Assembly: GCF_017308015.1 (NCBI RefSeq)
Contig: NZ_JAFKFW010000002.1
Span: forward strand, 1 to 64,000
Length of the DNA: 64,000 nucleotides
Origin: Allobosea sp.
GTDB lineage: Bacteria > Pseudomonadota > Alphaproteobacteria > Rhizobiales > Beijerinckiaceae
Direction: 5' to 3'
Shown: in pieces, positions 1 to 64,000 of the stretch
How positions within the stretch are numbered: the stretch's first letter is position 1
Layout of the letters: each line of letters begins with the position of its first letter
Made by a program: the position numbers and the translations under genes
The notes under the pieces: generated by a model
The model's input: the letters and a program-made list of their open reading frames with translations, nothing else
Databases searched by the model: none
Told to the model about the DNA's origin: nothing

Positions 1-2
1 GC

Positions 3-176
3 GTCACCAGGGGCGTCAAGGTGGAGGAACTCTACAGGGAGATCAGGGCGCTGCGCATCTACGAGGGTGCGAGCGAGGTCCAGAAGGTCGTGATCGCGCG
101 CGACCTCTTGAAAGCACATGCCGCAAAGGCAGGGGAACGCCATGACAGCAACCGGGTTCGCGAGATCGGGACATGA
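3..176 (+). CDS. Acyl-CoA dehydrogenase, C-terminal end (partial)
   Basis: An open frame runs in from the left edge and stops with TGA at 174-176. The 57 visible residues include the motif [19 protein letters not shown], which is the C-terminal signature of acyl-CoA dehydrogenases, where the ...YEGxxEV... segment contributes to FAD binding across subunits. These flavoenzymes oxidise acyl-CoA thioesters at the alpha-beta bond. The gene overlaps the start of the following aryl-CoA ligase by about 35 bases, so both are likely on one mRNA and in one CoA-thioester catabolic pathway. The substrate cannot be told from this fragment. Confidence 0.85.
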
Positions 177-1782
177 GGACAGCTTCGCGCGGGACAACCT
201 GCCGCCGCGCGAAAGCTGGCCCGATCTGAGACTGGAAGAGGCAGGGCTCGCCTATCCCGAGCGGTTGAACTGCGTCGCGGAGCTGCTCGACCGGCACATT
301 GCCGAAGATCGCGGCGGGCGCACCGCCGTGATCGCCAATGATCTGCACTGGAGCTATGCCGACCTCGCCGACAAGGTGAACCGCATCGCCAATGTGCTGA
401 CGCGCGATCTGGGCATGGTGAGCGGCAACCGGGTTCTGCTGCGCGCCGGCAACACGCCGATGATGGTCGCCGCCTATCTCGCCGTCATCAAGGCCGGTGG
501 CGTCGCGGTCGCAACCATGCCGATGCTGCGAGCGGGCGAGCTTGCGTATCCCCTGCGAAAGGCCCGGATCGCCCTCGCGTTCTGCGACCACCGTCTCACC
601 GTGGAGCTGGAAAACGCCAGGGCGCAAGTGCCCGAGCTTGCCCGCATCGTCGCGTTCGGCAGCGCCGACAGCGAGCTGGAGACCCTGATGGCGCAACCGG
701 GCTACGCGCGGTTCGAGGCCGCCGACACCGCCCGCGACGATGTCTGCCTGATCGCCTTCACCTCCGGCACCACCGGCGAGCCCAAAGGCACCATGCATTT
801 CCACCAGGATATGCTGGCGATCTGCGACTGCTACGGCGCGCGCGTGCTGAAGGCCTCGCCGGATGATCGCTTCACCGGCTCGCCGCCGCTCGCCTTCACC
901 TTCGGGCTCGGCGGCCTCGTGCTGTTCCCGATGCGGATCGGCGCGGCGATGGTGCTGCCCGAGAAGGCCGGCCCGGCCGAGCTCATCGAAGCGGTCGAAC
1001 GACACAAGGTCAGCGTCGTCTTCACCGCGCCGACGGCCTATCGCGCCATGCTCGACAAGCTCGACGGCCGGGATATCGCCTCGCTCCGCATCTGCGTCTC
1101 GGCCGGAGAAGCCTTGCCCAAGGCGACCTTCGACGCCTGGCAGGCGCGGACCGGCATGGCACTGCTCGACGGCATCGGTGCGACCGAGATGCTGCATATC
1201 TTCATCGGCGCACCGCGCGAGGCGATCCGGCCGGGCGCGACCGGAATTCCGGTGCCGGGCTACGAGGCGAAGATCGTCGACGCAGACGGCAAGGTCGTAC
1301 CGGACGGCACGCCCGGGCGGCTCGCCGTGCGCGGCCCGACCGGCTGCCGCTATCTCGCCGACGAGCGGCAGACGCGCTATGTGCTGAACGGCTGGAACAT
1401 CACCGGCGACACCTATCTGCGCGATGCAGACGGCTACTTCTGGTATCAGGCCCGTTCCGACGACATGATCGTCTCGGCCGGCTACAATATCGCCGGCCCC
1501 GAGGTCGAAGCCTGCCTGCTGACCCATGAGGCGGTGGCGGAATGCGGCGTGGTCGGCGCGCCCTGCCCCGAGCGCGGGCAGATCGTGAAGGCCTATGTCG
1601 TGCTGCGCGCGGGGCTCACCGGCGATGCGGCGCTGGCCAAGGTGCTGCAGGAGCATGTGAAGGCCGGCATCGCGCCCTATAAGTATCCGCGCGCCATCGC
1701 ATTCGTCGAAGCCCTGCCGAAAACGGCGACCGGCAAGCTGCAACGCTTCGCCCTGCGCCAAATGGCGCAGGGCGAGACCTGA
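142..1782 (+). CDS. AMP-forming aryl-CoA ligase (2-aminobenzoate/benzoate-CoA ligase type)
   Basis: This 546-residue protein belongs to the ANL (acyl-adenylate-forming) superfamily and should activate an aromatic carboxylate to its CoA thioester with ATP. Visible motifs are the P-loop [11 protein letters not shown], the GIGATEMLH segment of the aryl-binding core, the hinge region [20 protein letters not shown], and the C-terminal catalytic lysine in [10 protein letters not shown]. The [15 protein letters not shown] stretch resembles benzoate- and 2-aminobenzoate-CoA ligases. An ATG at 118 is also in frame, but the ATG at 142 follows AGGGGAACGCC, a good ribosome site, and gives the usual N-terminus. 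It overlaps the preceding acyl-CoA dehydrogenase gene and is followed by a RidA-like gene. The exact aromatic substrate is an inference. Confidence 0.85.
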
Positions 1783-1828
1783 CCTTTCTTCCAACAGAGC
1801 CTGAACGGCTGAATCGAGGCGATACGCC

Positions 1829-2236
1829 ATGTCCGACCACCCGCAATCCCGCGCCATTCTACCCGAAGGCTGGCCGCAGCCGCGCGGTTATGCCAACGGC
1901 ATGGTGGCGGAAGGCCGCGTGCTGGTCACTGGCGGGCTCGTCGGCTGGGACGCGCAGGGCGTCTTCGCCAAGGACTTCATCGGACAGTTGCGCCAGACCT
2001 TCCTCAACATCAGGGCGGTGGTCGAGGCTGGCGGCGGGCGTGTCGAGGATATCGTGCGCCTGACCTGGTACGTCACGGATATCGCGACCTATCGCGCCAG
2101 CCTCAAGGATATGGGGCCGGCCTATCGCGAGGCCTTCGGCCGGCATTTCCCGGCCATGGCGGTTGTCGCGGTCACCGCGCTGGTCGAGCCGGAAGCCCTG
2201 CTGGAGATCGAGGCGACGGCGGTGGTCGGGACTTAG
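1829..2236 (+). CDS. RidA/YjgF/YER057c/UK114-family protein lacking the key arginine
   Basis: This 135-residue protein has the chorismate-mutase-like RidA fold signature: GGLVGWDAQG near residue 35, the VRLTWYVTDI strand and the C-terminal LLEIEATAVV. RidA hydrolyses reactive enamine/imine intermediates using an arginine in a FPAR motif. Here the equivalent segment reads FPAMAVVAV, so methionine replaces the arginine. Known Rid subgroups outside RidA proper also lack it, and such members are often found in catabolic operons. It lies 46 bases after the aryl-CoA ligase and probably belongs to the same operon. Deaminase activity is therefore doubtful, and a role in the aromatic pathway is an inference from position. 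Confidence 0.85.
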   Translation: MSDHPQSRAILPEGWPQPRGYANGMVAEGRVLVTGGLVGWDAQGVFAKDFIGQLRQTFLNIRAVVEAGGGRVEDIVRLTWYVTDIATYRASLKDMGPAYREAFGRHFPAMAVVAVTALVEPEALLEIEATAVVGT

Positions 2237-2246
2237 TCCTCCACCG

Positions 2247-3881
2247 TCAGATCCCCGCGCCGTGCTGCAAAAACCCGGCCGGAGCCTTGCGCCAGAGGCG
2301 CATATGCAGCGCCCGCAAGCCCGGCCGCAGCAGGATGTCGCCGAAGGCCAGCGCCAAAGATGCTGCCGCATTGGCTGTCAGCGCGAAAGCTGCCGCGAAC
2401 AGCCCAGCCGTGCTCAGGACGCGCCAGCTCACGCCGGCCAACCAGGCCCTGCGATCCGGCGTACCCGAGCGGCCGACGATACGGATGACGCCGCGCTGCG
2501 CACGCGCCAGCGCCCCGCCTTCGCCCACCGCCTGCTGGACAGCCCCCTCGCCCGACTCGACGAAGCCGAAGGCCACCGTCTCGTTGCTGATGCGATCGAT
2601 CAGGATAAAGCCGCCGAGCTCGTGGCTGCGGGCGTAAGGCAGCGAGACCAGCGGGCGATCGAGGCGCAGAGTCACGAGGCCTATGCCGTTCATGCCCAGG
2701 CTCTGCGCCGGCAGCGGCTGGAAGCCCTCGATATCGATGCTGTGATGCAGCATCTCGACCGTGGCATTTGCGCTCTGCGTCGCGAGCTTCAACAGGAACT
2801 GGCCGCCTTCGAGCATGGCGCGCTCGCCGGTCCAGAGCAGGCGTGCCCTGAGGCCACGGCTGACCGGGAGCGCCGTCCCGGCCGCGGCAATGACATCGCC
2901 GCGCGAGATGTCGGTATCGTCTTCCAGCGTCACCGTCGCAGCCTGGCCGGCAGTGAGTTGGCTGACATCGCCCGCCGCACCGATCAGGCGCGCGATCCGA
3001 CTGGTGCGGCCCGAAGGCAACGCCACGACGGGATCGCCGACGCGGGCGCGGCCCGTGACGGGGGTTCCGGCATAGCCGCGGAAGTTGAGATCAGGCCGAT
3101 TGACCCATTGCACCGGCAGGACGAAGCCCTCCTCGGCCGGCGCAGCGCGCGCGATCGCGACGCTTTCGAGATAAGGCAGTAGCGCCGGACCGTCATACCA
3201 AGGCATCAGCGCTGACGGGCGCATAACGTTCTCGCCGTCGCGGGCCGAAACCGGGATGAAGCGGATCGAGGCGAAGCCGAGGTTCCGCACCGCCGCGCGA
3301 TAGTCCTCCGCGATCCGCTCGAAGACGGCCGCGTCATAGCCGACGAGGTCCATCTTGTTGATGGCGACCACGACACGGCGGACGCCGACCAGCGAGACGA
3401 TGAAGGAGTGGCGCCGCGTCTGCGGCAGCAGGCCCTTGCGGGCATCGACCAGGATGATCGCGAGATCGGCGGTCGAGGCGCCGGTCGCCATGTTGCGGGT
3501 GTACTGCTCGTGGCCGGGCGTGTCGGCGACGATGAAGCTGCGGTTCTGCGTCGCGAAATAGCGATAGGCGACATCGATGGTGATGCCCTGCTCGCGCTCG
3601 GCCGAGAGGCCGTCGACCAGCAGCGCGAAATCGGGCTCCGCTCCTTGAGTACCGAACTTGCGGGAATCGCTGTCGAGGGCGCTGAGCTGGTCGTCGAAGA
3701 CCGCGCCCGCCTCGTAGAGCATGCGGCCGATCAAGGTCGACTTGCCGTCATCGACCGAGCCGCAGGTGATGAAACGCAAGAGCGAGTGCTGGCCGGTTTC
3801 GCTGATGCCGGGCGCATCATTGGCCGGAAGCGGGGCCTGCGCCAGCCTCAGTGCCTTCTTCTTGGCGAGCGCGAAGCCCAT
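2247..3881 (-). CDS. cysN: Sulfate adenylyltransferase subunit 1 (GTPase) with C-terminal DUF2061-like membrane extension
   Basis: CysN is the GTPase subunit of ATP sulfurylase; GTP hydrolysis drives CysD to make APS from sulfate and ATP. The 544-residue protein shows GSVDDGKS at 41-48, DTPGH at 120-124 and NKMD at 175-178, followed by EF-Tu-like beta-barrel domains. Ordinary CysN is about 475 residues. This one continues with about 70 extra residues from roughly 477, a hydrophobic segment ending LRALHMRLWRK. Its pattern (SWR at the start, two hydrophobic stretches, H-x-R-x-W at the end) resembles the small DUF2061 membrane domain. There is no C-terminal APS kinase P-loop. Its ATG overlaps the cysD stop (TGATG). 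It converges with the RidA-like gene. Confidence 0.95.
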   Translation of the reverse strand: MGFALAKKKALRLAQAPLPANDAPGISETGQHSLLRFITCGSVDDGKSTLIGRMLYEAGAVFDDQLSALDSDSRKFGTQGAEPDFALLVDGLSAEREQGITIDVAYRYFATQNRSFIVADTPGHEQYTRNMATGASTADLAIILVDARKGLLPQTRRHSFIVSLVGVRRVVVAINKMDLVGYDAAVFERIAEDYRAAVRNLGFASIRFIPVSARDGENVMRPSALMPWYDGPALLPYLESVAIARAAPAEEGFVLPVQWVNRPDLNFRGYAGTPVTGRARVGDPVVALPSGRTSRIARLIGAAGDVSQLTAGQAATVTLEDDTDISRGDVIAAAGTALPVSRGLRARLLWTGERAMLEGGQFLLKLATQSANATVEMLHHSIDIEGFQPLPAQSLGMNGIGLVTLRLDRPLVSLPYARSHELGGFILIDRISNETVAFGFVESGEGAVQQAVGEGGALARAQRGVIRIVGRSGTPDRRAWLAGVSWRVLSTAGLFAAAFALTANAAASLALAFGDILLRPGLRALHMRLWRKAPAGFLQHGAGI

Positions 3882-4783
3882 CAGAAATAGCCTTCCTGCT
3901 TCTTCTGCTCCATCGAACCGGAGCCGTCATGGTCGATGACGCGGCCCTGCCGTTCGGAGGAGCGGGAGGAGCGCATCTCGGCGATGATATCGGTGAGGTT
4001 TGCCGCTTCGCTCTCGACCGCGCCGGTCAGCGGATAGCAGCCCAGCGTGCGGAAGCGGACCATGCGGGTCTCGACGGTCTCGCCGGGGCGCAGGTCCATG
4101 CGCTCGTCATCGCGCATGATCCAGGCGCCGTCGCGCCGAACGACCGGACGCGGAGCGGCGAAATAGAGCGGCACGACCGGGATATTCTCTAGGGCGATGT
4201 AGTCCCAGACGTCGCGCTCGGTCCAATTGGACAGCGGAAACACGCGAAAACTCTCGCCGCGATGCTTGCGGGTGTTGAAGAGCTGCCAGGGCTCGGGGCG
4301 CTGGTTCTTCGGGTCCCAACGATGCTCCGGCGAGCGCAGTGAAAAGACGCGCTCCTTGGCCCGGCTCTTCTCCTCGTCGCGGCGGGCGCCACCGAAGGCG
4401 GCATCGAATTTGTGGAGATCGAGCGCCTGCTTCAACCCTTGCGTCTTCATCACATCGGTATGGACGCGCGAGCCGGAGGCGAAGGGGTTGATCCCGGCCT
4501 CGACGCCCTCGCGATTGATATGGACGATCAGGTCGAGCCCGAGCCGCTGTGCCGTCTCGTCGCGGAAGGCGACCATCTCGCGGAACTTCCAGGTCGTATC
4601 GACATGGAGCAGCGGGAAAGGCGGCCTGGCCGGATAGAAGGCTCTCATCACGAGATGCAGCAGGACGGCCGAGTCCTTGCCGATCGAATAGAGCAGCACC
4701 GGCTTGTCACAGGTCGCCACGACCTCGCGAATAATGAAGATCGCCTCGGCCTCGAGCTTCTGCAGATGGCTGAGCTGGATCAC
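3881..4783 (-). CDS. cysD: Sulfate adenylyltransferase subunit 2
   Basis: CysD is the catalytic ATP-sulfurylase subunit forming adenosine 5'-phosphosulfate. The PP-loop motif is [12 protein letters not shown], followed by [27 protein letters not shown] and the C-terminal SSERQGR segment, all typical of the family. I place the start at a GTG at 4783, giving 300 residues, the usual length. This GTG overlaps the cysH stop as GTGA, a translational-coupling arrangement; the longer in-frame ATG at 4852 would lie deep inside cysH and adds a non-conserved tail. The stop overlaps the cysN start. The three genes form one operon cysH-cysD-cysN read leftwards. Confidence 0.95.
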
Positions 4784-5589
4784 TGGCGCAGCTCCACAGC
4801 CGAGAGCGTGGCGCGCGCCAGCTTTCCGTCCTGTCCCACATGCAGGCCGCACTCCTTGGCCGCATCATCCTCCCACCACCAGCGCCCGGCCCGCTCGGGC
4901 TCGCCGGGGCGGATGGCGCGGGTGCAGGGCTGGCAGCCGATCGAGACAAAGCCCTGCGCGTGCAGCGGGTTGATCGGCACGCCGTTCTCCTGCGCGAAGG
5001 CGAGCGCGCGCTCGCGCGTCCAGTCGATCAGCGGGCTCGCCTTGACGAGGCCGCGCGTTGCATCGGCCTCCGCCAGCTTGACGCCGCCGCGCGCTGCCGA
5101 CTGATCAGCGCGCAGGCCGGTCAGCCAGATGGAAGCGCCGGCCAGCGCCCGGCCGAGCGGCTCGACCTTGCGGATGTCGCAGCAGGATTTGCGTGCCTCG
5201 CGCGAGCCATAGAAGCCGTTGATGCCATTCTGGCGGACATGAAGCTCAAGCATGTCATGGCGCGGATAGTACGGGCGGATCACGATGCCGTAGCGCTCCT
5301 CGGTCCCCTGCCAGAGCGCGTAGACCTCCGGGAAGAGCCGGCCGGTATCGAGCGTTGCGAAGGTCACCGGCAGCTTCGCCGCTGCAATGAAATGGGTGAG
5401 GACCTGATCCTCAAGGCCGAAGGAGGTGGTAAAGACCACCCGCCCCTGCGCTTCTCCGACGATGCCGGCGAGACGCCCGGCAACGTCCTCATTGCCGAAC
5501 GCCGTATCGAGCGCGGCCGCACGATGCGCCAGCAATGCCTCTGCCGGCGTGGTCGCGGTGGGTTCGTCCGAGCCGAAGCCGTTCGCCAT
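4780..5589 (-). CDS. cysH: Assimilatory APS reductase (phosphoadenylyl/adenylyl-sulfate reductase family)
   Basis: This 269-residue protein reduces adenylyl sulfate to sulfite with thioredoxin. It has the PP-loop-like [14 protein letters not shown], the LDTGRLFPE motif and the C-terminal ECGLH with the catalytic cysteine at 247. It also carries CC at 136-137 and CxxC at 219-222, the four ligands of the [4Fe-4S] cluster that marks APS rather than PAPS reductases. This agrees with the absence of an APS kinase in the operon. I chose the ATG at 5589 rather than 5625 because the conserved part begins here and the upstream codons overlap the operator palindrome. It is the first gene of the cysHDN operon. 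Confidence 0.93.
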
Positions 5590-5602
5590 GATCGCTGCCG
5601 CC

Positions 5603-5630
5603 TGTTCGATAAATCGAACAAACACTTATA
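5603..5630 (-). promoter_or_regulatory. cysHDN promoter -10 element and perfect palindromic operator
   Basis: Positions 5603-5620 read TGTTCGATAAATCGAACA, a perfect 8-bp inverted repeat around AA. It lies 14 bases before the cysH start. On the minus strand a TATAAG -10-like element sits at 5630-5625, so the palindrome would cover the transcription start, the usual place for a repressor. Nearly the same sequence occurs at the metY promoter (57489-57506), which strongly suggests a shared sulfur regulator. The regulator gene is not in this window. Confidence 0.7.
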
Positions 5631-5743
5631 TCCATGGCGGCAAAGGTTCAATTTACGGCAGATAGCGCGTTTTTTCTTATTTAACTCCCATTATAGAAGT
5701 TTGTTTTGGCGGACGGATCGCACCTTCCCACGCATCGCCTCCC

Positions 5744-8700
5744 TCAATGGAAATCCCGCGATTTCGGGAGGATACGAACATTGCGCGGGTGGCGATGGCG
5801 CGGCAGCGGCGGGTTCTTCAGTTCGTCCACGGGCATCGGAACCTCGGCGCGATGCGTATCCGAGAGCGACAGCAGGTCGATCGAGCGATCGGCGATGCGC
5901 TGCGCCATGAGGTGGGTGACGCCCTCGACGCTCTTCTGGACCCGGCCCTCGACCAGCATCAACCGTGCCCCCATGACCTCGCGGCGGAAGCGTTCGAACA
6001 ATCTCGCCCAGATCACGACATTGGTGATGCCGGTCTCATCTTCCAGCGTGATGAAAATGGCGTTGCCCTTGCCCGGCCGCTGCCGCACCAGCACGATTCC
6101 AGCCGTACGGACAAAGGCGGCATCGGGCTTCGCCTCCGTCTCGGCACAGCTCAGCACCCCCTCACGGCGGAAGCGCGGGCGCAAGAGCTGCATCGGGTGG
6201 CCCTTCAGCGAGAGGCGCACCGTCTGGTAATCGGCGACGATATGCTCGGCGAGCGGCATGACCGGGAGTGCCACGCTCCGCTCCGAGCCCAGTTCGCGCG
6301 CCTGCGCGGCCTGGAAGAGCGGCAGAACGGGATCGTCCGGCAGGCGGCGCACGGCCCAGAGTGCCTCTCGGCGGTCGAGCCCCATCGAGCGGAAGGCATC
6401 GGCATCGGCGAGCAGGCGCATGGCGCGGGCGGGAAGGTCGGCGCGGCGCATCAGTTCCTCGACATCGCGGTAGGGGCCACCCGCTTCACGCTCCTGTGCA
6501 ATGGCCTTGCCCCAGTCCTCCTTGAAGCCGTCGATCTGGCGGAAGCCAAGACGCAAGGCGAAGGGATCCCTTTTGCTCTCCTGACCCGGCCGATCGCGGT
6601 AAGAACTTGATTCCGAAACGGCCTCCAAGCTGTTGTCCAAAAAGCTGGAATTGACATCGGCCGGGCGCGGCTCGACGCCGCCGTTCTCCTCCGCCTCCCG
6701 CACGATCTGGGCCGGCGCGTAGAAACCCATCGGCTGGGAATTCAGCAATGCGGCAGCGAAGGCGGCCGGATACCATCGCTTCAGATAAGAGGAGATGTAG
6801 ACCAGCTTGGCGAAGGAGGCGGCGTGGCTCTCCGGGAAACCGTAGCTGCCGAAGCCCTTGATCTGCTCGAAACAGCGCTGGGCGAAATCGCGTTCATAAC
6901 CACGTTCCACCATGCGCTCGACCATCATCGTCTCGTAATTGCCGATGGTGCCGGCATTACGGAAGGTCGCCATCGCCTTGCGCAGGCCATTGGCTTCGAT
7001 GTCCGAGAATTTGGCGGCGACCATGGCGAGCCGCATGGCCTGCTCCTGAAAGAGCGGGACGCCTTCGGTCTTGTTCAAGACCTCGAAGAGCTCGTCCGGC
7101 TGCCCATGCTCCGGTGAAGGAGCTGGATAGGTCACTTCCTCAATCTTCGCCCGCCGCTTCAGATAGGGATGGACCATGTTGCCCTGAATCGGGCCGGGGC
7201 GGACGATCGCAACCTGGATGACGAGATCGTAGAACTTCCGCGGCTTCAGCCGCGGCAGCATGTTCATCTGGGCGCGGCTCTCGACCTGGAAGACGCCGAG
7301 CGACTTGCCCTCACAGAGCATGTCGTAGGTCGCTTTGTCGCCATCCTTGAGGTCGGCGAGCGCGTAATCCTGTCCTCCATTCTCCCTGATCAGATCGAAC
7401 GCCTTGCGGATGCAGGTCAGCATGCCCAGCGCCAGCACATCGACCTTCATCAGTCCGAGTTCGTCGATGTCGTCGCGGTCCCATTCGATGAAGGTGCGGT
7501 CCTCCATCGCGGCATTGCCGATCGGTACGGTCTCGTCGAGGCGTCCGCGCGACAGGACGAAGCCGCCGACATGCTGCGAGAGGTGGCGGGGATAGCCGAG
7601 CAGCCGGGTGGCGAAGTCGACGGCGCGGCGGATCGTCGGATTGGTCGGATCGAGCCCGGCCTGGCGGACGCGCGCATCGCCGATCTCGCTGCCCCAGCTC
7701 CCCCAATTCGTATCGGCGATGCGGGCGGTGACGTCCTCGGTCAGGCCCAGCACCTTGCCGGCCTCGCGGATAGCGCTGCGCGGCCGATAATGGATCACGG
7801 TGGCGGCGATGCCGGCGCGCTCACGGCCATAGAATTCATAGATCCACTGGATCACCTCCTCGCGCCGCTCATGCTCGAAATCGACGTCGATATCGGGCGG
7901 TTCCTTGCGCTCGGTCGAGATGAAGCGCTCGAACAGCACGTCGTTCTCGTCCGGGTCGACAGCGGTGATGCCGAGCACGTAGCAGACGGCGGAATTGGCG
8001 GCCGAGCCACGGCCCTGGCAGAGGATACCCCGGCTCTCGGCGAACTCGACGATCTGGCGGATCGTCAGGAAGTAACGGGCGTATTCGAGCTTCTCAATGA
8101 GGGCGAGCTCCTTCGCCAGCAAGCCTTGAACCTTGTCCGAAACGCCGTCGGGATAGCGGATCAGGCAGCAGCGCCGGACCAGCTCCACCAGCCAGTCCTG
8201 ATCCTTCCAGCCGGGCGGGATCGGCTCATCGGGGTATTCGTATTTGAGCTGGCCGAGATCGAATTCGATGCGGGAGAACAGGGCTTGCGTCTCGGCGATG
8301 GCCTCGGGCGCATCGCGGAAGAGGCGAGCCATCTCCTGCGGCAGCTTGAGATGGCGCTCGGCATTGGATTCGAGCAGACGCCCGGCCCGCTCGATGGTGG
8401 TGCCCTCACGGATGCAGGTCAGCACGTCCTGCAGGTCGCGCTGCGCGATGGAATCGTAGAGCGCGTCATTAGTCGCGATCAGCGGCGTGCGGGTCGCTGC
8501 GGCGATGGCCTTGAGCCGCGCGAGGCGACGGCGATCGTCGCCGCGCCGGTGCATGCTGGCGGCAAGCCAGACCGCGCCGGGGGCGGCATCGTCGAGCCGG
8601 GCCAGCAAATCGGGCAGGCCATCGAGGCTGCGCGCGGGCATCAGGATCAGCAGCAGGTCGCGGGCATCGTTCAGGAGATCGTCGAGGACGAGCCGGCATT

Positions 8701-9160
8701 CGCCCTTCTTCACCCCCTCCTTCAGGTTACCATGGCTGAGCAGGCGGCAAAGCCGGCCCCAGCCGGCGCGATTGGCGGGGTAGGCGACAATGTCGGGCGT
8801 GCCGTCGGCGAAGACGAGGCGCGTGCCGGTCGCGAGCTTGAAGCACTCCGCCTTTGCCTTCATCTCTGCGGGAGTGAAAGGCAGGGCGGCGCATTCGGGG
8901 TTCTCGGCCCAGTAATATTCGCCGGGGCTGCCGCCTTCCCTGACCTTGTCGGGCGCCGGCAGGCCGTCCTCGCGCAACTGCTTCAGCGCCGCCCAGGCGC
9001 GCACGACGCCCGCCACCGTGTTGCGGTCGGCGATGCCGATGCCGGAATAGCCGAGCAGCAGCGCCGTCAGCACCATATGTGGCCCCGGCGAAGCGCCACG
9101 CAGGAAGGAAAAATGCGAGGCGGCAACGGGTTCAGCGAAGGGGCTCCCAATCTGATTCAT
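5744..9160 (-). CDS. dnaE2: Error-prone DNA polymerase III alpha subunit (ImuC)
   Basis: This 1138-residue C-family polymerase carries out translesion synthesis after DNA damage together with ImuA and ImuB. It starts with a PHP domain (SHFSFLRGAS near residue 15), includes the palm motif PPDIDVDFEHERR with catalytic aspartates, the LSQHVGGFVLSR and GFGSYGFPESHAASFA fingers motifs, and ends with an OB-fold (NAIFITLEDETGITNVVIW). The length matches DnaE2, which is shorter than the replicative DnaE1. Its ATG overlaps the imuB stop (ATGA), so it is the last gene of the imuA-imuB-dnaE2 operon controlled by the SOS box at 11474-11488. Confidence 0.96.
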   Translation of the reverse strand: MNQIGSPFAEPVAASHFSFLRGASPGPHMVLTALLLGYSGIGIADRNTVAGVVRAWAALKQLREDGLPAPDKVREGGSPGEYYWAENPECAALPFTPAEMKAKAECFKLATGTRLVFADGTPDIVAYPANRAGWGRLCRLLSHGNLKEGVKKGECRLVLDDLLNDARDLLLILMPARSLDGLPDLLARLDDAAPGAVWLAASMHRRGDDRRRLARLKAIAAATRTPLIATNDALYDSIAQRDLQDVLTCIREGTTIERAGRLLESNAERHLKLPQEMARLFRDAPEAIAETQALFSRIEFDLGQLKYEYPDEPIPPGWKDQDWLVELVRRCCLIRYPDGVSDKVQGLLAKELALIEKLEYARYFLTIRQIVEFAESRGILCQGRGSAANSAVCYVLGITAVDPDENDVLFERFISTERKEPPDIDVDFEHERREEVIQWIYEFYGRERAGIAATVIHYRPRSAIREAGKVLGLTEDVTARIADTNWGSWGSEIGDARVRQAGLDPTNPTIRRAVDFATRLLGYPRHLSQHVGGFVLSRGRLDETVPIGNAAMEDRTFIEWDRDDIDELGLMKVDVLALGMLTCIRKAFDLIRENGGQDYALADLKDGDKATYDMLCEGKSLGVFQVESRAQMNMLPRLKPRKFYDLVIQVAIVRPGPIQGNMVHPYLKRRAKIEEVTYPAPSPEHGQPDELFEVLNKTEGVPLFQEQAMRLAMVAAKFSDIEANGLRKAMATFRNAGTIGNYETMMVERMVERGYERDFAQRCFEQIKGFGSYGFPESHAASFAKLVYISSYLKRWYPAAFAAALLNSQPMGFYAPAQIVREAEENGGVEPRPADVNSSFLDNSLEAVSESSSYRDRPGQESKRDPFALRLGFRQIDGFKEDWGKAIAQEREAGGPYRDVEELMRRADLPARAMRLLADADAFRSMGLDRREALWAVRRLPDDPVLPLFQAAQARELGSERSVALPVMPLAEHIVADYQTVRLSLKGHPMQLLRPRFRREGVLSCAETEAKPDAAFVRTAGIVLVRQRPGKGNAIFITLEDETGITNVVIWARLFERFRREVMGARLMLVEGRVQKSVEGVTHLMAQRIADRSIDLLSLSDTHRAEVPMPVDELKNPPLPRHRHPRNVRILPKSRDFH

Positions 9161-10701
9161 GCGAAGAGCCCGTGCAGGAACCAGCGCGGCGGAGCGCTGT
9201 CAGCCTCGTAGAAGCCAATGCGGTAGAGCCAGAAGCGGCGCCCTTGCACATCCTCGACGCGGTAATAGTCGCGCATCGGCTCGTCCGAACCGTCGCGCCA
9301 CCATTCGGGAGCGATGCGCTCCGGCCCCTCGGCGCGGGCGACGTCATGGATAAGATGCCGCCAGCGGAAGCGGATCGGCGGACCGTCCGGCACCTCCGCG
9401 ATCGCTTCGATCGGTTGAGGCGGCTCGAAAAGCTGGAGCGGGCGGGCCGGCGGCTCCTGCGGCTCGGGCGCGGGCCAGGCTGCTTCGGGCAATGGCGCAG
9501 CGGCGGAGAGCACCTTGGCGGCACGGACGGGATGATGCGTCTCCTGTGCCACGAAACGCAGCACCCGGTCGCGGCCGAAGCGGGTGACGAGCCGGTCGAC
9601 CAGATCGGCCACCGCCTCCTCCTCGACCGCCCGGCCATCGAGGCTTTGCTGGGGCGTGTCGAGCGGCTCGCAAAGGGGCACGGCAAGCTTGATCGCATCG
9701 AAACCGAAGCCGGGGTCGAGCGGGTCGGCCAGCGTCTCGACGCGCTCGCGATAGAGCCGGAGCAGCGCCTTGGCGTCGCGCGACGGGCGGCCGGTCTCGA
9801 TGGCGAGGCGGCGGAGAGTGCCGTCACTGCGGAAGAAACCGAGTTCGAAGATGCGCCCGCCCTCGCCGCGGGCTTCCAGCACCCGCGCCGCCTCCCCGAT
9901 CAGCCTGACGACCACGGCTTCGAGGTTCGCCGCATCGGTGAAAGGCTCGGCGAAATGACGCTCGACCACGCAATCTGGCGGCGGTCGAAGCGGCGTGATG
10001 CGGCGGTCTTCATGACCGAGGATGCGCCGGAGCTTGACCGCCAAGGCCTCGCCGAAACGAGCGGAGAGCGTCTCCGAGGGGCGCTCCGCGAGATGGGCGA
10101 GCGTCTTGAGGCCGGCGCGGGAGAGCGCGATCACGGTTTCCACGTCGGTATCCAGCGCCGCGGTCGGCAGCGAGCGCAGCAGCGCCTCCTCCTGGCCCGG
10201 CAGGACGAGGCCCCCATGGCCATGGCGGGCGCAGGCGCGGGCGGCGTCGGGCGTGCCGGCGATGGCGGCCTTCACCTTGAGGCCCCCGCGCTGCATGGAG
10301 CGCCCGGCCAAATTGCCGAGCCCGGCTTCGCCGCCGAAGAGATGGGCGCAGCCGGTGATGTCGAGCATGAGGCCGTGCGGTTCGTCCAACGCGACCAGCG
10401 GGGTGAAACGGTCGCAGAAACCGGCGAGCGCTTCGAGGAACTCGCGATCGACCTGCGGCTGCGTCTCCAGCGCGACGAGGTCGGGTATGCGGGCGCGGGC
10501 ATCAGCCAGCGTCATATCCCGCGTCAGGCCGAGATCGACGGCGCGTTTATCACAATCGACGATGCGCAGGGCATTGCCCTGCATCTCGGTCAACACATGC
10601 GGCTTCTCAGCCGGCGCGCCGGAATTCGGAATCGCGCCCGTCCGCCGCAACCTGTCCGTCGCCAGATAGGGGAACCAGAGGGCGAGATAGCGGCGCGACA
10701 T
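9157..10701 (-). CDS. imuB: ImuB, catalytically inactive Y-family polymerase homologue
   Basis: ImuB is a Y-family-like protein that couples DnaE2 to the beta clamp in the mutasome. The start is taken at 10701 (MSRRYLALWFPYLATDRL), giving 514 residues. Where active Y-family polymerases have a D-x-D-x-F motif, this protein reads ALWFPYLATD, so a catalytic metal ligand is missing, as expected for ImuB. The little-finger part and the C-terminal RRFWLYRIGFYEADSAPPRW segment are typical. It overlaps the end of imuA by about 95 bases and shares an ATGA overlap with dnaE2. Confidence 0.93.
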   Translation of the reverse strand: MSRRYLALWFPYLATDRLRRTGAIPNSGAPAEKPHVLTEMQGNALRIVDCDKRAVDLGLTRDMTLADARARIPDLVALETQPQVDREFLEALAGFCDRFTPLVALDEPHGLMLDITGCAHLFGGEAGLGNLAGRSMQRGGLKVKAAIAGTPDAARACARHGHGGLVLPGQEEALLRSLPTAALDTDVETVIALSRAGLKTLAHLAERPSETLSARFGEALAVKLRRILGHEDRRITPLRPPPDCVVERHFAEPFTDAANLEAVVVRLIGEAARVLEARGEGGRIFELGFFRSDGTLRRLAIETGRPSRDAKALLRLYRERVETLADPLDPGFGFDAIKLAVPLCEPLDTPQQSLDGRAVEEEAVADLVDRLVTRFGRDRVLRFVAQETHHPVRAAKVLSAAAPLPEAAWPAPEPQEPPARPLQLFEPPQPIEAIAEVPDGPPIRFRWRHLIHDVARAEGPERIAPEWWRDGSDEPMRDYYRVEDVQGRRFWLYRIGFYEADSAPPRWFLHGLFA

Positions 10702-11458
10702 GGTCTGTCCGGGCAGAGCGATCGAAAAGGTTGCGTTCCGCAAAGCAATGTCGGTCACGGTCCCACTCCACACGCCACTCACGTTCGGCCGCGCCGCCGC
10801 GCTGGCGCTGCAATCTCAGGGCGAAGGCCGGGGTGCCCGGCGCATTCGCCTCCAGCGCCCGCGAGGCGAGCGCCCTCACCTGCCAGCGCGTGCGCGCCGC
10901 GCTCGGCACCTCGGCGGCAGCGACGCGCAGCAGCAGCACCGGCACGCCCGAGGCTTCCGCCGCCAAAGCGAGACGCCGGCTCGCCGTCAGGTCGAAAGGG
11001 CGCGGCTCGCCCCAGGGCTCGATCAGCACGGCGCCCAGTGCCGGACAGCGCGCCGCCTCGGCTCCGGCCCGCAATACGCCCTCACCGTCCCGCGCCCGCA
11101 CCAGCAGCAGACGCGCCGGATCGAGGCCGAATTCGTTCAGTCCCGGCGCATGCAGGCGCCCAGACTCGGCATCGACGAAATCCTGCCGCGCCCAGAAGAT
11201 GGTGCGATCGCCGGTCTTCTCCTCGACCTGCCCTGCCCGCAACGCGAGGCCGAGCGCGAAACCGGTCGCAGCAGCGAGATCCGCGACCTCGGCGGCATAG
11301 ACCTCGTGCAGCGCCGCCCGCACGAGCCCGCCGTTCAGGATTTCGTCCAGACCGGGCACGCCCAGGCCGATCCGGTCGGCCGCAGCCGTGCCACTCCGCC
11401 GGGCGGCTTCGGCAAGGCTACGACGCAGATCGGACAAGGTCGGTGCGGTTTCCGGCAT
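10607..11458 (-). CDS. imuA: ImuA, RecA/SulA-like mutasome protein
   Basis: ImuA is a RecA-like accessory protein of the SOS mutasome. The 283-residue sequence has the typical opening RIGLGVPGLDEILNGGLVRAALHEVYA, a core with LLLVRARDGEGVLRAGAEAARCPALGAVLIEPW, and LTASRRLALAAEASGVPVLLLR, as in the RecA fold, but no canonical Walker A. Length is within the usual range. It is the first gene of the imuA-imuB-dnaE2 operon and begins 15 bases from the end of an SOS box. The last 30 or so residues overlap the imuB start in another frame. Confidence 0.9.
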   Translation of the reverse strand: MPETAPTLSDLRRSLAEAARRSGTAAADRIGLGVPGLDEILNGGLVRAALHEVYAAEVADLAAATGFALGLALRAGQVEEKTGDRTIFWARQDFVDAESGRLHAPGLNEFGLDPARLLLVRARDGEGVLRAGAEAARCPALGAVLIEPWGEPRPFDLTASRRLALAAEASGVPVLLLRVAAAEVPSAARTRWQVRALASRALEANAPGTPAFALRLQRQRGGAAEREWRVEWDRDRHCFAERNLFDRSARTDHVAPLSRPLVPLSGDGQVAADGRDSEFRRAG

Positions 11459-11473
11459 GGGAGCACGATAATT

Positions 11474-11488
11474 GTTCTCTATTTGTTC
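11474..11488 (-). promoter_or_regulatory. LexA (SOS) box of the imuA operon
   Basis: The plus strand reads GTTCTCTATTTGTTC, an exact GTTC-N7-GTTC direct repeat, which is the established LexA recognition sequence in alphaproteobacteria. It lies 16 bases upstream of the imuA ATG at 11458, where LexA would block transcription until DNA damage. The match is exact at all eight specified positions. Confidence 0.85.
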
Positions 11489-11880
11489 CTATACAAGGGT
11501 GCCCGCCGGAAGGCGAGTCGAGTCTTCCGGCCGTCCCCATGCCCCTGCCAGAGCTTGACGCGGACCGGGTCTCGCCGCTGCCGGCATCCCACTCGACCAG
11601 ATCGGCTATCTCTCGGGTCTCTCGTCGACGGCGGCGGAGCTCGCGGGCCCGGCCATCCGCCCTGGTCGCGACGATCGAGATGCCCTCACAGGCGAAGATC
11701 GTGCAGCCCTCAGGTGCGGGAGCGGCCAAAGCCGGTTGAGCATGACGGATCGCGCCGCCACAGACGGGACTGGGTTCGTGATTCAAAAATCGCGTGCGCA
11801 ATCCCGCTTTTTTCTCCGATCGCATTTTCTTCACGCGAACCGGTGCCCACTTCGCTCGAAAATGCTCTAGCCTCGGTCCC
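11489..11880. other. Gene-free stretch between imuA and cls
   Basis: This stretch separates the leftward mutasome operon from the rightward cls gene. I see no convincing gene. The ORF at 11418-11882 on the minus strand overlaps imuA and has no recognisable domain, and its composition looks like antisense and intergenic DNA. The only structured parts are the dispersed repeat at 11822-11870 and AT-richer DNA around 11790-11830 that may hold the cls promoter. Confidence 0.5.
11822..11870 (+). repeat. Dispersed intergenic repeat, family A copy 1
   Basis: The segment begins GCATTTTCTTCACGCGAACC, continues GGTGCCCACTTCGCTCG and ends AAAATGCTCTAG. A clearly related copy lies at 61434-61482 (GCAT...TCACGCG...GGT.TCCACTCCGCTCG...AATGCTTTAA). 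A shorter relative with the core AACCGGTTCCCACTT lies near 40480-40500. The GCAT/ATGC ends are inverted repeats. All three copies are intergenic, suggesting a REP-like element. Confidence 0.6.
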
Positions 11881-13326
11881 ATGTGGGGGATTCTCCAAGA
11901 CTACTGGCCGCATATCCTCGCCGTCATCACCATCATGACGTCGACCGTCGCAGGCGCGCATGCGGTGATGACGAAAGACGAGGTGCGCGCCGCCATCGGC
12001 TGGGTCGGCGTCATCATCCTCTCGCCGATCGTCGGGCCGCTGCTCTACGCCATCGCCGGGGTCAACCGCATCCGGCGCGCCTCGATCATGGCCCAACGGC
12101 CGGGCCATGGCATGGCGGCGGCCGATTTTCATGTCGAGGACGAGGCGGTCGCCACGAATTTCGGCCGGCGCTTTCTTGCGCTCAAGACGCTCGGCGACCG
12201 CGTCGCCCGCCATCCGCTGACGACCGGAAACCGCATCGAAACGCTGGAAACCGGCGACGAGGCCTATGGCGCGATGCTCGCTGCGATCGCGGCTGCCGAA
12301 CGCAGCATCATCCTGGAAAGCTACATCTTCGACCGCGACCCGATCGGCCTGCGCATCGCCGATGCGCTGATCGACGCACATCGGCGCGGCGTCACGGTCC
12401 GGGTGCTGATCGATGCGGTCGGCGCGCGCTATTCGGTGCCGAGCATCGCCGGGCATCTGCAGGAGGGCGGCGTCGCGGTCGACGTCTTCAACGGCAACAT
12501 CATCATGGGGCTGAGGCTGCCCTATGCCAATCTCCGGACGCACAGGAAGATCATCGTCGTCGACGGGGTCGTCGGCTTCATGGGCGGCATGAACATCCGC
12601 GAGGGCTTCACCCGCGAATTCGCCGGCGATGCCTTCGCCCATGACACGCATTTCCGCATCGAAGGGCCGGTGGTCGCCGACCTCTTCGCGGTGGCGGCCG
12701 AGGACTGGTGCTTCGCCACCGGCGAAGCGCTCACCGCTTCCGCCTGGGAGATTCCCGCGCTGGAACGAGGCGGCATGCCCGTGCTGGCGCGCGCGGTGCC
12801 GTCCGGACCGGACGCCTATCTGGAGACCAATCACAAGCTGTTGATCGGCGCGCTGTCGGTGGCGCGCCATTCGGTCAAGATCATGTCTCCCTATTTCCTG
12901 CCGGACCAGGAGCTGATCAGCGCGCTCGTCACCGCGGCGCGACGCGGGGTGGACATCGATATCGTCGTGCCGTCGGTCAACAATCTCGTGCTGGTCGACC
13001 GCGCCATGACCGCGCAATTCGATCAAATCCTGAAGAATTACTGCCGGATCTGGCGCTCGACCGGTGCCTTCGACCATTCCAAGCTCCTCGCCATCGACGG
13101 AAGCTGGGCCTATATCGGCTCCTCCAATCTCGATCCCCGCTCGCTGCGTCTGAATTTCGAGATCGATCTCGAAGTCCTCGACCACGGCTTCACTCGCGCG
13201 ATCGAGCGCCGGATCGAGACGGTGATGGCGAGCGCGACACCGGTCACGCTTGCCGGCCTGCGCGCCCGGCCCTATGTCATGCGTCTGATCGACAGGCTGA
13301 TCTGGCTCGGCTCACCCTATCTCTGA
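11881..13326 (+). CDS. cls: Cardiolipin synthase (phospholipase D superfamily)
   Basis: The enzyme joins two phosphatidylglycerols into cardiolipin and glycerol at the inner membrane. The 481-residue protein begins with two membrane segments (WPHILAVITIMTSTVAG and VGVIILSPIVGPLLYAIAG), the PLDc_N region. It has two HxK motifs, H221-R-K223 followed by IIVVDG...GGMN and H399-S-K401 followed by LLAIDG...GSSNLDPRS. Both are complete, as expected for an active enzyme. The ATG at 11881 is preferred over an in-frame ATG at 11794 because the membrane segment starts directly after it and the upstream part lies in the dispersed repeat. The next gene encodes an EEP-family hydrolase. Confidence 0.93.
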   Translation: MWGILQDYWPHILAVITIMTSTVAGAHAVMTKDEVRAAIGWVGVIILSPIVGPLLYAIAGVNRIRRASIMAQRPGHGMAAADFHVEDEAVATNFGRRFLALKTLGDRVARHPLTTGNRIETLETGDEAYGAMLAAIAAAERSIILESYIFDRDPIGLRIADALIDAHRRGVTVRVLIDAVGARYSVPSIAGHLQEGGVAVDVFNGNIIMGLRLPYANLRTHRKIIVVDGVVGFMGGMNIREGFTREFAGDAFAHDTHFRIEGPVVADLFAVAAEDWCFATGEALTASAWEIPALERGGMPVLARAVPSGPDAYLETNHKLLIGALSVARHSVKIMSPYFLPDQELISALVTAARRGVDIDIVVPSVNNLVLVDRAMTAQFDQILKNYCRIWRSTGAFDHSKLLAIDGSWAYIGSSNLDPRSLRLNFEIDLEVLDHGFTRAIERRIETVMASATPVTLAGLRARPYVMRLIDRLIWLGSPYL

Positions 13327-13413
13327 ACCGGCCCGGTCATCTCCCTGACGCCATGAATGCCTAAGCCTTCACCCGTTCGACCAGGCGGGTCCGGAGCACG
13401 AGCCGGCGGAGCG

Positions 13414-14445
13414 ATGCAGAAGAAGAACCAGAGCCTCCCCGCCAGCATCATCGCCTCGCTGCGCCAGCGCAAGAACCGTCCCGGCACCGTGGCGGCGGAC
13501 GGTAATGGTCGCACAGGCGGCACGTTGGTCGCGTCCTACAACGTCCATAAATGCGTCGGCGTCGACGGCCGCTTCGATCCCGGCCGGATCGGGCAGGTGA
13601 TCCGCGAGATCGCCCCGGACGTGATCGCCCTGCAGGAGGCCGACAAGCGCTTCGGCGCCCGCCACGGCCTGCTCGACCTCGCCCGGCTGAAGGAAGAGAC
13701 GGGGCTCGTCCCGGTTCCGGTGGAAAGTGCCAATGCCGCGGCCCATGGCTGGCACGGTAATGTCGTGCTGTTCCGGCAGGGGCTGGTGCGCGATGTCCAT
13801 CAGGTCTCGCTGCCGGGCCTCGAGCCGCGCGGGGCCTTGGTCGTCGATATCGACCTGGAGAGCGGCGCGGCGCTTCGGATCGTCGCCGCGCATCTCGGGC
13901 TGCTCAGGCGTTCGCGCTCGCAACAGGCGCATATGATCATCGACCTGATGCGCAGCCGGGACGAGCGCCCAACCCTGCTGCTCGGCGACCTCAACGAATG
14001 GCGGCTCGGCGGCCGCTCGGCGCTCAGTGCGCTCGATGCCGCCTTCGGCGCGATGCCCGTGCCGGTGCCGAGCTTCCCGGCAGGGCTGCCCCTGCTGGCG
14101 CTGGACCGGATCATCGCCAACCGCCCGGAGATCCTGTCCGAGGTCGCGGTCCACGACACGCCATTGGCGCGCATCGCCTCCGACCACCTGCCGATCAAGG
14201 CCTTCATCGACCCGGCCATGGCGGCGCCGCCGGTCAGCGCACCCGAACTCATGCTCGTGGCGGCGGAGGCGGCGCCCGCTGCAAGGATGACGGCACAGCA
14301 CAGGGAGGCGCCCTTGCCGTTCCCGGCGTTATCGTCCGGCAAAGGGCATCGCGGCAGCAACCGGGAGCTCGTGCGCAAGGCCGGCGACCAGTTGAAGCGC
14401 GCCGTCAAGCGCACCCTACGCCGGCCGGGCGCTCCAACCCGCTGA
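13414..14445 (+). CDS. Endonuclease/exonuclease/phosphatase-family hydrolase
   Basis: The protein (343 residues from this start) has the EEP fold signatures in order: SYNVHKCVG, ALQEAD (metal-binding glutamate), a histidine in AAHLGLL, LLGDLNEWR (catalytic Asp and Asn) and ASDHLPI (final Asp-His). EEP enzymes cleave phosphodiesters in DNA, sphingolipids or phosphoinositides. Its position just after cls suggests a lipid-linked phosphodiester, but this is an inference. The last 70 residues are low-complexity and basic, ending in an arginine-rich tail. An upstream ATG at 13357 is possible; I prefer 13414 because the residues before it look unconserved. Confidence 0.85.
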   Translation: MQKKNQSLPASIIASLRQRKNRPGTVAADGNGRTGGTLVASYNVHKCVGVDGRFDPGRIGQVIREIAPDVIALQEADKRFGARHGLLDLARLKEETGLVPVPVESANAAAHGWHGNVVLFRQGLVRDVHQVSLPGLEPRGALVVDIDLESGAALRIVAAHLGLLRRSRSQQAHMIIDLMRSRDERPTLLLGDLNEWRLGGRSALSALDAAFGAMPVPVPSFPAGLPLLALDRIIANRPEILSEVAVHDTPLARIASDHLPIKAFIDPAMAAPPVSAPELMLVAAEAAPAARMTAQHREAPLPFPALSSGKGHRGSNRELVRKAGDQLKRAVKRTLRRPGAPTR

Positions 14446-14568
14446 GGCTTCCTCCGCCTCATCAGGCCCGCAGAGCCCGGCCTCATGCCGGCAATGCAGT
14501 TCGACGCTGGCCAATTCCGACGAAGCCTGCTTTCTGGATTCGTCAGCCGTCTCAGGACGCAGAATCAG

Positions 14569-15117
14569 ATGCCGGATGCCTTGGCCGAGCGCCCGAACGC
14601 GCTGCAACTCTTCCTGATCTTCGCACGGATCGGGCTGACCAGCTTCGGCGGCGGACTGAGCGGCTGGATGCTCAGGGAATTCGTGCAGCGTCGCCGCCTG
14701 ATGAGCGAGGAGGATTTCCTCAACGGACTTTCGGTCGCGCAGGCCCTGCCCGGCGTCAATGTCACCAACATGGCGATCTGGATCGGCTACAAGCTCGGCG
14801 GGCGCAACGGCGCCATCGCCTCCTGGCTCGGCATCGTCGTGCCGGCCGCCTTCGTCATCGTTCTGATCGGCAGCGCCTTCGCCTGGCTCGCGGGCTATGA
14901 GCTCAGCCATGTCGCACTCAGCGGCGCGGCGTCGGCAGCAATCGGCCTGTCACTGGCGATGGGGCTGACAGCCGCGCGCCGGGTACCGCGCCGCGTGTTT
15001 CCGCTCGCGATCATGGCCGCGACCTTCGTCGCCGTCGCGATCCTGAAATGGCCGCTGCTCTGGACAGTGCTGGGCTTCGGCTCGATCAGCGTTGCCGTGG
15101 CCTACAGGAACGGCTGA
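14569..15117 (+). CDS. Chromate transporter, N-terminal-type half (short-chain CHR)
   Basis: This 182-residue membrane protein carries the CHR-domain motifs FGGGLSGWMLREFV and LPGVNVTNMAIWIGYKLGG, followed by several hydrophobic segments. Full-length ChrA (about 400 residues) has two such domains; here each is a separate gene, a known short-chain ChrA pair. These proteins export chromate or act in other anion exchange. I start at 14569 (MPDALAERPNALQLFL), which has AGGACG upstream, rather than 14485. The partner gene starts 10 bases after the stop. Confidence 0.85.
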   Translation: MPDALAERPNALQLFLIFARIGLTSFGGGLSGWMLREFVQRRRLMSEEDFLNGLSVAQALPGVNVTNMAIWIGYKLGGRNGAIASWLGIVVPAAFVIVLIGSAFAWLAGYELSHVALSGAASAAIGLSLAMGLTAARRVPRRVFPLAIMAATFVAVAILKWPLLWTVLGFGSISVAVAYRNG

Positions 15118-15127
15118 GCTTCATCCG

Positions 15128-15664
15128 ATGCCGTCCCTCCCCTTCAGCATCCTTCTTGTCTTCCTGCCGCTGTCCCTGGTGACGATCGGCGGCGGCCAGA
15201 GCGCCATTGCCGACATGCATCGGCAGATCGTCGAGGTGCACCACTGGATGACCGCCTCACAATTCGTCGACGCCTTCGCGATCGCACGGCTGGCACCGGG
15301 ACCTGGCTCGCTGCTGGCAACACTGATCGGCTGGCAGATCGCCGGGTTCTGGGGGGCAGTCGCAGCGACCGCCGGCATCTTCGGACCGACCGCCTTCCTG
15401 ATCTACGGCGTCGCCCATATCTGGTCGCGCTACGAAGGCGCTCGCCTGCTGCGCGCGCTTGAAAAGGGCTTACGGCCGGTCGCGGCCGGGATGATCCTGG
15501 CGGCGAGCTATGTGCTGATCCTGTCCCTCGACACCGGCTGGCTCGGCCGGGCCATCGCGCTCGTCTCGACAGCCCTGCTGATGCTGACGCCGGTCAACCC
15601 GCTGCTGCTGATCGCAGGCGGTGCGGGCTGTTTCGCCGGACTGCATCTGCTGGCGCTGATCTAG
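15128..15664 (+). CDS. Chromate transporter, C-terminal-type half (short-chain CHR)
   Basis: This 178-residue hydrophobic protein is the second half of a split ChrA. It shows TIGGGQSAIADMHRQIV near residue 20 and the paired motif APGPGSLLATLIGWQIAGFWGA near residue 55, followed by three or four membrane segments to the C-terminus. It begins 10 bases after the first half and should form a heterodimer with it. The ATG at 15128 is chosen because the earlier in-frame ATG at 15092 lies inside the upstream gene. Confidence 0.85.
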   Translation: MPSLPFSILLVFLPLSLVTIGGGQSAIADMHRQIVEVHHWMTASQFVDAFAIARLAPGPGSLLATLIGWQIAGFWGAVAATAGIFGPTAFLIYGVAHIWSRYEGARLLRALEKGLRPVAAGMILAASYVLILSLDTGWLGRAIALVSTALLMLTPVNPLLLIAGGAGCFAGLHLLALI

Positions 15665-15702
15665 CTGGCCAGAGCTCCCGCCTCGGTCAGGCTAGACAGG
15701 TC

Positions 15703-16983
15703 CTAGCGCCCGCGGATCAGGTCGGCGGCCTGATAGCTCCAGTAGGTCAACTGGACCGCGGCGGTGCCGAACGGGCCGCCGTTCCAGACCAGGCCGAAGG
15801 GCGCGAACAGCTTGTAGCGGTCGCTGGCACCCTGGATCGCCTCGGCGATGACAGTGCCGCCGATCGCGGTGGTGTTCATGCCATGGCCGCCGAAGGCCGT
15901 GCAGTACCAGACGCCTGGCCGGTACTGGCCGATCTGCGGCATGAGATGGCGCGCATAGGACATCAGGCCGGACCAGGCGGCCTCGATCTTGAGCCCGGCA
16001 AGTTGCGGATAGGTCGTGACCATCTCGTGGCGCAGGATCGCGGCGACGTCGCTGGGCTCGGTCGTGCGGGTGGTGATCCGCCCGCCCCAGAGGATGCGAG
16101 AGCCGCCCTCGACCGTGCGGTAATAGTCGCCCGCGCGCCGGTCGTCGCCGACGCCGGCACCGATGCGGATCGCCTGCCGGATCAGGTCCGGTGCGGCCTC
16201 GGTCAGCAGCACATAGGTCGCGATCGGGATGTAGGCGCGCCGCAAGGCCGGCAGGACGCTTCCAGTATAGCCGCCGGTCGTGAACAGCACCTGCTCGGCC
16301 GCGATCGTGGCCTTGGCCGTCTTCAACCGCTTCACGGCGCCGTCGAGCTCGCAGGAGATAACCGGCGAGCCTTCGTGGATCTTGCCACCGAGCCGGACGA
16401 TCTCGCGGGCGAGCGCACGGGCATAGTTCAGCGGATGGAAATGGAAGGAATCGTCGGCCGTCAGCGAGGCGTGATATTTCGGCGAATTCAAAAGCGCGCG
16501 GGTCTCGTCGCGGCCGAGATAGCGGAGCTTCCGTCCGAAGCGCTTCTCCTGCGTATCGCGCGCCGCCTGAAGCCCGGCACCGCCATCATAGCGCACGACC
16601 TTCATGATGCCGGGCGACGGCGCGGCTTCCGTGATCGCGAGGCTCTCGATATTGCCGCGGACGATTTCGACGCCCTCCATCGTCAGGCGATAGAGTTCGT
16701 CGGCCTGCTCGCGCCCGGTCTGGCGCTCGATCGCGGCAAGCGAAGTCGCATAGCCCGGGCTGACAAAGCCGCCATTGCGGCCCGATGCGCCCCAGGCGAC
16801 GCGCTCAGCCTCCAGCAGCAGGACGGAGCGACCGGCGCGGGCAAGTTCCAGCGCCGCCGTCAGGCCGGCAAGGCCGCCACCAACGATGCAGATTTCCGTC
16901 TTCAGCGCGCCTTCGGCCGGCGGATAGCTTTCCTCGGTCGCGAGCGTGCGGCGGTAATAGGTGTCGATATAGGAGGAAGACAT
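15703..16983 (-). CDS. FAD-dependent oxidoreductase (DadA/PuuB-like amine oxidase)
   Basis: The 426-residue protein has a Rossmann FAD-binding N-terminus (EICIVGGGLAGLTAALELARAG near residue 31, then LLLEAERVAWGASGRNGGFVSPG), a DAO-fold core and the C-terminal CTAFGGHGMNTTAIGGTVIAEAI. The WGASGRNGGF motif is typical of gamma-glutamylputrescine oxidase (PuuB/OrdL) and related amine oxidases. It probably oxidises an amine or N-substituted amino acid to an aldehyde or imine plus hydrogen peroxide. No other puu genes are nearby, so the substrate is open. It reads leftwards, about 100 bases after the molybdoenzyme gene, and may share its transcript. Confidence 0.85.
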   Translation of the reverse strand: MSSSYIDTYYRRTLATEESYPPAEGALKTEICIVGGGLAGLTAALELARAGRSVLLLEAERVAWGASGRNGGFVSPGYATSLAAIERQTGREQADELYRLTMEGVEIVRGNIESLAITEAAPSPGIMKVVRYDGGAGLQAARDTQEKRFGRKLRYLGRDETRALLNSPKYHASLTADDSFHFHPLNYARALAREIVRLGGKIHEGSPVISCELDGAVKRLKTAKATIAAEQVLFTTGGYTGSVLPALRRAYIPIATYVLLTEAAPDLIRQAIRIGAGVGDDRRAGDYYRTVEGGSRILWGGRITTRTTEPSDVAAILRHEMVTTYPQLAGLKIEAAWSGLMSYARHLMPQIGQYRPGVWYCTAFGGHGMNTTAIGGTVIAEAIQGASDRYKLFAPFGLVWNGGPFGTAAVQLTYWSYQAADLIRGR

Positions 16984-17080
16984 GCGGTCTCGCGGAGAGC
17001 AGGCAGCGGGCTGTTTTCGTCGTCAGCTATGGCGCGATCCGTCGTCGGTTTCCAGAGCGGCGGATCGTGGATTCTCAGGC

Positions 17081-19429
17081 TTATTCAGCAGCCTCGGCCG
17101 CGCGCGAGCCCGGCGGATCGAAGGCCTGGATCGGCGGCAGGTTGCCGTCGAAACGCGCGACCTGAACCGTGGTGAGCTGGCCGGTGCAGCCCTGCGCCAG
17201 CGCCGAGGTGCCGATGTCGCGGGTCAGCACGTTCGGATTGCCGTGGACGCAGAGCGGCTTGTCCTCGGTGGGGTCGGCGGGGTCGTACCACGCGCCGGTC
17301 GGCAGTTGGATCACGCCCTTGCGGATCCCGTCGGTGACATGGACGGCAGCAAGGCAGGCACCGCGCTCGTTCGAGAGCCGGATGATGTCGCCATCGGCGA
17401 TGCCGCGCAGCGCCGCGTCGTCCGGATGCATATGCGCGACCTCGCGGCCGCGATGCTTGGCGTCGCTGCTATGGCCACCGAAATCGAACTGGCTGTGCAG
17501 CCGGGTCCGGGGCTGGTTGGCGACGAGCACATAAGGATTGGCCTCGTCCGGCACATTGGTCGCGCCGAGCCAGGCCGGATGGCCGGGGCAATCGGCCTCG
17601 CCGAAACCGGCGATCGTCTCCGAGAAGATTTCGAACTTGCCTGATGGCGTCGGCAGCGGCGCGGCATCGGGATCGTTGCGAAAGGCGCGAAGATTGCCGC
17701 CATCGTCGGGCTGCTGCGGCAGATCGAAGCCCTCCCCCGCCCAGAACTCGGCGAAGCTCGGCGCCGGCAGGCCCTTCGTCGCTAGCGCCGTGCGGGTCGG
17801 CTCGTAGAGATGCTCGAGCCATTGCCGGGCGGTGCGGCCCTCGGTGAAGGCCTCCCCCGTGCCGAGGCGCTCGGCCAGATCGGCGAAGATCGCGTAATCG
17901 TCACGCGCCTCGCCATAAGGTGCGATCACCGGATGCATCGGCACCAGCAGCGGGTCGTTGGGATTGCCGCCGATATCCTCGCGCTCCAGCGTCATCGTGC
18001 AGGGCAGCACGATATCGGCGTGGCGGGCGGTCGCGGTCCAGGCGAGCTCGTGCACGACCAGCGTGTCGATGCGGGCGAAGGCCTGACGCAGGCGGTTCAG
18101 GTCCTGATGATGGTGGAACGGGTTGCCACCGGCCCAGTAGACCAGCTTGATCTCGGGATAGGTCCGGGTCTGACCGTTATAGCGATAGGTCGCGCCAGGA
18201 TTGAGCAGCATGTCGGAGATGCGCGCGACCGGGATGTAATCGCTGATGGGGTTCTTGCCTTGCGAGAAAGTCGGCATCGGCACGGCATTGTAGCGCCGGC
18301 CATAATACGCGATGGCGCCAAGCCCGTAGCCATAGCCGCCGCCAGGCAAACCGATCTGGCCGAGGGCGGCCGCGAGCACCATGCCCATCCAGACAGGCTG
18401 CTCGCCATGGGCGGCGCGCTGCAGGGCATGGGCCACAACGATGAGCGCGCGCTTGCCGTGGAGACGCCTGGCCAGCGCGACGATCTCGTCGGCCGGCAGG
18501 CCGGCGATCGGCGCGGCCCAGGCCGCGTCCTTCGGCTGACCGTCGGTCTCGCCGACCAGATAGCGTTCGAAGACCGGCCAGCCGACCGTGTAGCGGTCGA
18601 GGAAGGCGCGGTCATGCAGGCCATTGACGACCAGCGTGTGGACCAGCGCCAGCATCAGCGCCGTGTCGCTGCCTGGCCTGTTCGCGATCCAGTCGGCATG
18701 GGCTCCGGCCGGCAGGTCGCTGCGCAGCGGGCTGACCAGCACGAACTCGCAGCCGCGCTCCTGCGCCCGCTCCATCGCGCCGCGCTCGACATGGCGGCTG
18801 GTGCCGCCGCCAGCGACCATGCTGTTCTTCAGCGCCATGCCGCCGAAGGCGAGCACGATCTCGCTGTGATCGGCGATCTGCTCCCAGGAGACGTTGCGCT
18901 TCACCAGATCCTCGTAGTCGCCGATGATATGCGGCACGAGGACGGACGAGGCACCTGAGGAATAGCTGTTGACCGACTTCACATAGCCGCCGGTCGAAGT
19001 ATTCAGAAAGCGGTGGATCTGGCTCTGCGCATGGTGGAAACGGCCGGCGCTGGCCCAGCCATAGGAGCCGCCGAAGATCGCGCCGGGGCCATGATCGTCG
19101 CGCACGCGGCGCAGCTCGGCGGCGAGCCTGTCGAGCACGGCCGGCCACGACATCGGCACATACTCGTCACGACCGCGGCGATCATCGGGGCCGGGACCGT
19201 TCTCCAGCCAGCCGCGGCGAACCATCGGCTGGGCGATGCGGGCACGGTGACGCAAGGCCGCGGGGAAGTTCTGGATGATCTCGTTGGGGTCGGGATCGAC
19301 CGGATGCGGACGGACTTCCAGTTCCCCGCCCTGCATCCGGGCCGAGAACACGCCCCAATGCGAGGTATGCGGGCGGAAGGCCTCGCTTTCGGCCACAGCT
19401 TCGTTTGCCGGAACGATCGGAGCCGCCAT
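17081..19429 (-). CDS. Molybdopterin-dependent oxidoreductase of the DMSO/TMAO/biotin sulfoxide reductase type
   Basis: The 782-residue protein matches the DMSO-reductase family. Seen in order are FGGSYGWASAGRFHHAQSQ, the SVNSYSSGA segment whose serine is the expected molybdenum ligand, VYWAGGNPFHHHQDLNRL, the ARHADIVLP motif, and the C-terminal bis-MGD-binding part with TRLHSQFDFG and MHPDDAALRGIADGDII. It has no Fe-S cysteine cluster and no twin-arginine signal, so a cytoplasmic BisC-like role (reduction of biotin or methionine sulfoxide) is most likely. The start at 19429 follows the strong site GAGGAGGGTGAAGG; the longer in-frame start at 19498 adds an unlikely tail. Confidence 0.88.
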   Translation of the reverse strand: MAAPIVPANEAVAESEAFRPHTSHWGVFSARMQGGELEVRPHPVDPDPNEIIQNFPAALRHRARIAQPMVRRGWLENGPGPDDRRGRDEYVPMSWPAVLDRLAAELRRVRDDHGPGAIFGGSYGWASAGRFHHAQSQIHRFLNTSTGGYVKSVNSYSSGASSVLVPHIIGDYEDLVKRNVSWEQIADHSEIVLAFGGMALKNSMVAGGGTSRHVERGAMERAQERGCEFVLVSPLRSDLPAGAHADWIANRPGSDTALMLALVHTLVVNGLHDRAFLDRYTVGWPVFERYLVGETDGQPKDAAWAAPIAGLPADEIVALARRLHGKRALIVVAHALQRAAHGEQPVWMGMVLAAALGQIGLPGGGYGYGLGAIAYYGRRYNAVPMPTFSQGKNPISDYIPVARISDMLLNPGATYRYNGQTRTYPEIKLVYWAGGNPFHHHQDLNRLRQAFARIDTLVVHELAWTATARHADIVLPCTMTLEREDIGGNPNDPLLVPMHPVIAPYGEARDDYAIFADLAERLGTGEAFTEGRTARQWLEHLYEPTRTALATKGLPAPSFAEFWAGEGFDLPQQPDDGGNLRAFRNDPDAAPLPTPSGKFEIFSETIAGFGEADCPGHPAWLGATNVPDEANPYVLVANQPRTRLHSQFDFGGHSSDAKHRGREVAHMHPDDAALRGIADGDIIRLSNERGACLAAVHVTDGIRKGVIQLPTGAWYDPADPTEDKPLCVHGNPNVLTRDIGTSALAQGCTGQLTTVQVARFDGNLPPIQAFDPPGSRAAEAAE

Positions 19430-19546
19430 TGCCTTCACCCTCCTCTTTCGGGCTGGAACAGCCACTCCCTCATTCCGCCTCCCCGCTGCGGATCGCAAGG
19501 GGTTTTGGCGGATTGCCGACAGACGTAACGCGCGGGACGGAACGCA

Positions 19547-19581
19547 GAAGGGCCCGGCTGCGTCTCGCTGCCGGGCCCTTC
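19547..19581 (-). terminator. Hairpin terminator after the amino-acid binding protein gene
   Basis: A perfect 12-bp inverted repeat GAAGGGCCCGGC / GCCGGGCCCTTC with an 11-base loop lies 30 bases beyond the stop of the leftward binding-protein gene and before the molybdoenzyme start. The T-tract is short, so it is a moderate intrinsic terminator. Confidence 0.6.
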
Positions 19582-19610
19582 CTCATGTCAGTCGACGGAT
19601 CGCGCCGCGC

Positions 19611-20627
19611 TTAGCGGATCGGCGCGGCGTATTGCAGGCCGCCATTGGTCCACAGCGCGTTCTGACCGCGCGCGATCTTGAGCAGCGACTTCTCGCCGAG
19701 ATTGCGCTCGAACATCTCGCCGTAATTGCCCGTGGCCTTGATGGCGTTATAGGCCCAGTCGTTCTTGAGGCCGAGCGCCTCGCCGAAGGTGCCTTCCTTG
19801 CCCAGCAGACGCTTGATCTCCGGATTGTCCGACTTCTCGCGCATCTCGTCGACATTCGCCTGGGTCACGCCGAGTTCCTCGGCCGTGATCTGGGCGAAAT
19901 GAACCCAGGTGACGATGTCGAACCACTGGTCGTCGCCGTGGCGGGTGACATAGCCCAGGGGCTCCTTCGAGATCGTCTCGGGCAGCACGATGTGGTCGGC
20001 CGGCGCCTTGAAGCGCATACGCTCGGAATAGAGACCCGACGCGTCCGTGGTGAAGGCGTCACAGCGGCCGCTTTCATAGGCCGCGGTCGCCTCGTTGTTG
20101 GTGGCGAAGGTCACCGGCTCGAACTTCATGTTGTTCTTGCGGAAATAGTCCGCCGTGTTGAGCTCGGTCGTGGTGCCCTGCTGGATGCAGATCGAGGCGC
20201 CGCTGAGCTCCTTCGCCGATTTGATGCCGAGCGACTTCTTCACCATGAAGCCCTGACCATCATAATAATAGGTCGCGCGGAAGTTCTGGCCGAGCGTGGT
20301 GTCGCGGCTCATGGTCCAGGTCGTGGTGGCGGCGATGAGGTCGGTCTCGCCCGACTGAAGCGCCGTGATCCGATCCTTCGAGAGAAGCTGGATGAACTTC
20401 ACTTTGGTCTGATCGCCGAAGATGGCCGCGGACAGTGCCCGGCAATAATCGGCATTGATGCCGGTCAGGACGCCATTCGCATCCGGAACCGCGAAGCCGG
20501 CGAGATTCGCGCCGGTGCCGCAATGCAGGATCCCGCGCGACTGAATGGTCTTCAGGGTCTGCGCTTCCGCAGACACCGAAACGGCGCAAACGACGGCGGC
20601 GGCGAGCGCCAGGGTAAGCTTCATCAT
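19611..20627 (-). CDS. Amino-acid ABC transporter periplasmic binding protein (AapJ-like)
   Basis: The 338-residue protein has a Sec signal peptide (MMKLTLALAAAVVCAVSVSA, cleaved near AEA-QT) and the SBP_bac_3 pattern of general L-amino-acid binding proteins: LHCGTGANLAGFAVPDANG, GINADYCRALSAAIFGD, DLIAATTTWTMSRDT and the C-terminal ARGQNALWTNGGLQYAAPIR. The internal CGTG and NWAYNAIKATGNYGEMFERN-like segments match AapJ. No permease or ATPase gene of that type is next to it, so it is an orphan that may feed a transporter encoded elsewhere. A hairpin terminator follows. Confidence 0.9.
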   Translation of the reverse strand: MMKLTLALAAAVVCAVSVSAEAQTLKTIQSRGILHCGTGANLAGFAVPDANGVLTGINADYCRALSAAIFGDQTKVKFIQLLSKDRITALQSGETDLIAATTTWTMSRDTTLGQNFRATYYYDGQGFMVKKSLGIKSAKELSGASICIQQGTTTELNTADYFRKNNMKFEPVTFATNNEATAAYESGRCDAFTTDASGLYSERMRFKAPADHIVLPETISKEPLGYVTRHGDDQWFDIVTWVHFAQITAEELGVTQANVDEMREKSDNPEIKRLLGKEGTFGEALGLKNDWAYNAIKATGNYGEMFERNLGEKSLLKIARGQNALWTNGGLQYAAPIR

Positions 20628-20723
20628 TCCATCCCCAGATAAGAGTAGTATCTACGATGTTCCACGCGACCCGGCTCCCGTCAATCGGCCGCGCGGCTTT
20701 GTCCCGTTCGGGACCTGCCCCCG

Positions 20724-21908
20724 CTATTGCAGATCTGCGAAGGCGAGCTTCAGGCGCTCTACCGCTTCCGCCACCACGTCACGCGGGGTCGCGAGGTTGA
20801 AGCGCAGGAAGCTCTCGCCGCCCTTGCCGAAGCTCGGTCCGTGATTGACGGCGATCCTGGCCTGTTTTTCGATACGGGCGGTGAATTCGGCCGGCGCCAT
20901 ACCCGTCCCCGAGAAATCCGCCCAGGCAAGATAGGTCGATTCAAGCGGCATCGAGCGCACGCCCGGAATCGCATCGATACCGGCATCGAACAGACGGCGG
21001 TTGCCATCGAGATAGAGATTCAGCGCATCGACCCAGGCCGCGCCTTCCGGGCTGTAGGCTGCCGTGGCCATCGCCATGCCGAAGGAATTCGGAGAGATGC
21101 CGAGCGCCTCCATTCGCGCGCGGAACCGCGTCCGCAGCCGCTCGTCGGGAATGATGACATTGCCGATATGAGCGCCGGCGATGTTGAAGGTCTTGGTCGC
21201 CGCCGTCATCATGACCAGCCGGTCCATCACTTCGGGCGCCGCGACCGGCATCACCGTATGCTTCTGGCCGGGCATGACGAGGTCGTGGTGTATCTCGTCC
21301 GAGACCAGGATGAGGTCGTGGCGCTTGCAGAAATCGGCGATCGCGCGCAATTCGTCGCGCGTCCAGACCCTGCCGCCTGGATTATGCGGCGAGCAGAGGA
21401 TGAACATGCGTTCGTTGCCGGTCATTGCGGCATCCCAGGCAGGAATGTCGAGGAGATAGCGCTCTTCCTCCAGCGTGAGCGGACATTCGACGACCTGCCG
21501 GCCCGACGCCGCGACGATGCGGGCGAAAGCGTGGTAGACCGGCGTCATCAGGACAACGCCATCGCCAGGCTTGGTATAGGCTTCGACGCAGAGCGCGGTG
21601 CCGTTGACCAGACCGTGCGTGGTGAAGATCGAGTCGGGCGAGACATCCCAGCCGTGCCGGTTCGACATCCACCAGCGGATCGCCGCGAGATAGGCCCGGT
21701 CGTCGCCGAAATAGCCGTAGATGCCATGTGCGGTCATGCCGTCGAGGGCGGCCTGCACGCAGGAAGGCGGACGGAAATCCATATCCGCGACCCACATCGC
21801 GATGCCGCCATCGGCCGGCACGCCATAGACGGCTTCCATCTTGTCCCATTTGGCAGAATGGGTGCCGCGGCGATCGATCCGCTCGTCGAAATTCGGAGAA
21901 AGCTGCAT
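20724..21908 (-). CDS. PatB/MalY-type PLP-dependent C-S lyase (cystathionine beta-lyase family)
   Basis: This 394-residue fold-type-I aminotransferase-like protein has IAMWVADMDFRPP near residue 36, the CSPHNPGGRVWTRDEL motif, SDEIHHDLV and the PLP lysine in ATKTFNIAG. The MWVADMDF and SDEIHHDL motifs distinguish PatB/MalY C-S lyases from transaminases. It likely cleaves cystathionine or other cysteine conjugates to a thiol, pyruvate and ammonia. It lies upstream of the amino-acid binding protein in the same direction, with about 95 bases between, and may be co-transcribed with it. Confidence 0.88.
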   Translation of the reverse strand: MQLSPNFDERIDRRGTHSAKWDKMEAVYGVPADGGIAMWVADMDFRPPSCVQAALDGMTAHGIYGYFGDDRAYLAAIRWWMSNRHGWDVSPDSIFTTHGLVNGTALCVEAYTKPGDGVVLMTPVYHAFARIVAASGRQVVECPLTLEEERYLLDIPAWDAAMTGNERMFILCSPHNPGGRVWTRDELRAIADFCKRHDLILVSDEIHHDLVMPGQKHTVMPVAAPEVMDRLVMMTAATKTFNIAGAHIGNVIIPDERLRTRFRARMEALGISPNSFGMAMATAAYSPEGAAWVDALNLYLDGNRRLFDAGIDAIPGVRSMPLESTYLAWADFSGTGMAPAEFTARIEKQARIAVNHGPSFGKGGESFLRFNLATPRDVVAEAVERLKLAFADLQ

Positions 21909-21928
21909 GAGGCCCTGCCGGCTAACAC

Positions 21929-21945
21929 GGAGAATATTCTTCTCC
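21929..21945. promoter_or_regulatory. Inverted repeat upstream of the PatB-like gene
   Basis: GGAGAA-TATTC-TTCTCC is a 6-bp perfect inverted repeat lying 21 bases upstream of the PatB-like start at 21908. It may be an operator. There is no second copy in the window that I could find, so confidence is low. Confidence 0.3.
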
Positions 21946-22062
21946 TAGCAGGTCTCTCGGGAGAAGACAGCCGCTGCCGGACGCAATGCTGGAGCACGAA
22001 CAATGCATTCGTCGCCAACCGCCGGGGGGCAGCACAACCCGCGTAACGTGTGCCTGATCGAC

Positions 22063-23223
22063 TTATTCGGCGAAGTAGCGCATGCGCCTGCCGCCGCCGG
22101 CGGGCAGAAGCCGGCCGCCGAGCACGGTGGCTGCCGCGACGAGCAGCCGTTCCCCGGTGCGCTGCTTCCCATAGCTGTCGGTGAAGATGAAGCGGCCTTC
22201 GAGCTGCTCCAACACGCTGACATCGGCGCGCGCGCCCACCCTGAGCGTGCCAATCTCGCCTTCGAGGCCGAGCACGCGGGCGGGGCGGGTCGTCGACATC
22301 TCGACCACCCTTTCTATTGGAACACCGAGCATCAGGAACTTGCTCATCGTCGTCGGCATGTCGAATACCGGTCCGTGGAGATTATCCCTGTGAACGTCGG
22401 TGCTGATCGTCGTCGGCTCCAGCCCGTCTGCAAGCGCGGCGTCGGCGATCTCCCAGTTGAAGCTTCCCTGCCCATGGCCGACATCGAAGACGACGCCGCG
22501 CTCGCTTGCCGCGCGCACCCCTTCGAAAATGCGGTTGCGGTCGTCGGTGATCCGCGTCGAGCCACCCTTCAGGCAATGGGTCAGCACATCGCCGGGGGCC
22601 AGTTCCGCGACGATCTCGGGAATCGACATCGGGCATTCACCGATATGGACCATCAGCCAGGTGTTCGACGCGCGCGCGGCCGCGATGGCGTCGCGAAGAT
22701 TGGCCCAACCATCCGCGCCCTTGCCGATGATATGCGCCCCGGCGCGGATCTTCACGCCCACCGCCACGCCGGGGTGGCGCGCGATCGTGCGGACCACGCC
22801 TTCGGGATCGGCATAGCGCCTGTCCATCAATTCGCCGAGCTCGGCGGCAACCAAGCCCGCGCGCGACAGGTTGACCAACGCGAGCACGCGGCATTGCGCC
22901 CTGTCGATGCAGTCCCGCCGGAAGGCGTCGAAATTGTTCGATCCGGCCGAGCCGGTGTCCAGCATCGTGGTCACGCCGCCGCCGAGGCAAAGCTGGTCGG
23001 CATCCAGCCCGAGCGGAACATGCGTGTAGACATGCACATGCAGGTCGATCAGCCCGGGCGTGACGAGGCTGCCACGCGCATCGATCGTTATGGCACCGCC
23101 CGCCCCTGCTCCGGGCTCCAGCAGCGCCGCGATCCGGCCGTTCCCGATCGCCACGTCGAGAGGTCTCGCGATTCCCTGCGACGGGTCGATGACCTGGCCG
23201 CCCCGGATCAGGATGTCGTACAT
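22063..23223 (-). CDS. Amidohydrolase-superfamily enzyme (dihydroorotase-like)
   Basis: The 386-residue protein has the N-terminal beta-sandwich strand YDILIRGGQVIDPSQG and the metal motif GLIDLHVHVY (HxH). A lysine in VGVKIRAGA could be the carboxylated bridging ligand, and further ligands appear as the His of MVHIGE, the His of LTHCLKG and the Asp of TISTDVHRDN. It therefore looks like an active two-metal cyclic amidohydrolase related to dihydroorotases, which opens or closes a cyclic amide. I place the start at 23223, after GGTGGGGT. It is divergent from the adjacent deacylase gene across a shared promoter with a TTGT-N3-ACAA operator. The natural substrate is unknown. Confidence 0.85.
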   Translation of the reverse strand: MYDILIRGGQVIDPSQGIARPLDVAIGNGRIAALLEPGAGAGGAITIDARGSLVTPGLIDLHVHVYTHVPLGLDADQLCLGGGVTTMLDTGSAGSNNFDAFRRDCIDRAQCRVLALVNLSRAGLVAAELGELMDRRYADPEGVVRTIARHPGVAVGVKIRAGAHIIGKGADGWANLRDAIAAARASNTWLMVHIGECPMSIPEIVAELAPGDVLTHCLKGGSTRITDDRNRIFEGVRAASERGVVFDVGHGQGSFNWEIADAALADGLEPTTISTDVHRDNLHGPVFDMPTTMSKFLMLGVPIERVVEMSTTRPARVLGLEGEIGTLRVGARADVSVLEQLEGRFIFTDSYGKQRTGERLLVAAATVLGGRLLPAGGGRRMRYFAE

Positions 23224-23236
23224 ACCCCACCATGAT

Positions 23237-23264
23237 TTGACAGGTTGTCTTACAAAGATAACAT
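23237..23264 (+). promoter_or_regulatory. Promoter with GntR-type operator (O1) between amidohydrolase and deacylase genes
   Basis: TTGACA at 23237-23242 and TAACAT at 23259-23264 are 16 bases apart and face the deacylase gene. Between them lies TTGTCTTACAA (23245-23255), an exact match to the TNGT-N3-ACNA consensus known for FadR-subfamily GntR repressors. The same motif is also 22 bases upstream of the divergent amidohydrolase start. Related copies lie at 31324 and 34872. Confidence 0.65.
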
Positions 23265-23300
23265 GCCTCCCCGCTCGGGCCAAGGGAGGCGTGCCGGCTC

Positions 23301-24308
23301 ATGACGCAGATCGTCGCCACGGTGGATTTTGCGAAGGAAGGCAAACAGGTCGGCTGGCTCAGGGTGCCCCACTCTGTCACCCGCAGCGCCTATGGCATCG
23401 TGCCGGTGCCGATCGCCGTGCTGCGCAACGGCCCCGGGCCGGCGATCCTGCTGACGGCCGGCACCCATGGCGACGAGTATGAAGGACAGGTGGTTCTGAC
23501 CCGGCTGATCCAGCAGCTTCAGCCTGAGGAGATGCGCGGCCTCCTGATCGTCATGCCAGCGCTCAATGCGCCGGCCGCGATCGCCGGCAGTCGCGTCAGC
23601 CCGCTCGACGAAGGCAATCTCAACCGCGCCTTTCCGGGCGACCCGGATGGCGGACCGACCTGGAAGATCGCGGATTATGTTGGCAACCATCTGGTGCCGA
23701 TGGTCGATGTCGTCGGCGACTTCCACGGCGGCGGCGCGAGCCTTGCCTATCGCCCGCATGCCAGCACGCATTTTTCACCGGATAGCGGCACGGAACTGCG
23801 CGAGCGCAGCCTGGCCGCGGTCAAAGCGCTCGGCATCCCGCATGTGATGATCTTCGAGAGCCGGAGCGCCGCCGGCGGCATGTCGGCCGCAACCCGCAAG
23901 CATGGCAAGATCTATCTCAACGGCGAATATGGCGGCACGGCTTCCGTTTCGCGCGAAAGCGTGGCGCTGGTCGACCAGGCGGTCCGGCGGCTGCTGGCTT
24001 TCTTCGGCACGAGGAACGACCGTTTCGAGCCGCTGCCGGAGCCAGAGGTGCTCTCAGTTTTCGGCACCGAAGCCTATGTGTATGCGAGCGATCCGGGCGT
24101 ATTCGTCCCGGCCGTCCGCCTTGGCGACACCGTCAGGAAGGGCGATCTCTGCGGTCATCTCTATTTCCCTGAGACGCCCGAGCGAGCGGCGGTCGAGATG
24201 GTCTTCGAGGGCTCGGGCGACGTGGTCTGCCAGCGCCATCCGGCACGCGTCGAGCGCGGCGATTGCCTTGCGCATCTGGCACGGCCCGTAATGTCGCCGG
24301 CGCGGTGA
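23301..24308 (+). CDS. AstE/AspA-family zinc deacylase (DoeB-like), copy 1
   Basis: This 335-residue protein belongs to the succinylglutamate desuccinylase/aspartoacylase family (M14-related zinc hydrolases). The zinc site appears as GTHGDEYEGQ (His and Glu) and the third histidine in DFHGGG; RVSPLDEGNLNRAFPGDPDG is the substrate-carboxylate-binding region. Overall it resembles DoeB, the N-acetyl-diaminobutyrate deacetylase of ectoine degradation. No doeA ectoine hydrolase is nearby, so ectoine is not implied. It likely releases a carboxylic acid from an N-acyl amino compound. It stands alone on the plus strand, divergent from the amidohydrolase and convergent with the ABC-transporter operon. 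Confidence 0.85.
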   Translation: MTQIVATVDFAKEGKQVGWLRVPHSVTRSAYGIVPVPIAVLRNGPGPAILLTAGTHGDEYEGQVVLTRLIQQLQPEEMRGLLIVMPALNAPAAIAGSRVSPLDEGNLNRAFPGDPDGGPTWKIADYVGNHLVPMVDVVGDFHGGGASLAYRPHASTHFSPDSGTELRERSLAAVKALGIPHVMIFESRSAAGGMSAATRKHGKIYLNGEYGGTASVSRESVALVDQAVRRLLAFFGTRNDRFEPLPEPEVLSVFGTEAYVYASDPGVFVPAVRLGDTVRKGDLCGHLYFPETPERAAVEMVFEGSGDVVCQRHPARVERGDCLAHLARPVMSPAR

Positions 24309-24321
24309 AGCTCCGACGAGA

Positions 24322-24348
24322 AGCCGGGGTCCGCGAAGGACCCCGGCT
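24322..24348. terminator. Hairpin between convergent genes
   Basis: AGCCGGGGTCC-GCGAA-GGACCCCGGCT is a perfect 11-bp stem 14 bases after the deacylase stop and about 30 bases beyond the stop of the convergent binding-protein gene. It lacks a T-tract on either side, so it may act as a bidirectional pause or stabilising structure more than a classical terminator. Confidence 0.55.
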
Positions 24349-24377
24349 CAGAATTGCCTATTGCCGGCGATTTCGCG

Positions 24378-25706
24378 TCAGGTCGGCTGGCCGACGCGCT
24401 TGAAGATATCGACCATGGTCTTGTGGGCGTCGGCGACGGCCTTCTCGGCCTCCTTGCCCTTGATCAGCATGTTCTGCACTTCTTCCACGATGATGCTGCG
24501 CGTGACCACCTCGCTCAGCGCCGGGGTGAGAAGGCCCGGAAAGAAGGGCGATACGCCGGTCTTGGCCGCCGCCAAGAGGCCGGTGAAGGCCGGCTTGCTG
24601 CTCCAGAACGGATCGTTGAGCAGTTCCGGGTAGACGGGCAGATAGCGGCCGCCGGCCTCGGCGATGAAGCGGTTATAGTTCTCAGGCTTCATGAAATGGG
24701 CGATCAGGCCCATCGCCAGTTCCTTGTCAGGCGCTTTGTCGAAGGCACAATAATGGTCGATCTCGACCGTGCTGAAGCGCCCGGCGGGCCCGCCGGGCGG
24801 AATGTCGAGCACCGTATTGTCCAGGAACGGGCTCTTGTCGGTGATGAGGCTGGAATAGATGCTGGTCGGATTCAGCACATAGGCCACCTGGCCGGACTGG
24901 AAAGCCTTGTTGTTGCCGGAATTGTCCCAGCTCACCGCGCCGCGCGGAATGATCTTGTCCTCGTTGTACATCCGGTTGATGAGCTTGAAGCCCGCGACGG
25001 CGGCGTCGCTCTGGAAGGCCGGCCTATTCTGCTTGTCGATCAACGTGCCGCCATAGGCGTTTACGACCGACATCACGTCGAGCAAACTGTCATAAGGGGC
25101 AAGGCCGAGCGCCATTCCAAAAGAATAGAACGGCGGCTTCGTGATTTTCCTGGAGGCCTCGATGAAACCTTCCCAAGTATTTGGAAGAGAATTATAGCCA
25201 GCCTCCTTGAACTTGTCGATTCTCACATGGGCTGCATTGGCCACGATGCCCATCGGCGCACCACGGATTCCGCCATTAATCGTAGCGAGCGGCATCGAAT
25301 TCTCGTTGATTCCGCCCTTCTGAGCCTTCATGCCGTCTATGACCGGTTTGAGATCGAGCAGGTGCCCGTCCGTTCCCCATTTGACGATGTTGGATTCGTT
25401 GCCGCGCGTAACGTCAGGCGGCGCACCGACCTCGAGCGCCGCCGCGATGCGCTTGGCGACCTCGCCGCCCGGCACCTTCTCGATGCGCACGTCGCTGTCC
25501 TTCAGCCCTTTGGAGCGGGCATACTCCATGGTCTGCTCGACGAGCAGATCATCGGCGGTCTTGTTGAAGTTGGGCTGCAACCAGAAGACCAGCTTCGCCT
25601 CCCGGGCGCTGGCCCGGCGCGTCGTCATGAAACTCGCCGAAAGGCCGGCCACGGCTGCAGCACCAAACTTCGTGACCTGGCGACGCGAATATTTCTTCTC
25701 AGTCAT
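24378..25706 (-). CDS. CUT1-type ABC transporter substrate-binding protein
   Basis: This 442-residue protein is an extracellular solute-binding protein of family 1 (maltose/glycerol-3-phosphate type). The N-terminus MTEKKYSRRQVTKFGAAAVA contains a twin-arginine-like SRRQVTK motif, followed by a hydrophobic stretch and a cleavage site near RRASA-REAK. Mature features include KLVFWLQPNFNKTAD, PDVTRGNESNIVKWGTDGHLLDL and a C-terminal helical part. The start at 25706 follows GGAAAGGACAAGGGG; the open frame extends far upstream only because it reads through the permease gene in another frame. It is the last gene of the importer operon. Confidence 0.9.
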   Translation of the reverse strand: MTEKKYSRRQVTKFGAAAVAGLSASFMTTRRASAREAKLVFWLQPNFNKTADDLLVEQTMEYARSKGLKDSDVRIEKVPGGEVAKRIAAALEVGAPPDVTRGNESNIVKWGTDGHLLDLKPVIDGMKAQKGGINENSMPLATINGGIRGAPMGIVANAAHVRIDKFKEAGYNSLPNTWEGFIEASRKITKPPFYSFGMALGLAPYDSLLDVMSVVNAYGGTLIDKQNRPAFQSDAAVAGFKLINRMYNEDKIIPRGAVSWDNSGNNKAFQSGQVAYVLNPTSIYSSLITDKSPFLDNTVLDIPPGGPAGRFSTVEIDHYCAFDKAPDKELAMGLIAHFMKPENYNRFIAEAGGRYLPVYPELLNDPFWSSKPAFTGLLAAAKTGVSPFFPGLLTPALSEVVTRSIIVEEVQNMLIKGKEAEKAVADAHKTMVDIFKRVGQPT

Positions 25707-25744
25707 CCCCTTGTCCTTTCCGTCGTGGTTATGGTGATAGACCG

Positions 25745-26590
25745 TCATCCCTTCACCGCCCCGAGCGTCAGGCCGGTGATCAGGAATCGTTGGAACAGGA
25801 AGTAGACGACGAGCGGCGGGATGGCGCTGATCAGCGTCGACGCCATCATCGGCCCCCAGAAGAAGACATCCTCCACGATGAAGTTCGGAATGCCCGTCGG
25901 GATCGTGCGCACGTCCACGTCTGCGACCAACACCGAGGCGTAGATGAACTCGTTCCACGAGAGCGTGAAGGAGAAGAAGGCCACCGCCGCGAGCGCCGGC
26001 AAGGTCAGCGGCAGAACGATGCGGAACAGGACGCCGAGGCGGCTGCAGCCATCGATCATCGCACTTTCCTCGAGCTCGATCGGGATCGACATGAAATAGC
26101 CCATCAAGAGCCAGGTGCAGAAGGGAACCGAAAAGCCGAGATAGGAGAAAACCAGCCCTTCCAGCGTGTTTTCCAGCCCGATGGAGCGGATGATCACCAG
26201 GAGCGGAATGAACAGCAGCGAGCTCGGCATCAGGTAGGTGTAGACGAGGCCCTGCGCGAACAGCTTGCGCCCCGGAAACTTGAGCCGCGTCAGGGCATAA
26301 GCGCCGAGCGAGGCGATGACCAGCGACAGAAGCGTGGTCGCGGTCGCAACGATCAGGCTGTTGCGGAAATAGGTCGGGAAGTTGGTTTCCCTGAGCAGGA
26401 CGACGTAGTTCTCCAGCGTCGGCTGCACAGGCAGCAGCCCCGCCTTGGGTCCGAAGATCTCGGACTGGTGCTTCAGCGAGGTCGAGACCATCCAGAACAA
26501 CGGCGCCAGCGTCCACAGGATCAGAACGACGAGCAGCCCGCCTCCGATCGCTCGCGACAACCGTCTTGAAGCTTCCTGCGAGAGCTGCAT
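25745..26590 (-). CDS. CUT1 ABC transporter permease, MalG-like
   Basis: The 281-residue inner-membrane protein has six predicted hydrophobic segments, beginning GGGLLVVLILWTLAPLFWMV. The ABC-permease coupling motif appears as EESAMIDGCSRLGVLFRIVLPL (the EAA loop, E-x3-ID-G-x9-I-x-LP), which contacts the ATPase. The C-terminus ends LITGLTLGAVKG as in MalG-type permeases. It starts four bases after the stop of the first permease and precedes the binding-protein gene, so the three are one operon. Confidence 0.92.
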   Translation of the reverse strand: MQLSQEASRRLSRAIGGGLLVVLILWTLAPLFWMVSTSLKHQSEIFGPKAGLLPVQPTLENYVVLLRETNFPTYFRNSLIVATATTLLSLVIASLGAYALTRLKFPGRKLFAQGLVYTYLMPSSLLFIPLLVIIRSIGLENTLEGLVFSYLGFSVPFCTWLLMGYFMSIPIELEESAMIDGCSRLGVLFRIVLPLTLPALAAVAFFSFTLSWNEFIYASVLVADVDVRTIPTGIPNFIVEDVFFWGPMMASTLISAIPPLVVYFLFQRFLITGLTLGAVKG

Positions 26591-26594
26591 CGCG

Positions 26595-27533
26595 TCAGCC
26601 TCCGTCCTTGCGCAGCAACCTGCGGGTCAGGATGACGATGAAGACCACCAGGAACGGGAAAAGCACCATGTTGACGGCCGATCCCAGCCCCATCCGGCTG
26701 GCCTGGATCGCCACGTTGAAGCTCTCGTTCGGGATGATCTGCGTCAGATTGGCCGGCGCGCCGTTGGTCATGATGTTCACGACGACGATGCTGGTCGAGG
26801 TAAAGACGGTCGACAGCATCACGGTGATCGTAAAGACCGTGCTCATCGAGGGCACGGTGATGTGCCAGAACTTGCGGATCTGGCCAGCGCCGTCGATCTC
26901 GGCGGCCTCGTAGAGTTCCTTCGGTATCGCCTGCAACCCGGCAAGGAAATGCATGGTGTAGAAGGGAGTGCCATTCCACACCACCACGGCGATCACCGCC
27001 CACATCGCGTATTTCGGCTCCGCCAGCCAGGCGACGCCATGGTCCAGCAGGCCGAGCCGGATCAGCAGGATGTTCAGCAGGCCGTTGAACTCGTCATAGA
27101 CCCACAGCCAGACCAGCGAGGCAATAACTGTCGGCACCGCCCAGGGGATGAAGAGGATGGTGCGGTAGATATTGTTGAAACGGCGCGGCTGGTTGAGCAC
27201 CAGCGCCGAGGCCAGCCCGATGATGAATTTGATCAGGACGCCGAAGCCCGTGTAGTAAACGGTATTGTACAGGATCTGCAGGAAATCGGCGCTGGAAAAC
27301 AGCTCGATGTAATTGTTGAGCCCGATGAAGCGGGCCGGAATGCCCGGTCTTTTGTCCTGGAAGCTCAGCACCAGCGCATAGATGAACGGATAAAGCACCA
27401 CGCTGACCAGCACGACGATGGTCGGCAGCAGGAACAGCACGGCCAGCGTCCGCACATCATTCGAGATGTATTCCCACCGACTCGGCGGGCGAGGCGGAAT
27501 GTGGAAATCGTCACTGGCGGCGGCCTCTGTCAC
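26595..27533 (-). CDS. CUT1 ABC transporter permease, MalF-like
   Basis: The 312-residue inner-membrane permease has an N-terminal hydrophobic anchor (VLFLLPTIVVLVSVVLYPFIYALVLSF), a further five segments and the coupling EAA loop ELYEAAEIDGAGQIRKFWHITVP. I place the start at a GTG at 27533, which overlaps the stop of the SelA-like gene as GTGA; the longer in-frame ATG start at 27653 lies inside that gene and has a non-conserved basic tail. Translational coupling to the SelA-like enzyme supports joint function of the importer with the catabolic enzymes. Confidence 0.9.
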   Translation of the reverse strand: MTEAAASDDFHIPPRPPSRWEYISNDVRTLAVLFLLPTIVVLVSVVLYPFIYALVLSFQDKRPGIPARFIGLNNYIELFSSADFLQILYNTVYYTGFGVLIKFIIGLASALVLNQPRRFNNIYRTILFIPWAVPTVIASLVWLWVYDEFNGLLNILLIRLGLLDHGVAWLAEPKYAMWAVIAVVVWNGTPFYTMHFLAGLQAIPKELYEAAEIDGAGQIRKFWHITVPSMSTVFTITVMLSTVFTSTSIVVVNIMTNGAPANLTQIIPNESFNVAIQASRMGLGSAVNMVLFPFLVVFIVILTRRLLRKDGG

Positions 27534-28765
27534 CTCTGCTCCTCCATCCCGCTGTCGGGCCAGCGAGCCAGCGCGCTGCCGCGCTCGGCCTTCCATTCCT
27601 GGACGGTGGTTCGCGGGCCGTTTGCGGCGCGCGCTGCCGCCGCCCTGAGGCAATCGCCGACAATCGGCAGCTCGCCGTCGCGCATCGAACGGATGTCGAT
27701 CACGAAGCTGCCATGCTCGATCTGATGAGTCCGCACCCTGACGGGCGGCGTGCCGTTTTCGAGTGCCCGCACCATGTCGACCGCCTGGAAGCCGGCCTCA
27801 GGTCCGACGCTGAGGCGCAGCCGGTCGAACGGGTTCCCCGTCGGGTCAGGGTCGATCTCCGCCACGATCCCGCGCATTCCCGCAAGCTGGTCGCGCAGTC
27901 GCAGCAGCGTTGCGCGCAAGCCCGCCTGCACCGTCTTCCGGTCCTCGGCCATATAGAGACTGAGAGCAGCCAGCGCTGCGGCGATGCCTTCCTTGCCGAC
28001 CTTCATCGGCCGCGCGATGCCCTGGCTCTGGAGGAAGGCTGCGCGCACCAGCGCCTTGCGCCCCGCCACGATGCCGGCCGTTGCCCCGCCGAGAAATTTG
28101 TGGGCGCTGTGGATGGTGATGTCCGCGCCGGCGGCGAGATAGCCATGGATGTCGTATTCGGCCGCGAGATCGACGATCACCGGCACGTCACGCGCATGGC
28201 AGATGCGCACGAAATCCGCGAACGGGAGCTGCCCGTCCGGCGCGCAATGATGGCTGACGACGTAGAGGGCGGCTGCAGTATCCGGGCCGATCGCCGCGGC
28301 AAGCTGCCCCGCCGAGACCTGATTGACCGCGCCGACCGTGACCGCCCTGGCGCCGGTGAGCCGGATATCCTGCTCGACGGGGTGTCCGTAGTCGACGAGA
28401 TGGCCGGTCTGGATGACGACCTCGTTTTTCAACCCTTGCGTGTCGGGCAGGCGGCCAATGACGGCAGGCTGGTCGCCGGTCATCGCGCCGGCGATCGCCA
28501 TGCAGATACCGGCGGCGCTGCAGGCCGAGACGAAGCCGGCTTCCGCACCCGTTGCCGCGGCGATCGCCCGGCTGGCGGCCGCCTGCAACTCGACCATGTC
28601 GACGCCGAAGCCGAGGATTTCGGCAGCAGCCACGATCGCCTCCGGCCGCGCATTGATGCCGCCGAGGGTGGTGAGCGTGCCGGTGAGGTTGATCACCGGC
28701 TCGACGCCCAGCCTTTCGCGGATGTCGCCGCCCTGTTGTTCCGGGGCGCGTGCCATCGCCGTCAT
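27530..28765 (-). CDS. SelA-like PLP-dependent enzyme (D-glucosaminate-6-phosphate ammonia-lyase type)
   Basis: The 411-residue protein belongs to the SelA/DgaE-like branch of fold-type-I PLP enzymes. It has the opening RERLGVEPVINLTGTLTTLGG, the VDLAAEYD motif and the PLP-binding lysine in ITIHSAHKFLGGATAGIVAGR. Genuine SelA uses seryl-tRNA(Sec) and is longer; these short relatives act on small metabolites, the characterised case being D-glucosaminate-6-phosphate dehydration and deamination. It is translationally coupled on both sides (ATGA with the upstream PLP gene, GTGA with the permease). The substrate here is unknown; an amino-acid or amino-sugar acid is the likely class. Confidence 0.8.
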   Translation of the reverse strand: MTAMARAPEQQGGDIRERLGVEPVINLTGTLTTLGGINARPEAIVAAAEILGFGVDMVELQAAASRAIAAATGAEAGFVSACSAAGICMAIAGAMTGDQPAVIGRLPDTQGLKNEVVIQTGHLVDYGHPVEQDIRLTGARAVTVGAVNQVSAGQLAAAIGPDTAAALYVVSHHCAPDGQLPFADFVRICHARDVPVIVDLAAEYDIHGYLAAGADITIHSAHKFLGGATAGIVAGRKALVRAAFLQSQGIARPMKVGKEGIAAALAALSLYMAEDRKTVQAGLRATLLRLRDQLAGMRGIVAEIDPDPTGNPFDRLRLSVGPEAGFQAVDMVRALENGTPPVRVRTHQIEHGSFVIDIRSMRDGELPIVGDCLRAAAARAANGPRTTVQEWKAERGSALARWPDSGMEEQR

Positions 28766-29796
28766 GCCGTTCTCCTTGCCAATGCGCCCTTCTCCCCTCG
28801 GCCCGCGAGGTCCGCGCCATGGGTGAAGATCGCCGGCCCGCCACCGGTGTTGACATAGACGACGGTGGCGCCGCGCTGGATCGCCCCGCTCGCAGCCTGA
28901 TCGCAGATCGCCAGCGCCACGTTGGCGTTGTAGACCGGGTCGACCGTCATCCCGTGCAGCCGGGCGAAGTGCCGCACGGCTTCGGCGCCGCGCGGCGTGA
29001 GCTGGCCGTAGCCGGCCGCGATGTAGTCATCCACGATCGTCAGATCGTCCCGGGCGAGCCGTGTCGACAGGCCGAGCCGCTTCGCCGCGCGCTCCGCCTG
29101 CCACTCGATCGCCATGAGCAGCGGGGCCGCAGCAGAGGCGGAGCTGACGCCGACCACGCGCCCTGGCACTCCCAGATGCTTGAGGCCGAGCGCGAGCCCC
29201 GCGACTGTCATGCCCGCGCCAGCGGCAATGAACACCGCATCGGGCGTCTCGCCGATCGCACGCAACTGGCTGTCGAGCTCCTCGGCCGCCTCGACATAGG
29301 CGATCGTCGCGTCGACGCCGTAGTCGAGATGCCGGTCCAGGATGGCAGCGCGGCGGCCGGCCCGCTCCAGCTCGCCGCGCACCTCTTCCTGCACGGCGAG
29401 GATCGCCTCGGCGGTGAGGCCCGGCTCGATCTCGCGCACATCGGCTCCCAGAATGTCGAAAAGCAGGCGATTGCCTTGCGGCACGGCCTCAGGGTCCTGT
29501 TGTGCCGGGATCATGAGCACCGCTTCCATGCCGCAACGCGCGGCGGCTGCGGCGATGTCGCGCAACTTGTTCGACTGTGCGGCCGCATGGGCGATCAGCG
29601 TATCCACACCCTTGTCGCGCAGCGAGCCCAGCGCGAATTCGAGCAATCTCGTCTTGTTGCCGCCCACGCAAAGGCCGCTGAAATCCTCGCGCTTGACGAG
29701 AAGGTTGATACCGAGGGCTTCCGACAACAGCGGCGCCTTTTCGAGCGGCGTCGGCAGATGGGCGAAATGAACGCGCGGTTGCCCCTGGCAAATCAT
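28762..29796 (-). CDS. Fold-type-II PLP enzyme, ACC deaminase/D-cysteine desulfhydrase family
   Basis: This 344-residue protein has the PLP lysine in VKREDFSGLCVGGNKTRLLEFAL, the AAAQSNKLRDIAAAAARCGM segment equivalent to the QSNH motif of D-cysteine desulfhydrase, a DPVY tyrosine (MTVDPVYNANVALAI) and the GGGPAIF cofactor-phosphate region. Members deaminate ACC or eliminate from D-cysteine or D-amino acids; QSNK in place of QSNH suggests a different substrate. The start at 29796 follows GGAAAGGGGCGG and overlaps the stop of the M81 gene as ATGA. Two different PLP folds in a row point to successive steps on a nitrogenous substrate, which is an inference. Confidence 0.82.
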   Translation of the reverse strand: MICQGQPRVHFAHLPTPLEKAPLLSEALGINLLVKREDFSGLCVGGNKTRLLEFALGSLRDKGVDTLIAHAAAQSNKLRDIAAAAARCGMEAVLMIPAQQDPEAVPQGNRLLFDILGADVREIEPGLTAEAILAVQEEVRGELERAGRRAAILDRHLDYGVDATIAYVEAAEELDSQLRAIGETPDAVFIAAGAGMTVAGLALGLKHLGVPGRVVGVSSASAAAPLLMAIEWQAERAAKRLGLSTRLARDDLTIVDDYIAAGYGQLTPRGAEAVRHFARLHGMTVDPVYNANVALAICDQAASGAIQRGATVVYVNTGGGPAIFTHGADLAGRGEKGALARRTA

Positions 29797-31298
29797 GCGG
29801 CCGCCCCTTTCCAACGGGCGAAGACCTCCACCCGGGGCTCGAACCGCACGTCGGGATCGAGCGGGAACATCGGTCGGGGGCAGATCGTGTGACCGAGCCT
29901 TTTCAGGTTCGCCGAGGTCGCACCGGGAATGTCGGGCACGTAGTTCTTGCGGGTGAAGGTGAAGTAACGCCACACCGCACCGGGCGATTTCACCACCGTG
30001 ATATGGGCCTCCTTCGGATCGAGGCCGTGGGCGAGGAACACCGCGCGATCCATCAGGAAGACCGCGCGCGAAAGAACGACGATACGGATGTTCCGATGCC
30101 GCAGCACGGCCGTCGGCCCGGCATGAGCCGGCATGCCGGAGACCTCATAGATGAACTCGCCGTCGCCCAGCCGCTCGACCTCCACCTCGATCGTGATGGG
30201 CGGGAAGCGCGCGGGGTCGATGGTGCCGCCAATGGCGAGGGTGAGCCGGGCGCCGGGACCCGCCTGATGCGCCTGCCCGGCGGCCGGCGCATCGACGATC
30301 GGGATCAGCGCCTCGCCCGCGTAGCCGGCCGCGACCAACTTGGCGAGAATGGAATTGCTGTCGCCCGAGGCGCCGCTGCTCGGCGCGTCGGCAGCATCGG
30401 TAAAGGTCAGCGGGCCGGGCCGCGCCATGGCGTCGGCAATCGCGGCGTCCGGCTCGTCGAGCTCGGCCACCATCGCCTCATGATGTCGCCAGAACATCGC
30501 GGCGAGTTCGTCGGCCAGCTTTCGCGCCCCCTCCTCGTCACCGTCGGTGACGACCAGCGCCTGCGAGCCGAGCTCGGGCGCATCGGTGAACGGGTTGCCG
30601 ATCAGCACCGCCGCGGACAGCGCCTCGCCGCTCTCTTCCATGGCCTTGGCCCGGTCGATGATCCGGCCGTAGAGACCAGTGGCGGTGAAGAGTTCCGGCC
30701 CGCGCACCAGCGCCGGCATGAAGATCCTGGCCATCACCGGGCGCGCGCCGTCGTCGAGGATGCGGGCGAGCAGCCGTGCCGCCCTGCGGCCGGTGCCGGT
30801 GAAGTCGTTATGCGGATATGTATGGAAGACGGCGGCCGCGTCGCAATTGCGCAGCATGCGCGCTGTAACGACCCCATGCAGATCCAGCGAGATCACGATA
30901 GGGACATCAGGCCCGACGATGCCGCGCACGCCCTCCAGCAGCGCCCCTTCCGGATCGGCTTCGTTCAGCGCACCCATGGCGCCATGGAGCGAGACATAGA
31001 CTGCCGACAGATCCTGGGCATTCTCCCTGACGGCTTCGAGCAGCTCGTGCCGGATACGATCGAATCCGTCTGCCGAGAGCGGTCCGGCGCTGCACGCCGA
31101 AGCGGCATAGGCCGGCACCAGCTCCAGATCGGGCCTGCGCCCGAGCACGTCGAGAAAGCCATGGATGCAACTGTCGGCCCCGGCATGGGCCTTGAAGACG
31201 TCCGGGCCGCGCAGGATCGTGAAATCCGCATACTGGCTCGCAAGCGGATTGAACGAGGAAATCTCCTGTTCACACCCCGTGACGAGCACCCTGCGCAT
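29793..31298 (-). CDS. M81-family (MlrC-like) metallopeptidase-type protein
   Basis: The 501-residue protein has the M81/MlrC pattern: VLVTGCEQEISSFNPLAS near the start, AVYVSLHGAMGALNEADPEG, IVISLDLHGVVTARM, and the conserved DAADAPSSGASGDSNSIL block that corresponds to the usual D.ADNP.GGAPGD region. MlrC in the microcystin pathway cleaves a linear peptide and is zinc-dependent; most family members are uncharacterised and sit in transporter clusters. I start at 31298 after GGGAGGAAG, not at 31355. It is the first gene of a six-gene operon with two PLP enzymes and the ABC transporter, behind operator O2. Peptidase activity is not certain; other amide substrates are possible. Confidence 0.88.
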   Translation of the reverse strand: MRRVLVTGCEQEISSFNPLASQYADFTILRGPDVFKAHAGADSCIHGFLDVLGRRPDLELVPAYAASACSAGPLSADGFDRIRHELLEAVRENAQDLSAVYVSLHGAMGALNEADPEGALLEGVRGIVGPDVPIVISLDLHGVVTARMLRNCDAAAVFHTYPHNDFTGTGRRAARLLARILDDGARPVMARIFMPALVRGPELFTATGLYGRIIDRAKAMEESGEALSAAVLIGNPFTDAPELGSQALVVTDGDEEGARKLADELAAMFWRHHEAMVAELDEPDAAIADAMARPGPLTFTDAADAPSSGASGDSNSILAKLVAAGYAGEALIPIVDAPAAGQAHQAGPGARLTLAIGGTIDPARFPPITIEVEVERLGDGEFIYEVSGMPAHAGPTAVLRHRNIRIVVLSRAVFLMDRAVFLAHGLDPKEAHITVVKSPGAVWRYFTFTRKNYVPDIPGATSANLKRLGHTICPRPMFPLDPDVRFEPRVEVFARWKGAAA

Positions 31299-31323
31299 CG
31301 CCCGCTTCCTCCCGTCAGACATA

Positions 31324-31334
31324 TTGTTTGACAA
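31324..31334 (-). promoter_or_regulatory. GntR-type operator O2 upstream of the M81 gene
   Basis: TTGTTTGACAA matches the TNGT-N3-ACNA consensus exactly and lies 26 bases upstream of the M81 start. It resembles O1 (TTGTCTTACAA) and O3 (minus-strand TTGACTTACAA). It would control the operon running from the M81 gene to the binding protein. Confidence 0.6.
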
Positions 31335-31409
31335 CTTTACATAAAACCACGTCAAGCCCTCGTCAATAGCTTCGGGCGGGCTGCCCGAAGGACAGGCCTC
31401 CGGCAGAGA

Positions 31410-32414
31410 TCAACCTTCCGCATCACGGACGACCCAGTAGAGCACGTCCCCCGCCGCGACGCCGCTGCGGGCCGCCCGGCCCGCAATCAGGCCCGAAGCG
31501 GGAAAATGCAGCGTCCGGGGCGCCTCGAAAGGCTGGTCGCGCGGAATGATCTGCCCAGCGGGCTCTCCTTCCTCCACCTCGTCCCAGAGCCCGCGGAAAG
31601 GGATGAAGATGCCGTCGCTGTCGGACAACATCTCGGCCTGGTGCCCCCATTTGCGCGTGAAGCGAGTGGCGTGACGAGGCCGCCCCGGCGCCGGCGGGGC
31701 TGGCAACATCTCGAGATGCGCGAGCGTGTTGCGGATGCCGAAATAGCAGTTGGCCAGCGAGGCCGGGGAAACCGGATGTCCGCCGCCCGACTCGCTACCG
31801 ATCACGAGCAGCCCACGCTCATGGGCGCAGCCGGCAGCGGTGGCGCGGTTCGCCCCCAGCCGAAGCTCGACGCAAAGCGGCGCGTTGAAGGAAAGGTGCG
31901 CCGCCGTGATGCGCGCGCGCTCGGCCGCGTCGTCGGTGTGGTGGGACATCGACATCGGGATCAGTTCCAGCGCGTCACCTCCCGTATGGCAGTCCATCAG
32001 CACGTCGCTGGCCGGGAGCACAGAGTCGGCAAGCCAGGCCACGATGCGCTCGGTGATGGTGCCTTGCCGATCACCCGGCCAGACCCGGTTCATGTTCTTG
32101 CCGTCGATAGGGCTCGTCCGCGAGCGGTTCTGAAGGGCTGGCGGGTTGATGGCCGGCAGGATGAGCAACCGCCCTTCGACCGCCGCAGGATCGAGCTCGC
32201 GCGCGAGTTGCCCCATCACGGTCGGACCTTCGTATTCATCGCCGTGGTTGCCGCCCCACAAACTAACGGCGGGGCCCTTTCCATTCGCGATCACGCAGAC
32301 CGGCAGCGCGATCTCGCTGCGGCCTTGAAATGGCTCATCGAGCGGGAAGACGACGCGACCGACCTGCTTACCTGCCCCGGCAAGGTCGATTTCCACCCTT
32401 GGCTCGTACCCCAT
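31410..32414 (-). CDS. AstE/AspA-family zinc deacylase, copy 2
   Basis: The 334-residue protein shares the family motifs with copy 1: GGNHGDEYEGP (zinc His and Glu), RTSPIDGKNMNRVWPGDRQG, and MDCHTGGD with the third zinc histidine. The C-terminal domain FRGLWDEVEEGEPAGQIIP forms the beta-rich lid. It is clearly diverged from copy 1, so the two probably act on different acyl groups or different steps. It is the last gene of the operon with the dehydratase and ATPase genes, 27 bases after the dehydratase stop. Confidence 0.85.
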   Translation of the reverse strand: MGYEPRVEIDLAGAGKQVGRVVFPLDEPFQGRSEIALPVCVIANGKGPAVSLWGGNHGDEYEGPTVMGQLARELDPAAVEGRLLILPAINPPALQNRSRTSPIDGKNMNRVWPGDRQGTITERIVAWLADSVLPASDVLMDCHTGGDALELIPMSMSHHTDDAAERARITAAHLSFNAPLCVELRLGANRATAAGCAHERGLLVIGSESGGGHPVSPASLANCYFGIRNTLAHLEMLPAPPAPGRPRHATRFTRKWGHQAEMLSDSDGIFIPFRGLWDEVEEGEPAGQIIPRDQPFEAPRTLHFPASGLIAGRAARSGVAAGDVLYWVVRDAEG

Positions 32415-32441
32415 ATTCCCCTCCGCCGGTCATGCGGCCCC

Positions 32442-33650
32442 TCATGGCGCGAAGTAGCGCTGGCGCCTGAAGCGGCTCTGGACATAGACGTGCTCGTCCC
32501 AACTGCCCGGCTCATAAGCGCCGTCATCTGGGTGCCCCGGCACGGAGACATTGCCGAGGCTGGGGTGCCGCGCGACGATGGCCTCGTCGATCTCGACGCC
32601 GAGCCCCGGCCGGTCCGGAACCTCGATATGCCCGTCCACGACCTTCGGCACCGGCCAAATCACCTGATCGCGCACGGCGACATCGTCCTCGATCCGCTCG
32701 AGGATGAGCGCGTTCGGGATAGCTGCCAGAAGGTGCAGCGCCGCATACTCGCCCACGGGGCCGAGCGAACCCGAATGAGGCGCCATCGAGATGAAATGCG
32801 CTTCGGCCATGGCTGCGATCTTGCGCATCTGGGTGATGCCGCCGGCACGGCCCGTATCGGGCTGGATGACGTCCACCAGCTCCTGCTCGATCAACTCGCG
32901 TTCGCCCCAGATCGTGGCGAGCCTCTCGCCGGCCGCGATCGGGATCGCCACCGCGTCCTGGACCCGCTTCAACCCATTGCGATTCTCGGGCGCCACCGGG
33001 TCCTCGAAGAAGAGCAGCTTGAAGGGCTCGAGCGCCCGGCCAAGCAGGATCGCGTCCTTCGTCGTGAGCCAGGGCGGCCCATGCATGTCGACCATCAGGT
33101 CGACGTCGTCGCCAACGGCCTCGCGGATCGCCGCCACCCGCTCCACCGGATTGGAAAGCCCGCCGGTCTTGATGGCGGTGAAGCCGCGCCCCACCAGTTC
33201 CCGCGCGCGCTCCGGCGTTCCGGCATGGCCATAGACCCGGATGCGCTCCCGCACCTTGCCGCCGAGCAGGTTCCAGACCGGCGTGCCCAGCGCCTTGCCC
33301 TTGATGTCCCACAGCGCCATGTCGATGCCGGTCATGGCGCCCGCGCCCACGGTGCCGAGCATGCCATGGCCCATCATCGCGCCCATCATGCGCCCCCACA
33401 GGCGCTCGATATGGGTCGGGTCCTGCCCGACCAGCAGCGGCGCGAGATCCCGGACCGCCGTCTCCACGATGCGCGGCCAGCCGCTGCATTCGCCGATTCC
33501 GACGATGCCGGCATCGGTATGGACTTTCACGAACAGCCAGTTGCGCGCGGCCCACACGCTCCCGCTCTGGGCAGTCGGGTTGGTGGCGATGCTGGTGGTA
33601 GGCGGTCCGCCCGCATGCATCAGCAGCGTTTCAATCGCAGTGATCTTCAT
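32442..33650 (-). CDS. Enolase-superfamily sugar-acid dehydratase (mandelate racemase/galactonate dehydratase group)
   Basis: The 402-residue protein has the N-terminal capping domain (MKITAIETLLMHAGG) and a TIM barrel with the metal ligands D in LMVDMHGPPW, E in LFFEDPVAP and E in AAGERL, followed by IQPDTGRAGGITQM and the catalytic histidine in SMAPHSGSLGPVG. The D-x-H arrangement VDMHG resembles D-galactonate and D-mannonate dehydratase types, with histidine as acid, rather than KxK racemases. It should remove water from an acid sugar to give a 2-keto-3-deoxy acid, a fitting substrate for the DHDPS-family aldolase at 35021. I start at 33650, after the ugpC-type gene by 39 bases. Confidence 0.85.
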   Translation of the reverse strand: MKITAIETLLMHAGGPPTTSIATNPTAQSGSVWAARNWLFVKVHTDAGIVGIGECSGWPRIVETAVRDLAPLLVGQDPTHIERLWGRMMGAMMGHGMLGTVGAGAMTGIDMALWDIKGKALGTPVWNLLGGKVRERIRVYGHAGTPERARELVGRGFTAIKTGGLSNPVERVAAIREAVGDDVDLMVDMHGPPWLTTKDAILLGRALEPFKLLFFEDPVAPENRNGLKRVQDAVAIPIAAGERLATIWGERELIEQELVDVIQPDTGRAGGITQMRKIAAMAEAHFISMAPHSGSLGPVGEYAALHLLAAIPNALILERIEDDVAVRDQVIWPVPKVVDGHIEVPDRPGLGVEIDEAIVARHPSLGNVSVPGHPDDGAYEPGSWDEHVYVQSRFRRQRYFAP

Positions 33651-33689
33651 GGCGCCGGTCCCTGCACGCCTGCCGCTCGGCCCCAACGC

Positions 33690-34787
33690 TCAGACAATGT
33701 CGTCGGTCCGCGGGTCGATCAGGTGCATGTTCGACATGTCTGCGGTGAACGCCATCCTGTCGCCGGGCGGACGGACGGATTGCGGCGCCGCGCGAGCCGA
33801 AATCTCCGCGCCGCCGATCTCTAGATAGACCATGGTGTCGATGCCCATCGGTTCCAGCACCTGCACCGTCTCATCGAAATCGATCTGCTCGCCGTGCACA
33901 TGCGCGCGCCTCTCGGTGATGTGCTCGGGCCTGATTCCGAACAGCATCGGCCTGTCGGCGAACTCCGCATAGCGCTTCGTCCGGCTGACCGGGATGTCGA
34001 GAACGAGCGTGTCCGACAACCGAACACCGAGATGGCCGCCGCGCCTCTCGATGGTGCAGGGCACGATGTTCATCGCTGGCGAGCCGATGAAGCCGGCGAC
34101 GAACCTCGTCTTCGGCCGGTCGTACATCTCCTGCGGCGTGCCCACCTGCTCGATCCTGCCAGCATTCATGACCACGATACGGTCGGCCAACGTCATCGCC
34201 TCGACCTGATCGTGCGTGACGTAGATCACGGTGGTCTTGATGCGCTGATGCAGCCGCTTGATCTGGGTGCGCATCTGCACGCGCAGCTTGGCATCGAGGT
34301 TGGAAAGCGGCTCGTCGAAGAGAAAAGCCTGCGGGTTGCGCACGATCGAGCGCCCCATGGCGACGCGCTGGCGCTGCCCGCCCGACAACTGCTTGGGCCG
34401 CCGCTGCAGCAGCTCGGTGATGTTGAGGATTTCCGCCGCCTGCGTGACGCGCTCGTGAATGACCTCCTTCGGCAGCCGCTTGAGGCGCAGGCCGAAGGAC
34501 ATGTTCTGATAGACGGTCATATGCGGGTAGAGCGCATAGTTCTGGAAGACCATGGCGATGTCGCGGTCTTTCGGCTGGTCCTTGTTGACCAGCCTGTCGC
34601 CGATCACGACCTCGCCCGAAGTGATGTCCTCGAGCCCGGCGATCATGCGCAAGGTTGTGCTTTTGCCGCATCCCGAGGGCCCGACGAGCGCGACGAACTC
34701 GTTATGGGCGATCTCCAGATTGATGCCGCAGACGACCTCGTTGTCGTCGAAGATCTTCCTGAGATCCTTCAGCAATATCCTCGCCAT
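33690..34787 (-). CDS. CUT1 ABC transporter ATP-binding protein (UgpC/MalK-like)
   Basis: This 365-residue ATPase shows Walker [10 protein letters not shown], the Q-loop [12 protein letters not shown], signature [13 protein letters not shown], Walker [15 protein letters not shown], the switch THD, and a C-terminal TOBE domain ([11 protein letters not shown]). It powers the importer made of the binding protein and the MalF/MalG-like permeases, which have no ATPase in their own operon. The start is 34787, preceded by GGGGCGGCCGC, the same leader as the fold-II PLP gene. It is the first gene of a leftward operon with the dehydratase and deacylase copy 2. Confidence 0.94.
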
Positions 34788-34871
34788 GCGGCCGCCCCTC
34801 TGCCTGTTCGCCCCTCTGCCCACCCGCAAGTGGCACCGGCCGCGCTAGGGCCGAGAGTCGGCAAATAGATG

Positions 34872-34882
34872 TTGTAAGTCAA
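34872..34882. promoter_or_regulatory. GntR-type operator O3 in the ugpC-like/DHDPS divergent region
   Basis: The plus strand reads TTGTAAGTCAA; the complement TTGACTTACAA differs from O1 (TTGTCTTACAA) at one base. It lies 85 bases upstream of the leftward ATPase start and about 139 bases upstream of the rightward DHDPS-family gene, in position to control either. Confidence 0.5.
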
Positions 34883-35020
34883 GATGACGTATTCTAACTT
34901 GGCGGCCGAGTACCTACCTGTCAATGGGCTGGAAGGCGCCTGCTGGAAAGCCCGCTCGCCGGCTCCCTCCGCTGCGCATGAAGACGCGCACGCGCAGCGG
35001 CGGATTTTGAGGAGGATGGA

Positions 35021-35950
35021 ATGCGAGAGACGCTTAGCGGGCCGGCCGACTGGCAGAAATCCGTCATTGCCGTGCCGCCCATGGCGCGCACGCCGGATCT
35101 GGATTTCGCGCCCGAAGCGAACCGGAACCTGATCCGCCACCTCGAGCAGGCGGGCATCTCGATCATAATGTGCGGCGGCAACGCCAATTTTTACAACATT
35201 GCCATTTCCGAGTATGAAGGCATCCTCGATTTCCTGGCCGAGACCGTCGCCGCCGACACTTGGGTGATTCCCGCGATCGGTCCTGCCTTCGGAGCGATCC
35301 GCGACCAGGTGACGATCCTTGGGCGCAAGCGGTTCCCAACCGCCATGGTGCTTCCGGCCACAGCGAACATGTCTTCCGTGGGGATCGAGCGTTCGATCCG
35401 CTATGCGGCGGACAAGCTGGGTCAGCCGCTGGTCGTCTACGCCAAGGCCGAGAACTATCTCAGTGTCGAACAAATCGCGGCGCTGTACCGCGACGGCTGC
35501 ATCCTCTTCGTCAAATATGCCATCGTCAGGAACGATCCCGAGACCGACGATTTCCTGACACGGCTGATCGGGGCGATCGGCGCGGAGCGGATCGTGAGCG
35601 GCATCGGCGAACGGCCGGCACTGGCGCATTTCCGCAAATTCGGACTCAAGGCGTTCACGACGGGATCGGGATCGGTCGCACCCGCATCCTCGATGCGCCT
35701 TCTGCGCAAGCTCAAGGCGAAGGACTACGCGGCGGCCGAGGAAATCCGGCAGGGCTTCCTCCCTCTCGAGAACCTGCGTGACGGATATGGGCCGGCCGAG
35801 ATCCTCCATGCAGCGGTGACCCTTGCGGGCGTGGCCGACATGGGACCCGTCATGCCGCTGGTGAGCGAGATTCCGGCCATGCTGGTGCCAGAGGTCTCGG
35901 CGGCGGCCAGGAAGCTGCTCACAGGAGAAGCGAATGCGGCCCATGCCTGA
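35021..35950 (+). CDS. DHDPS/NAL-family lyase (class I aldolase)
   Basis: The 309-residue TIM-barrel protein belongs to the dihydrodipicolinate synthase/N-acetylneuraminate lyase family. The Schiff-base lysine is K165 in CILFVKYAIV and the conserved tyrosine is Y140 in PLVVYAKAEN. The glycine-rich GGNAN motif near residue 52 replaces the G(T/S)TGE of typical members, so substrate specificity is unusual. The gene follows GAGGAGGATGG, a strong ribosome site. It could split a 2-keto-3-deoxy acid made by the neighbouring dehydratase to pyruvate and an aldehyde (inference). The GntR regulator follows 140 bases later. Confidence 0.83.
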   Translation: MRETLSGPADWQKSVIAVPPMARTPDLDFAPEANRNLIRHLEQAGISIIMCGGNANFYNIAISEYEGILDFLAETVAADTWVIPAIGPAFGAIRDQVTILGRKRFPTAMVLPATANMSSVGIERSIRYAADKLGQPLVVYAKAENYLSVEQIAALYRDGCILFVKYAIVRNDPETDDFLTRLIGAIGAERIVSGIGERPALAHFRKFGLKAFTTGSGSVAPASSMRLLRKLKAKDYAAAEEIRQGFLPLENLRDGYGPAEILHAAVTLAGVADMGPVMPLVSEIPAMLVPEVSAAARKLLTGEANAAHA

Positions 35951-36090
35951 TGCCGGCGCCGCGGCCTTGGGTCACAGCCCCGTTGCTCCGACCCGCCAGC
36001 GGTTCCACCCGGCTCACGAAATATGCCATTGAATGACCGCAGGACACCACAGATCGCCAAGAGGCAGCAAAAGGGAGGTGAGGTCTGGCG

Positions 36091-36831
36091 ATGAGCAAGC
36101 CGATGGAGCCACCCGCGCAAGGCGGCCGCCCGGTGATGCGGCAGCAGGCGAAGCTGAGCGATCAGGTCTACGAGGTCGTCCTGACCGATATCGTCAAGGG
36201 GCGCTATCCGGAAGGCTCGAAGCTCCCTACCGAGACGATGCTAGCCAATGAATTCTCCGTCTCCCGGCCGGTAGTGCGCGAGGCGCTGGCGCGGCTGCGC
36301 GACGATGGGCTGATCCAGCCCCGCCAGGGCGCCGGAAGCTTCGTCATCAAGCGGCCCGGCAGCGCCTTGCTCCGTTTCGCGCCGATCGGCAGCATCGCCG
36401 ACATTCAGCGCTGCTTCGAATTCCGCATCGCGCTCGAGCCGATGGCTGCGAGCCTGGCCGCCACGCGCCGCGACAAGGCAATGCTGCACGTGATCCGCGA
36501 CATCGTGAAGGTGCAGGATGAGGCTGCCGCCGGCGGCGTGGTCGACGTCGATTCTGATTTCCTGTTCCACAAGGCCGTGGCCGACGCCTCCGGCAACAGC
36601 TATTTTTCGACGACGCTTCAGTCGCTGGAAGAATCGATGAAGACGGCCATGCTGCTCAACCGCCAGCTCTCGCTGCAAAGTCCCAGGCAGAAGCTCCATC
36701 TCCGCCAGGCCGAGCACAAGATGATCCTCGAGGCGATCGCGGCGAGCGATGCCGATGCGGCCTATGAGGCCATGCGCAATCACATCGACGTCGCCCGACG
36801 GCGCGTCTTTGACGGGGAAGTGGCGATCTGA
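36091..36831 (+). CDS. FadR-subfamily GntR transcriptional regulator
   Basis: The 246-residue protein has an N-terminal winged helix (SDQVYEVVLTDIVKGRYPEGSKLPTE, then SRPVVREALARLRDDGLI) and a C-terminal FCD domain. Likely metal-binding residues of FCD are D and H in DSDFLFHKAV, H in AEHKMIL and H in MRNHIDVARR. Family members repress catabolic genes until a pathway acid binds. TTGT-N3-ACAA operators at O1, O2 and O3 fit the known FadR-type consensus, so it is the obvious candidate regulator of the whole island. A good ribosome site GGGAGGTGAGG precedes the start. Confidence 0.92.
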   Translation: MSKPMEPPAQGGRPVMRQQAKLSDQVYEVVLTDIVKGRYPEGSKLPTETMLANEFSVSRPVVREALARLRDDGLIQPRQGAGSFVIKRPGSALLRFAPIGSIADIQRCFEFRIALEPMAASLAATRRDKAMLHVIRDIVKVQDEAAAGGVVDVDSDFLFHKAVADASGNSYFSTTLQSLEESMKTAMLLNRQLSLQSPRQKLHLRQAEHKMILEAIAASDADAAYEAMRNHIDVARRRVFDGEVAI

Positions 36832-37191
36832 CACGCCGCAATTGGTCGCGCCGCAGCTGGCCCGGAAACGCGACGCGCCATTCAAGGTAAAATTGCGACC
36901 ACTCGTTGAAGTGCGCCGCCTGAGGCGGACCTGGTGATGGCGGGCAATTGACCGGGGAGCCGAGCTTTCGAAGGTTGAAAGCCCGAGTTCGACATCGTTG
37001 CCGCCGCACCGAGTGCAAGCGCCAGGTACCGCAGGATTCACGCTTCATCGGCCAAGTCTGCAAAACTGGCCGACTACGCTTCGCGATCGGCCAGCAGCCC
37101 GGCAAATCGAAGGGCCTCCTGGCGACGATCGCCGGGGCCCAACCTTAGGTTATCGTTCGATTTTCAAACGCTTGGCTCACCCTGGAAAAGG
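36832..37191. other. Gene-free stretch beside tRNA-Glu
   Basis: These 360 bases hold no gene I can support. Short ORFs on both strands lack recognisable domains. The minus strand contains a stretch (about 36850-37100) encoding a W/P-rich peptide that looks more like a decayed coding fragment than a functional gene, and it sits next to a tRNA, a common integration place. No integrase, direct repeat or inverted end is visible. Confidence 0.4.
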
Positions 37192-37266
37192 TGGCGCGGT
37201 CTACGAGAATCGAACCCGTCTTCCCAGCGTGAAAGGCTGGTGTCCTAACCGATAGACGAAGACCGC
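37192..37266 (-). tRNA. tRNA-Glu (anticodon UUC)
   Basis: The minus strand folds as a cloverleaf: acceptor GCGGTCT pairs with AGACCGC, the D arm is in GTCTATCGGTTAGGAC, the anticodon arm is CCAGC-CTTTCAC-GCTGG with TTC, and the T arm contains GGTTCGATT. The 3' end GCCA, with CCA at 37194-37192, is encoded. The GTCTATCGGTTAGGAC and TTTCAC motifs are typical of tRNA-Glu. Confidence 0.95.
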
Positions 37267-37368
37267 TTTGCCGCGAACCGCTGAGGTTCGTGCCGAAGCG
37301 GGGCGAGGTATAGTGGCAGGCCCGCCGCTCCGCAAGCTCCTGTTCACAAGAAAATAGCCGGCAGCGCC

Positions 37369-39171
37369 TCAGGCCGGCCGGGCGAGGTCGAGGATGCGCA
37401 ATTCCACCGTTTCCCGGCCGCCCCAGCGATTAAGCGAGAGCGTCGCGGCGAGGTGCACCATCTCCCCGCGCGCGGCGAACAAGGCCTGGCCGAGCGGCTC
37501 CTGCGCTGCCCGGAAAGCGATTCCCCCGATGCTGGCCCCGTCGCCCGAACGAAGCTTGATGCGGACATGACCACCCGTGCCGATCTCGACGGCGTCGGTC
37601 AGGCGATGCGCCGGAAAGACGAAGACCGGTTCCGGGCTGCCCGAACCGAATGGGCCGGCCTTCTCGATCTCGGCGAGGAGGCGGGGGCTGGCACCGCCGG
37701 CGCTCAGCGCGGCATCGACCAGTAGTGCTTCGGCCTCGCCGACGGCGGCGACCTCGCGCAGCAGATAGTCGTTGAGGAAGCCGTGGAAGCCGCTGGCCTG
37801 GCCGGCCGCCAGCGTCACGCCCGCCGCCATGGCGTGACCGCCGCCCTTGACCGCATGGCCGGCCTCGACGGCGGCGCGCACGGCGCGGCCGAGATCGACG
37901 CTCGCAACCGAACGGCCAGAGCCCGTCGCTCCGCCCTCCCCGTTCAGCGCCAGCGCAAAGGCGGGACGGCGAAAGCGCTCCTTGAGCCGGGCCGCGACCA
38001 AGCCGACGATGCCAGGATGCCAATCGGGGCTGCCGGCGAGCAGAACCGGCATCTCGGCCATGCCGGCAAGCTCGTGTTCTGCCTGCGAGACCGCCTCCAG
38101 CACGGCAAGGCGTTCGATCTCCTGGCGCTCCTGATTGAAGCGATTGAGCTCTGTCGCGACGGTCCGGGCCTCGACCTCGTCCTCGGTCAGGAGCAGGCGC
38201 GCACCCAGCGCGGCATCGCCGATGCGCCCGCCGGCATTGATGCGCGGCCCCAGCAGGAAGCCGAGATGCCAGGGCTGGATCGGCCCATCGAGGCCGGAAA
38301 CATCCATCAGCGCGGCCAGGCCCGGTCGCGTGCGGCTGCGCATCATCGCCAGCCCCTGCCGCACGAAGGCGCGGTTGAGCCCCTGCAAGGGCACGACATC
38401 GGCAACGGTTGCCAGCGCGACGAGGTCGAGCGCCGCCAGCAGATCGGGCTCGCCGTCGCGCGCTGCCCAATGCCCCCCCCGACGCAGCGCCCGGCTGGTC
38501 GCAACCAGCGCCAGGAAGACGACACCGGCTGCACAGAGATGGCCGAGGCCGGAGAGGTCGTCCTGCCGGTTCGGATTGACCAGCGCCTCGACGGCCGGCA
38601 GCCGCTCCGGTGCCTGATGGTGGTCGAGCACGACGACATCGAGGCCGAGCCGGCGCGCTTCGGCGAGCGGTTCCTCACTGGTCGTCCCGCAATCGACCGT
38701 GACGAGCAAGGTCGCTCCCTCGCCCGCCAGCATGCGGATGGCTTCGCTATTGGGGCCATAGCCCTCGATCAGGCGGTCGGGAATATGGATGCGCGGGCGA
38801 GCACCAGCCTGAGTCAGGAAGCCCGCCAGCAGAGCCGAGGAGCAGGCGCCGTCGACGTCATAATCGCCGAAGATCGCGACGCGCTCGCCCCTTGCACCCG
38901 CCTGTGCCAGCCGCGCGGCGGCGGCTTCCATGTCGGTAAGGACGTCGGGATCAGGCAGGACGTCCCGCAATTTCGGTTCGAGGAAGCGGGTCGCGTCCGC
39001 GGGCTCGACGCCGCGCGCAGCGAGCAGGCGAGCGAGGATGTCGGGCAGACCCTGCTGCTGGCTCAGCGCCTCGGCCCGCCCGAGGCCGGCGATGTCGAGC
39101 CGGTCGCGCCAGGGGCGGCCGAGCGCCGAACGGGTCACGCCGAGAAAGGCACGGGGCAGGATCAGACTCAT
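37369..39171 (-). CDS. recJ: Single-stranded-DNA-specific exonuclease RecJ
   Basis: RecJ degrades single-stranded DNA 5' to 3' in recombination and repair. The 600-residue protein carries the DHH-superfamily motifs AIFGDYDVDGACSS, LLVTVDCGT, VVLDHHQAPERLP and VKGGGHAMAAGVTL, followed by an OB-fold-like C-terminus. The start at 39171 (MSLILPRAFLGVTRSALGR) is chosen; the in-frame extension to 39366 encodes unrelated low-complexity sequence. It lies 235 bases downstream of glpX in the same direction. The order hom-glpX-recJ is a common alphaproteobacterial arrangement. Confidence 0.96.
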   Translation of the reverse strand: MSLILPRAFLGVTRSALGRPWRDRLDIAGLGRAEALSQQQGLPDILARLLAARGVEPADATRFLEPKLRDVLPDPDVLTDMEAAAARLAQAGARGERVAIFGDYDVDGACSSALLAGFLTQAGARPRIHIPDRLIEGYGPNSEAIRMLAGEGATLLVTVDCGTTSEEPLAEARRLGLDVVVLDHHQAPERLPAVEALVNPNRQDDLSGLGHLCAAGVVFLALVATSRALRRGGHWAARDGEPDLLAALDLVALATVADVVPLQGLNRAFVRQGLAMMRSRTRPGLAALMDVSGLDGPIQPWHLGFLLGPRINAGGRIGDAALGARLLLTEDEVEARTVATELNRFNQERQEIERLAVLEAVSQAEHELAGMAEMPVLLAGSPDWHPGIVGLVAARLKERFRRPAFALALNGEGGATGSGRSVASVDLGRAVRAAVEAGHAVKGGGHAMAAGVTLAAGQASGFHGFLNDYLLREVAAVGEAEALLVDAALSAGGASPRLLAEIEKAGPFGSGSPEPVFVFPAHRLTDAVEIGTGGHVRIKLRSGDGASIGGIAFRAAQEPLGQALFAARGEMVHLAATLSLNRWGGRETVELRILDLARPA

Positions 39172-39405
39172 GATGCAACCGACGTCGCGCAAGCGGCCGG
39201 CGAGGTCAACCGATGCCGAGTGCGCAAGGTCGAGACCGATCGCCATAGGCGCCGCTGTGCAGCGCCGTCGTACCCGACCTGCCCCGGGCCTCTCTCCGCG
39301 CAGCAGGCTCCCGAACCTGGCCCGCTGTTCCCCGGGCGGTCCCGAGAATGACACCTGTAGGCGCATCCGGGCGCAGGCTTCCCCGCGCCCGCAATGCTGT
39401 CCAGC

Positions 39406-40404
39406 TCAGTCGAGCTGGAACTTCGAGAACTCGCGATGCTCGCCATAGATGCGGCGGACCGTGCCGGTGATCGAGCGATAGACCAGCGTCTCGGTCTCGA
39501 TCACGTCCCTGCCGAAGCGCACGCCCGAAAGCATGCCGCCATCGGTGACGCCGGTGGCGCAGACGATGACGTCGCCCGAGGCCATTTCCGACATGTCGTA
39601 TTTCTTGTTCGGGTCCTTGACGCCCATGCCGGCCGCACGCACGCGCTTCTCCTCGGTGTCGAGGATGAGGCGGCCCTGCATCTGACCGCCAACGCAGCGC
39701 AAAGCCGCGGCAGCGAGCACGCCTTCCGGCGCACCGCCGATGCCGAGATAGAGGTCGATGCCGGTCTTCTCGGGCTGGGTGCAGAAGATTACGCCGGCGA
39801 CGTCGCCGTCGGTGATCAGACGAATCGAGCAGCCGGTCTTGCGGACTTCCTCGATCAGCTTGGCGTGGCGAGGGCGGTCCATGATCAGCGTCGAGATCTC
39901 GCTCGGCTTCACGCCCTTGGCCTTGGCCAGCGCGTTGATGTTGTCGGCCGGCGAGGCATCGAGATCGATGACGCCCTGCGGATAGCCGGGGCCGATCGCG
40001 ATCTTGTCCATGTAGACGTCGGGGGCGTAGAGCAGGCTGCCGGCGCCGGCCATCGCCATCACGGCGATAGAGCCAGGCATATCCTTGGCGCAGAGCGTGG
40101 TGCCCTCGAGCGGATCGACCGCGATATGCACCTTCGGGCCCTGCTTGTTGCCGACCTTCTCGCCGATGAAGAGCATCGGCGCCTCGTCGCGCTCGCCCTC
40201 GCCGATGACGATCTCGCCATCGATCGGCAGGCGGTTCAGCTCGCGGCGCATCGCATCGACCGCGGCCTGGTCGGCCGCCTTCTCGTTGCCGTGGCCACGC
40301 AGGCGGGCCGCTGCGACGGCGGCGCGCTCGGTGACGCGCACGAGCTCCATCGAAAGATAGCGCTCGATGATCTGGTCGGGGGAGATGCGGAGATCGACGG
40401 ACAT
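39406..40404 (-). CDS. glpX: Class II fructose-1,6-bisphosphatase
   Basis: GlpX hydrolyses fructose 1,6-bisphosphate to fructose 6-phosphate in gluconeogenesis. The 332-residue protein has the lithium-sensitive phosphatase metal motifs IGEGERDEAPMLFIGE and VDPLEGTTLCAKD, then LIMDRPRH and GIGGAPEGVLAAAALRC, all typical of the class II enzyme. Length matches the family. It follows hom by about 110 bases, which include a dispersed repeat, and precedes recJ. Confidence 0.95.
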   Translation of the reverse strand: MSVDLRISPDQIIERYLSMELVRVTERAAVAAARLRGHGNEKAADQAAVDAMRRELNRLPIDGEIVIGEGERDEAPMLFIGEKVGNKQGPKVHIAVDPLEGTTLCAKDMPGSIAVMAMAGAGSLLYAPDVYMDKIAIGPGYPQGVIDLDASPADNINALAKAKGVKPSEISTLIMDRPRHAKLIEEVRKTGCSIRLITDGDVAGVIFCTQPEKTGIDLYLGIGGAPEGVLAAAALRCVGGQMQGRLILDTEEKRVRAAGMGVKDPNKKYDMSEMASGDVIVCATGVTDGGMLSGVRFGRDVIETETLVYRSITGTVRRIYGEHREFSKFQLD

Positions 40405-40464
40405 GAAATTTTAGTCCCCTTGCAATGAGATTGGCAGGTATGGCCGCCAGAGCCGGATGGTGTC

Positions 40465-40515
40465 AGAGCGGGATTGGCGCAAAAAACCGGTTCCCACTTT
40501 TTCGCATCCTGCCCT
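40465..40515. repeat. Dispersed intergenic repeat, family A-like copy
   Basis: Between hom and glpX the sequence AAAAAACCGGTTCCCACTTT followed by TTCGCATCCTGC shares the core CCGGT.CCCACTT and the flanking GCAT with copies at 11822 and 61434. Elements with an AACCGGTTCCCACTT core are common between genes of Hyphomicrobiales as I recall; I cannot verify copy number here. Confidence 0.5.
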
Positions 40516-41866
40516 ATGCCTGTTCCCGCTCTATGCGGATAACTTGCGGCGGTTCCGCGACATGACCGTCGGCGGTGACCTTTTCCAGCGCCGCGCGGAT
40601 CGCGGTCTCGCTGGTGGCATAGGTGATGAGCACGACCGGAACCGGAGCGCCGGAGCGCCCTTCGGGGTCACGCGTCACGGCCTCGGGCGAGCGACGCTGG
40701 ACAATGCTTTCCAGGGAGATTTCGGCTTCGGCCATGCGGGTGGCGATGGCGGCGGCGGCGCCGGGGCGGTCGGCGACGGCTAGGCGGACATAATAGCCGC
40801 CTTCATGACGCTGCATCGGCGCACGCTTCGGCTCTTCAAGGCGTCCGACCGGCACACCGAAGGGCAAGCCGGCGGTGCCGCGCGCGACGTCGGCGATATC
40901 GGCGACGACAGCAGAGGCGGTGGGATCGCCGCCGGCCCCGGGACCGACGAGCGTGATCTCGCGCACTGCGTCGGCATCGACCGAGACCGCATTGAGCACG
41001 CCCATCACCTGCGCGATGGCCGAGGATTTCGGCACCATCGTCGGATGCACGCGCTGCTCGATCCCGGTCTTGGTGCGCTCGGCGACGCCGAGCAGCTTGA
41101 TGCGGTAGCCGAGATCGTCGGCCATCTTGAGGTCGAGCGGCGTGATCGCGGAAATGCCTTCGACATGAATCGCTTCGGCGTCGATCTTCGTACCGAAGGC
41201 GAGACTCGTCAGGATCGCGAGCTTATGGGCGGTGTCGAAGCCCTCGACGTCGAAGGTCGGGTCTGCTTCCGCATAGCCGAGACGCTGGGCGTCCTTCAGG
41301 CAGGCCTCGAAGGTCAACCCCTCCTTCTCCATCCGGGAAAGGATATAATTGCAGGTGCCGTTGAGGATGCCGGAGATGCGAGTGACATTGTTGCCGGCCA
41401 ACGCCTCGCGCAGCGTCTTCACGACCGGGATGCCGCCGGCCGAGGAGGCCTCGAAGGCCAGGGCCACGCCCTTGGTCTCGGCAAGGTCGGCAAGCGCAAC
41501 GCCATGTGCCGCGAGCAACGCCTTGTTCGCGGTGACGACATGCTTGCCGGCGGACAGAGCCGCCTCGACCGCCGCCTTGGCCGAACCGTTGGAACCACCG
41601 ATCAATTCGACGAAGCAGTCGATCTCATCCGATTTCGCCAGCGCGACCGGATCGTCGAACCAGGCAAGCCCGCCGAGATCGATGCCGCGGTCGCGGTTGC
41701 GGTCGCGTGCCGAGACCGCTGTGACCCTGATCGCGCGGCCGCAGCGTGCCGCCAACGCATTCTCCTGCCGACGCAGGATGCGCAGCGTGGAAGCGCCGAC
41801 CGTGCCGAGGCCGGCAAGTCCGATGCGCAGGGGCTGGGAGGCAGGCGAAAGAGGCATGCTGGTCAT
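40514..41866 (-). CDS. hom: Homoserine dehydrogenase
   Basis: The enzyme reduces aspartate semialdehyde to homoserine for threonine and methionine synthesis. The 450-residue protein has the NAD(P)-binding GLAGLGTVGASTLRIL, the VVTANKALLA motif, the catalytic-core ILNGTCNYILSRME and YAEADPTFDVEGFDTAHKLAILTSLAFG, and a C-terminal ACT domain (YYVRLAVADRPGAAAAIATRM). This is the monofunctional form without an aspartokinase domain. The ATG at 41866 or the one at 41857 could be the start. Confidence 0.96.
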   Translation of the reverse strand: MTSMPLSPASQPLRIGLAGLGTVGASTLRILRRQENALAARCGRAIRVTAVSARDRNRDRGIDLGGLAWFDDPVALAKSDEIDCFVELIGGSNGSAKAAVEAALSAGKHVVTANKALLAAHGVALADLAETKGVALAFEASSAGGIPVVKTLREALAGNNVTRISGILNGTCNYILSRMEKEGLTFEACLKDAQRLGYAEADPTFDVEGFDTAHKLAILTSLAFGTKIDAEAIHVEGISAITPLDLKMADDLGYRIKLLGVAERTKTGIEQRVHPTMVPKSSAIAQVMGVLNAVSVDADAVREITLVGPGAGGDPTASAVVADIADVARGTAGLPFGVPVGRLEEPKRAPMQRHEGGYYVRLAVADRPGAAAAIATRMAEAEISLESIVQRRSPEAVTRDPEGRSGAPVPVVLITYATSETAIRAALEKVTADGHVAEPPQVIRIEREQA

Positions 41867-41935
41867 GCGCGCGGCGTCGCATGAGGCGAGTTTCGTGTCA
41901 ACGGAGAGCCACGCTCCGGCACTCCCGAAATCGCC

Positions 41936-42754
41936 TCAAGCCCCAGTCTTGCGGGCCGAAACCACGAAGGCGGAAAGAGCTCCGTCGAGCACGCCTGAAC
42001 CGAAACGCTGCTCCAGCGCTTTCGTCACCGCCTCGGTGACGGCGCCGAGTTCCGGCGTGCCACGCGCTTCGATCTCGCCGCGCATCGGCGTGCCCTGACA
42101 GAGACCGATCGCGACATCGGCCGCAGAATCAGCGCGGGAACGCTTCTCGACCCGCTCTATCTCCGGCCGCGGAAAGCCGGCCGCCATGATGTCGAGCTCG
42201 ATCGTGCCGGCGTCGTGATAGCCATGCGGCGTGCGTGCGAGGAAGCGGGGCGGATCGGCGGGAAAAAGTCTGGTCAACGCATCCAGCATCACCGCGGTGA
42301 AGTCGTTGCTCTCGACCGTGTCCCAGACATTGAACAGAAAGAGGCCGCCCGGCTTCAGAACGCGGCGCGCCTCGGCATAGCCCTTCGGCTTGTCCGGGAA
42401 GAACATCGCCCCGAACTGGCAGGCGACGACGTCGAAGCTCTCGGCCGCGAAGGGCAGGTCAAGCGCATCCGCCTGCCGGAAGACGAGCCTGTCGTCACCC
42501 GAGAAGCGCGCGGCGGCGATATCCAGCATCGCCGGGTTGAGATCGGTCGCGACGATGCTTTCGCCGTCGAGCCGCGCCACCATTTCCCGCGTCAGAGCTC
42601 CCGTTCCCGCCGCGATCTCGAGAATGCGCCTGGGCCTCCCGGCCATGACGCGAACAGCCAGGTCTTCGGCATAGGGTTTGAAGATCAGGGGTACGAGCAG
42701 CCGATCGTAGATCTGCGGAACGGCACCGGCGAAGACCTTGTCCGTCGCTTCCAT
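41936..42754 (-). CDS. Class I SAM-dependent methyltransferase
   Basis: The 272-residue protein contains the SAM-binding motif ILEIAAGTGALTREM near residue 45, the acidic strand-end IVATDLNPAMLDIA, DRLVFRQADALDLPFAAESFDVVACQFGAMFFPD, and VLKPGGLFLFNVW, all typical of UbiE/Menaquinone-type small-molecule methyltransferases (Methyltransf_11). The substrate cannot be told. It sits leftwards between hom and a small membrane protein; no operon partner is obvious. Confidence 0.85.
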   Translation of the reverse strand: MEATDKVFAGAVPQIYDRLLVPLIFKPYAEDLAVRVMAGRPRRILEIAAGTGALTREMVARLDGESIVATDLNPAMLDIAAARFSGDDRLVFRQADALDLPFAAESFDVVACQFGAMFFPDKPKGYAEARRVLKPGGLFLFNVWDTVESNDFTAVMLDALTRLFPADPPRFLARTPHGYHDAGTIELDIMAAGFPRPEIERVEKRSRADSAADVAIGLCQGTPMRGEIEARGTPELGAVTEAVTKALEQRFGSGVLDGALSAFVVSARKTGA

Positions 42755-42835
42755 GGCAGCACCTGTCGTTGCAGCCCCGTTCAGGATAGCCCAGCGGCTG
42801 ACCCAACGAAACGACTTGTGCGAACCGGCGACGCC

Positions 42836-43267
42836 TCAGCCGAAATGGCAGACGACCTCGGCTGCGACGCGCTTCACCTTGCCGTCCTCGAAACCGAGAT
42901 AGATGCGCAGCAGATTGGTGCCGAACGCGGTCGCCTTGATGGTGTGCAGCGCCTCGATCGTCGCGCCCTCGGAAACGGTGCTGTTTTCGACAGCGGGCGT
43001 CCAGAACCAGGGCTTTGGCGGGTCAATCGTGATTTCGGAGAGAGCCCGCTCGGCCTCCGCCCGGCCGGTACCGACCGGAATATAGCGGGTAACGATATCC
43101 GTCGCGTCGCGTGCACATTCGCGGCCATTGGTGACAGCCAGCACGTCCGAAACCAGGGCCGAGCGTGTCTGCGGGATACGGCCACGGGAATAGTCATAGG
43201 TCGCGACGAGGCTGATCAGCGCGAAGACGGCGAAAAAGACGCCGAGCAGACGGCCTTTGCGTGACAT
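42836..43267 (-). CDS. Small single-pass membrane protein, function unknown
   Basis: The 143-residue product begins MSRKGRLLGVFFAVFALISLVATYDYSRG, a short basic head and one membrane helix that fits a type II anchor, followed by about 110 periplasmic residues with two cysteines (REC, VVCHFG). The end is VKRVAAEVVCHFG. I do not recognise the family. I prefer the start at 43267 to 43324 because the hydrophobic segment then lies at the N-terminus. It stands between the methyltransferase and the aminotransferase, all leftwards. Confidence 0.65.
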   Translation of the reverse strand: MSRKGRLLGVFFAVFALISLVATYDYSRGRIPQTRSALVSDVLAVTNGRECARDATDIVTRYIPVGTGRAEAERALSEITIDPPKPWFWTPAVENSTVSEGATIEALHTIKATAFGTNLLRIYLGFEDGKVKRVAAEVVCHFG

Positions 43268-43458
43268 GGAAGCGAGCCTCGGGCGCAATGCGGAGCAATC
43301 CGTCCGCGTTGCATCGGTTCCCATGTTTTCGACGCGGGGTCCAGAGCCAGCGATGTCGCTGCCCGTGACGACCTCGAGCCGCTATCCCTGACAAGCGGCG
43401 AGACCGCGTCAATCCGGGTTCCATGCCAGAGCGCTTCCAACCAGGGTTCAGGAATGAA

Positions 43459-43493
43459 CCCCGGGTCCGCGCTGTGCTCAGCCCGGGATGACC
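43459..43493 (-). repeat. Dispersed intergenic repeat, family B copy
   Basis: On the minus strand this reads GTCATCCCGGGCTGAGCACA, then GCGCGGACCCGGGG. It is related to the left arm of the repeat at 52691 (GTCATTCCCGGACAGAGC.AAGCGCAGATCCGAG) and to 56830 (GTCATCCCGGGCGACCGAAG.GGAGATCCGGG). The CCCGGG ends can pair to a hairpin. It lies downstream of the aminotransferase gene. Confidence 0.5.
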
Positions 43494-43523
43494 ACCGTTC
43501 TGTCCCTGGAAGCGAGCGGGGCC

Positions 43524-44744
43524 CTACCCCGCCTTCGGCATCTGGATGACGTTGTGCAGCGTCGTGTCGGCGCCCTTGAGGAAGCGGCCGATATTGCGCG
43601 CGGCCTGACGGATGCGCTGCTCGTTCTCGACGATGGCGATGCGGACGAAGTCGTCGCCATGCTCGCCGAAGCCGATGCCCGGCGCGACCGCGACCTCGGC
43701 CTTCTCGATCAGCAGCTTCGAGAATTCCAGCGAGCCGAGATGGCGGAATTTTTCGGGGATCGCGACCCAGGCGAACATCGAGGCCTCCGGCGCCGGAAAC
43801 TCCCAGCCGGCCTTGCCGAAGCTCTCGACCAGCGCGTCGCGGCGCTTGCGATAGGTCTCGCGCATCTCGCGGATGCAGTCGTCAGGGCCATTCAGCGCAG
43901 CCGCTGCCGCGACCTGGATCGGCGTATAGGCGCCGTAGTCGAGATAGGATTTCACCCGCGCCAGCGCCGCGAGCAGGCGCTCGTTGCCGACAGCGAAACC
44001 CATGCGCCAGCCAGCCATGGAGAAGGTCTTCGACATCGAGGTGAACTCGACCGCGACATCGATGGCGCCCGGCACCTGCAGCATCGAGGGCGGCGGATTG
44101 TTCTCGTCGAAATAGACCTCGGCATAGGCGAGGTCGGAAAGCAGGATCAGTTCGTGCTTCTTCGCGAAGGCGACGAGGTCGCGGTAGAAATCGAGCGAGG
44201 CGACATAGGCCGTCGGGTTGGCCGGGTAGCAGGTGACGAGCGCGATCGGCTTGGGCACCGAATGCATCATCGCCCGCTCCAGCGCCGGGAACATCGCCGG
44301 CGTCGGCTCGGCCGGAACGGAGCGAATCACGCCGCCCGCCATCAGGAAGCCGAAGGCGTGGATCGGGTAGCTCGGATTCGGCACCAGCACGACGTCGCCC
44401 GGCCCGGTGATGGCCTGCGCCATGTTGGCGAAGCCTTCCTTGGAGCCCAGGGTCGCGACGACCTGCGTCTCGGGATTGAGCTTCACGCCGAAGCGGCGCT
44501 CGTAGTAGTTCGCCTGGGCGCGGCGCAGGCCGCCGATGCCCTTCGAGGCGGAATAGCGATCGGTGCGCGGCTTGCCGGCGGTCTCGACCAGTTTCTCGAT
44601 AACGTGCTTCGGCGCCGGCAGATCGGGATTGCCCATGCCGAGATCGATGATGTCGACGCCCTTGGCGCGCTCGGCTGCCTTGATCTTGTTGACCTGTTCG
44701 AAAACGTAGGGCGGCAGGCGCTTGATACGGTGGAAATCGGTCAT
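43524..44744 (-). CDS. Class I/II aminotransferase, alanine/LL-diaminopimelate type
   Basis: This 406-residue fold-type-I PLP enzyme contains IDLGMGNPDLPAP near residue 35, YSASKGIGGLRRA, PNPSYPIHAFGF, VTCYPANPTAYVA, LSDLAYAEVYF and the PLP lysine in SMSKTFSMAGWRMGF. The GMGNPDLPAP and SKTFSMAGWR motifs resemble alanine:oxoglutarate and LL-diaminopimelate aminotransferases. In many alphaproteobacteria this gene stands upstream of hom, as here, suggesting a role in aspartate-family or alanine metabolism. The donor specificity is not fixed by the sequence. Confidence 0.88.
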   Translation of the reverse strand: MTDFHRIKRLPPYVFEQVNKIKAAERAKGVDIIDLGMGNPDLPAPKHVIEKLVETAGKPRTDRYSASKGIGGLRRAQANYYERRFGVKLNPETQVVATLGSKEGFANMAQAITGPGDVVLVPNPSYPIHAFGFLMAGGVIRSVPAEPTPAMFPALERAMMHSVPKPIALVTCYPANPTAYVASLDFYRDLVAFAKKHELILLSDLAYAEVYFDENNPPPSMLQVPGAIDVAVEFTSMSKTFSMAGWRMGFAVGNERLLAALARVKSYLDYGAYTPIQVAAAAALNGPDDCIREMRETYRKRRDALVESFGKAGWEFPAPEASMFAWVAIPEKFRHLGSLEFSKLLIEKAEVAVAPGIGFGEHGDDFVRIAIVENEQRIRQAARNIGRFLKGADTTLHNVIQMPKAG

Positions 44745-44927
44745 ATCGAACAGGTCCTCGGCCGCCCAGGGGCGGTGTCATGATTTCGCAGGGACTACAT
44801 CCTTGCGCCGAGGGTGCTTAGCATCGCATCTTTCGCCACGACAGGCCTCATCACGCAATATTTTGCGATTTATGGGGCGAGCCGATCAGATCGCAGCCAT
44901 CCTTGGGTTGACTGAAGGGCCTCGCGC

Positions 44928-45290
44928 TCAGTTCTGAGGAATCTTCGCGGGCTGCGGCGCCGGCGTGGCGCCGAGCGCCTTGGCGGTATTGCCGGCGGCC
45001 TCATTGGCCTTCTGCTTGGCCTCGAGCGCAGCCTCGATCTTCTTGTAGTCCTCGACCGGCTTGCGCGGGGCGGTCCGGGTCACCTTCGACCCGATGGGGA
45101 CGTATTCGAGATCGGCCGGGCGGGTTTCCCTGACGAAAGCCTTCGATTCCTGCGGGGTCGTCGCGAGACCGGCCGCCTCGGCGACTCCCTTGAAGCCCTC
45201 GTCGCTGCCACAGCCGGCCAGCGCCGCGCCGACCACGACCAAGGCCGCCGGAATCAGAAGCAGCTTTTTGGCGAAGATTTCAGTCGGCAT
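44928..45290 (-). CDS. Small lipoprotein, function unknown
   Basis: The 120-residue product has a short basic head, a hydrophobic stretch ([18 protein letters not shown]) and a lipobox LAGC, so it should be lipidated and exported. The mature part is Ala/Lys/Pro-rich with a central [14 protein letters not shown] segment that may be helical. I start at 45290 (MPTEIFAKK), which places the signal at the N-terminus, instead of 45356. It is divergent from phaC with about 115 bases between. No family was recognised. Confidence 0.7.
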
Positions 45291-45405
45291 CGGGACATCC
45301 AGCGGTTGGCGATTTTGCTTGGTAAAGCACAGCGGCTGCGTCCTTAATAGGACCAAAATGGAGCGTCATGCGCTATCCTGCGACGACGGGGGGAAAGGGC
45401 GAGAC

Positions 45406-47226
45406 ATGAGCGGAAAAAGCGACAGGGCGAAGGACACCACCGGCCCGGCCGAGGCCACCGCTCCGGACTTCGACCAGTTCGCGCAGAATATGGGCCGGCT
45501 CGTCGAGGAATACGGCAAGATTACCGCCGCCTATCTGAAACCGCTCGAGCGTGGCGAGGCCAAGACCGGCCAGGCCGACGAAGCCAGCGACATGGTCAAG
45601 ACGCTCGGACGCGTCGCCGAGCGCTGGGTCAACGACCCCTCCAAGATCATCGAGGCGCAGGCTTCACTGACCGGCGATTTCATGAACCTGTGGAGCACGG
45701 CGCTGAAGCGCGCCGGCGGCGAGGAAGTCGCCCCCGTGGCCGAGCCGGACAAGCGGGACGGCCGCTTCAAGGATCCCGACTGGACCAACCATCCGACCTT
45801 CGACTTCATCAAGCAGGCCTATCTGATCGGCTCGCGCTGGGCCGAGACGATGGTCGACAAGGCCGACGACCTCGACCCGCATACGCGCGAGAAGGCCCGC
45901 TTCTACATCAAGCAAATCGCCGGGGCCCTCTCGCCCACCAATTTCGTCGCCACCAACCCCGAATTGCTGCGCGAGACGCTGCAGCAGAACGGCGAGAATC
46001 TCGTGCGCGGCATGAAGATGTATGCCGAGGACGTCGAGGCCGGCGGCGGGGAGCTCAAGATCCGCCAGTCCGACGCGGGTTCCTTCGAGGTCGGCGTCAA
46101 TATCGCGACGACGCCAGGCAAGGTCGTCTTCCGCAACGAGATCATCGAACTGATCCAGTACGCGCCTTCGACGCCGCAGGTGCTGAAGCGGCCGCTGCTG
46201 ATCGTGCCGCCCTGGATCAACAAGTTCTACATCCTCGACCTCAACCCGGAGAAAAGCTTCATCCGGTGGTGCGTGGAACAGGGGCTGACGGTCTTCTGCA
46301 TTTCCTGGGTCAATCCGGATGCGCGCCATGCCGCCAAGGATTTCGAGAGCTATATGCGCGAAGGCATCTTCGCCGCGCTCGACACGATCGAGGAAGCGAC
46401 GGGAGAGAAGAAGGTCTCGGCGATCGGCTATTGCGTCGGCGGCACGCTGCTCGGCGTGACGCTCGCCTATATGGCGGCGATGCGCGACAAGCGCATCGAA
46501 AGCGCGACGTTCTTCACCACCCAGGTTGATTTTTCCGAGGCCGGCGAGCTCTCGGTCTTCGTCGACGAGGAGCAGATCCGCGCCATCGAGGAGCAGATGG
46601 CCCGGACCGGCTATCTCGATGGCGCTCGCATGGCGGGTGCCTTCAACATGCTCCGGCCGAACGATCTGATCTGGTCCTACGCGGTCAACAATTACCTGAA
46701 GGGCAAGGCGCCGACGCCCTTCGACCTGCTCTACTGGAATTCGGATTCGACGCGGATGCCGGCGGCGAACCACTCCTTCTATCTGCGCAACTGCTATCTC
46801 GACAACAAGCTTTCCAAAGGCGAGATGCGGATCGGCGGCAAGACGCTCGACCTCAAGCAGGTGACGATCCCGATCTACAACCTCGCGGCCCGCGAAGACC
46901 ATATCGCGCCCGCGCAATCGGTCTTCAACGGCTCGCAATGCTTCGGCGGGCCGGTCGAGCATGTCGTCGCCGGATCGGGCCATATCGCCGGCGTCGTCAA
47001 CCCGCCGGCCAAGCTGAAGTACCAGTATTGGACCGGTGCTCCGGCCAAGGGCCGCTACGGCGACTGGCTGGCGAAAGCCGAAGAGCATCCGGGCTCATGG
47101 TGGCCGCACTGGTTCGGCTGGCTGGAGGCCCAGGCGCCGAAGAAGGTCCCTGCCCGCGAACCGGGCGGCGGCAAACTCAAGGCGCTGGCCGACGCACCCG
47201 GGACCTATGTGAAGATGAAGGCCTGA
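45406..47226 (+). CDS. phaC: Class I poly(3-hydroxyalkanoate) synthase
   Basis: PhaC polymerises 3-hydroxyacyl-CoA into PHA granules. The 606-residue protein has the N-terminal PhaC_N region ([23 protein letters not shown]), the lipase-like box [11 protein letters not shown] with nucleophile C343, the aspartate region around AAREDHIAP and the histidine in [16 protein letters not shown]. The catalytic triad Cys-Asp-His is therefore complete. The start at 45406 follows GGGGGGAAAGGGCG; the earlier in-frame ATG at 45061 lies in the divergent lipoprotein gene. A phaR or phaZ gene is not adjacent. Confidence 0.96.
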
Positions 47227-47317
47227 GCCTTCGGCTTCCCGTTTCTCGCCCAGGCCGCCGCCGACGCGGTGCGGAGGCCTGCCCTGCAGGAACGCCACCG
47301 AGATACCAGCAATAAAA

Positions 47318-47341
47318 AAGCCGGCCCCGCTGGGCCGGCTT
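47318..47341 (-). terminator. Intrinsic terminator of the FadL-like gene
   Basis: AAGCCGGCCC-CGCT-GGGCCGGCTT is a perfect 10-bp stem; on the minus strand it is followed by TTTTTTATT. It lies 21 bases beyond the FadL-like stop. The same hairpin may also help to stop phaC transcription from the other side. Confidence 0.85.
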
Positions 47342-47362
47342 CCATCGTGCGGGCGATACGGC

Positions 47363-48709
47363 TCAGTTCTTGCGAACGACCGGTCGGACCGGGACCGTCT
47401 CGGCCGGATTGTCCCAGCGATAGGTGAGGCCGGCCGAAACGATGTGAATATAAGGCTTGGCCTCGGCGCTGAAGATGACTGGCCCCTGCTGCGGATGAGC
47501 GCCGCCGTAGTTCACCGACGCCTTGTTCACATGAATGTAGGTGTACCCGAGGTCGAGCTTCAGCTTGTCCGTAACCTGATAGCTCGCGCCGGCCGACAGC
47601 CAGAGACGATCGTTGTCGGAAATGAAAACCGTCCGGTTCGTATCGTTGACTGCCGAGAGTTCGTAAGCCACGCCGGCTCGCAGGGTCAGATCCCGATTGT
47701 ACTTGTACTCGACGGCCCCGCTGAAGAACCAGCTATCGTCATACACGAAATTCAGGCCCGAAACCGGGCGGCCGGAGATCTGGCTGACGATCGGAATCCG
47801 GCGGAAGCGGCTCCAGTTCGTCCACTCCACGCCCAGATGAGCCTGCCACTGCTCGTTGATGACCTGAGAGACGCCGAAGACGACCGAATCGGGCAGATTC
47901 AGGTTGGCCTTGATCGGAATGGTTCCGGCCGGCGTGCCCAGATCGCCCTCCAGAGTCTGCCGGATCGACGAGCGGTAAGCGATGCCGATCGTGGTGCCCT
48001 GGAACGGGGTCAATGTCGCACCGACCCGGAAACCGTAATCAACCGTGTCGCCGTCCAGGATCTGGTTGGGTGCCTGCGGACCGATGGCCTGATTGAGCGT
48101 CGCACCGGTTGCAGTCTTCAGATTGGCCTTCAGGTACTGGATCTGGAAAGCGGCGCCGACCGAAAGCCAGTCATTGACCTGGTAGCCGATGGTCGGCGAG
48201 ACGTTGATCGAGCGGACCTTGGCAGACCGGCCATAGACCTGCCCCGCATAAACCTGATCATCCGCCTTGGAGCGCAGGCCGTAGGGCGCGCCGGTGGTCA
48301 GGCCGATCCAGAACCGATCCGTCAACTGCCAGGCCGAATAGGACGCGGGGATGAAGGCACCGTCCCCCCCGATATTGCCAGAACCGTTCTGAATCGGGCT
48401 GGCGGGGCCAAGCGGCGAGCCGAGACGCGTCACCGAATTCGGCTGGTAGTCGCCATTCGCATAGAGATAGGTGAAGTTCCACTGGCTGTTGCGACCTGGG
48501 AACATGGTGATGGTCGCCGGGTTCCAGGCCATCGAGCCCAGACCGATGCCGCCGGCGGCAGCGCCCGCATAGGCCATGCCGAGGCCTTCGGCGCTCTGGC
48601 CGCTGCGGATGGCGAAGGAACTCGCAGAAGCCGCACCAGCCGCAACGAGAGCGGCGAGCGAGACGGTGGCGGCAGCGGTTGTACGAACAAGGCCCTTCAT
48701 CGAATCCAT
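47363..48709 (-). CDS. OmpP1/FadL-family outer-membrane transport protein
   Basis: The 448-residue protein has a Sec signal peptide (TVSLAALVAAGAASASS) and begins the mature chain with SSFAIRSGQSAEGLGMAYAGAAAGG, the typical FadL hatch-region start with the NPA motif later in MAWNPATITMFPG. The remainder is rich in alternating aromatic beta strands, ending with a strand IHIVSAGLTYRW. FadL proteins pass long-chain fatty acids or other hydrophobic compounds through the outer membrane. Two starts are possible (48709 or 48700). A strong terminator follows. Next to phaC, fatty acids feeding PHA synthesis would make sense (inference). Confidence 0.9.
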   Translation of the reverse strand: MDSMKGLVRTTAAATVSLAALVAAGAASASSFAIRSGQSAEGLGMAYAGAAAGGIGLGSMAWNPATITMFPGRNSQWNFTYLYANGDYQPNSVTRLGSPLGPASPIQNGSGNIGGDGAFIPASYSAWQLTDRFWIGLTTGAPYGLRSKADDQVYAGQVYGRSAKVRSINVSPTIGYQVNDWLSVGAAFQIQYLKANLKTATGATLNQAIGPQAPNQILDGDTVDYGFRVGATLTPFQGTTIGIAYRSSIRQTLEGDLGTPAGTIPIKANLNLPDSVVFGVSQVINEQWQAHLGVEWTNWSRFRRIPIVSQISGRPVSGLNFVYDDSWFFSGAVEYKYNRDLTLRAGVAYELSAVNDTNRTVFISDNDRLWLSAGASYQVTDKLKLDLGYTYIHVNKASVNYGGAHPQQGPVIFSAEAKPYIHIVSAGLTYRWDNPAETVPVRPVVRKN

Positions 48710-49128
48710 CCCGGTTTAGGTTCTTCGAGGCGAGATATCCCGCTTGATTCGAAGCATGCCGTGAGCCGTTTCGCGCCGCAATCCTGCCTCAGGCGCCCCG
48801 AAATCGCCATGCAGCCTCCCCATTCGAGACCTGCATCGCCAAAAACCGATCAAAACCGATGATTTTCGACGGAGCACCAGCGGGATTGTTCAGAAAGATA
48901 TAGTTTACATAGAAACTATTGCCCGTTTCGAGCATTTCGAGGCCGCCCCCTCTACACCGCTCGCCTGAGAGCAAACGTCGCTTTGGGAAGCCCCGTTGCA
49001 TTAGCGCAACAATCCAGCAGCCTGCTGATCGCGGATGCCCCATGCGCGATGACGGGCTTGTGTTTCCGGCCGGCATCCGATCAGAATCGGCCACCCATTT
49101 AGATCGTTTGAAAAACGGGGGAAACACC
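48710..49128. promoter_or_regulatory. Divergent control region between FadL-like and FAH-family genes
   Basis: These 419 bases hold no gene I can support. The region is AT-richer around 48870-48930. At 48900-48919 lies a perfect inverted repeat ATAGTTT-ACATAG-AAACTAT, about 190 bases upstream of the FadL-like start and 210 upstream of the FAH-family start, which may bind a regulator of either gene. The ribosome site GGGGGAA for the TTG start of the FAH-family gene is at the right edge. Confidence 0.45.
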
Positions 49129-49977
49129 TTGAAACTGCTCCGCTATGGTGCACCGGGCCAGGAAAAGCCGGCCCTTCTCGATGCCAAGGGCGGGTTGCGC
49201 GACCTGTCCGGCGTCATTCCCGACCTCGCCGGCAAGGCGCTGACCTCGGCCTCGCTCGCCAAGATCAAGGCACTCTCGCCGGAATCGCTGCCGCTGGTGG
49301 CCGGCTCGCCGCGCATCGGCGCCTGCGTCGCGGATGTGCGCAACTTCATCGCGGTCGGCCTCAACTTCGCCGATCACGCGGCCGAGACCGGCGCCGAGAT
49401 CCCGAAGGAGCCGATCCTGTTCAACAAGGCCCCGAACTGCATCGTCGGCCCCAATGACGACGTGATCATCCCGAAGGGCTCGCAGAAGACCGACTGGGAG
49501 GTCGAGCTCGCCATCGTGATCGGCGACGGCGGCTCCTATATCGAAGAAAAGGACGCGATGGCAGCCATCGCCGGCTTCTGCGTCTGCAACGACGTCTCCG
49601 AGCGCGCCTTCCAGCAGGAGCGCGGCGGCCAGTGGGCCAAGGGTAAGGGCTGCCCGACCTTCGGGCCACTCGGCCCCTGGCTCGTCACCACCGACGAGAT
49701 CAAGGATATCCAGAATCTCGGCATGTGGCTGGAGGTCGATGGCGAGCGCGTCCAGAACGGCTCGACCAAGACGATGATCTTCGGCGCCGCCTATCTGGTC
49801 CACTATATCAGCCAGTTCATGCGCCTCGATCCGGGCGACGTCATCACGACCGGCACGCCACCCGGCGTCGGCCTGGGCTTCAAGCCTCCGCGCTTCCTGA
49901 AGGGTGGCGAGGTCGTCACGCTCGGCATCGAGGGGCTCGGCGAGCAGAAGCAGAACTTCGTCCCCTACAAGGGCTGA
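49129..49977 (+). CDS. Fumarylacetoacetate hydrolase-family protein (TTG start)
   Basis: The 282-residue protein has the FAH fold motifs ADVRNFIAVGLNFADHAAETG, KAPNCIVGPNDDVIIPKGS, the metal-binding DWEVELAIVIG, NDVSERAFQ and DVITTGTPPGVG. Close relatives include ureidoglycolate lyase-like and 2-hydroxyhepta-dienedioate isomerase-like enzymes that cleave or isomerise keto acids with magnesium. No ATG fits the conserved N-terminus KLLRYGAPGQ; a TTG at 49129 follows GGGGGAA at the right distance, so I use it. The longer frame from 48919 has an unrelated tail. A good terminator follows the stop. Confidence 0.88.
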   Translation: MKLLRYGAPGQEKPALLDAKGGLRDLSGVIPDLAGKALTSASLAKIKALSPESLPLVAGSPRIGACVADVRNFIAVGLNFADHAAETGAEIPKEPILFNKAPNCIVGPNDDVIIPKGSQKTDWEVELAIVIGDGGSYIEEKDAMAAIAGFCVCNDVSERAFQQERGGQWAKGKGCPTFGPLGPWLVTTDEIKDIQNLGMWLEVDGERVQNGSTKTMIFGAAYLVHYISQFMRLDPGDVITTGTPPGVGLGFKPPRFLKGGEVVTLGIEGLGEQKQNFVPYKG

Positions 49978-49982
49978 TTCGG

Positions 49983-50004
49983 AAGGGGCGCTCCGGCGCC
50001 CCTT
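49983..50004 (+). terminator. Intrinsic terminator of the FAH-family gene
   Basis: AAGGGGCGC-TCCG-GCGCCCCTT followed by TT, six bases after the stop, is a 9-bp GC-rich stem with a short T-tract. Confidence 0.8.
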
Positions 50005-50323
50005 TTCATGTTGCGGGATGATTCCGGCTGCGCCCCGAGCCTCGCCCGGTCGCGGGACAGGGGGCCGGGTTCACGACATCTCGACGCGAAAAGGCACTGC
50101 CGAAGCTGCTTGACCCAGCTTCGGCAGTGCAAGCGGATACTCACCTGTAGCCTCGCGGCCCTCTCGATGACCGCACGATGCCCTCGCCGGAACAATCTGC
50201 CATCCCCCAAATGGGAGTTTCCGGGCAATCAATCCCGGCTGCCGACGCAAGGAAAAGCCGGCCCCAACCAAATCCTCGATGCTGCACGATGCGAACGGAC
50301 TGCCCGATCCGTCAGTCCCAGTC
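50005..50323. other. Gene-free stretch with a strong 15-bp hairpin
   Basis: No gene is supported in these 319 bases. At 50094-50130 lies GCACTGCCGAAGCTG-CTTGACC-CAGCTTCGGCAGTGC, a perfect 15-bp stem with a 7-base loop. On the minus strand the stem is followed by CTTTTCG, so it may terminate transcription of the leftward LuxR-type gene about 190 bases upstream. A short frame over 50071-50271 on the minus strand encodes no known domain. Confidence 0.5.
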
Positions 50324-51424
50324 TCAACGTGGCCCGGCGGCGGTCTTCAGCAGGCCGACCAGATCGGCCTGCCGGCGCGTGCCGGTCTTGGCGAGGATGC
50401 GTTTCAGGGTCGTTCGCGCCGTGGCCTCGGTGACGCCGAGACGCAGCGCTGCGTCGCGAGGCGGATGCCCACCGGCGATGACCGCGGCCAGGCGTGCCTC
50501 GGCCGGGGTGAGGTCGAACAGGCCAGCGATCAGCCCGGCATCCGGCCCCGCCCCCGCAACGACCGGCGTGGCGACGATGATGGCGCCGGCGAAGGAAAAG
50601 ATATCACGCGCCCGGCCGCGCACCGGCGCGAGGTGCACGACCATCGGATTCGCCCCGCGCCAGGCCGGAATCGGCACGGACCGGACAGGCTGGGGCAGAT
50701 CCGTCCGCGAGAAACCTGCGATCACATTGGCCAGCATGTCGTCTGCTGGAGCATAGGCGAGAGCGAGGCGCGCCGCACGATCGAGAAAGACGCCCGGAAT
50801 CAGGTCCTGAAACAGGGCATTGGCGTCGAGCACATGGCCGCGCAGACCGAGAACCGCCGCGGGCAGACCCATCATTTCGAGGGCTTGCGACGCCGCGCGC
50901 GCGCGCTCCATCGCCAGGCGCCGTCCCAGCAGCCCGGCCCGCGCGAAATGCGGCCGCAACCGATCGAGCGCGGCGATGGCCTGCGCATCGACGGTTCCCT
51001 CAGCAAACGGGCGTTCGCAATGGACGATCGTGGTGTCGCCGGTCGGCGCCGTGACCACCGTCGCGACCCCGGAACCATACCCCGCCGGAATCAGAATATC
51101 CTGATAGACCGGCTCATGCGCGATCTCCTCACGGCTGAAGACATCGTCGTCGGTGATGAAGCCGAGCCGGCCATGCACAAGCAAGCGCTGCGCCCGTTCA
51201 TTCACGGCGAACGGAATGCGGCGGAGGACCTCCTCGTAGCCCTCGGCGAATTCCGGCGAAGACGCCAGCAGGCGCGCCTCGTCGTGCAGAACGGTCCCGA
51301 GCAATGCCTCCCGACAACTGGCGATCCGGGCCGTATCGCGAAGCACTGCCGGCCAGCTCTCGGGTACAATCGCGGCCTCGTAGATGCCGTCGATCAACGC
51401 ATTCTCGAACTCGCTGCCCGTCAC
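50324..51424 (-). CDS. LuxR-type HTH transcriptional regulator
   Basis: The 366-residue protein has a C-terminal helix-turn-helix (FDLTPAEARLAAVIAGGHPP...ALRLGVTEATARTTLKRILAKTGTRRQADLVGLL) of the LuxR/GerE type. The usual GxSxxEIA.L is replaced by a divergent stretch. The N-terminal two thirds (MTGSEFENALIDGIYEAAIVPESWPAVL...) look like the sensory half of orphan LuxR-type proteins found widely in alphaproteobacteria. The ligand and targets are unknown. It is separated from argC by about 110 bases and not obviously coupled to any neighbour. Confidence 0.8.
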   Translation of the reverse strand: MTGSEFENALIDGIYEAAIVPESWPAVLRDTARIASCREALLGTVLHDEARLLASSPEFAEGYEEVLRRIPFAVNERAQRLLVHGRLGFITDDDVFSREEIAHEPVYQDILIPAGYGSGVATVVTAPTGDTTIVHCERPFAEGTVDAQAIAALDRLRPHFARAGLLGRRLAMERARAASQALEMMGLPAAVLGLRGHVLDANALFQDLIPGVFLDRAARLALAYAPADDMLANVIAGFSRTDLPQPVRSVPIPAWRGANPMVVHLAPVRGRARDIFSFAGAIIVATPVVAGAGPDAGLIAGLFDLTPAEARLAAVIAGGHPPRDAALRLGVTEATARTTLKRILAKTGTRRQADLVGLLKTAAGPR

Positions 51425-51537
51425 GTTTTTCCCTCTTGAGAGGGTATCAATCTACTCGGTTCGGCGCGAAAAAGCCTCCCCCAATCGGGGGAGGCCCGAA
51501 CGCAATTCCCAGGCACGCCCAACCGGCGGTTGCAGGC

Positions 51538-52473
51538 TCAACCCTCCGGTAATCCCAGCATCAGGCGAATGTTCTGCACGGCGGCACCGGACGCTCCCTT
51601 GCCGAGATTGTCGAGCCGCGCGACCAGCACCGCCTGGCCCAGATCGTCCTGCCCGAACACCGTCAGCTCAAGCTTGTTGGTGTCGTTCAGCGCCTCCGGC
51701 TCGATCTTGCCGTTCCTGCCATCCTGCGGGAGGACGCTGACATAGGTCGAGCCGGCATAACGCTCGGCCAGCGCATGGTGGAGATCGGCGATGCCCGGCC
51801 GCCCCGGCAACGTGTCGAGATGCAGCGGCACCGAGACCAGCATGCCCTGCCGATAATTACCGACGGAGGGCACGAAGATCGGCCGCCGGGTCAACCGGGC
51901 ATAGGCCTGCAGCTCCGGCAGGTGCTTGTGACGCAGGCCTAGGCCGTAAAGCTCGAAGGCCGGCGCGACGCCGGTCTCGAAATCCTCGATCATCGACTTG
52001 CCGCCGCCGGAGTAGCCGGAGACGGCGTTGACGGTGACCGGATGGTCCTGCGCCATCAGCCCGGCATCAACGAGCGGGCGCAGCAGCGCGATGGCGCCGG
52101 TCGGGTAGCAGCCGGGATTGGCGACGCGGTCCGCCTTGGCGATCTTTTCGGCATGGCCCGGCTCCAGTTCGGCGAAGCCGTAGACCCAGCCCGGCGCCAC
52201 GCGATGGGCGGTCGCGGCATCGACGATCTTGGGCGCGTGGGCGCCGAGACCGTCGGCAAGCGCCACCGATTCCTTCGCGGCATCATCCGGCAGGCAGAGC
52301 ACGACGAGATCGACGCTCGCCATCATATCCTTGCGGGCTGCGGGGTCCTTGCGCTTGTCTGGATCGATGCTCTTGACCGCAACTTCGGGCACCACAGCGA
52401 GGCGCTCGCGGATACCGAGGCCGGTCGTGCCGGCCTCGCCGTCGATGAAGATGGTTTTCAGGTTCTGGCTCAT
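51538..52473 (-). CDS. argC: N-acetyl-gamma-glutamyl-phosphate reductase (type 2)
   Basis: ArgC reduces N-acetylglutamyl phosphate to the semialdehyde in arginine synthesis. The 311-residue protein has the N-terminal IFIDGEAGTTGLGIRERL, typical of the short type 2 ArgC, the catalytic cysteine C122 in ANPGCYPTGAIALL, VSGYSGGGKSM and the histidine region GLGLRHKHLPELQ. I start at 52473 (MSQNLKTIF), after GGGGGTCC. Its 5' region contains a short arginine-rich leader ORF (52576-52635) followed by a terminator hairpin (52524-52548), which together look like an attenuator. Confidence 0.95.
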   Translation of the reverse strand: MSQNLKTIFIDGEAGTTGLGIRERLAVVPEVAVKSIDPDKRKDPAARKDMMASVDLVVLCLPDDAAKESVALADGLGAHAPKIVDAATAHRVAPGWVYGFAELEPGHAEKIAKADRVANPGCYPTGAIALLRPLVDAGLMAQDHPVTVNAVSGYSGGGKSMIEDFETGVAPAFELYGLGLRHKHLPELQAYARLTRRPIFVPSVGNYRQGMLVSVPLHLDTLPGRPGIADLHHALAERYAGSTYVSVLPQDGRNGKIEPEALNDTNKLELTVFGQDDLGQAVLVARLDNLGKGASGAAVQNIRLMLGLPEG

Positions 52474-52523
52474 CGGGACCCCCGGTGGCTGGGCAGGCAC
52501 GGCAATGGATGGGCTTCAGGCAT

Positions 52524-52548
52524 AAAAAAACCGCGCTTCGGGCGCGGT
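52524..52548 (-). terminator. Leader terminator (attenuator) of argC
   Basis: On the minus strand ACCGCGC-CCGAA-GCGCGGT is a 7-bp stem directly followed by seven T residues, 28 bases after the leader-peptide stop and about 50 bases before the argC ATG. A terminator placed between a promoter and the first structural gene is the hallmark of attenuation. GGCGCG at 52591-52586 could pair with CGCGCC at 52546-52541 of the stem and serve as an antiterminator. Confidence 0.75.
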
Positions 52549-52575
52549 CGCGGGCGTTCGGACGTCAGCCGAGCG

Positions 52576-52635
52576 TCATCGCGGGCGCGCCGGGGCGGCC
52601 TGGTCAGGGCGACGTCGGATGAAGCTCGTCATCAT
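52576..52635 (-). CDS. Putative arginine leader peptide of argC
   Basis: A 19-residue ORF reads MMTSFIRRRPDQAAPARPR and ends with TGA. Five of 19 residues are arginine, including three consecutive codons CGA-CGT-CGC. It begins right at the predicted transcription start, as known for the leaderless trpL of rhizobia, and is followed by a terminator hairpin before argC. This fits ribosome-mediated attenuation: stalling at arginine codons under starvation would favour read-through. The arginine run contains GACGTC (52611-52616), which is repeated just after the stop (52561-52566), so the two can pair. I know no described arginine attenuator of this type, and the ORF is too small to prove by sequence alone. 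Confidence 0.6.
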   Translation of the reverse strand: MMTSFIRRRPDQAAPARPR

Positions 52636-52642
52636 AGCCTCG

Positions 52643-52671
52643 TATATGTTCGCGCTTGGACCGGGTGTCAA
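52643..52671 (-). promoter_or_regulatory. Predicted promoter of the argC leader transcript
   Basis: On the minus strand TTGACA (52671-52666) is a perfect -35 hexamer. CATATA (52648-52643) is 17 bases downstream, or TATACG at 19 bases. Transcription would start close to the leader ATG at 52635. Confidence 0.55.
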
Positions 52672-52690
52672 TCAAAGCTTTGGAGCAGGC

Positions 52691-52792
52691 GTCATTCCCG
52701 GACAGAGCGAAGCGCAGATCCGAGCATCTCCTGCAGAAGGAGCGGCCCGCACCTCCCTGTCATGAGATACTCGGCCCTAGCCCGGGCATGAC
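52691..52792. repeat. Imperfect 100-bp inverted repeat, family B full copy
   Basis: The left arm begins GTCATTCCCGGAC and contains ATCCGAGCATCTC; the right arm contains GAGATACTCGG and ends GCCCGGGCATGAC. The arms are inverted copies of each other with mismatches. The left arm is related to copies at 43459 and 56830. The element sits between argC and speB. Confidence 0.6.
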
Positions 52793-52855
52793 AGTGTGCG
52801 AAGACAAAATCGCGAGTCGCCGGAATCGCTTCGCTGCCTTTCTTCGTAAACCGAT

Positions 52856-53812
52856 TCAGTCGTCCCGCTTCAGCGCCAGCGCCTGAATGTGATGCTGGAC
52901 GATGGTCGAGGCCAGGATCGCGGTGATATCGGCATGGTCATAGGGCGGCGAGACCTCGACCACATCCATGCCGCGGATGTCGAGGTCGCGGAGCGCCCAG
53001 AGGATACGCAGCGCCTGATCTCCGGTGAAGCCTCCTGAGACCGGCGTACCCGTGCCCGGCGCGAAGGCGGGATCGAGCGCATCGATATCGAAGGTGAGAT
53101 AGGCAGCGCCCTCCCCGATCCGCTCGCGGATACGCCGCACCGTTCCGGCCACGCCAAGCTCCTGCGCCTCATAGGCGTCGAGGATGGCGATGCCGCAATC
53201 ACGCGGCGCGACGGTGCGGATGCCGACCTGGATCGAGCGCCCCACATCGATCAGCCCCTCGCGCACCGCCTCCAGCACGAAGCTGCCATGCCCAATGCCA
53301 CCCGGCCCGTCGTCCCACGTATCCTGATGGGCGTCGAACTGGAGCAGCGCCAGCCTGCCATGGCGGGCGACATGGGCCCGCAGCAGCGGCAGCGTGACGA
53401 AATGGTCGCCTCCGAGCGTGACGAGATGGGCGCCCGTGGCGAGGATCCCCGCGGCCTCTGCCTCGATCGCGCGAGCGCAGCCCTGAAGATCGCCGCGCGG
53501 CAGGGCGCAGTCGCCGTAATCGACGGCTGAAAGCCGAGCGAAGGGATCGATCCCCGACGGGTATTGCGGGTCACCGTCGAAGATCGCGCTGGCGCGACGG
53601 ATCGCCTGCGGACCGAAGCGGGCCCCCGGCCGGTTGGTCACGGAGAGATCGAACGGTACGCCCCAGATCGCGAGGTCGCAGCCCGCGACATCCTTGTCAT
53701 AGCGCCGGCGCATGAAGGAGAGCGCGCCGGCATAGGTCGGGTCGGCAGCGCCGCCGCGCCGGTCGCTGGTGAAAGCGTGGTCGATCGGCGGCTTGTCGAA
53801 GGCTTCGGTCAT
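52856..53812 (-). CDS. speB: Agmatinase/ureohydrolase family protein
   Basis: Ureohydrolases cleave guanidino groups to urea with a binuclear manganese centre. The 318-residue protein has the complete metal motifs TLGGDHF, QFDAHQDTW and FDIDALDPAFAPGTGTPVSGG, and GARFGPQAIR in the N-terminal half. These match agmatinase best, producing putrescine and urea from agmatine; guanidinobutyrase or related substrates are alternatives. It lies in an arginine-related neighbourhood with argC downstream, in the same direction. The ATG at 53812 is preferred. Confidence 0.88.
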   Translation of the reverse strand: MTEAFDKPPIDHAFTSDRRGGAADPTYAGALSFMRRRYDKDVAGCDLAIWGVPFDLSVTNRPGARFGPQAIRRASAIFDGDPQYPSGIDPFARLSAVDYGDCALPRGDLQGCARAIEAEAAGILATGAHLVTLGGDHFVTLPLLRAHVARHGRLALLQFDAHQDTWDDGPGGIGHGSFVLEAVREGLIDVGRSIQVGIRTVAPRDCGIAILDAYEAQELGVAGTVRRIRERIGEGAAYLTFDIDALDPAFAPGTGTPVSGGFTGDQALRILWALRDLDIRGMDVVEVSPPYDHADITAILASTIVQHHIQALALKRDD

Positions 53813-53827
53813 GAGCGTCTCAGGCCA

Positions 53828-54106
53828 TCAGCGGCGCGCGGTGAACCAGACATAAAGGCACCAGGGCAGAATCAGGGCGAGTGCGGTCAGGATGAGCCGC
53901 AGCATCGTCCAGGCATTCGGGTTGTTGAGCGCGCGCCCGTCAAGCTCGGGCACGCCATGGATCAGGCCAAGCGCCACGGCCGGCGCCAGGAACACGACCA
54001 GCGTCCGGCCGATACGCCGTCCGCGCGGGAGTTCTTCGCGCGCCAGCATCAGCAAAGCCGGCACCGCGATCATGCCGAAGGCAATCAGGACGAGAAGGAC
54101 GCGCAT
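53828..54106 (-). CDS. Small hydrophobic membrane protein, function unknown
   Basis: The 92-residue product begins with one membrane helix (MRVLLVLIAFGMIAVPALLMLA), has a short basic loop (REELPRGRRIGR), a second hydrophobic stretch (TLVVFLAPAVALGLI) and a third near the C-terminus (LILTALALILPWCLYVWF). I do not recognise the family. It precedes speB by 15 bases in the same direction and may be co-transcribed with it. Confidence 0.65.
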   Translation of the reverse strand: MRVLLVLIAFGMIAVPALLMLAREELPRGRRIGRTLVVFLAPAVALGLIHGVPELDGRALNNPNAWTMLRLILTALALILPWCLYVWFTARR

Positions 54107-54285
54107 GGGTTTCCGGGCGGGTTTCGACTGGGATGACTATATGTCCTGTCCTGTTCGCGCCGTCATCCCGGGCGCCCCGGGAGCCATCTTGGAGCGGCCG
54201 AAATCTCCGATGATTTCCGGACCGGTATGGCTGCGCCGCCTGACCGGAGCGACGGCGGCTGGAAATCGCATGGCCGATACGAAAA

Positions 54286-54311
54286 AAGGGCGGCTCCTGC
54301 GAGCCGCCCTT
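54286..54311 (-). terminator. Intrinsic terminator of the rplM-rpsI operon
   Basis: AAGGGCGGCTC-CTGC-GAGCCGCCCTT is a perfect 11-bp stem. On the minus strand it is followed by TTTTTTCG. It lies 26 bases beyond the rpsI stop. Confidence 0.88.
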
Positions 54312-54337
54312 CCGCATACCGGGAATCCCGGAAACGA

Positions 54338-54817
54338 TCAGCGCTTCGAGAACTGGAAGCTGCGGCGAGCCTTGGCCCGGCCGAACTTCTTACGCTCGAC
54401 GACACGCGAGTCGCGGGTCAGGAAGCCTTCCTTCTTGAGCGGGCCGCGCAGCTCGGGCTCATAATGCGTGAGAGCCTTGGAGATGCCGTGGCGCACCGCG
54501 CCGGCCTGGCCGGAGAGACCGCCGCCCTTGACCGAGACGACGACGTCGTACTGGGTCAGGCGATCGACGAGCTGCAGCGGCTGCTTGAGCACGAGGCGCA
54601 GCACCGGGCGGGCAAAGTAGACCTCCTGGTCGCGACCGTTGACGGTGACCTTGCCGGAACCCGGCTTGATCCAGACGCGGGCGATCGCGTTCTTGCGCTT
54701 GCCGGTGGCATAGGCGCGGCCCTGCGCATCGACCTTCTTGACGTGGACCGGAGCTTCCGGCTGAGCGGGCTTGGCGACGTCGCCAAGCTGGGAGAGAGAC
54801 TGCAGAACTTCAGCCAC
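54338..54817 (-). CDS. rpsI: 30S ribosomal protein S9
   Basis: S9 binds the 3' major domain of 16S rRNA and its C-terminal tail reaches the tRNA site. The 159-residue protein has the signature [30 protein letters not shown] and [19 protein letters not shown], and the conserved basic C-terminus [25 protein letters not shown]. The N-terminal 30 residues are an extension common in alphaproteobacteria. It starts two bases after the rplM stop. Confidence 0.98.
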
Positions 54818-54819
54818 GG

Positions 54820-55284
54820 TCAGACCCTCTTGTTCTTGCTGTTGAGCGCGGCGACGTCGAGCGCCTCCGGCGACTGGGCAGCGTGCGGATGCTCCGCGCC
54901 CTTGTAGACGCGCAGGTTGCCGAGGATCTGGCGGAAGAGCGGGCCGCGCGGCAGCATGCGCTCGACGGCCTTCTCGACGACGCGCTCAGGGAAGCGGCCT
55001 TCCAGGATGAACTTGGCCGAACGCTCCTTGATGCCACCCGGGAAACCCGTGTGGTGGTAGTAGTTCTTCTGCTCGCGCTTGCGGCCGGTGAAGGAAACCT
55101 TCTCGGCGTTGATCACGATGACATTGTCGCCGCAGTCGACATGCGGGGTGTAGGCGGCCTTGTGCTTGCCGCGCAGACGCATCGCCACAACAGAGGCGAG
55201 ACGGCCGACGACGAGCCCGGAGGCATCGATCACAACCCACTTCTTTTCGACATCGGCGGGCTTGAGCGAGACGGTGGTCTTCAT
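54820..55284 (-). CDS. rplM: 50S ribosomal protein L13
   Basis: L13 is an early-assembly 50S protein. The 154-residue sequence has [41 protein letters not shown], the [15 protein letters not shown] signature and [29 protein letters not shown]. The start at 55284 follows AGAGGGTACC; the in-frame extension to 55377 would be inside the leader. It is the first gene of the rplM-rpsI operon and has a hairpin in its 5' leader. Confidence 0.98.
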
Positions 55285-55316
55285 CGCGGTACCCTCTGTT
55301 GCGTAAAAAAGGACAA

Positions 55317-55377
55317 GCCGCCGGAGAGCCCGGCGGCGGTGTAGCGTCGGGATAGGGGCAAGAAAGCCAGCTGTCAA
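55317..55377 (-). promoter_or_regulatory. rplM promoter and 5' leader hairpin
   Basis: On the minus strand TTGACA (55377-55372) and TATCCC (55354-55349) are 17 bases apart, predicting a start near 55342. Immediately downstream lies GCCGCCGG-GCTCT-CCGGCGGC (55337-55317), a perfect 8-bp stem followed by TTGTCC and six T residues, before the ribosome site. This may be an attenuator or an L13 feedback element at the head of the mRNA. Confidence 0.6.
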
Positions 55378-55484
55378 GCGCTACAATCGGCACTCAAAAG
55401 CAGAAAGCGTCGATTTTTCAAGCGACTGAGAAAAACGGTATCAGAATACCGCATGTTTTTTCGCACCGCGTTCCTGGGCGCGGC

Positions 55485-55913
55485 TCACCGCTCCACCGGA
55501 ATCGAATAGGTCCCCGTCGCGTGGCAGACCATCTCTGCCTCCCCTTGCGAATAGAGGCAGACTTCGCCGACCGCGAGCCGCTTGCCAAGCTTGAGCAGCT
55601 TTGCCTCGCCGATCAGCGCGGCCGGGCCGGGCTTGCGCAGGAAATTGAAATTGAGGCTCGTCGTCACCGCGAGGCCCACCGGCCCGATCTGCGCCAGGAT
55701 CGCCGCATAGAGCGCGAGATCGGCCAGCGCCATCATGGTCGGCCCCGAGATCGTGCCGCCCGGGCGCAGATGCTTCTCATGGTAGTCGCAGCGCATGCGG
55801 GCCGTCATGAGCCCGACTTCCTCGATGAAATAAGTACGCCCGCCATGATGGAGCTGCGGGAAGACCTCATCGAGATAGGCATCGATCTCGGAGGCGCTCA
55901 TGCGGGTCGTCAT
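55485..55913 (-). CDS. PaaI-type hotdog-fold thioesterase
   Basis: The 142-residue protein has the hotdog pattern MRCDYHEKHLRPGGTISGPTMMALADLALYAAIL, with the H-x2-RPGGT...G catalytic region of PaaI/4HBT thioesterases, and a central beta-sheet LAVTTSLNFNFLRKPGPAALIG. It hydrolyses acyl-CoA thioesters such as phenylacetyl-CoA. Similar genes often precede rplM in alphaproteobacteria. I use the ATG at 55913 (MTTRMSAS) rather than 55925. No paa genes are nearby, so the substrate is open. Confidence 0.82.
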   Translation of the reverse strand: MTTRMSASEIDAYLDEVFPQLHHGGRTYFIEEVGLMTARMRCDYHEKHLRPGGTISGPTMMALADLALYAAILAQIGPVGLAVTTSLNFNFLRKPGPAALIGEAKLLKLGKRLAVGEVCLYSQGEAEMVCHATGTYSIPVER

Positions 55914-56003
55914 GCGGAAAACCACAGGCTGGAACGGGGCTTATCCCCTTGCAGCATGGCCGACCGGCTCCGACAATAGGCCGAAATGCGGAAGGGAAGC
56001 GCG

Positions 56004-56819
56004 ATGAACGCCCATCAGACACCGGAAGCCGCGCCCATCCTGCTGCGTCAGGATAACGGCGGCATCGCGACGCTGACGCTGAACCGCCCGCAGGCGCGCA
56101 ATCCGCTGAGCGAGGCGATGCTGGCGGCGTTGAGCGAGACCTTCAGCGCCATTGCAGTGGACCGCTCGGTCAAGGTCGTCATCCTGACTGCGGCCGGGCC
56201 GGTGTTCAGTGCCGGGCACGACCTCAAGGAAATGACCGCCCATCGCGCCGATGCCGATCGGGGCCGGGGCTATTTCACGGATATTCTCGGGCGCTGCTCG
56301 ACCATGATGCAGCAGATCACCGCCCTGCCCCAGCCAGTGATCGCAGCCGTCGAAGGCACGGCGACGGCGGCCGGTTGCCAGCTCGTGGCGAGCTGCGACC
56401 TTGCGGTCGCGGGCGAGGCCGCACGCTTCTGCACGCCAGGCGTCCATATCGGGCTGTTCTGCTCGACGCCGATGGTCGCGCTTTCACGCAATCTCTCCGC
56501 CAAGCACGCGCTGGAAATGTTACTTCTCGGCGAGATGGTGCCGGCAGACGAAGCAGCCCGGATGGGCCTCGTCAACCGCGTCGTGCCGACCGGCGACGCG
56601 CTGGCGGAGGCGCAGCGGCTCGCGGCGGTCATCGCTTCGAAATCACCCTCGACGGTCAAGATCGGCAAGCGCGCCTTCTACGAACAACGCGAGATGGGGC
56701 TGAAGACAGCCTATGACCACGCCTCGGCCGTCATGGTCGAGAACATGCTCGCGCACGATGCAGAGGAAGGTATCGGCGCCTTCGTGGAAAAGCGCGCGCC
56801 GGTATGGGATGGGCAATGA
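56004..56819 (+). CDS. Enoyl-CoA hydratase/isomerase family protein
   Basis: The 271-residue crotonase-fold protein has LTLNRPQARNPLSEAM, the oxyanion-hole segment SAGHDLKEM, AVEGTATAAGCQLVASCDLAVAGE and the later VASKSP-like helix. One of the two catalytic glutamates of hydratases is not evident (the GTATAAG segment lacks the typical G.C.E), resembling ECHDC3-like members with unclear activity. The start at 56004 follows GGAAGGGAAGC. It reads rightwards, divergent from the PaaI-type gene; a repeat copy separates it from the CoA-binding gene. Confidence 0.85.
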   Translation: MNAHQTPEAAPILLRQDNGGIATLTLNRPQARNPLSEAMLAALSETFSAIAVDRSVKVVILTAAGPVFSAGHDLKEMTAHRADADRGRGYFTDILGRCSTMMQQITALPQPVIAAVEGTATAAGCQLVASCDLAVAGEAARFCTPGVHIGLFCSTPMVALSRNLSAKHALEMLLLGEMVPADEAARMGLVNRVVPTGDALAEAQRLAAVIASKSPSTVKIGKRAFYEQREMGLKTAYDHASAVMVENMLAHDAEEGIGAFVEKRAPVWDGQ

Positions 56820-56829
56820 CAACCTCCAT

Positions 56830-56861
56830 GTCATCCCGGGCGACCGAAGCGGAGATCCGGG
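56830..56861 (+). repeat. Dispersed intergenic repeat, family B copy
   Basis: GTCATCCCGGGCGACCGAAG followed by CGGAGATCCGGG is related to the copies at 43459 and 52691. It sits just after the enoyl-CoA hydratase-type gene. The CCGGG ends can pair to a hairpin. Confidence 0.5.
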
Positions 56862-56925
56862 TGACGGCGCAGTTCGCGCATCCTATATCCGTCCTGTGCC
56901 TTCCCTGCCGCTGAGCCTCAGCTTC

Positions 56926-57456
56926 ATGAACCACGACGCCTATCCCGACAGCCTGATCCGCGACATCCTGAAATCCGTGAAGCGGATCGCGCTGGTCGGC
57001 GCCTCCGCCAACGAGGCGCGGCCGAGCTGGATCGTGACCAAGTACCTCATCGACCGCGGCTATGACGTCATTCCCGTCAATCCCGGCCTCGCGGGCCAGA
57101 CGATTCTCGGCAGGGCGGTCTATGCCACGCTCAAGGATATCCCCGGCCCGATCGACATGGTCGAGATCTTCCGCAATTCGGAAGCGGCCGGCCCGATTAC
57201 CGACGAGGCGCTGGCGCTCGATCCGCTGCCCAAGGTGATCTGGATGCAGCTTTCCGTCCGCAATGACGAAGCCGCGGCCCGGGCCGAGGCAAAAGGCGTC
57301 ATCGTGATCATGAACCGCTGCCCGAAGATCGAATATGGCCGCCTCTCCGGCGAGATCGGCTGGCAGGGCATCAATTCGCGCATCCTCTCGGCCAAGAAGC
57401 CGGTGCTCGCCGGCAAGGGCTTCCAGAAGCTGACGATCAACCGACCGGGAACCTGA
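56926..57456 (+). CDS. CoA-binding domain protein (YccU/CoA_binding_2 family)
   Basis: The 176-residue protein is a Rossmann-like CoA-binding protein: IALVGASANEARPSWIVTKYLIDRGYDVIPVNPG near the start, then DIPGPIDMVEIFRNSEAAGPIT and VIWMQLSVRNDEAAARAEAKGV with the terminal NRCPKIEY. Members are small, cytosolic and widely conserved, and their exact role is unsettled. I use the ATG at 56926 (MNHDAYPDSL); the frame extends upstream into the previous gene without support. It precedes metY by about 85 bases and may be co-transcribed with it. Confidence 0.88.
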   Translation: MNHDAYPDSLIRDILKSVKRIALVGASANEARPSWIVTKYLIDRGYDVIPVNPGLAGQTILGRAVYATLKDIPGPIDMVEIFRNSEAAGPITDEALALDPLPKVIWMQLSVRNDEAAARAEAKGVIVIMNRCPKIEYGRLSGEIGWQGINSRILSAKKPVLAGKGFQKLTINRPGT

Positions 57457-57472
57457 GTTTGCCGGCCCTGAA

Positions 57473-57506
57473 TTGACGCTTCGCGAACCGTTCGTTAAAT
57501 CGAACG
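57473..57506 (+). promoter_or_regulatory. metY promoter with palindromic operator
   Basis: TTGACG (57473-57478) and TTAAAT (57495-57500) are 16 bases apart, a plausible promoter. The -10 is exactly framed by a perfect inverted repeat CGTTCG-TTAAAT-CGAACG (57489-57506). Its core GTTCGTTAAATCGAAC differs by one base from GTTCGATAAATCGAAC at the cysH promoter (5604-5619). A common repressor of sulfur assimilation is the simplest reading. Confidence 0.7.
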
Positions 57507-57541
57507 ATCCGTTTTCGACGTCATACCATCAGGGAGCAGCC

Positions 57542-58819
57542 ATGACCGACCGCGCACCGGGTTTTCATACTCTTGCCATTCATGCCGGAGCCGCCCCTGA
57601 CGCGGCTACGGGCGCGCGCGCCACGCCTATCTACCAGACGACCTCCTTCGTCTTCGACGATGTCGACCACGCCGCCTCACTGTTCGGGCTGCAGGCGTTC
57701 GGCAACATCTATTCCCGCCTGGGCAATCCGACGAACGCGGTGCTGGAAGAGCGTATCGCGGCGCTCGAGGGCGGCACCGCGGCGCTCGCCGTCGCCTCGG
57801 GCCACGCCGCGGAGTTCCTGTGCTTCCATGCGCTGCTTCAGCCCGGCGACGAGTTCGTCGCCTCGCGCAAACTCTATGGCGGCTCGATCAACCAGTTCAA
57901 CCATTCCTACAAGAATTTCGGCTGGAACGTGATCTGGGCCGACCCGGACGATCTCGACGGTTTCGCCAGGGCGGTGACGCCGAAGACCAAGGCGATCTTC
58001 ATCGAGTCCGTCGCCAATCCGGGCGGCGTCATCGTCGATATCGCCGCAATCAGCGCCATCGCCAAGCAGCACAACATCCCGCTCATCGTCGACAACACGA
58101 TGGCTACACCCTATCTGCTGCGCCCCTTCGAGCATGGTGCCGACATCGTCGTGCATTCGGCCACAAAGTTCCTCGGCGGCCACGGCAACTCGATCGGCGG
58201 CCTGCTGGTCGACGGCGGCTCGTTCAACTGGGTGGGTGACGACCGCTACCCGATGCTCTCCAAGCCCCGGCCGGAATATAACGGCATGGTGCTGGGCGAG
58301 ACCTTCGGCAATTTCGCCTTCGCCATCGCGACGCGTGTGCTCGGCCTGCGCGACCTCGGCCCTGCGCTGTCGCCCTTCAACGCCTTCATGCTGCTGACCG
58401 GTATCGAGACTTTGCCGCTGCGCATGCAGCGCCATTGCGAGAGCACGCAGAAGGTCGCCGAACACCTCGCCAGGCATCCGGCCGTCGAGTGGGTCAGCTA
58501 TCCCGGCCTGCCCGGCGACAAGTACCACGCACTCGCCAAGCGCTATGCGCCGAAGGGCGCCGGCGCAGTGTTCACCTTCGGGCTCAAGGGCGGCTACGAT
58601 GCCGGCGTCAAGCTGGTCTCGAACCTCAAGCTGTTCTCTCATCTCGCCAATATCGGCGACACGCGCTCGCTGGTGATCCACCCGGCCTCGACCACCCATC
58701 GCCAGCTCACCGACGAGCAGAAGATCGCATCTGGCGCCGGGCCACAGGTCGTGCGCCTCTCGATCGGGCTCGAGGATGTCGAGGATCTGATCGCGGATCT
58801 GGATCAGGCGCTGGCCTGA
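57542..58819 (+). CDS. metY: O-acetylhomoserine aminocarboxypropyltransferase (sulfhydrylase)
   Basis: The enzyme joins sulfide with O-acetylhomoserine to give homocysteine, using PLP. The 425-residue Cys/Met-metabolism family protein has [51 protein letters not shown], the PLP lysine in [16 protein letters not shown] and the C-terminal [16 protein letters not shown] with VRLSIGLED. The long insertion around residue 240 ([18 protein letters not shown]) is typical of MetY rather than MetB/MetC. It starts at 57542 after AGGGAGCAGCC. A GTTCG-N6-CGAAC operator lies in its promoter, and a terminator follows. Confidence 0.95.
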
Positions 58820-58846
58820 TCGGGATCGGCATTCCCCGGAAATAGC

Positions 58847-58870
58847 AAAGGCGCCGGAAGCGGCGCCTTT
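58847..58870 (+). terminator. Intrinsic terminator of metY
   Basis: AAAGGCGCCG-GAAG-CGGCGCCTTT is a perfect 10-bp stem followed by TTATTTG, 28 bases after the metY stop. Confidence 0.88.
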
Positions 58871-58912
58871 TTATTTGATGGCAATCGGATCAAGCCCGAG
58901 CATGACGCTCCG

Positions 58913-60016
58913 CTATCCTCGCGCCGCCTGCTCCGTGCGGGTGACATGGACCACGCCCATCGCCAGCACGGCGAAGCCGAGCGCCTGATGGGACAGACCG
59001 GCCCAGAGCGGCACCACCAGCAGCAGCGTCACGATGCCGAGCACCGATTGCGCCAGCACCAGCCCGGCGATGGCGGTCGAACGCTTGGCGCCGCCCGATC
59101 CTAGCGCCACACGGCGCATTCCCAGCACATTCCAGAGCGCGACGGCGAAAAGGATGTAGGCGCCGATGCGATGGTTGAACTGCACCAGCGCGACATTATC
59201 GACGAAGTTCTCCCAGAACGGCGTCTGGGCGAAGAGCTGCGAGCCCGGCGGCACCAGCACGCCGTCCATCAGCGGCCAGGTGTTGAAGGTGAAGCCCGCC
59301 TTGGAGCCAGCGACGAGCCCGCCGAGCGCGACCTGCACGAAGAGCAGCAGCAGGAGCAGCCAAGCGGTCGCCCTGCCCCGCGCCGGCTCGACCCGGCGCA
59401 GCGGCGTCAGCGCGGTCGCGAAAGCCACGACCGAGGCGAAGAACAGGCCGGCGAAAGTCAGATGCAGCGTCAGCTTCACCGGCGCGACCGCGATCATGCC
59501 GGGCTGCAAGCCTGACGCGACCATGATCCAGCCGATCGCGCCCTGCAGGCCGAGCAGCAGGCCCATGCCGAAAAGCGTCGCGGTCTGTCGAATGGGCAGC
59601 AGGCGACGCAAGGCGACGATGAGGAAGCCGGCGAGGTAGATCAGACCGATGAAACGGCCGAGCTGGCGATGGCCCCATTCCCACCAGTAGATGAACTGGA
59701 ACTGGCCCAGGCTCATGCCTTCGTTGAGAAGCTGGTATTGCGGGCTAGCGCGGTATTTGCCGAACTCCTCGGCCCAGGCTTCGGCGGAGAGCGGCGGCAT
59801 CGCCCCGGTAATCGGCTTCCATTCGGTGATCGAGAGACCCGAGCCGGTGAGCCGGGTCGCGCCGCCAACCACGATCATCAGGAAGACGAGGCCCGCAACC
59901 GTCCAGAGCCAGCGGCGGATGCCGGCACGATCGGCCTTGGGGTCGGCGCGTGTCTGGTCGAGGGCGAGGGTCACGGGCGGGCTTTCGGTCGCAGGCGGGG
60001 ATCTTTCGGCGCGCAT
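58913..60016 (-). CDS. ctaA: Heme A synthase (COX15/CtaA family)
   Basis: The enzyme oxidises heme O to heme A for cytochrome c oxidase. The 367-residue protein has eight predicted membrane helices, the N-terminal VGGATRLTGSGLSITEWKPITGAMPP, the heme-binding EWGHRQLGRFIG, KLTLHLTFAG, QFNHRIGAYILFAVAL and LSHQALGFAVL, with the histidines conserved in the type 2 family. Length is typical. It is convergent with metY and divergent from the DUF2842 gene. Confidence 0.96.
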   Translation of the reverse strand: MRAERSPPATESPPVTLALDQTRADPKADRAGIRRWLWTVAGLVFLMIVVGGATRLTGSGLSITEWKPITGAMPPLSAEAWAEEFGKYRASPQYQLLNEGMSLGQFQFIYWWEWGHRQLGRFIGLIYLAGFLIVALRRLLPIRQTATLFGMGLLLGLQGAIGWIMVASGLQPGMIAVAPVKLTLHLTFAGLFFASVVAFATALTPLRRVEPARGRATAWLLLLLLFVQVALGGLVAGSKAGFTFNTWPLMDGVLVPPGSQLFAQTPFWENFVDNVALVQFNHRIGAYILFAVALWNVLGMRRVALGSGGAKRSTAIAGLVLAQSVLGIVTLLLVVPLWAGLSHQALGFAVLAMGVVHVTRTEQAARG

Positions 60017-60114
60017 CGCTTCACAAGCGCGCTCGCCGGTGACATAGACCCGTCGCTCCGGCGCGACAACGCCCGCATTGCCGCAGCAGCCGAGCCCGCG
60101 CGGTGGAGAGCCCG

Positions 60115-60324
60115 ATGAAACAACGCAACCGCAAGCTGATCGGGACCGTGCTGATCCTCGTCTTCGTCTGCGTCTACGCGCTCGTCGCCATGGCTCTGGC
60201 GCAGGGGCGGATCACCGAGGCGCCGAAGCTGGTGCAGACTATCGCCTATATCGCGCTCGGTCTCGCCTGGGTGCTGCCGCTGCTGCCGCTGATCAAGTGG
60301 ATGGAACGCAAGGACGACGCCTGA
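60115..60324 (+). CDS. DUF2842 small membrane protein
   Basis: The 69-residue protein begins MKQRNRKLIGTVLILVFVCVYALVAMALAQG, then ITEAPKLVQTIAYIALGLAWVLPLLPLIKWMERKD. The KLIGTVLILVFVCVYALVAM-type first helix and the WVLPLLPLIKWM second helix match the alphaproteobacterial DUF2842 family. Function is unknown. A good ribosome site GGAGAG lies seven bases upstream of 60115. It is divergent from ctaA. Confidence 0.8.
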   Translation: MKQRNRKLIGTVLILVFVCVYALVAMALAQGRITEAPKLVQTIAYIALGLAWVLPLLPLIKWMERKDDA

Positions 60325-60332
60325 AAGCGTCG

Positions 60333-61385
60333 CTAGCCGACGTCCAGTCTGCGCGCCCGGCTCCGCAGCCAGAACGGCAGTCCCGACAGCAGCGCCCGGA
60401 GCGCAGCCTCGTTCTGATGAAGACCGTTGAGCGAGACGCGCGGCAGAGCGTGGAGATGACCGGCGTGCTCGGGGAAGAGATGGCCTGCTCTCGTGGTGAC
60501 CGCGCTTTCGAAACCCGCCTGGGCCGCCAAGGCGAAATCGCGCGGCCCGGCCGAGCCGGGATCGCCGACCGGATAGGCGAAATGGCGGATCGGGATACCC
60601 AGTTCGTCTTCCAGACGCTGCCTGCTCTCAGCAATTTCACGGCGGGCGACATCGGCGTCGTGCTTTGCCAGCATCGGATGCGTCAGGGTATGGGCACCTA
60701 TCGTCACACCCGGCGCGCCGGACAAGGCTCGCAGCGTCTCCCAGGGCAAGCATTCGCGCTCGACGAGGGTGGCGGAGTCGACGCCGGCCTCGGCCGCCAG
60801 CGCGGAAATCGCTGAGAGCAGAGTCGCTTCCGGCCCGCGGCGCAGACGCCAGTAGAGCCTGGCGAAGACGCGCGTCTTCTCGTCCTCCGTTCCAGTCCGT
60901 GCGGTGAAGCGGCCGTCGGGCAGGACGAGATCGAGCCGTGGCAGCGCCCGGATCGCCTCCTCCAGCTCCAACCACCAGAGCCGCGCCGTACGATCGGCAA
61001 AGCCCGGCGTCACATACAACGTCCAGGGCGCCTCATGCTTCGCCAGCACCGGCCACGCTTCCTCGACATTGTCGCGATACCCATCGTCAAAGGTCAATGC
61101 GACGAAGAAGCGGCCGGGCTGGGGATTGCGCAGGCGCGCCAGCGCCTCCTGCAAAGAGACGATGTCATAACCTTCGCTTCGGATGAGGCGAAGCGCGTGA
61201 TCGAGAAAGCCTGGCGTGACGTCGAGCAGGGCGTTCGGCGCGAAACCGCGCGGCCCGGCCCCCCGGACATGGTGCAGCGTCAGGATCACGCCTGCACCTT
61301 GCGCGAAGCCGCGGCTCCAGCGGTCGGCGCCCATCGCCGCCATCATCCGGAAAGCGGCCGCGATGGCCATGTGACGTCCGTTCAT
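60333..61385 (-). CDS. NodB-type polysaccharide deacetylase (CE4 family)
   Basis: The protein (350 residues from the ATG at 61385) has the CE4 motifs VALTFDDGYRDNVEEAWPVL (catalytic base and metal aspartate), IGAHTLTHPML (metal histidines) and HFAYPVGDPGSAGPRDF. CE4 enzymes deacetylate N-acetyl sugars or polysaccharides. There is no clear signal peptide, so a cytoplasmic or membrane-adjacent location is likely. The next genes encode a CelD-type GNAT and an ExoP-like protein, so exopolysaccharide production is the likely context. An ATG at 61370 is also possible. Confidence 0.85.
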   Translation of the reverse strand: MNGRHMAIAAAFRMMAAMGADRWSRGFAQGAGVILTLHHVRGAGPRGFAPNALLDVTPGFLDHALRLIRSEGYDIVSLQEALARLRNPQPGRFFVALTFDDGYRDNVEEAWPVLAKHEAPWTLYVTPGFADRTARLWWLELEEAIRALPRLDLVLPDGRFTARTGTEDEKTRVFARLYWRLRRGPEATLLSAISALAAEAGVDSATLVERECLPWETLRALSGAPGVTIGAHTLTHPMLAKHDADVARREIAESRQRLEDELGIPIRHFAYPVGDPGSAGPRDFALAAQAGFESAVTTRAGHLFPEHAGHLHALPRVSLNGLHQNEAALRALLSGLPFWLRSRARRLDVG

Positions 61386-61433
61386 CGCCGCCAAATGCAA
61401 CCGTCCCCTTGCAACCGCCGTCCTCGATTTGCC

Positions 61434-61482
61434 GCATCGTCCTCACGCGCAGCGGTATCCACTCCGCTCGACAATGCTTTAA
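61434..61482 (+). repeat. Dispersed intergenic repeat, family A copy 2
   Basis: GCATCGTCCTCACGCGCAGC, then GGTATCCACTCCGCTCG and ACAATGCTTTAA parallels the copy at 11822-11870 at most positions. It lies in the divergent region between the deacetylase and GNAT genes. Confidence 0.6.
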
Positions 61483-61586
61483 CGCTATCGCGCGATCACG
61501 CGGCCGGGCCGGACGATTGTGGCCGATCCGTTCACAATGACGGGTTAAGGAAACGCCATCTGTCCTGCTCGCCTGGGCGAGGAAAC

Positions 61587-62813
61587 ATGTCCGCCATCGC
61601 CGCCTCGACGCCGGCCGTATCCGACGCGCCCCTTGCCGGGCGCGTCGCGTCGCGCCCCTGGGTCTCGATCGCGATCGAGACCGACATCGCGGCACTCGCC
61701 GAGAGATGGCGTCTTTTCGAGGCGACAGCGCTGGTGACGCCCTACCAGAGCTACGACTGGGTCAGGCCCTTCATAGAGACGATCGGAGCCACCCATGGCA
61801 TGGCCCTGCGCTACGCCCTGGTGCATGGCGCCGACGGCAAACTTGGCGCGCTGCTGCCACTCGTCATCACCCGCCGCAGCGGCTTCCGCTTCGCCGAGTT
61901 CATCGGCGGCAAGCACGCGAATTATCATATGGGCATCTATGCCCCGGCCTTCGCAGCCCAACTCGACGCACGCCTCACAGAGCAATTACTGACCGAGATC
62001 GGCACCGCGATCGGCGGACTTGACGCACTCGCCTTCGTCAACCAGCCAGTGATATGGCAGGGCGTCGCCAATCCCGCGGCACGGCTTGCCGCCGGTCCAA
62101 GCCCGAGCCGCGCCTACAAGCTCGCGCTGATCGCCGGCGACGGCGACGCGACGCTCAAGCGCTCGATGAGCAGCCACGCTCGCAAGAAACTCAAGAACAA
62201 GCATCGTCGCTTCCAGGATTTCGGCCCGTCAGTGCTGACGCGGGCGACGACACCCGGCGAGGCGGCCCGCATCATCGACGCCTTGCTGACACAAAAGGCA
62301 CAGCGGTTCCGCGCCATGGGCCTGCCCGACCCCTTCGCCGAGCCGGCGATGCGTGCTTTTCTGGAGCGGGCGACCATGGATGACGGCTCAGGTCGCTCCG
62401 CGATCGAGCTCTATGCCCTCGATCTCGACGGCCGAGCGGTGGCGACCTATGTCGGCGCGAGGCAGGGCGAACGCTTCTCTGGCATGGCGACCTCGTTCGA
62501 CATGGCGAGCGAAACCGTCAAGACCAGTCCGGGCGAGCTGCTGCTGGCCGAGCTGATCCGCCTGAAAGCCCGCGAGGGCGTCGCGGTCTTCGATCTCGGC
62601 GTCGGCGAGGCCCGTTACAAAACGACCTTCTGCGACGACCAGGACGATCTCGTCGACAGCTTCCTGCCATTGACCTTCAAGGGCCGCGTCTTCGCGCGCA
62701 TCGCCCGGACGAAACGCGACCTGAAACGGCGGATCAAGCGCTCCCCTGCCGCCCTGAAGCTCGCTTACCGGGTCTCGGGCTGGCTGCGGGGCAAGCGCCC
62801 CGAAGATGACTAG
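61587..62813 (+). CDS. CelD/BcsL-type GNAT acetyltransferase
   Basis: The 408-residue protein belongs to the CelD/BcsL family of GNAT-fold proteins linked to exopolysaccharide and cellulose loci. Visible features are the first GNAT half with YQSYDWVRPFIETIG, and the second half YALDLDGRAVATYVGARQGERFSGMATSFD, then GELLLAELIRLKAREGVAVFDLGVGEARYKTTF, typical of the family. It may transfer an acyl group to a sugar. The start at 61587 follows GAGGAAAC; the frame extends upstream into a region without support. It is convergent with the ExoP-like gene. Confidence 0.86.
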   Translation: MSAIAASTPAVSDAPLAGRVASRPWVSIAIETDIAALAERWRLFEATALVTPYQSYDWVRPFIETIGATHGMALRYALVHGADGKLGALLPLVITRRSGFRFAEFIGGKHANYHMGIYAPAFAAQLDARLTEQLLTEIGTAIGGLDALAFVNQPVIWQGVANPAARLAAGPSPSRAYKLALIAGDGDATLKRSMSSHARKKLKNKHRRFQDFGPSVLTRATTPGEAARIIDALLTQKAQRFRAMGLPDPFAEPAMRAFLERATMDDGSGRSAIELYALDLDGRAVATYVGARQGERFSGMATSFDMASETVKTSPGELLLAELIRLKAREGVAVFDLGVGEARYKTTFCDDQDDLVDSFLPLTFKGRVFARIARTKRDLKRRIKRSPAALKLAYRVSGWLRGKRPEDD

Positions 62814-62833
62814 GACGCCCTCGCCTCACCGCA

Positions 62834-64000
62834 TCAGGCGCCGACGGTCATCTCCGGCCGCGAAACCGGAGGCGTCGGCCCGCCACCCTCGGCATCGAGG
62901 ATCAGCGTGACCGGAGCCTCGGTCAGCTCGCTCAGACGATAGGCGGTCTCAAGAGCATGGCCGTTGCCGACCCGGCCGCTCATAACAAGTCCGGCCTGCG
63001 CCCGGCGCGCGATCGGCGCCAGCACCATGCCGTCGTCGTTCGAGGCTGCCGCGACCAGCACCCAGTCATAGGTCTCACACAGCGCGTCGAGCGCGACATC
63101 GACGAGATCGGGCGCGGCGAGCACCGCGTCGCGGCCGGCGCGGCCGGCGCCGATGCGATGCAGACGCGAACCCGGCGCCCGCATGATGATGTCAGAGAAC
63201 AGCGCCTCACCGGCGAGCAGTTCCGAGAATCCGGCCTCCCCGCCAGCATGGTCGGAGGAGAGATCGACGAGCACGCAGCGGCAGCGCTGAGCCAGCAGCT
63301 CGGCGAGGTCGCGCGGCCTTGCAGCCTCGTCACCGGCACCATCCAGCACCAGCGCCAGCGGCGCCATGCCACGCACCGGCTCGCGAGTCCGTTCGGCGAT
63401 CTCGGCCAATGTCAGCTCGGGACGATCGAGGTCGAGCCGGGTCTGACCGAGCTTCCCGGCATGGGTCAGCAAGCCGGCGACGCACGCATGACGCGGCGCG
63501 TCGGGCACCGGATCCGGCGCCTCCGTCTCGTCCTCGGTCGCGCCGGCGGAAACCCAGCGCGGCCCGCGCGGAGCGCCCGGCAGCGAGCGGCTCTGACCGT
63601 TGAGCAATTCGCGTGTCACGATGGTTGCCAGCGCGATCAGGAAGGTCGCGAGCGTCGAGACCAGCACAACAGGCAACTTCTTCGGAAAGGAGGCCTCCGT
63701 CGGCTCGACGGCGCGCGAGATGATACGGGCATCGGCCGGCGCGGCATTCATCGTGTCGCGCGCCACCGCTTCGCGATAGCGCTGCATATACTGCTCCAGT
63801 TGCTCGCGCAGCGTGCGGGCTTCGCGCTCCAGCGCGCGCAACTGGACTTCGCTGTCATTGGCGCTGGAGACGTTCTTCTTCTGCCCGTCGAGCGCGGCCT
63901 GGAAGCTCTCGACGCGCTGGCCGGCGATCTTGGCCTCGTTCTCGAGCGTGCGGACCGTGCGTTCGGCGGCGGCGCGGAGCTGGCCTTCCAGGTCGAAAAG
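62834..64000 (-). CDS. Exopolysaccharide chain-length protein (ExoP/Wzz-BY-kinase-like), partial
   Basis: The frame is open to the right edge and ends at 62834, so 388 C-terminal residues are seen. A coiled-coil rich part (LEREARTLREQLEQYMQRYRE) is followed by the PKKLP motif and a membrane helix (VVLVSTLATFLIALATIVTREL), as in Wzz proteins. The cytoplasmic part resembles the BY-kinase fold (LVDLSSDHAGGEAGFSELLAGEALFSDII), but no GKS/T Walker A motif is present; its position reads ALVLDGAGDEAARPRDLAEL. It is probably a kinase-dead relative that controls polymer length. Confidence 0.8.
   Translation of the reverse strand, partial: LFDLEGQLRAAAERTVRTLENEAKIAGQRVESFQAALDGQKKNVSSANDSEVQLRALEREARTLREQLEQYMQRYREAVARDTMNAAPADARIISRAVEPTEASFPKKLPVVLVSTLATFLIALATIVTRELLNGQSRSLPGAPRGPRWVSAGATEDETEAPDPVPDAPRHACVAGLLTHAGKLGQTRLDLDRPELTLAEIAERTREPVRGMAPLALVLDGAGDEAARPRDLAELLAQRCRCVLVDLSSDHAGGEAGFSELLAGEALFSDIIMRAPGSRLHRIGAGRAGRDAVLAAPDLVDVALDALCETYDWVLVAAASNDDGMVLAPIARRAQAGLVMSGRVGNGHALETAYRLSELTEAPVTLILDAEGGGPTPPVSRPEMTVGA

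Follow-up and report, generated by a model that had tools for sequence, protein, structure and literature searches.

A putative arginine-sensing attenuator with its leader ORF at the predicted transcript start lies upstream of argC in Bosea

Among repressor-controlled pathways, arginine synthesis with its repressor ArgR serves as the textbook case. Leader-peptide attenuation has been described for other amino acids, the classical attenuators being those of his, leu, thr, trp and phe, and T-boxes, another class of RNA element, bind tRNA directly and have no leader peptide. In Sinorhizobium meliloti, the RNA rnTrpL begins with the ATG of trpL, according to the accessible text of PMC7298713. For arginine itself, the accessible portion of PMC1262725 names T-boxes, its named attenuators being those for histidine, threonine and phenylalanine, and PMC12508126, to the extent of its accessible text, cites work by Vitreschak and colleagues in which attenuators were compared across proteobacteria. 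Two further systems involve arginine or arginine-related genes, as far as the accessible parts of the two papers go: in Salmonella, the uORF orf34 located before speF senses arginine by two consecutive Arg codons (PMC6386406), and upstream of carA(B) in Pseudomonas a leader peptide is described for P. aeruginosa and attenuation together with a short 5′ RNA is proposed for P. syringae (PMC4997734). Searching the open-licence literature by title and start of abstract, we found among the matches listed no leader-peptide attenuation of arginine synthesis genes.

Here, we describe a leader upstream of argC in a genome of the genus Bosea, located in a 64,000-nucleotide stretch of DNA (hereafter the window, meaning the whole stretch that was analysed). 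The argC gene (51538..52473, ATG at 52473), which encodes N-acetyl-gamma-glutamyl-phosphate reductase of the short type according to its profile match (TIGR01851), lies on the minus strand, as do all parts of the leader given below. An agmatinase gene (52856..53812) is found upstream on the same strand as argC and forms part of the context, outside the putative attenuator. A dispersed repeat of about 100 bases, with many copies in the window's own and in related genomes, occupies positions 52690-52792 and thus separates the argC promoter from the agmatinase gene.

The leader promoter comprises a –35 box TTGACA (52666..52671) and, 17 nt past it, a –10-like CATATA (52643..52648), which matches the sigma-70 consensus weakly and of which CATAT is invariant in 13/13 upstream regions selected by homology (see below). 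A stricter promoter scan of 2 kb returned no promoter and did not report CATATA. Going by the spacing, transcription would start at about 52636-52635, at or next to the ATG of the leader ORF MMTSFIRRRPDQAAPARPR* (52576..52635), which has 19 codons plus a stop (ATG at 52635, TGA at 52578-52576). Codons 7-9 are the presumed regulatory Arg codons CGA-CGT-CGC (52609..52617), which account for 3.1%, 9.7% and 58.1%, respectively, of Arg codon usage in 38 window ORFs. Behind the stop lies a predicted intrinsic terminator (52524..52549), composed of a GC-rich hairpin, GACCGCGC-CCGAA-GCGCGGTT, and seven T at 52530-52524. Of the eight stem pairs counted, one is G-T and the last uses two of these T; the firm stem has 6-7 pairs.

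The initial annotation of this DNA had listed a TTGACA, a 19-codon ORF carrying a run of three Arg codons, a GC-rich hairpin followed by seven T and then argC, and every one of these elements is present on the minus strand. Its remark that GGCGCG in the leader can pair with the terminator stem is equally accurate: this motif (52586..52591), a putative antiterminator arm judging from its sequence and its folding by ribosome state, is fully complementary to CGCGCC (52546-52541), which belongs to the terminator 5′ arm. The annotation had further pointed to a GACGTC in the Arg run that is repeated after the stop. Such a repeat does exist in the window but is not conserved, occurring only in the window and in one other genome (L002) among the 13 aligned; being confined to 2/13 genomes, it is therefore not a conserved part of the element, and we rejected it as a pairing arm. 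The conserved alternative pairing instead joins the Arg codons with the stop region. In the consensus fold, CGTCGC of Arg codons 8-9 (52614-52609) is matched with GCGATG at the leader stop codon (52577..52582), and six pairs between the Arg codons and the stop region are kept in 13/13 genomes; four of them show no change in any of the 13, and the other two are unchanged in 12.

We consider it very likely that the argC leader is a ribosome-mediated transcription attenuator sensing charged tRNA-Arg, a reading that draws on layout, conservation, target genes and modelled folding and from which ribosome stalling, termination and a response to arginine in cells would follow. When arginine is plentiful, the ribosome would reach the stop codon and cover GGCGCG, the CCGCGC/GCGCGG terminator would form and transcription would end before argC. 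When arginine is scarce, the ribosome would stall on CGA-CGT-CGC, leaving GGCGCG to pair with CGCGCC, so that the terminator would be blocked and argC transcribed. If the leader is not translated at all, the Arg codons could pair with the stop region, favouring the terminator. A promoter-ATG-Arg-codons-stop pattern matches the window once and none of 100 shuffles, although the pattern was derived from that very sequence, and in 2 kb one terminator is observed where 0.6 are expected by chance in the window genome. The weight of the argument rests on conservation and not on the single genome.

Conservation within the genus is extensive. A plain DNA homology search with a 601-base query retrieved 13 genomes of the genus, the window's own included. 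Their leaders are all 19 codons long, with RRR at codons 7-9 and ARPR as the last residues; in every case TTGACA lies 35-36 nt upstream of the ATG and the terminator is present. A promoter-to-stop pattern matched 54/67 genus genomes, with a leader of 19 codons and a TTGAC-ATG distance of 35-37 nt in all 54; terminator and argC follow the leader stop in 53 of these, the remaining one (G068) ending at a contig edge. The 13 genus genomes that the pattern missed are all matched by a covariance model (R1), each time before argC. Twelve of them are intact, with leaders of 18-30 codons, and TTGAC is still positioned 35-36 nt before the ATG in 13/13. In the thirteenth (G051; L286 1501-1591) the leader stop is lost and the terminator broken together, an instance of natural decay. 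Conservation of the ORF and its Arg codons in close relatives, the check that the initial annotation had asked for, is thus borne out in 13/13 genomes by homology and, for the element, in 67/67 genus genomes, with leader, terminator and argC complete in 65/67, cut by a contig end in one and decayed in one.

The leader peptide itself is conserved unevenly. Among 48 unique leaders, collected with a pattern in which promoter, CGACGTCG, stop and terminator are prescribed, codons 2-6 and 10-12 are variable; Ala at 13, 14 and 16 and Arg at 17 and 19 are constant, with one exception at codon 13. The C-terminal ARPR is thereby almost fixed in Bosea leaders. The distance from TTGAC to ATG is 35-39 nt in 41/41 diverse leaders, which lends support to the prediction, made from the sequences, that the transcript begins with the leader ATG or immediately beside it.

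We modelled the folding of 41 of 43 leaders (L284 and L285 were not included), computing the terminator probability for three states: the RNA masked as far as 12 nt beyond the first nucleotide of the stalled codon, masked beyond the stop, or not masked. On average, the probability is 0.99 with the ribosome at the stop, 0.41 with the ribosome stalled on the Arg codons and 0.68 with no ribosome; for the window leader, the corresponding values are 0.99, 0.26 and 0.98. The stalled value is below 0.5 in 24/41 leaders and at least 0.5 in 17/41. Shuffling the intervening sequence raises the stalled-state mean to 0.76 vs 0.41 (Wilcoxon 9e-7 for the 41 related sequences and 2e-4 for 27 representatives). 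For the window alone such controls are weak, as 12.5% of shuffles are equally low when stalled and 39% pair the terminator 5′ arm upstream as well. Exchanging terminators between lineages revealed no lineage-specific fit among these leaders (0.46 vs 0.50, p 0.5), and the swaps, being without effect, therefore lend no support to covariation. The terminator stem is almost invariant in the argC group, which leaves little room for the compensating changes that the initial annotation had asked to see: an alignment of 28 shows a two-sided change at 1/8 predicted stem pairs. The proposal of ribosome-mediated attenuation for arginine made in the initial annotation is supported, in that layout, target genes and modelled folding fit it.

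Within the order, the attenuator-like element is a minority trait. Short-type argC is detected at 1e-40 in 121/297 order genomes, and a clear leader with terminator is present in 5/69 upstream regions of short argC loci outside the genus (L059, L064, L070, L074 and L076). L079, with an ORF ending WRRRG and a terminator before argC, is doubtful. Of five sampled f50 genomes, four have kept TTGACA but lack leader and terminator, and the fifth (L059) retains all. Covariance model R1 gave many weak hits in the 297 order genomes; the best ones were read, and 18 genomes were confirmed, the window's own included. A selenocysteine tRNA gene lies near argC in one Rhizobiales genome (L074 3020-3110).

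A DNA pattern blind to genes, CGACGTCG-N50-80-CCGCGC-N3-9-GCGCGG-N-TTTT, was run over the genome contigs and returned 90 stretches. The full layout, which additionally requires an ORF of no more than 30 codons that contains RR and whose ATG follows TTGAC at a distance of 35-39 nt, is present in 55/90; of these, 52 precede short argC, one long argC and one argD, and one is at a locus edge. Among the remaining 35/90, two precede an arginine gene (L203, where the promoter is missing at the locus end, and L133) and one is at a locus edge, and 32 have neither the layout nor an arginine gene within 700 bases. Named carriers besides Bosea include Microvirga, an Enterovirga MAG, a Bradyrhizobium MAG and Hyphomicrobiaceae MAGs. 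Leaders of 16 codons, e.g. MNTISTSTRRRSLILR, precede a long-type argC (TIGR01850 in the one tested) in 11/12 sampled genomes of the g25 group. A leader precedes short argC in G323, G153, G189 and G118, and G340 has two separate Arg leaders, one before argC and one before argD. A second model (R2) was run against 385 class genomes and had five strong hits, one of them the window's own; the hit in G373 precedes argD.

Within the window's own genome, argC is the only strong model hit, at 78 vs 24 bits. Bit score alone cannot separate genuine from false hits, since three genuine g25 leaders and the decayed G051 score 34-37 bits, like false ones. A version of the pattern lacking the T-run matched 44 of the 297 order genomes, and among the listed matches only those in G323 and G340 were recognised as leaders. 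Weak model hits in the ribB region (L247) and at L250-L260, L287, L299 and L302 were read and found not to be this element. Those at L288-L293, in small-genome relatives, represent a terminator downstream of the gene preceding pyrH, a gene pair that we take to be tsf-pyrH, and not an Arg leader. In G290 (L272 1447-1544, minus strand), an Arg leader, MSPYAINRRRQFENPARARGR, with a terminator is located before a RidA-like gene, which is followed by an A9CJY8-like ACT-domain gene.

The argD leaders were approached from L133, a 7 kb contig of a Burkholderiales MAG whose taxonomic label could be wrong, on which a 37-codon leader starts 35 nt after TTGACG and precedes argD. A search of 398 phylum genomes with its ArgD yielded 32 matches at 1e-95, for each of which the upstream region was read. 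The layout, in which TTGAC or TTTAC is followed 35-38 nt further on by the ATG of an ORF containing RR, and then by a hairpin before argD, is present at 20/32 loci, distributed over genus g41 (9/9, with weak T-tails), family f259 (5/9), f231 (4/4, three of them with RR only and long leaders), f264 (one) and f228 (one). Eleven of the 32 regions have no part of the layout. L374 has an RR ORF and a terminator hairpin and no –35 box at the usual place, and was excluded from the count. The stem sequences are unlike those of the argC leaders, the modelled terminator probability stays at or above 0.89 upon stalling in 17/19 leaders (L133 and L374 included), and terminator swaps gave 0.65 vs 0.57 (p 0.13). 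For the argD leaders, the layout is clear; the switch, as modelled, is not.

Three of the argD leaders coincide with a catalogued RNA. The Rfam family RF02884 (BcKCsr7) covers the Arg-run leader and the terminator before argD in L347, L349 and L350 and is absent at L345 and L346, so that 3/5 Burkholderia-like argD loci, a label taken from the Rfam family name, are matched at gathering score. The RF02884 consensus contains AUG and an Arg codon run, and the family reportedly goes back to a study of Burkholderia cenocepacia KC-01. In Bosea itself, argD (L312, L315-L344) is preceded by a different conserved Arg-rich uORF, MRMTARREVRSWVRR-like, which was read in 26/30 loci, the motif not being located in the other four; its hairpin lies upstream of the uORF, no terminator is found downstream, and the region is matched in 58/67 genus genomes.

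How far could the argC leader be explained otherwise? That the interval from the agmatinase gene to argC simply holds an ordinary terminator and promoter, along with an ORF that arose by chance, is hardly credible: Arg codons and hairpins are indeed frequent in GC-rich DNA, and the terminator is not above chance in the window genome, but the promoter sits upstream of the terminator, and ORF, Arg codons and spacing are preserved across families and before different arginine genes. We also regard an arrest peptide as very improbable. In such a scheme, the nascent RRR...ARxR itself would stall the ribosome in response to free arginine, in place of codons awaiting charged tRNA, and the nearly fixed C-terminus in Bosea together with the recurrence of ARxR-like ends in other families is what would be expected of it. 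The C-terminal leader codons, however, share sequence with the proposed antiterminator arm, and this could account for their conservation. Beyond the Arg run, moreover, the groups do not have the peptide in common, the g25 leaders ending in LILR or ILIQR and the Burkholderia-like ones in PLP or PRG, and in a layout of this kind a ribosome that stalls at high arginine would act in the wrong direction.

Action of the terminated leader RNA and/or the peptide mainly in trans, in the manner of rnTrpL/peTrpL of S. meliloti and with the cis switch being secondary, is compatible with the attenuator reading and somewhat less far-fetched, yet still unlikely as the main function. The plan with the leader at the 5′ end is the same as in trpL (PMC7298713, accessible text), and the argD leaders of three Burkholderia-like genomes match an sRNA family; the strict link of the layout to arginine genes, by contrast, points to cis control.

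ArgR (PF01316) was found in none of 61 genomes (37 of the genus and 24 others of the order), in a search whose controls were positive in 9/14 cases, 8 of them above the cut-off. An arginine attenuator, if true, would explain how argC is adjusted in Bosea, where no ArgR was found. We lean towards the broader view that Arg attenuators with a leader ORF at the 5′ end form a widespread and overlooked class in Pseudomonadota, placed before argC of both types or argD, that they take the place of ArgR in Bosea if not more widely, and that one of them gives rise, on termination, to BcKCsr7. What appears new from the genomes surveyed is the extent of the plan: it recurs across several families, ahead of argC or argD, one carrier being a betaproteobacterium by its label, and no ArgR turned up where it was sought. 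The putative attenuator provides testable targets, argC and argD, in several families, and it offers a cis function for an Rfam sRNA.

Compared with described systems, the argC leader seems to apply a familiar type of switch to arginine, for which no such case came up among the matches listed from the open-licence literature. With the classical attenuators it shares the run of cognate codons and the alternative of terminator and antiterminator, and it differs in the amino acid concerned; no classical attenuator family of Rfam reaches its gathering score over the window or 12 further Arg-leader loci, and the five Rfam matches over the argC leader up to E 10 are all far below gathering scores. 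BcKCsr7 is catalogued as an sRNA (Burkholderia sRNA 7) and has no match over the Bosea argC leader. Arginine T-boxes have in common with it that arginine genes are controlled at the RNA level (PMC1262725, accessible text). The orf34-speF system differs in serving putrescine synthesis and in working through Rho, RNase G and ribosome-site access, its authors having found no Rho-independent terminator, as stated in the accessible text of PMC6386406. The carAB operon of Pseudomonas is arginine-related, but its attenuation is attributed to pyrimidines, and an Arg codon run is not described in the accessible part of PMC4997734. The trpL attenuator of S. meliloti has in common with the argC leader a leader ORF whose ATG would coincide with the transcript 5′ end (predicted here), cognate codons, a terminator and a biosynthetic gene downstream (PMC7298713, accessible text). 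The Bosea element is read from sequence and differs in carrying arginine instead of tryptophan codons, in its sequence and in its argC/argD target. Together with trpL, it probably makes two cases in which a leader ORF opens directly at the first base of its transcript, which makes trans roles of the released leader RNA or peptide testable.
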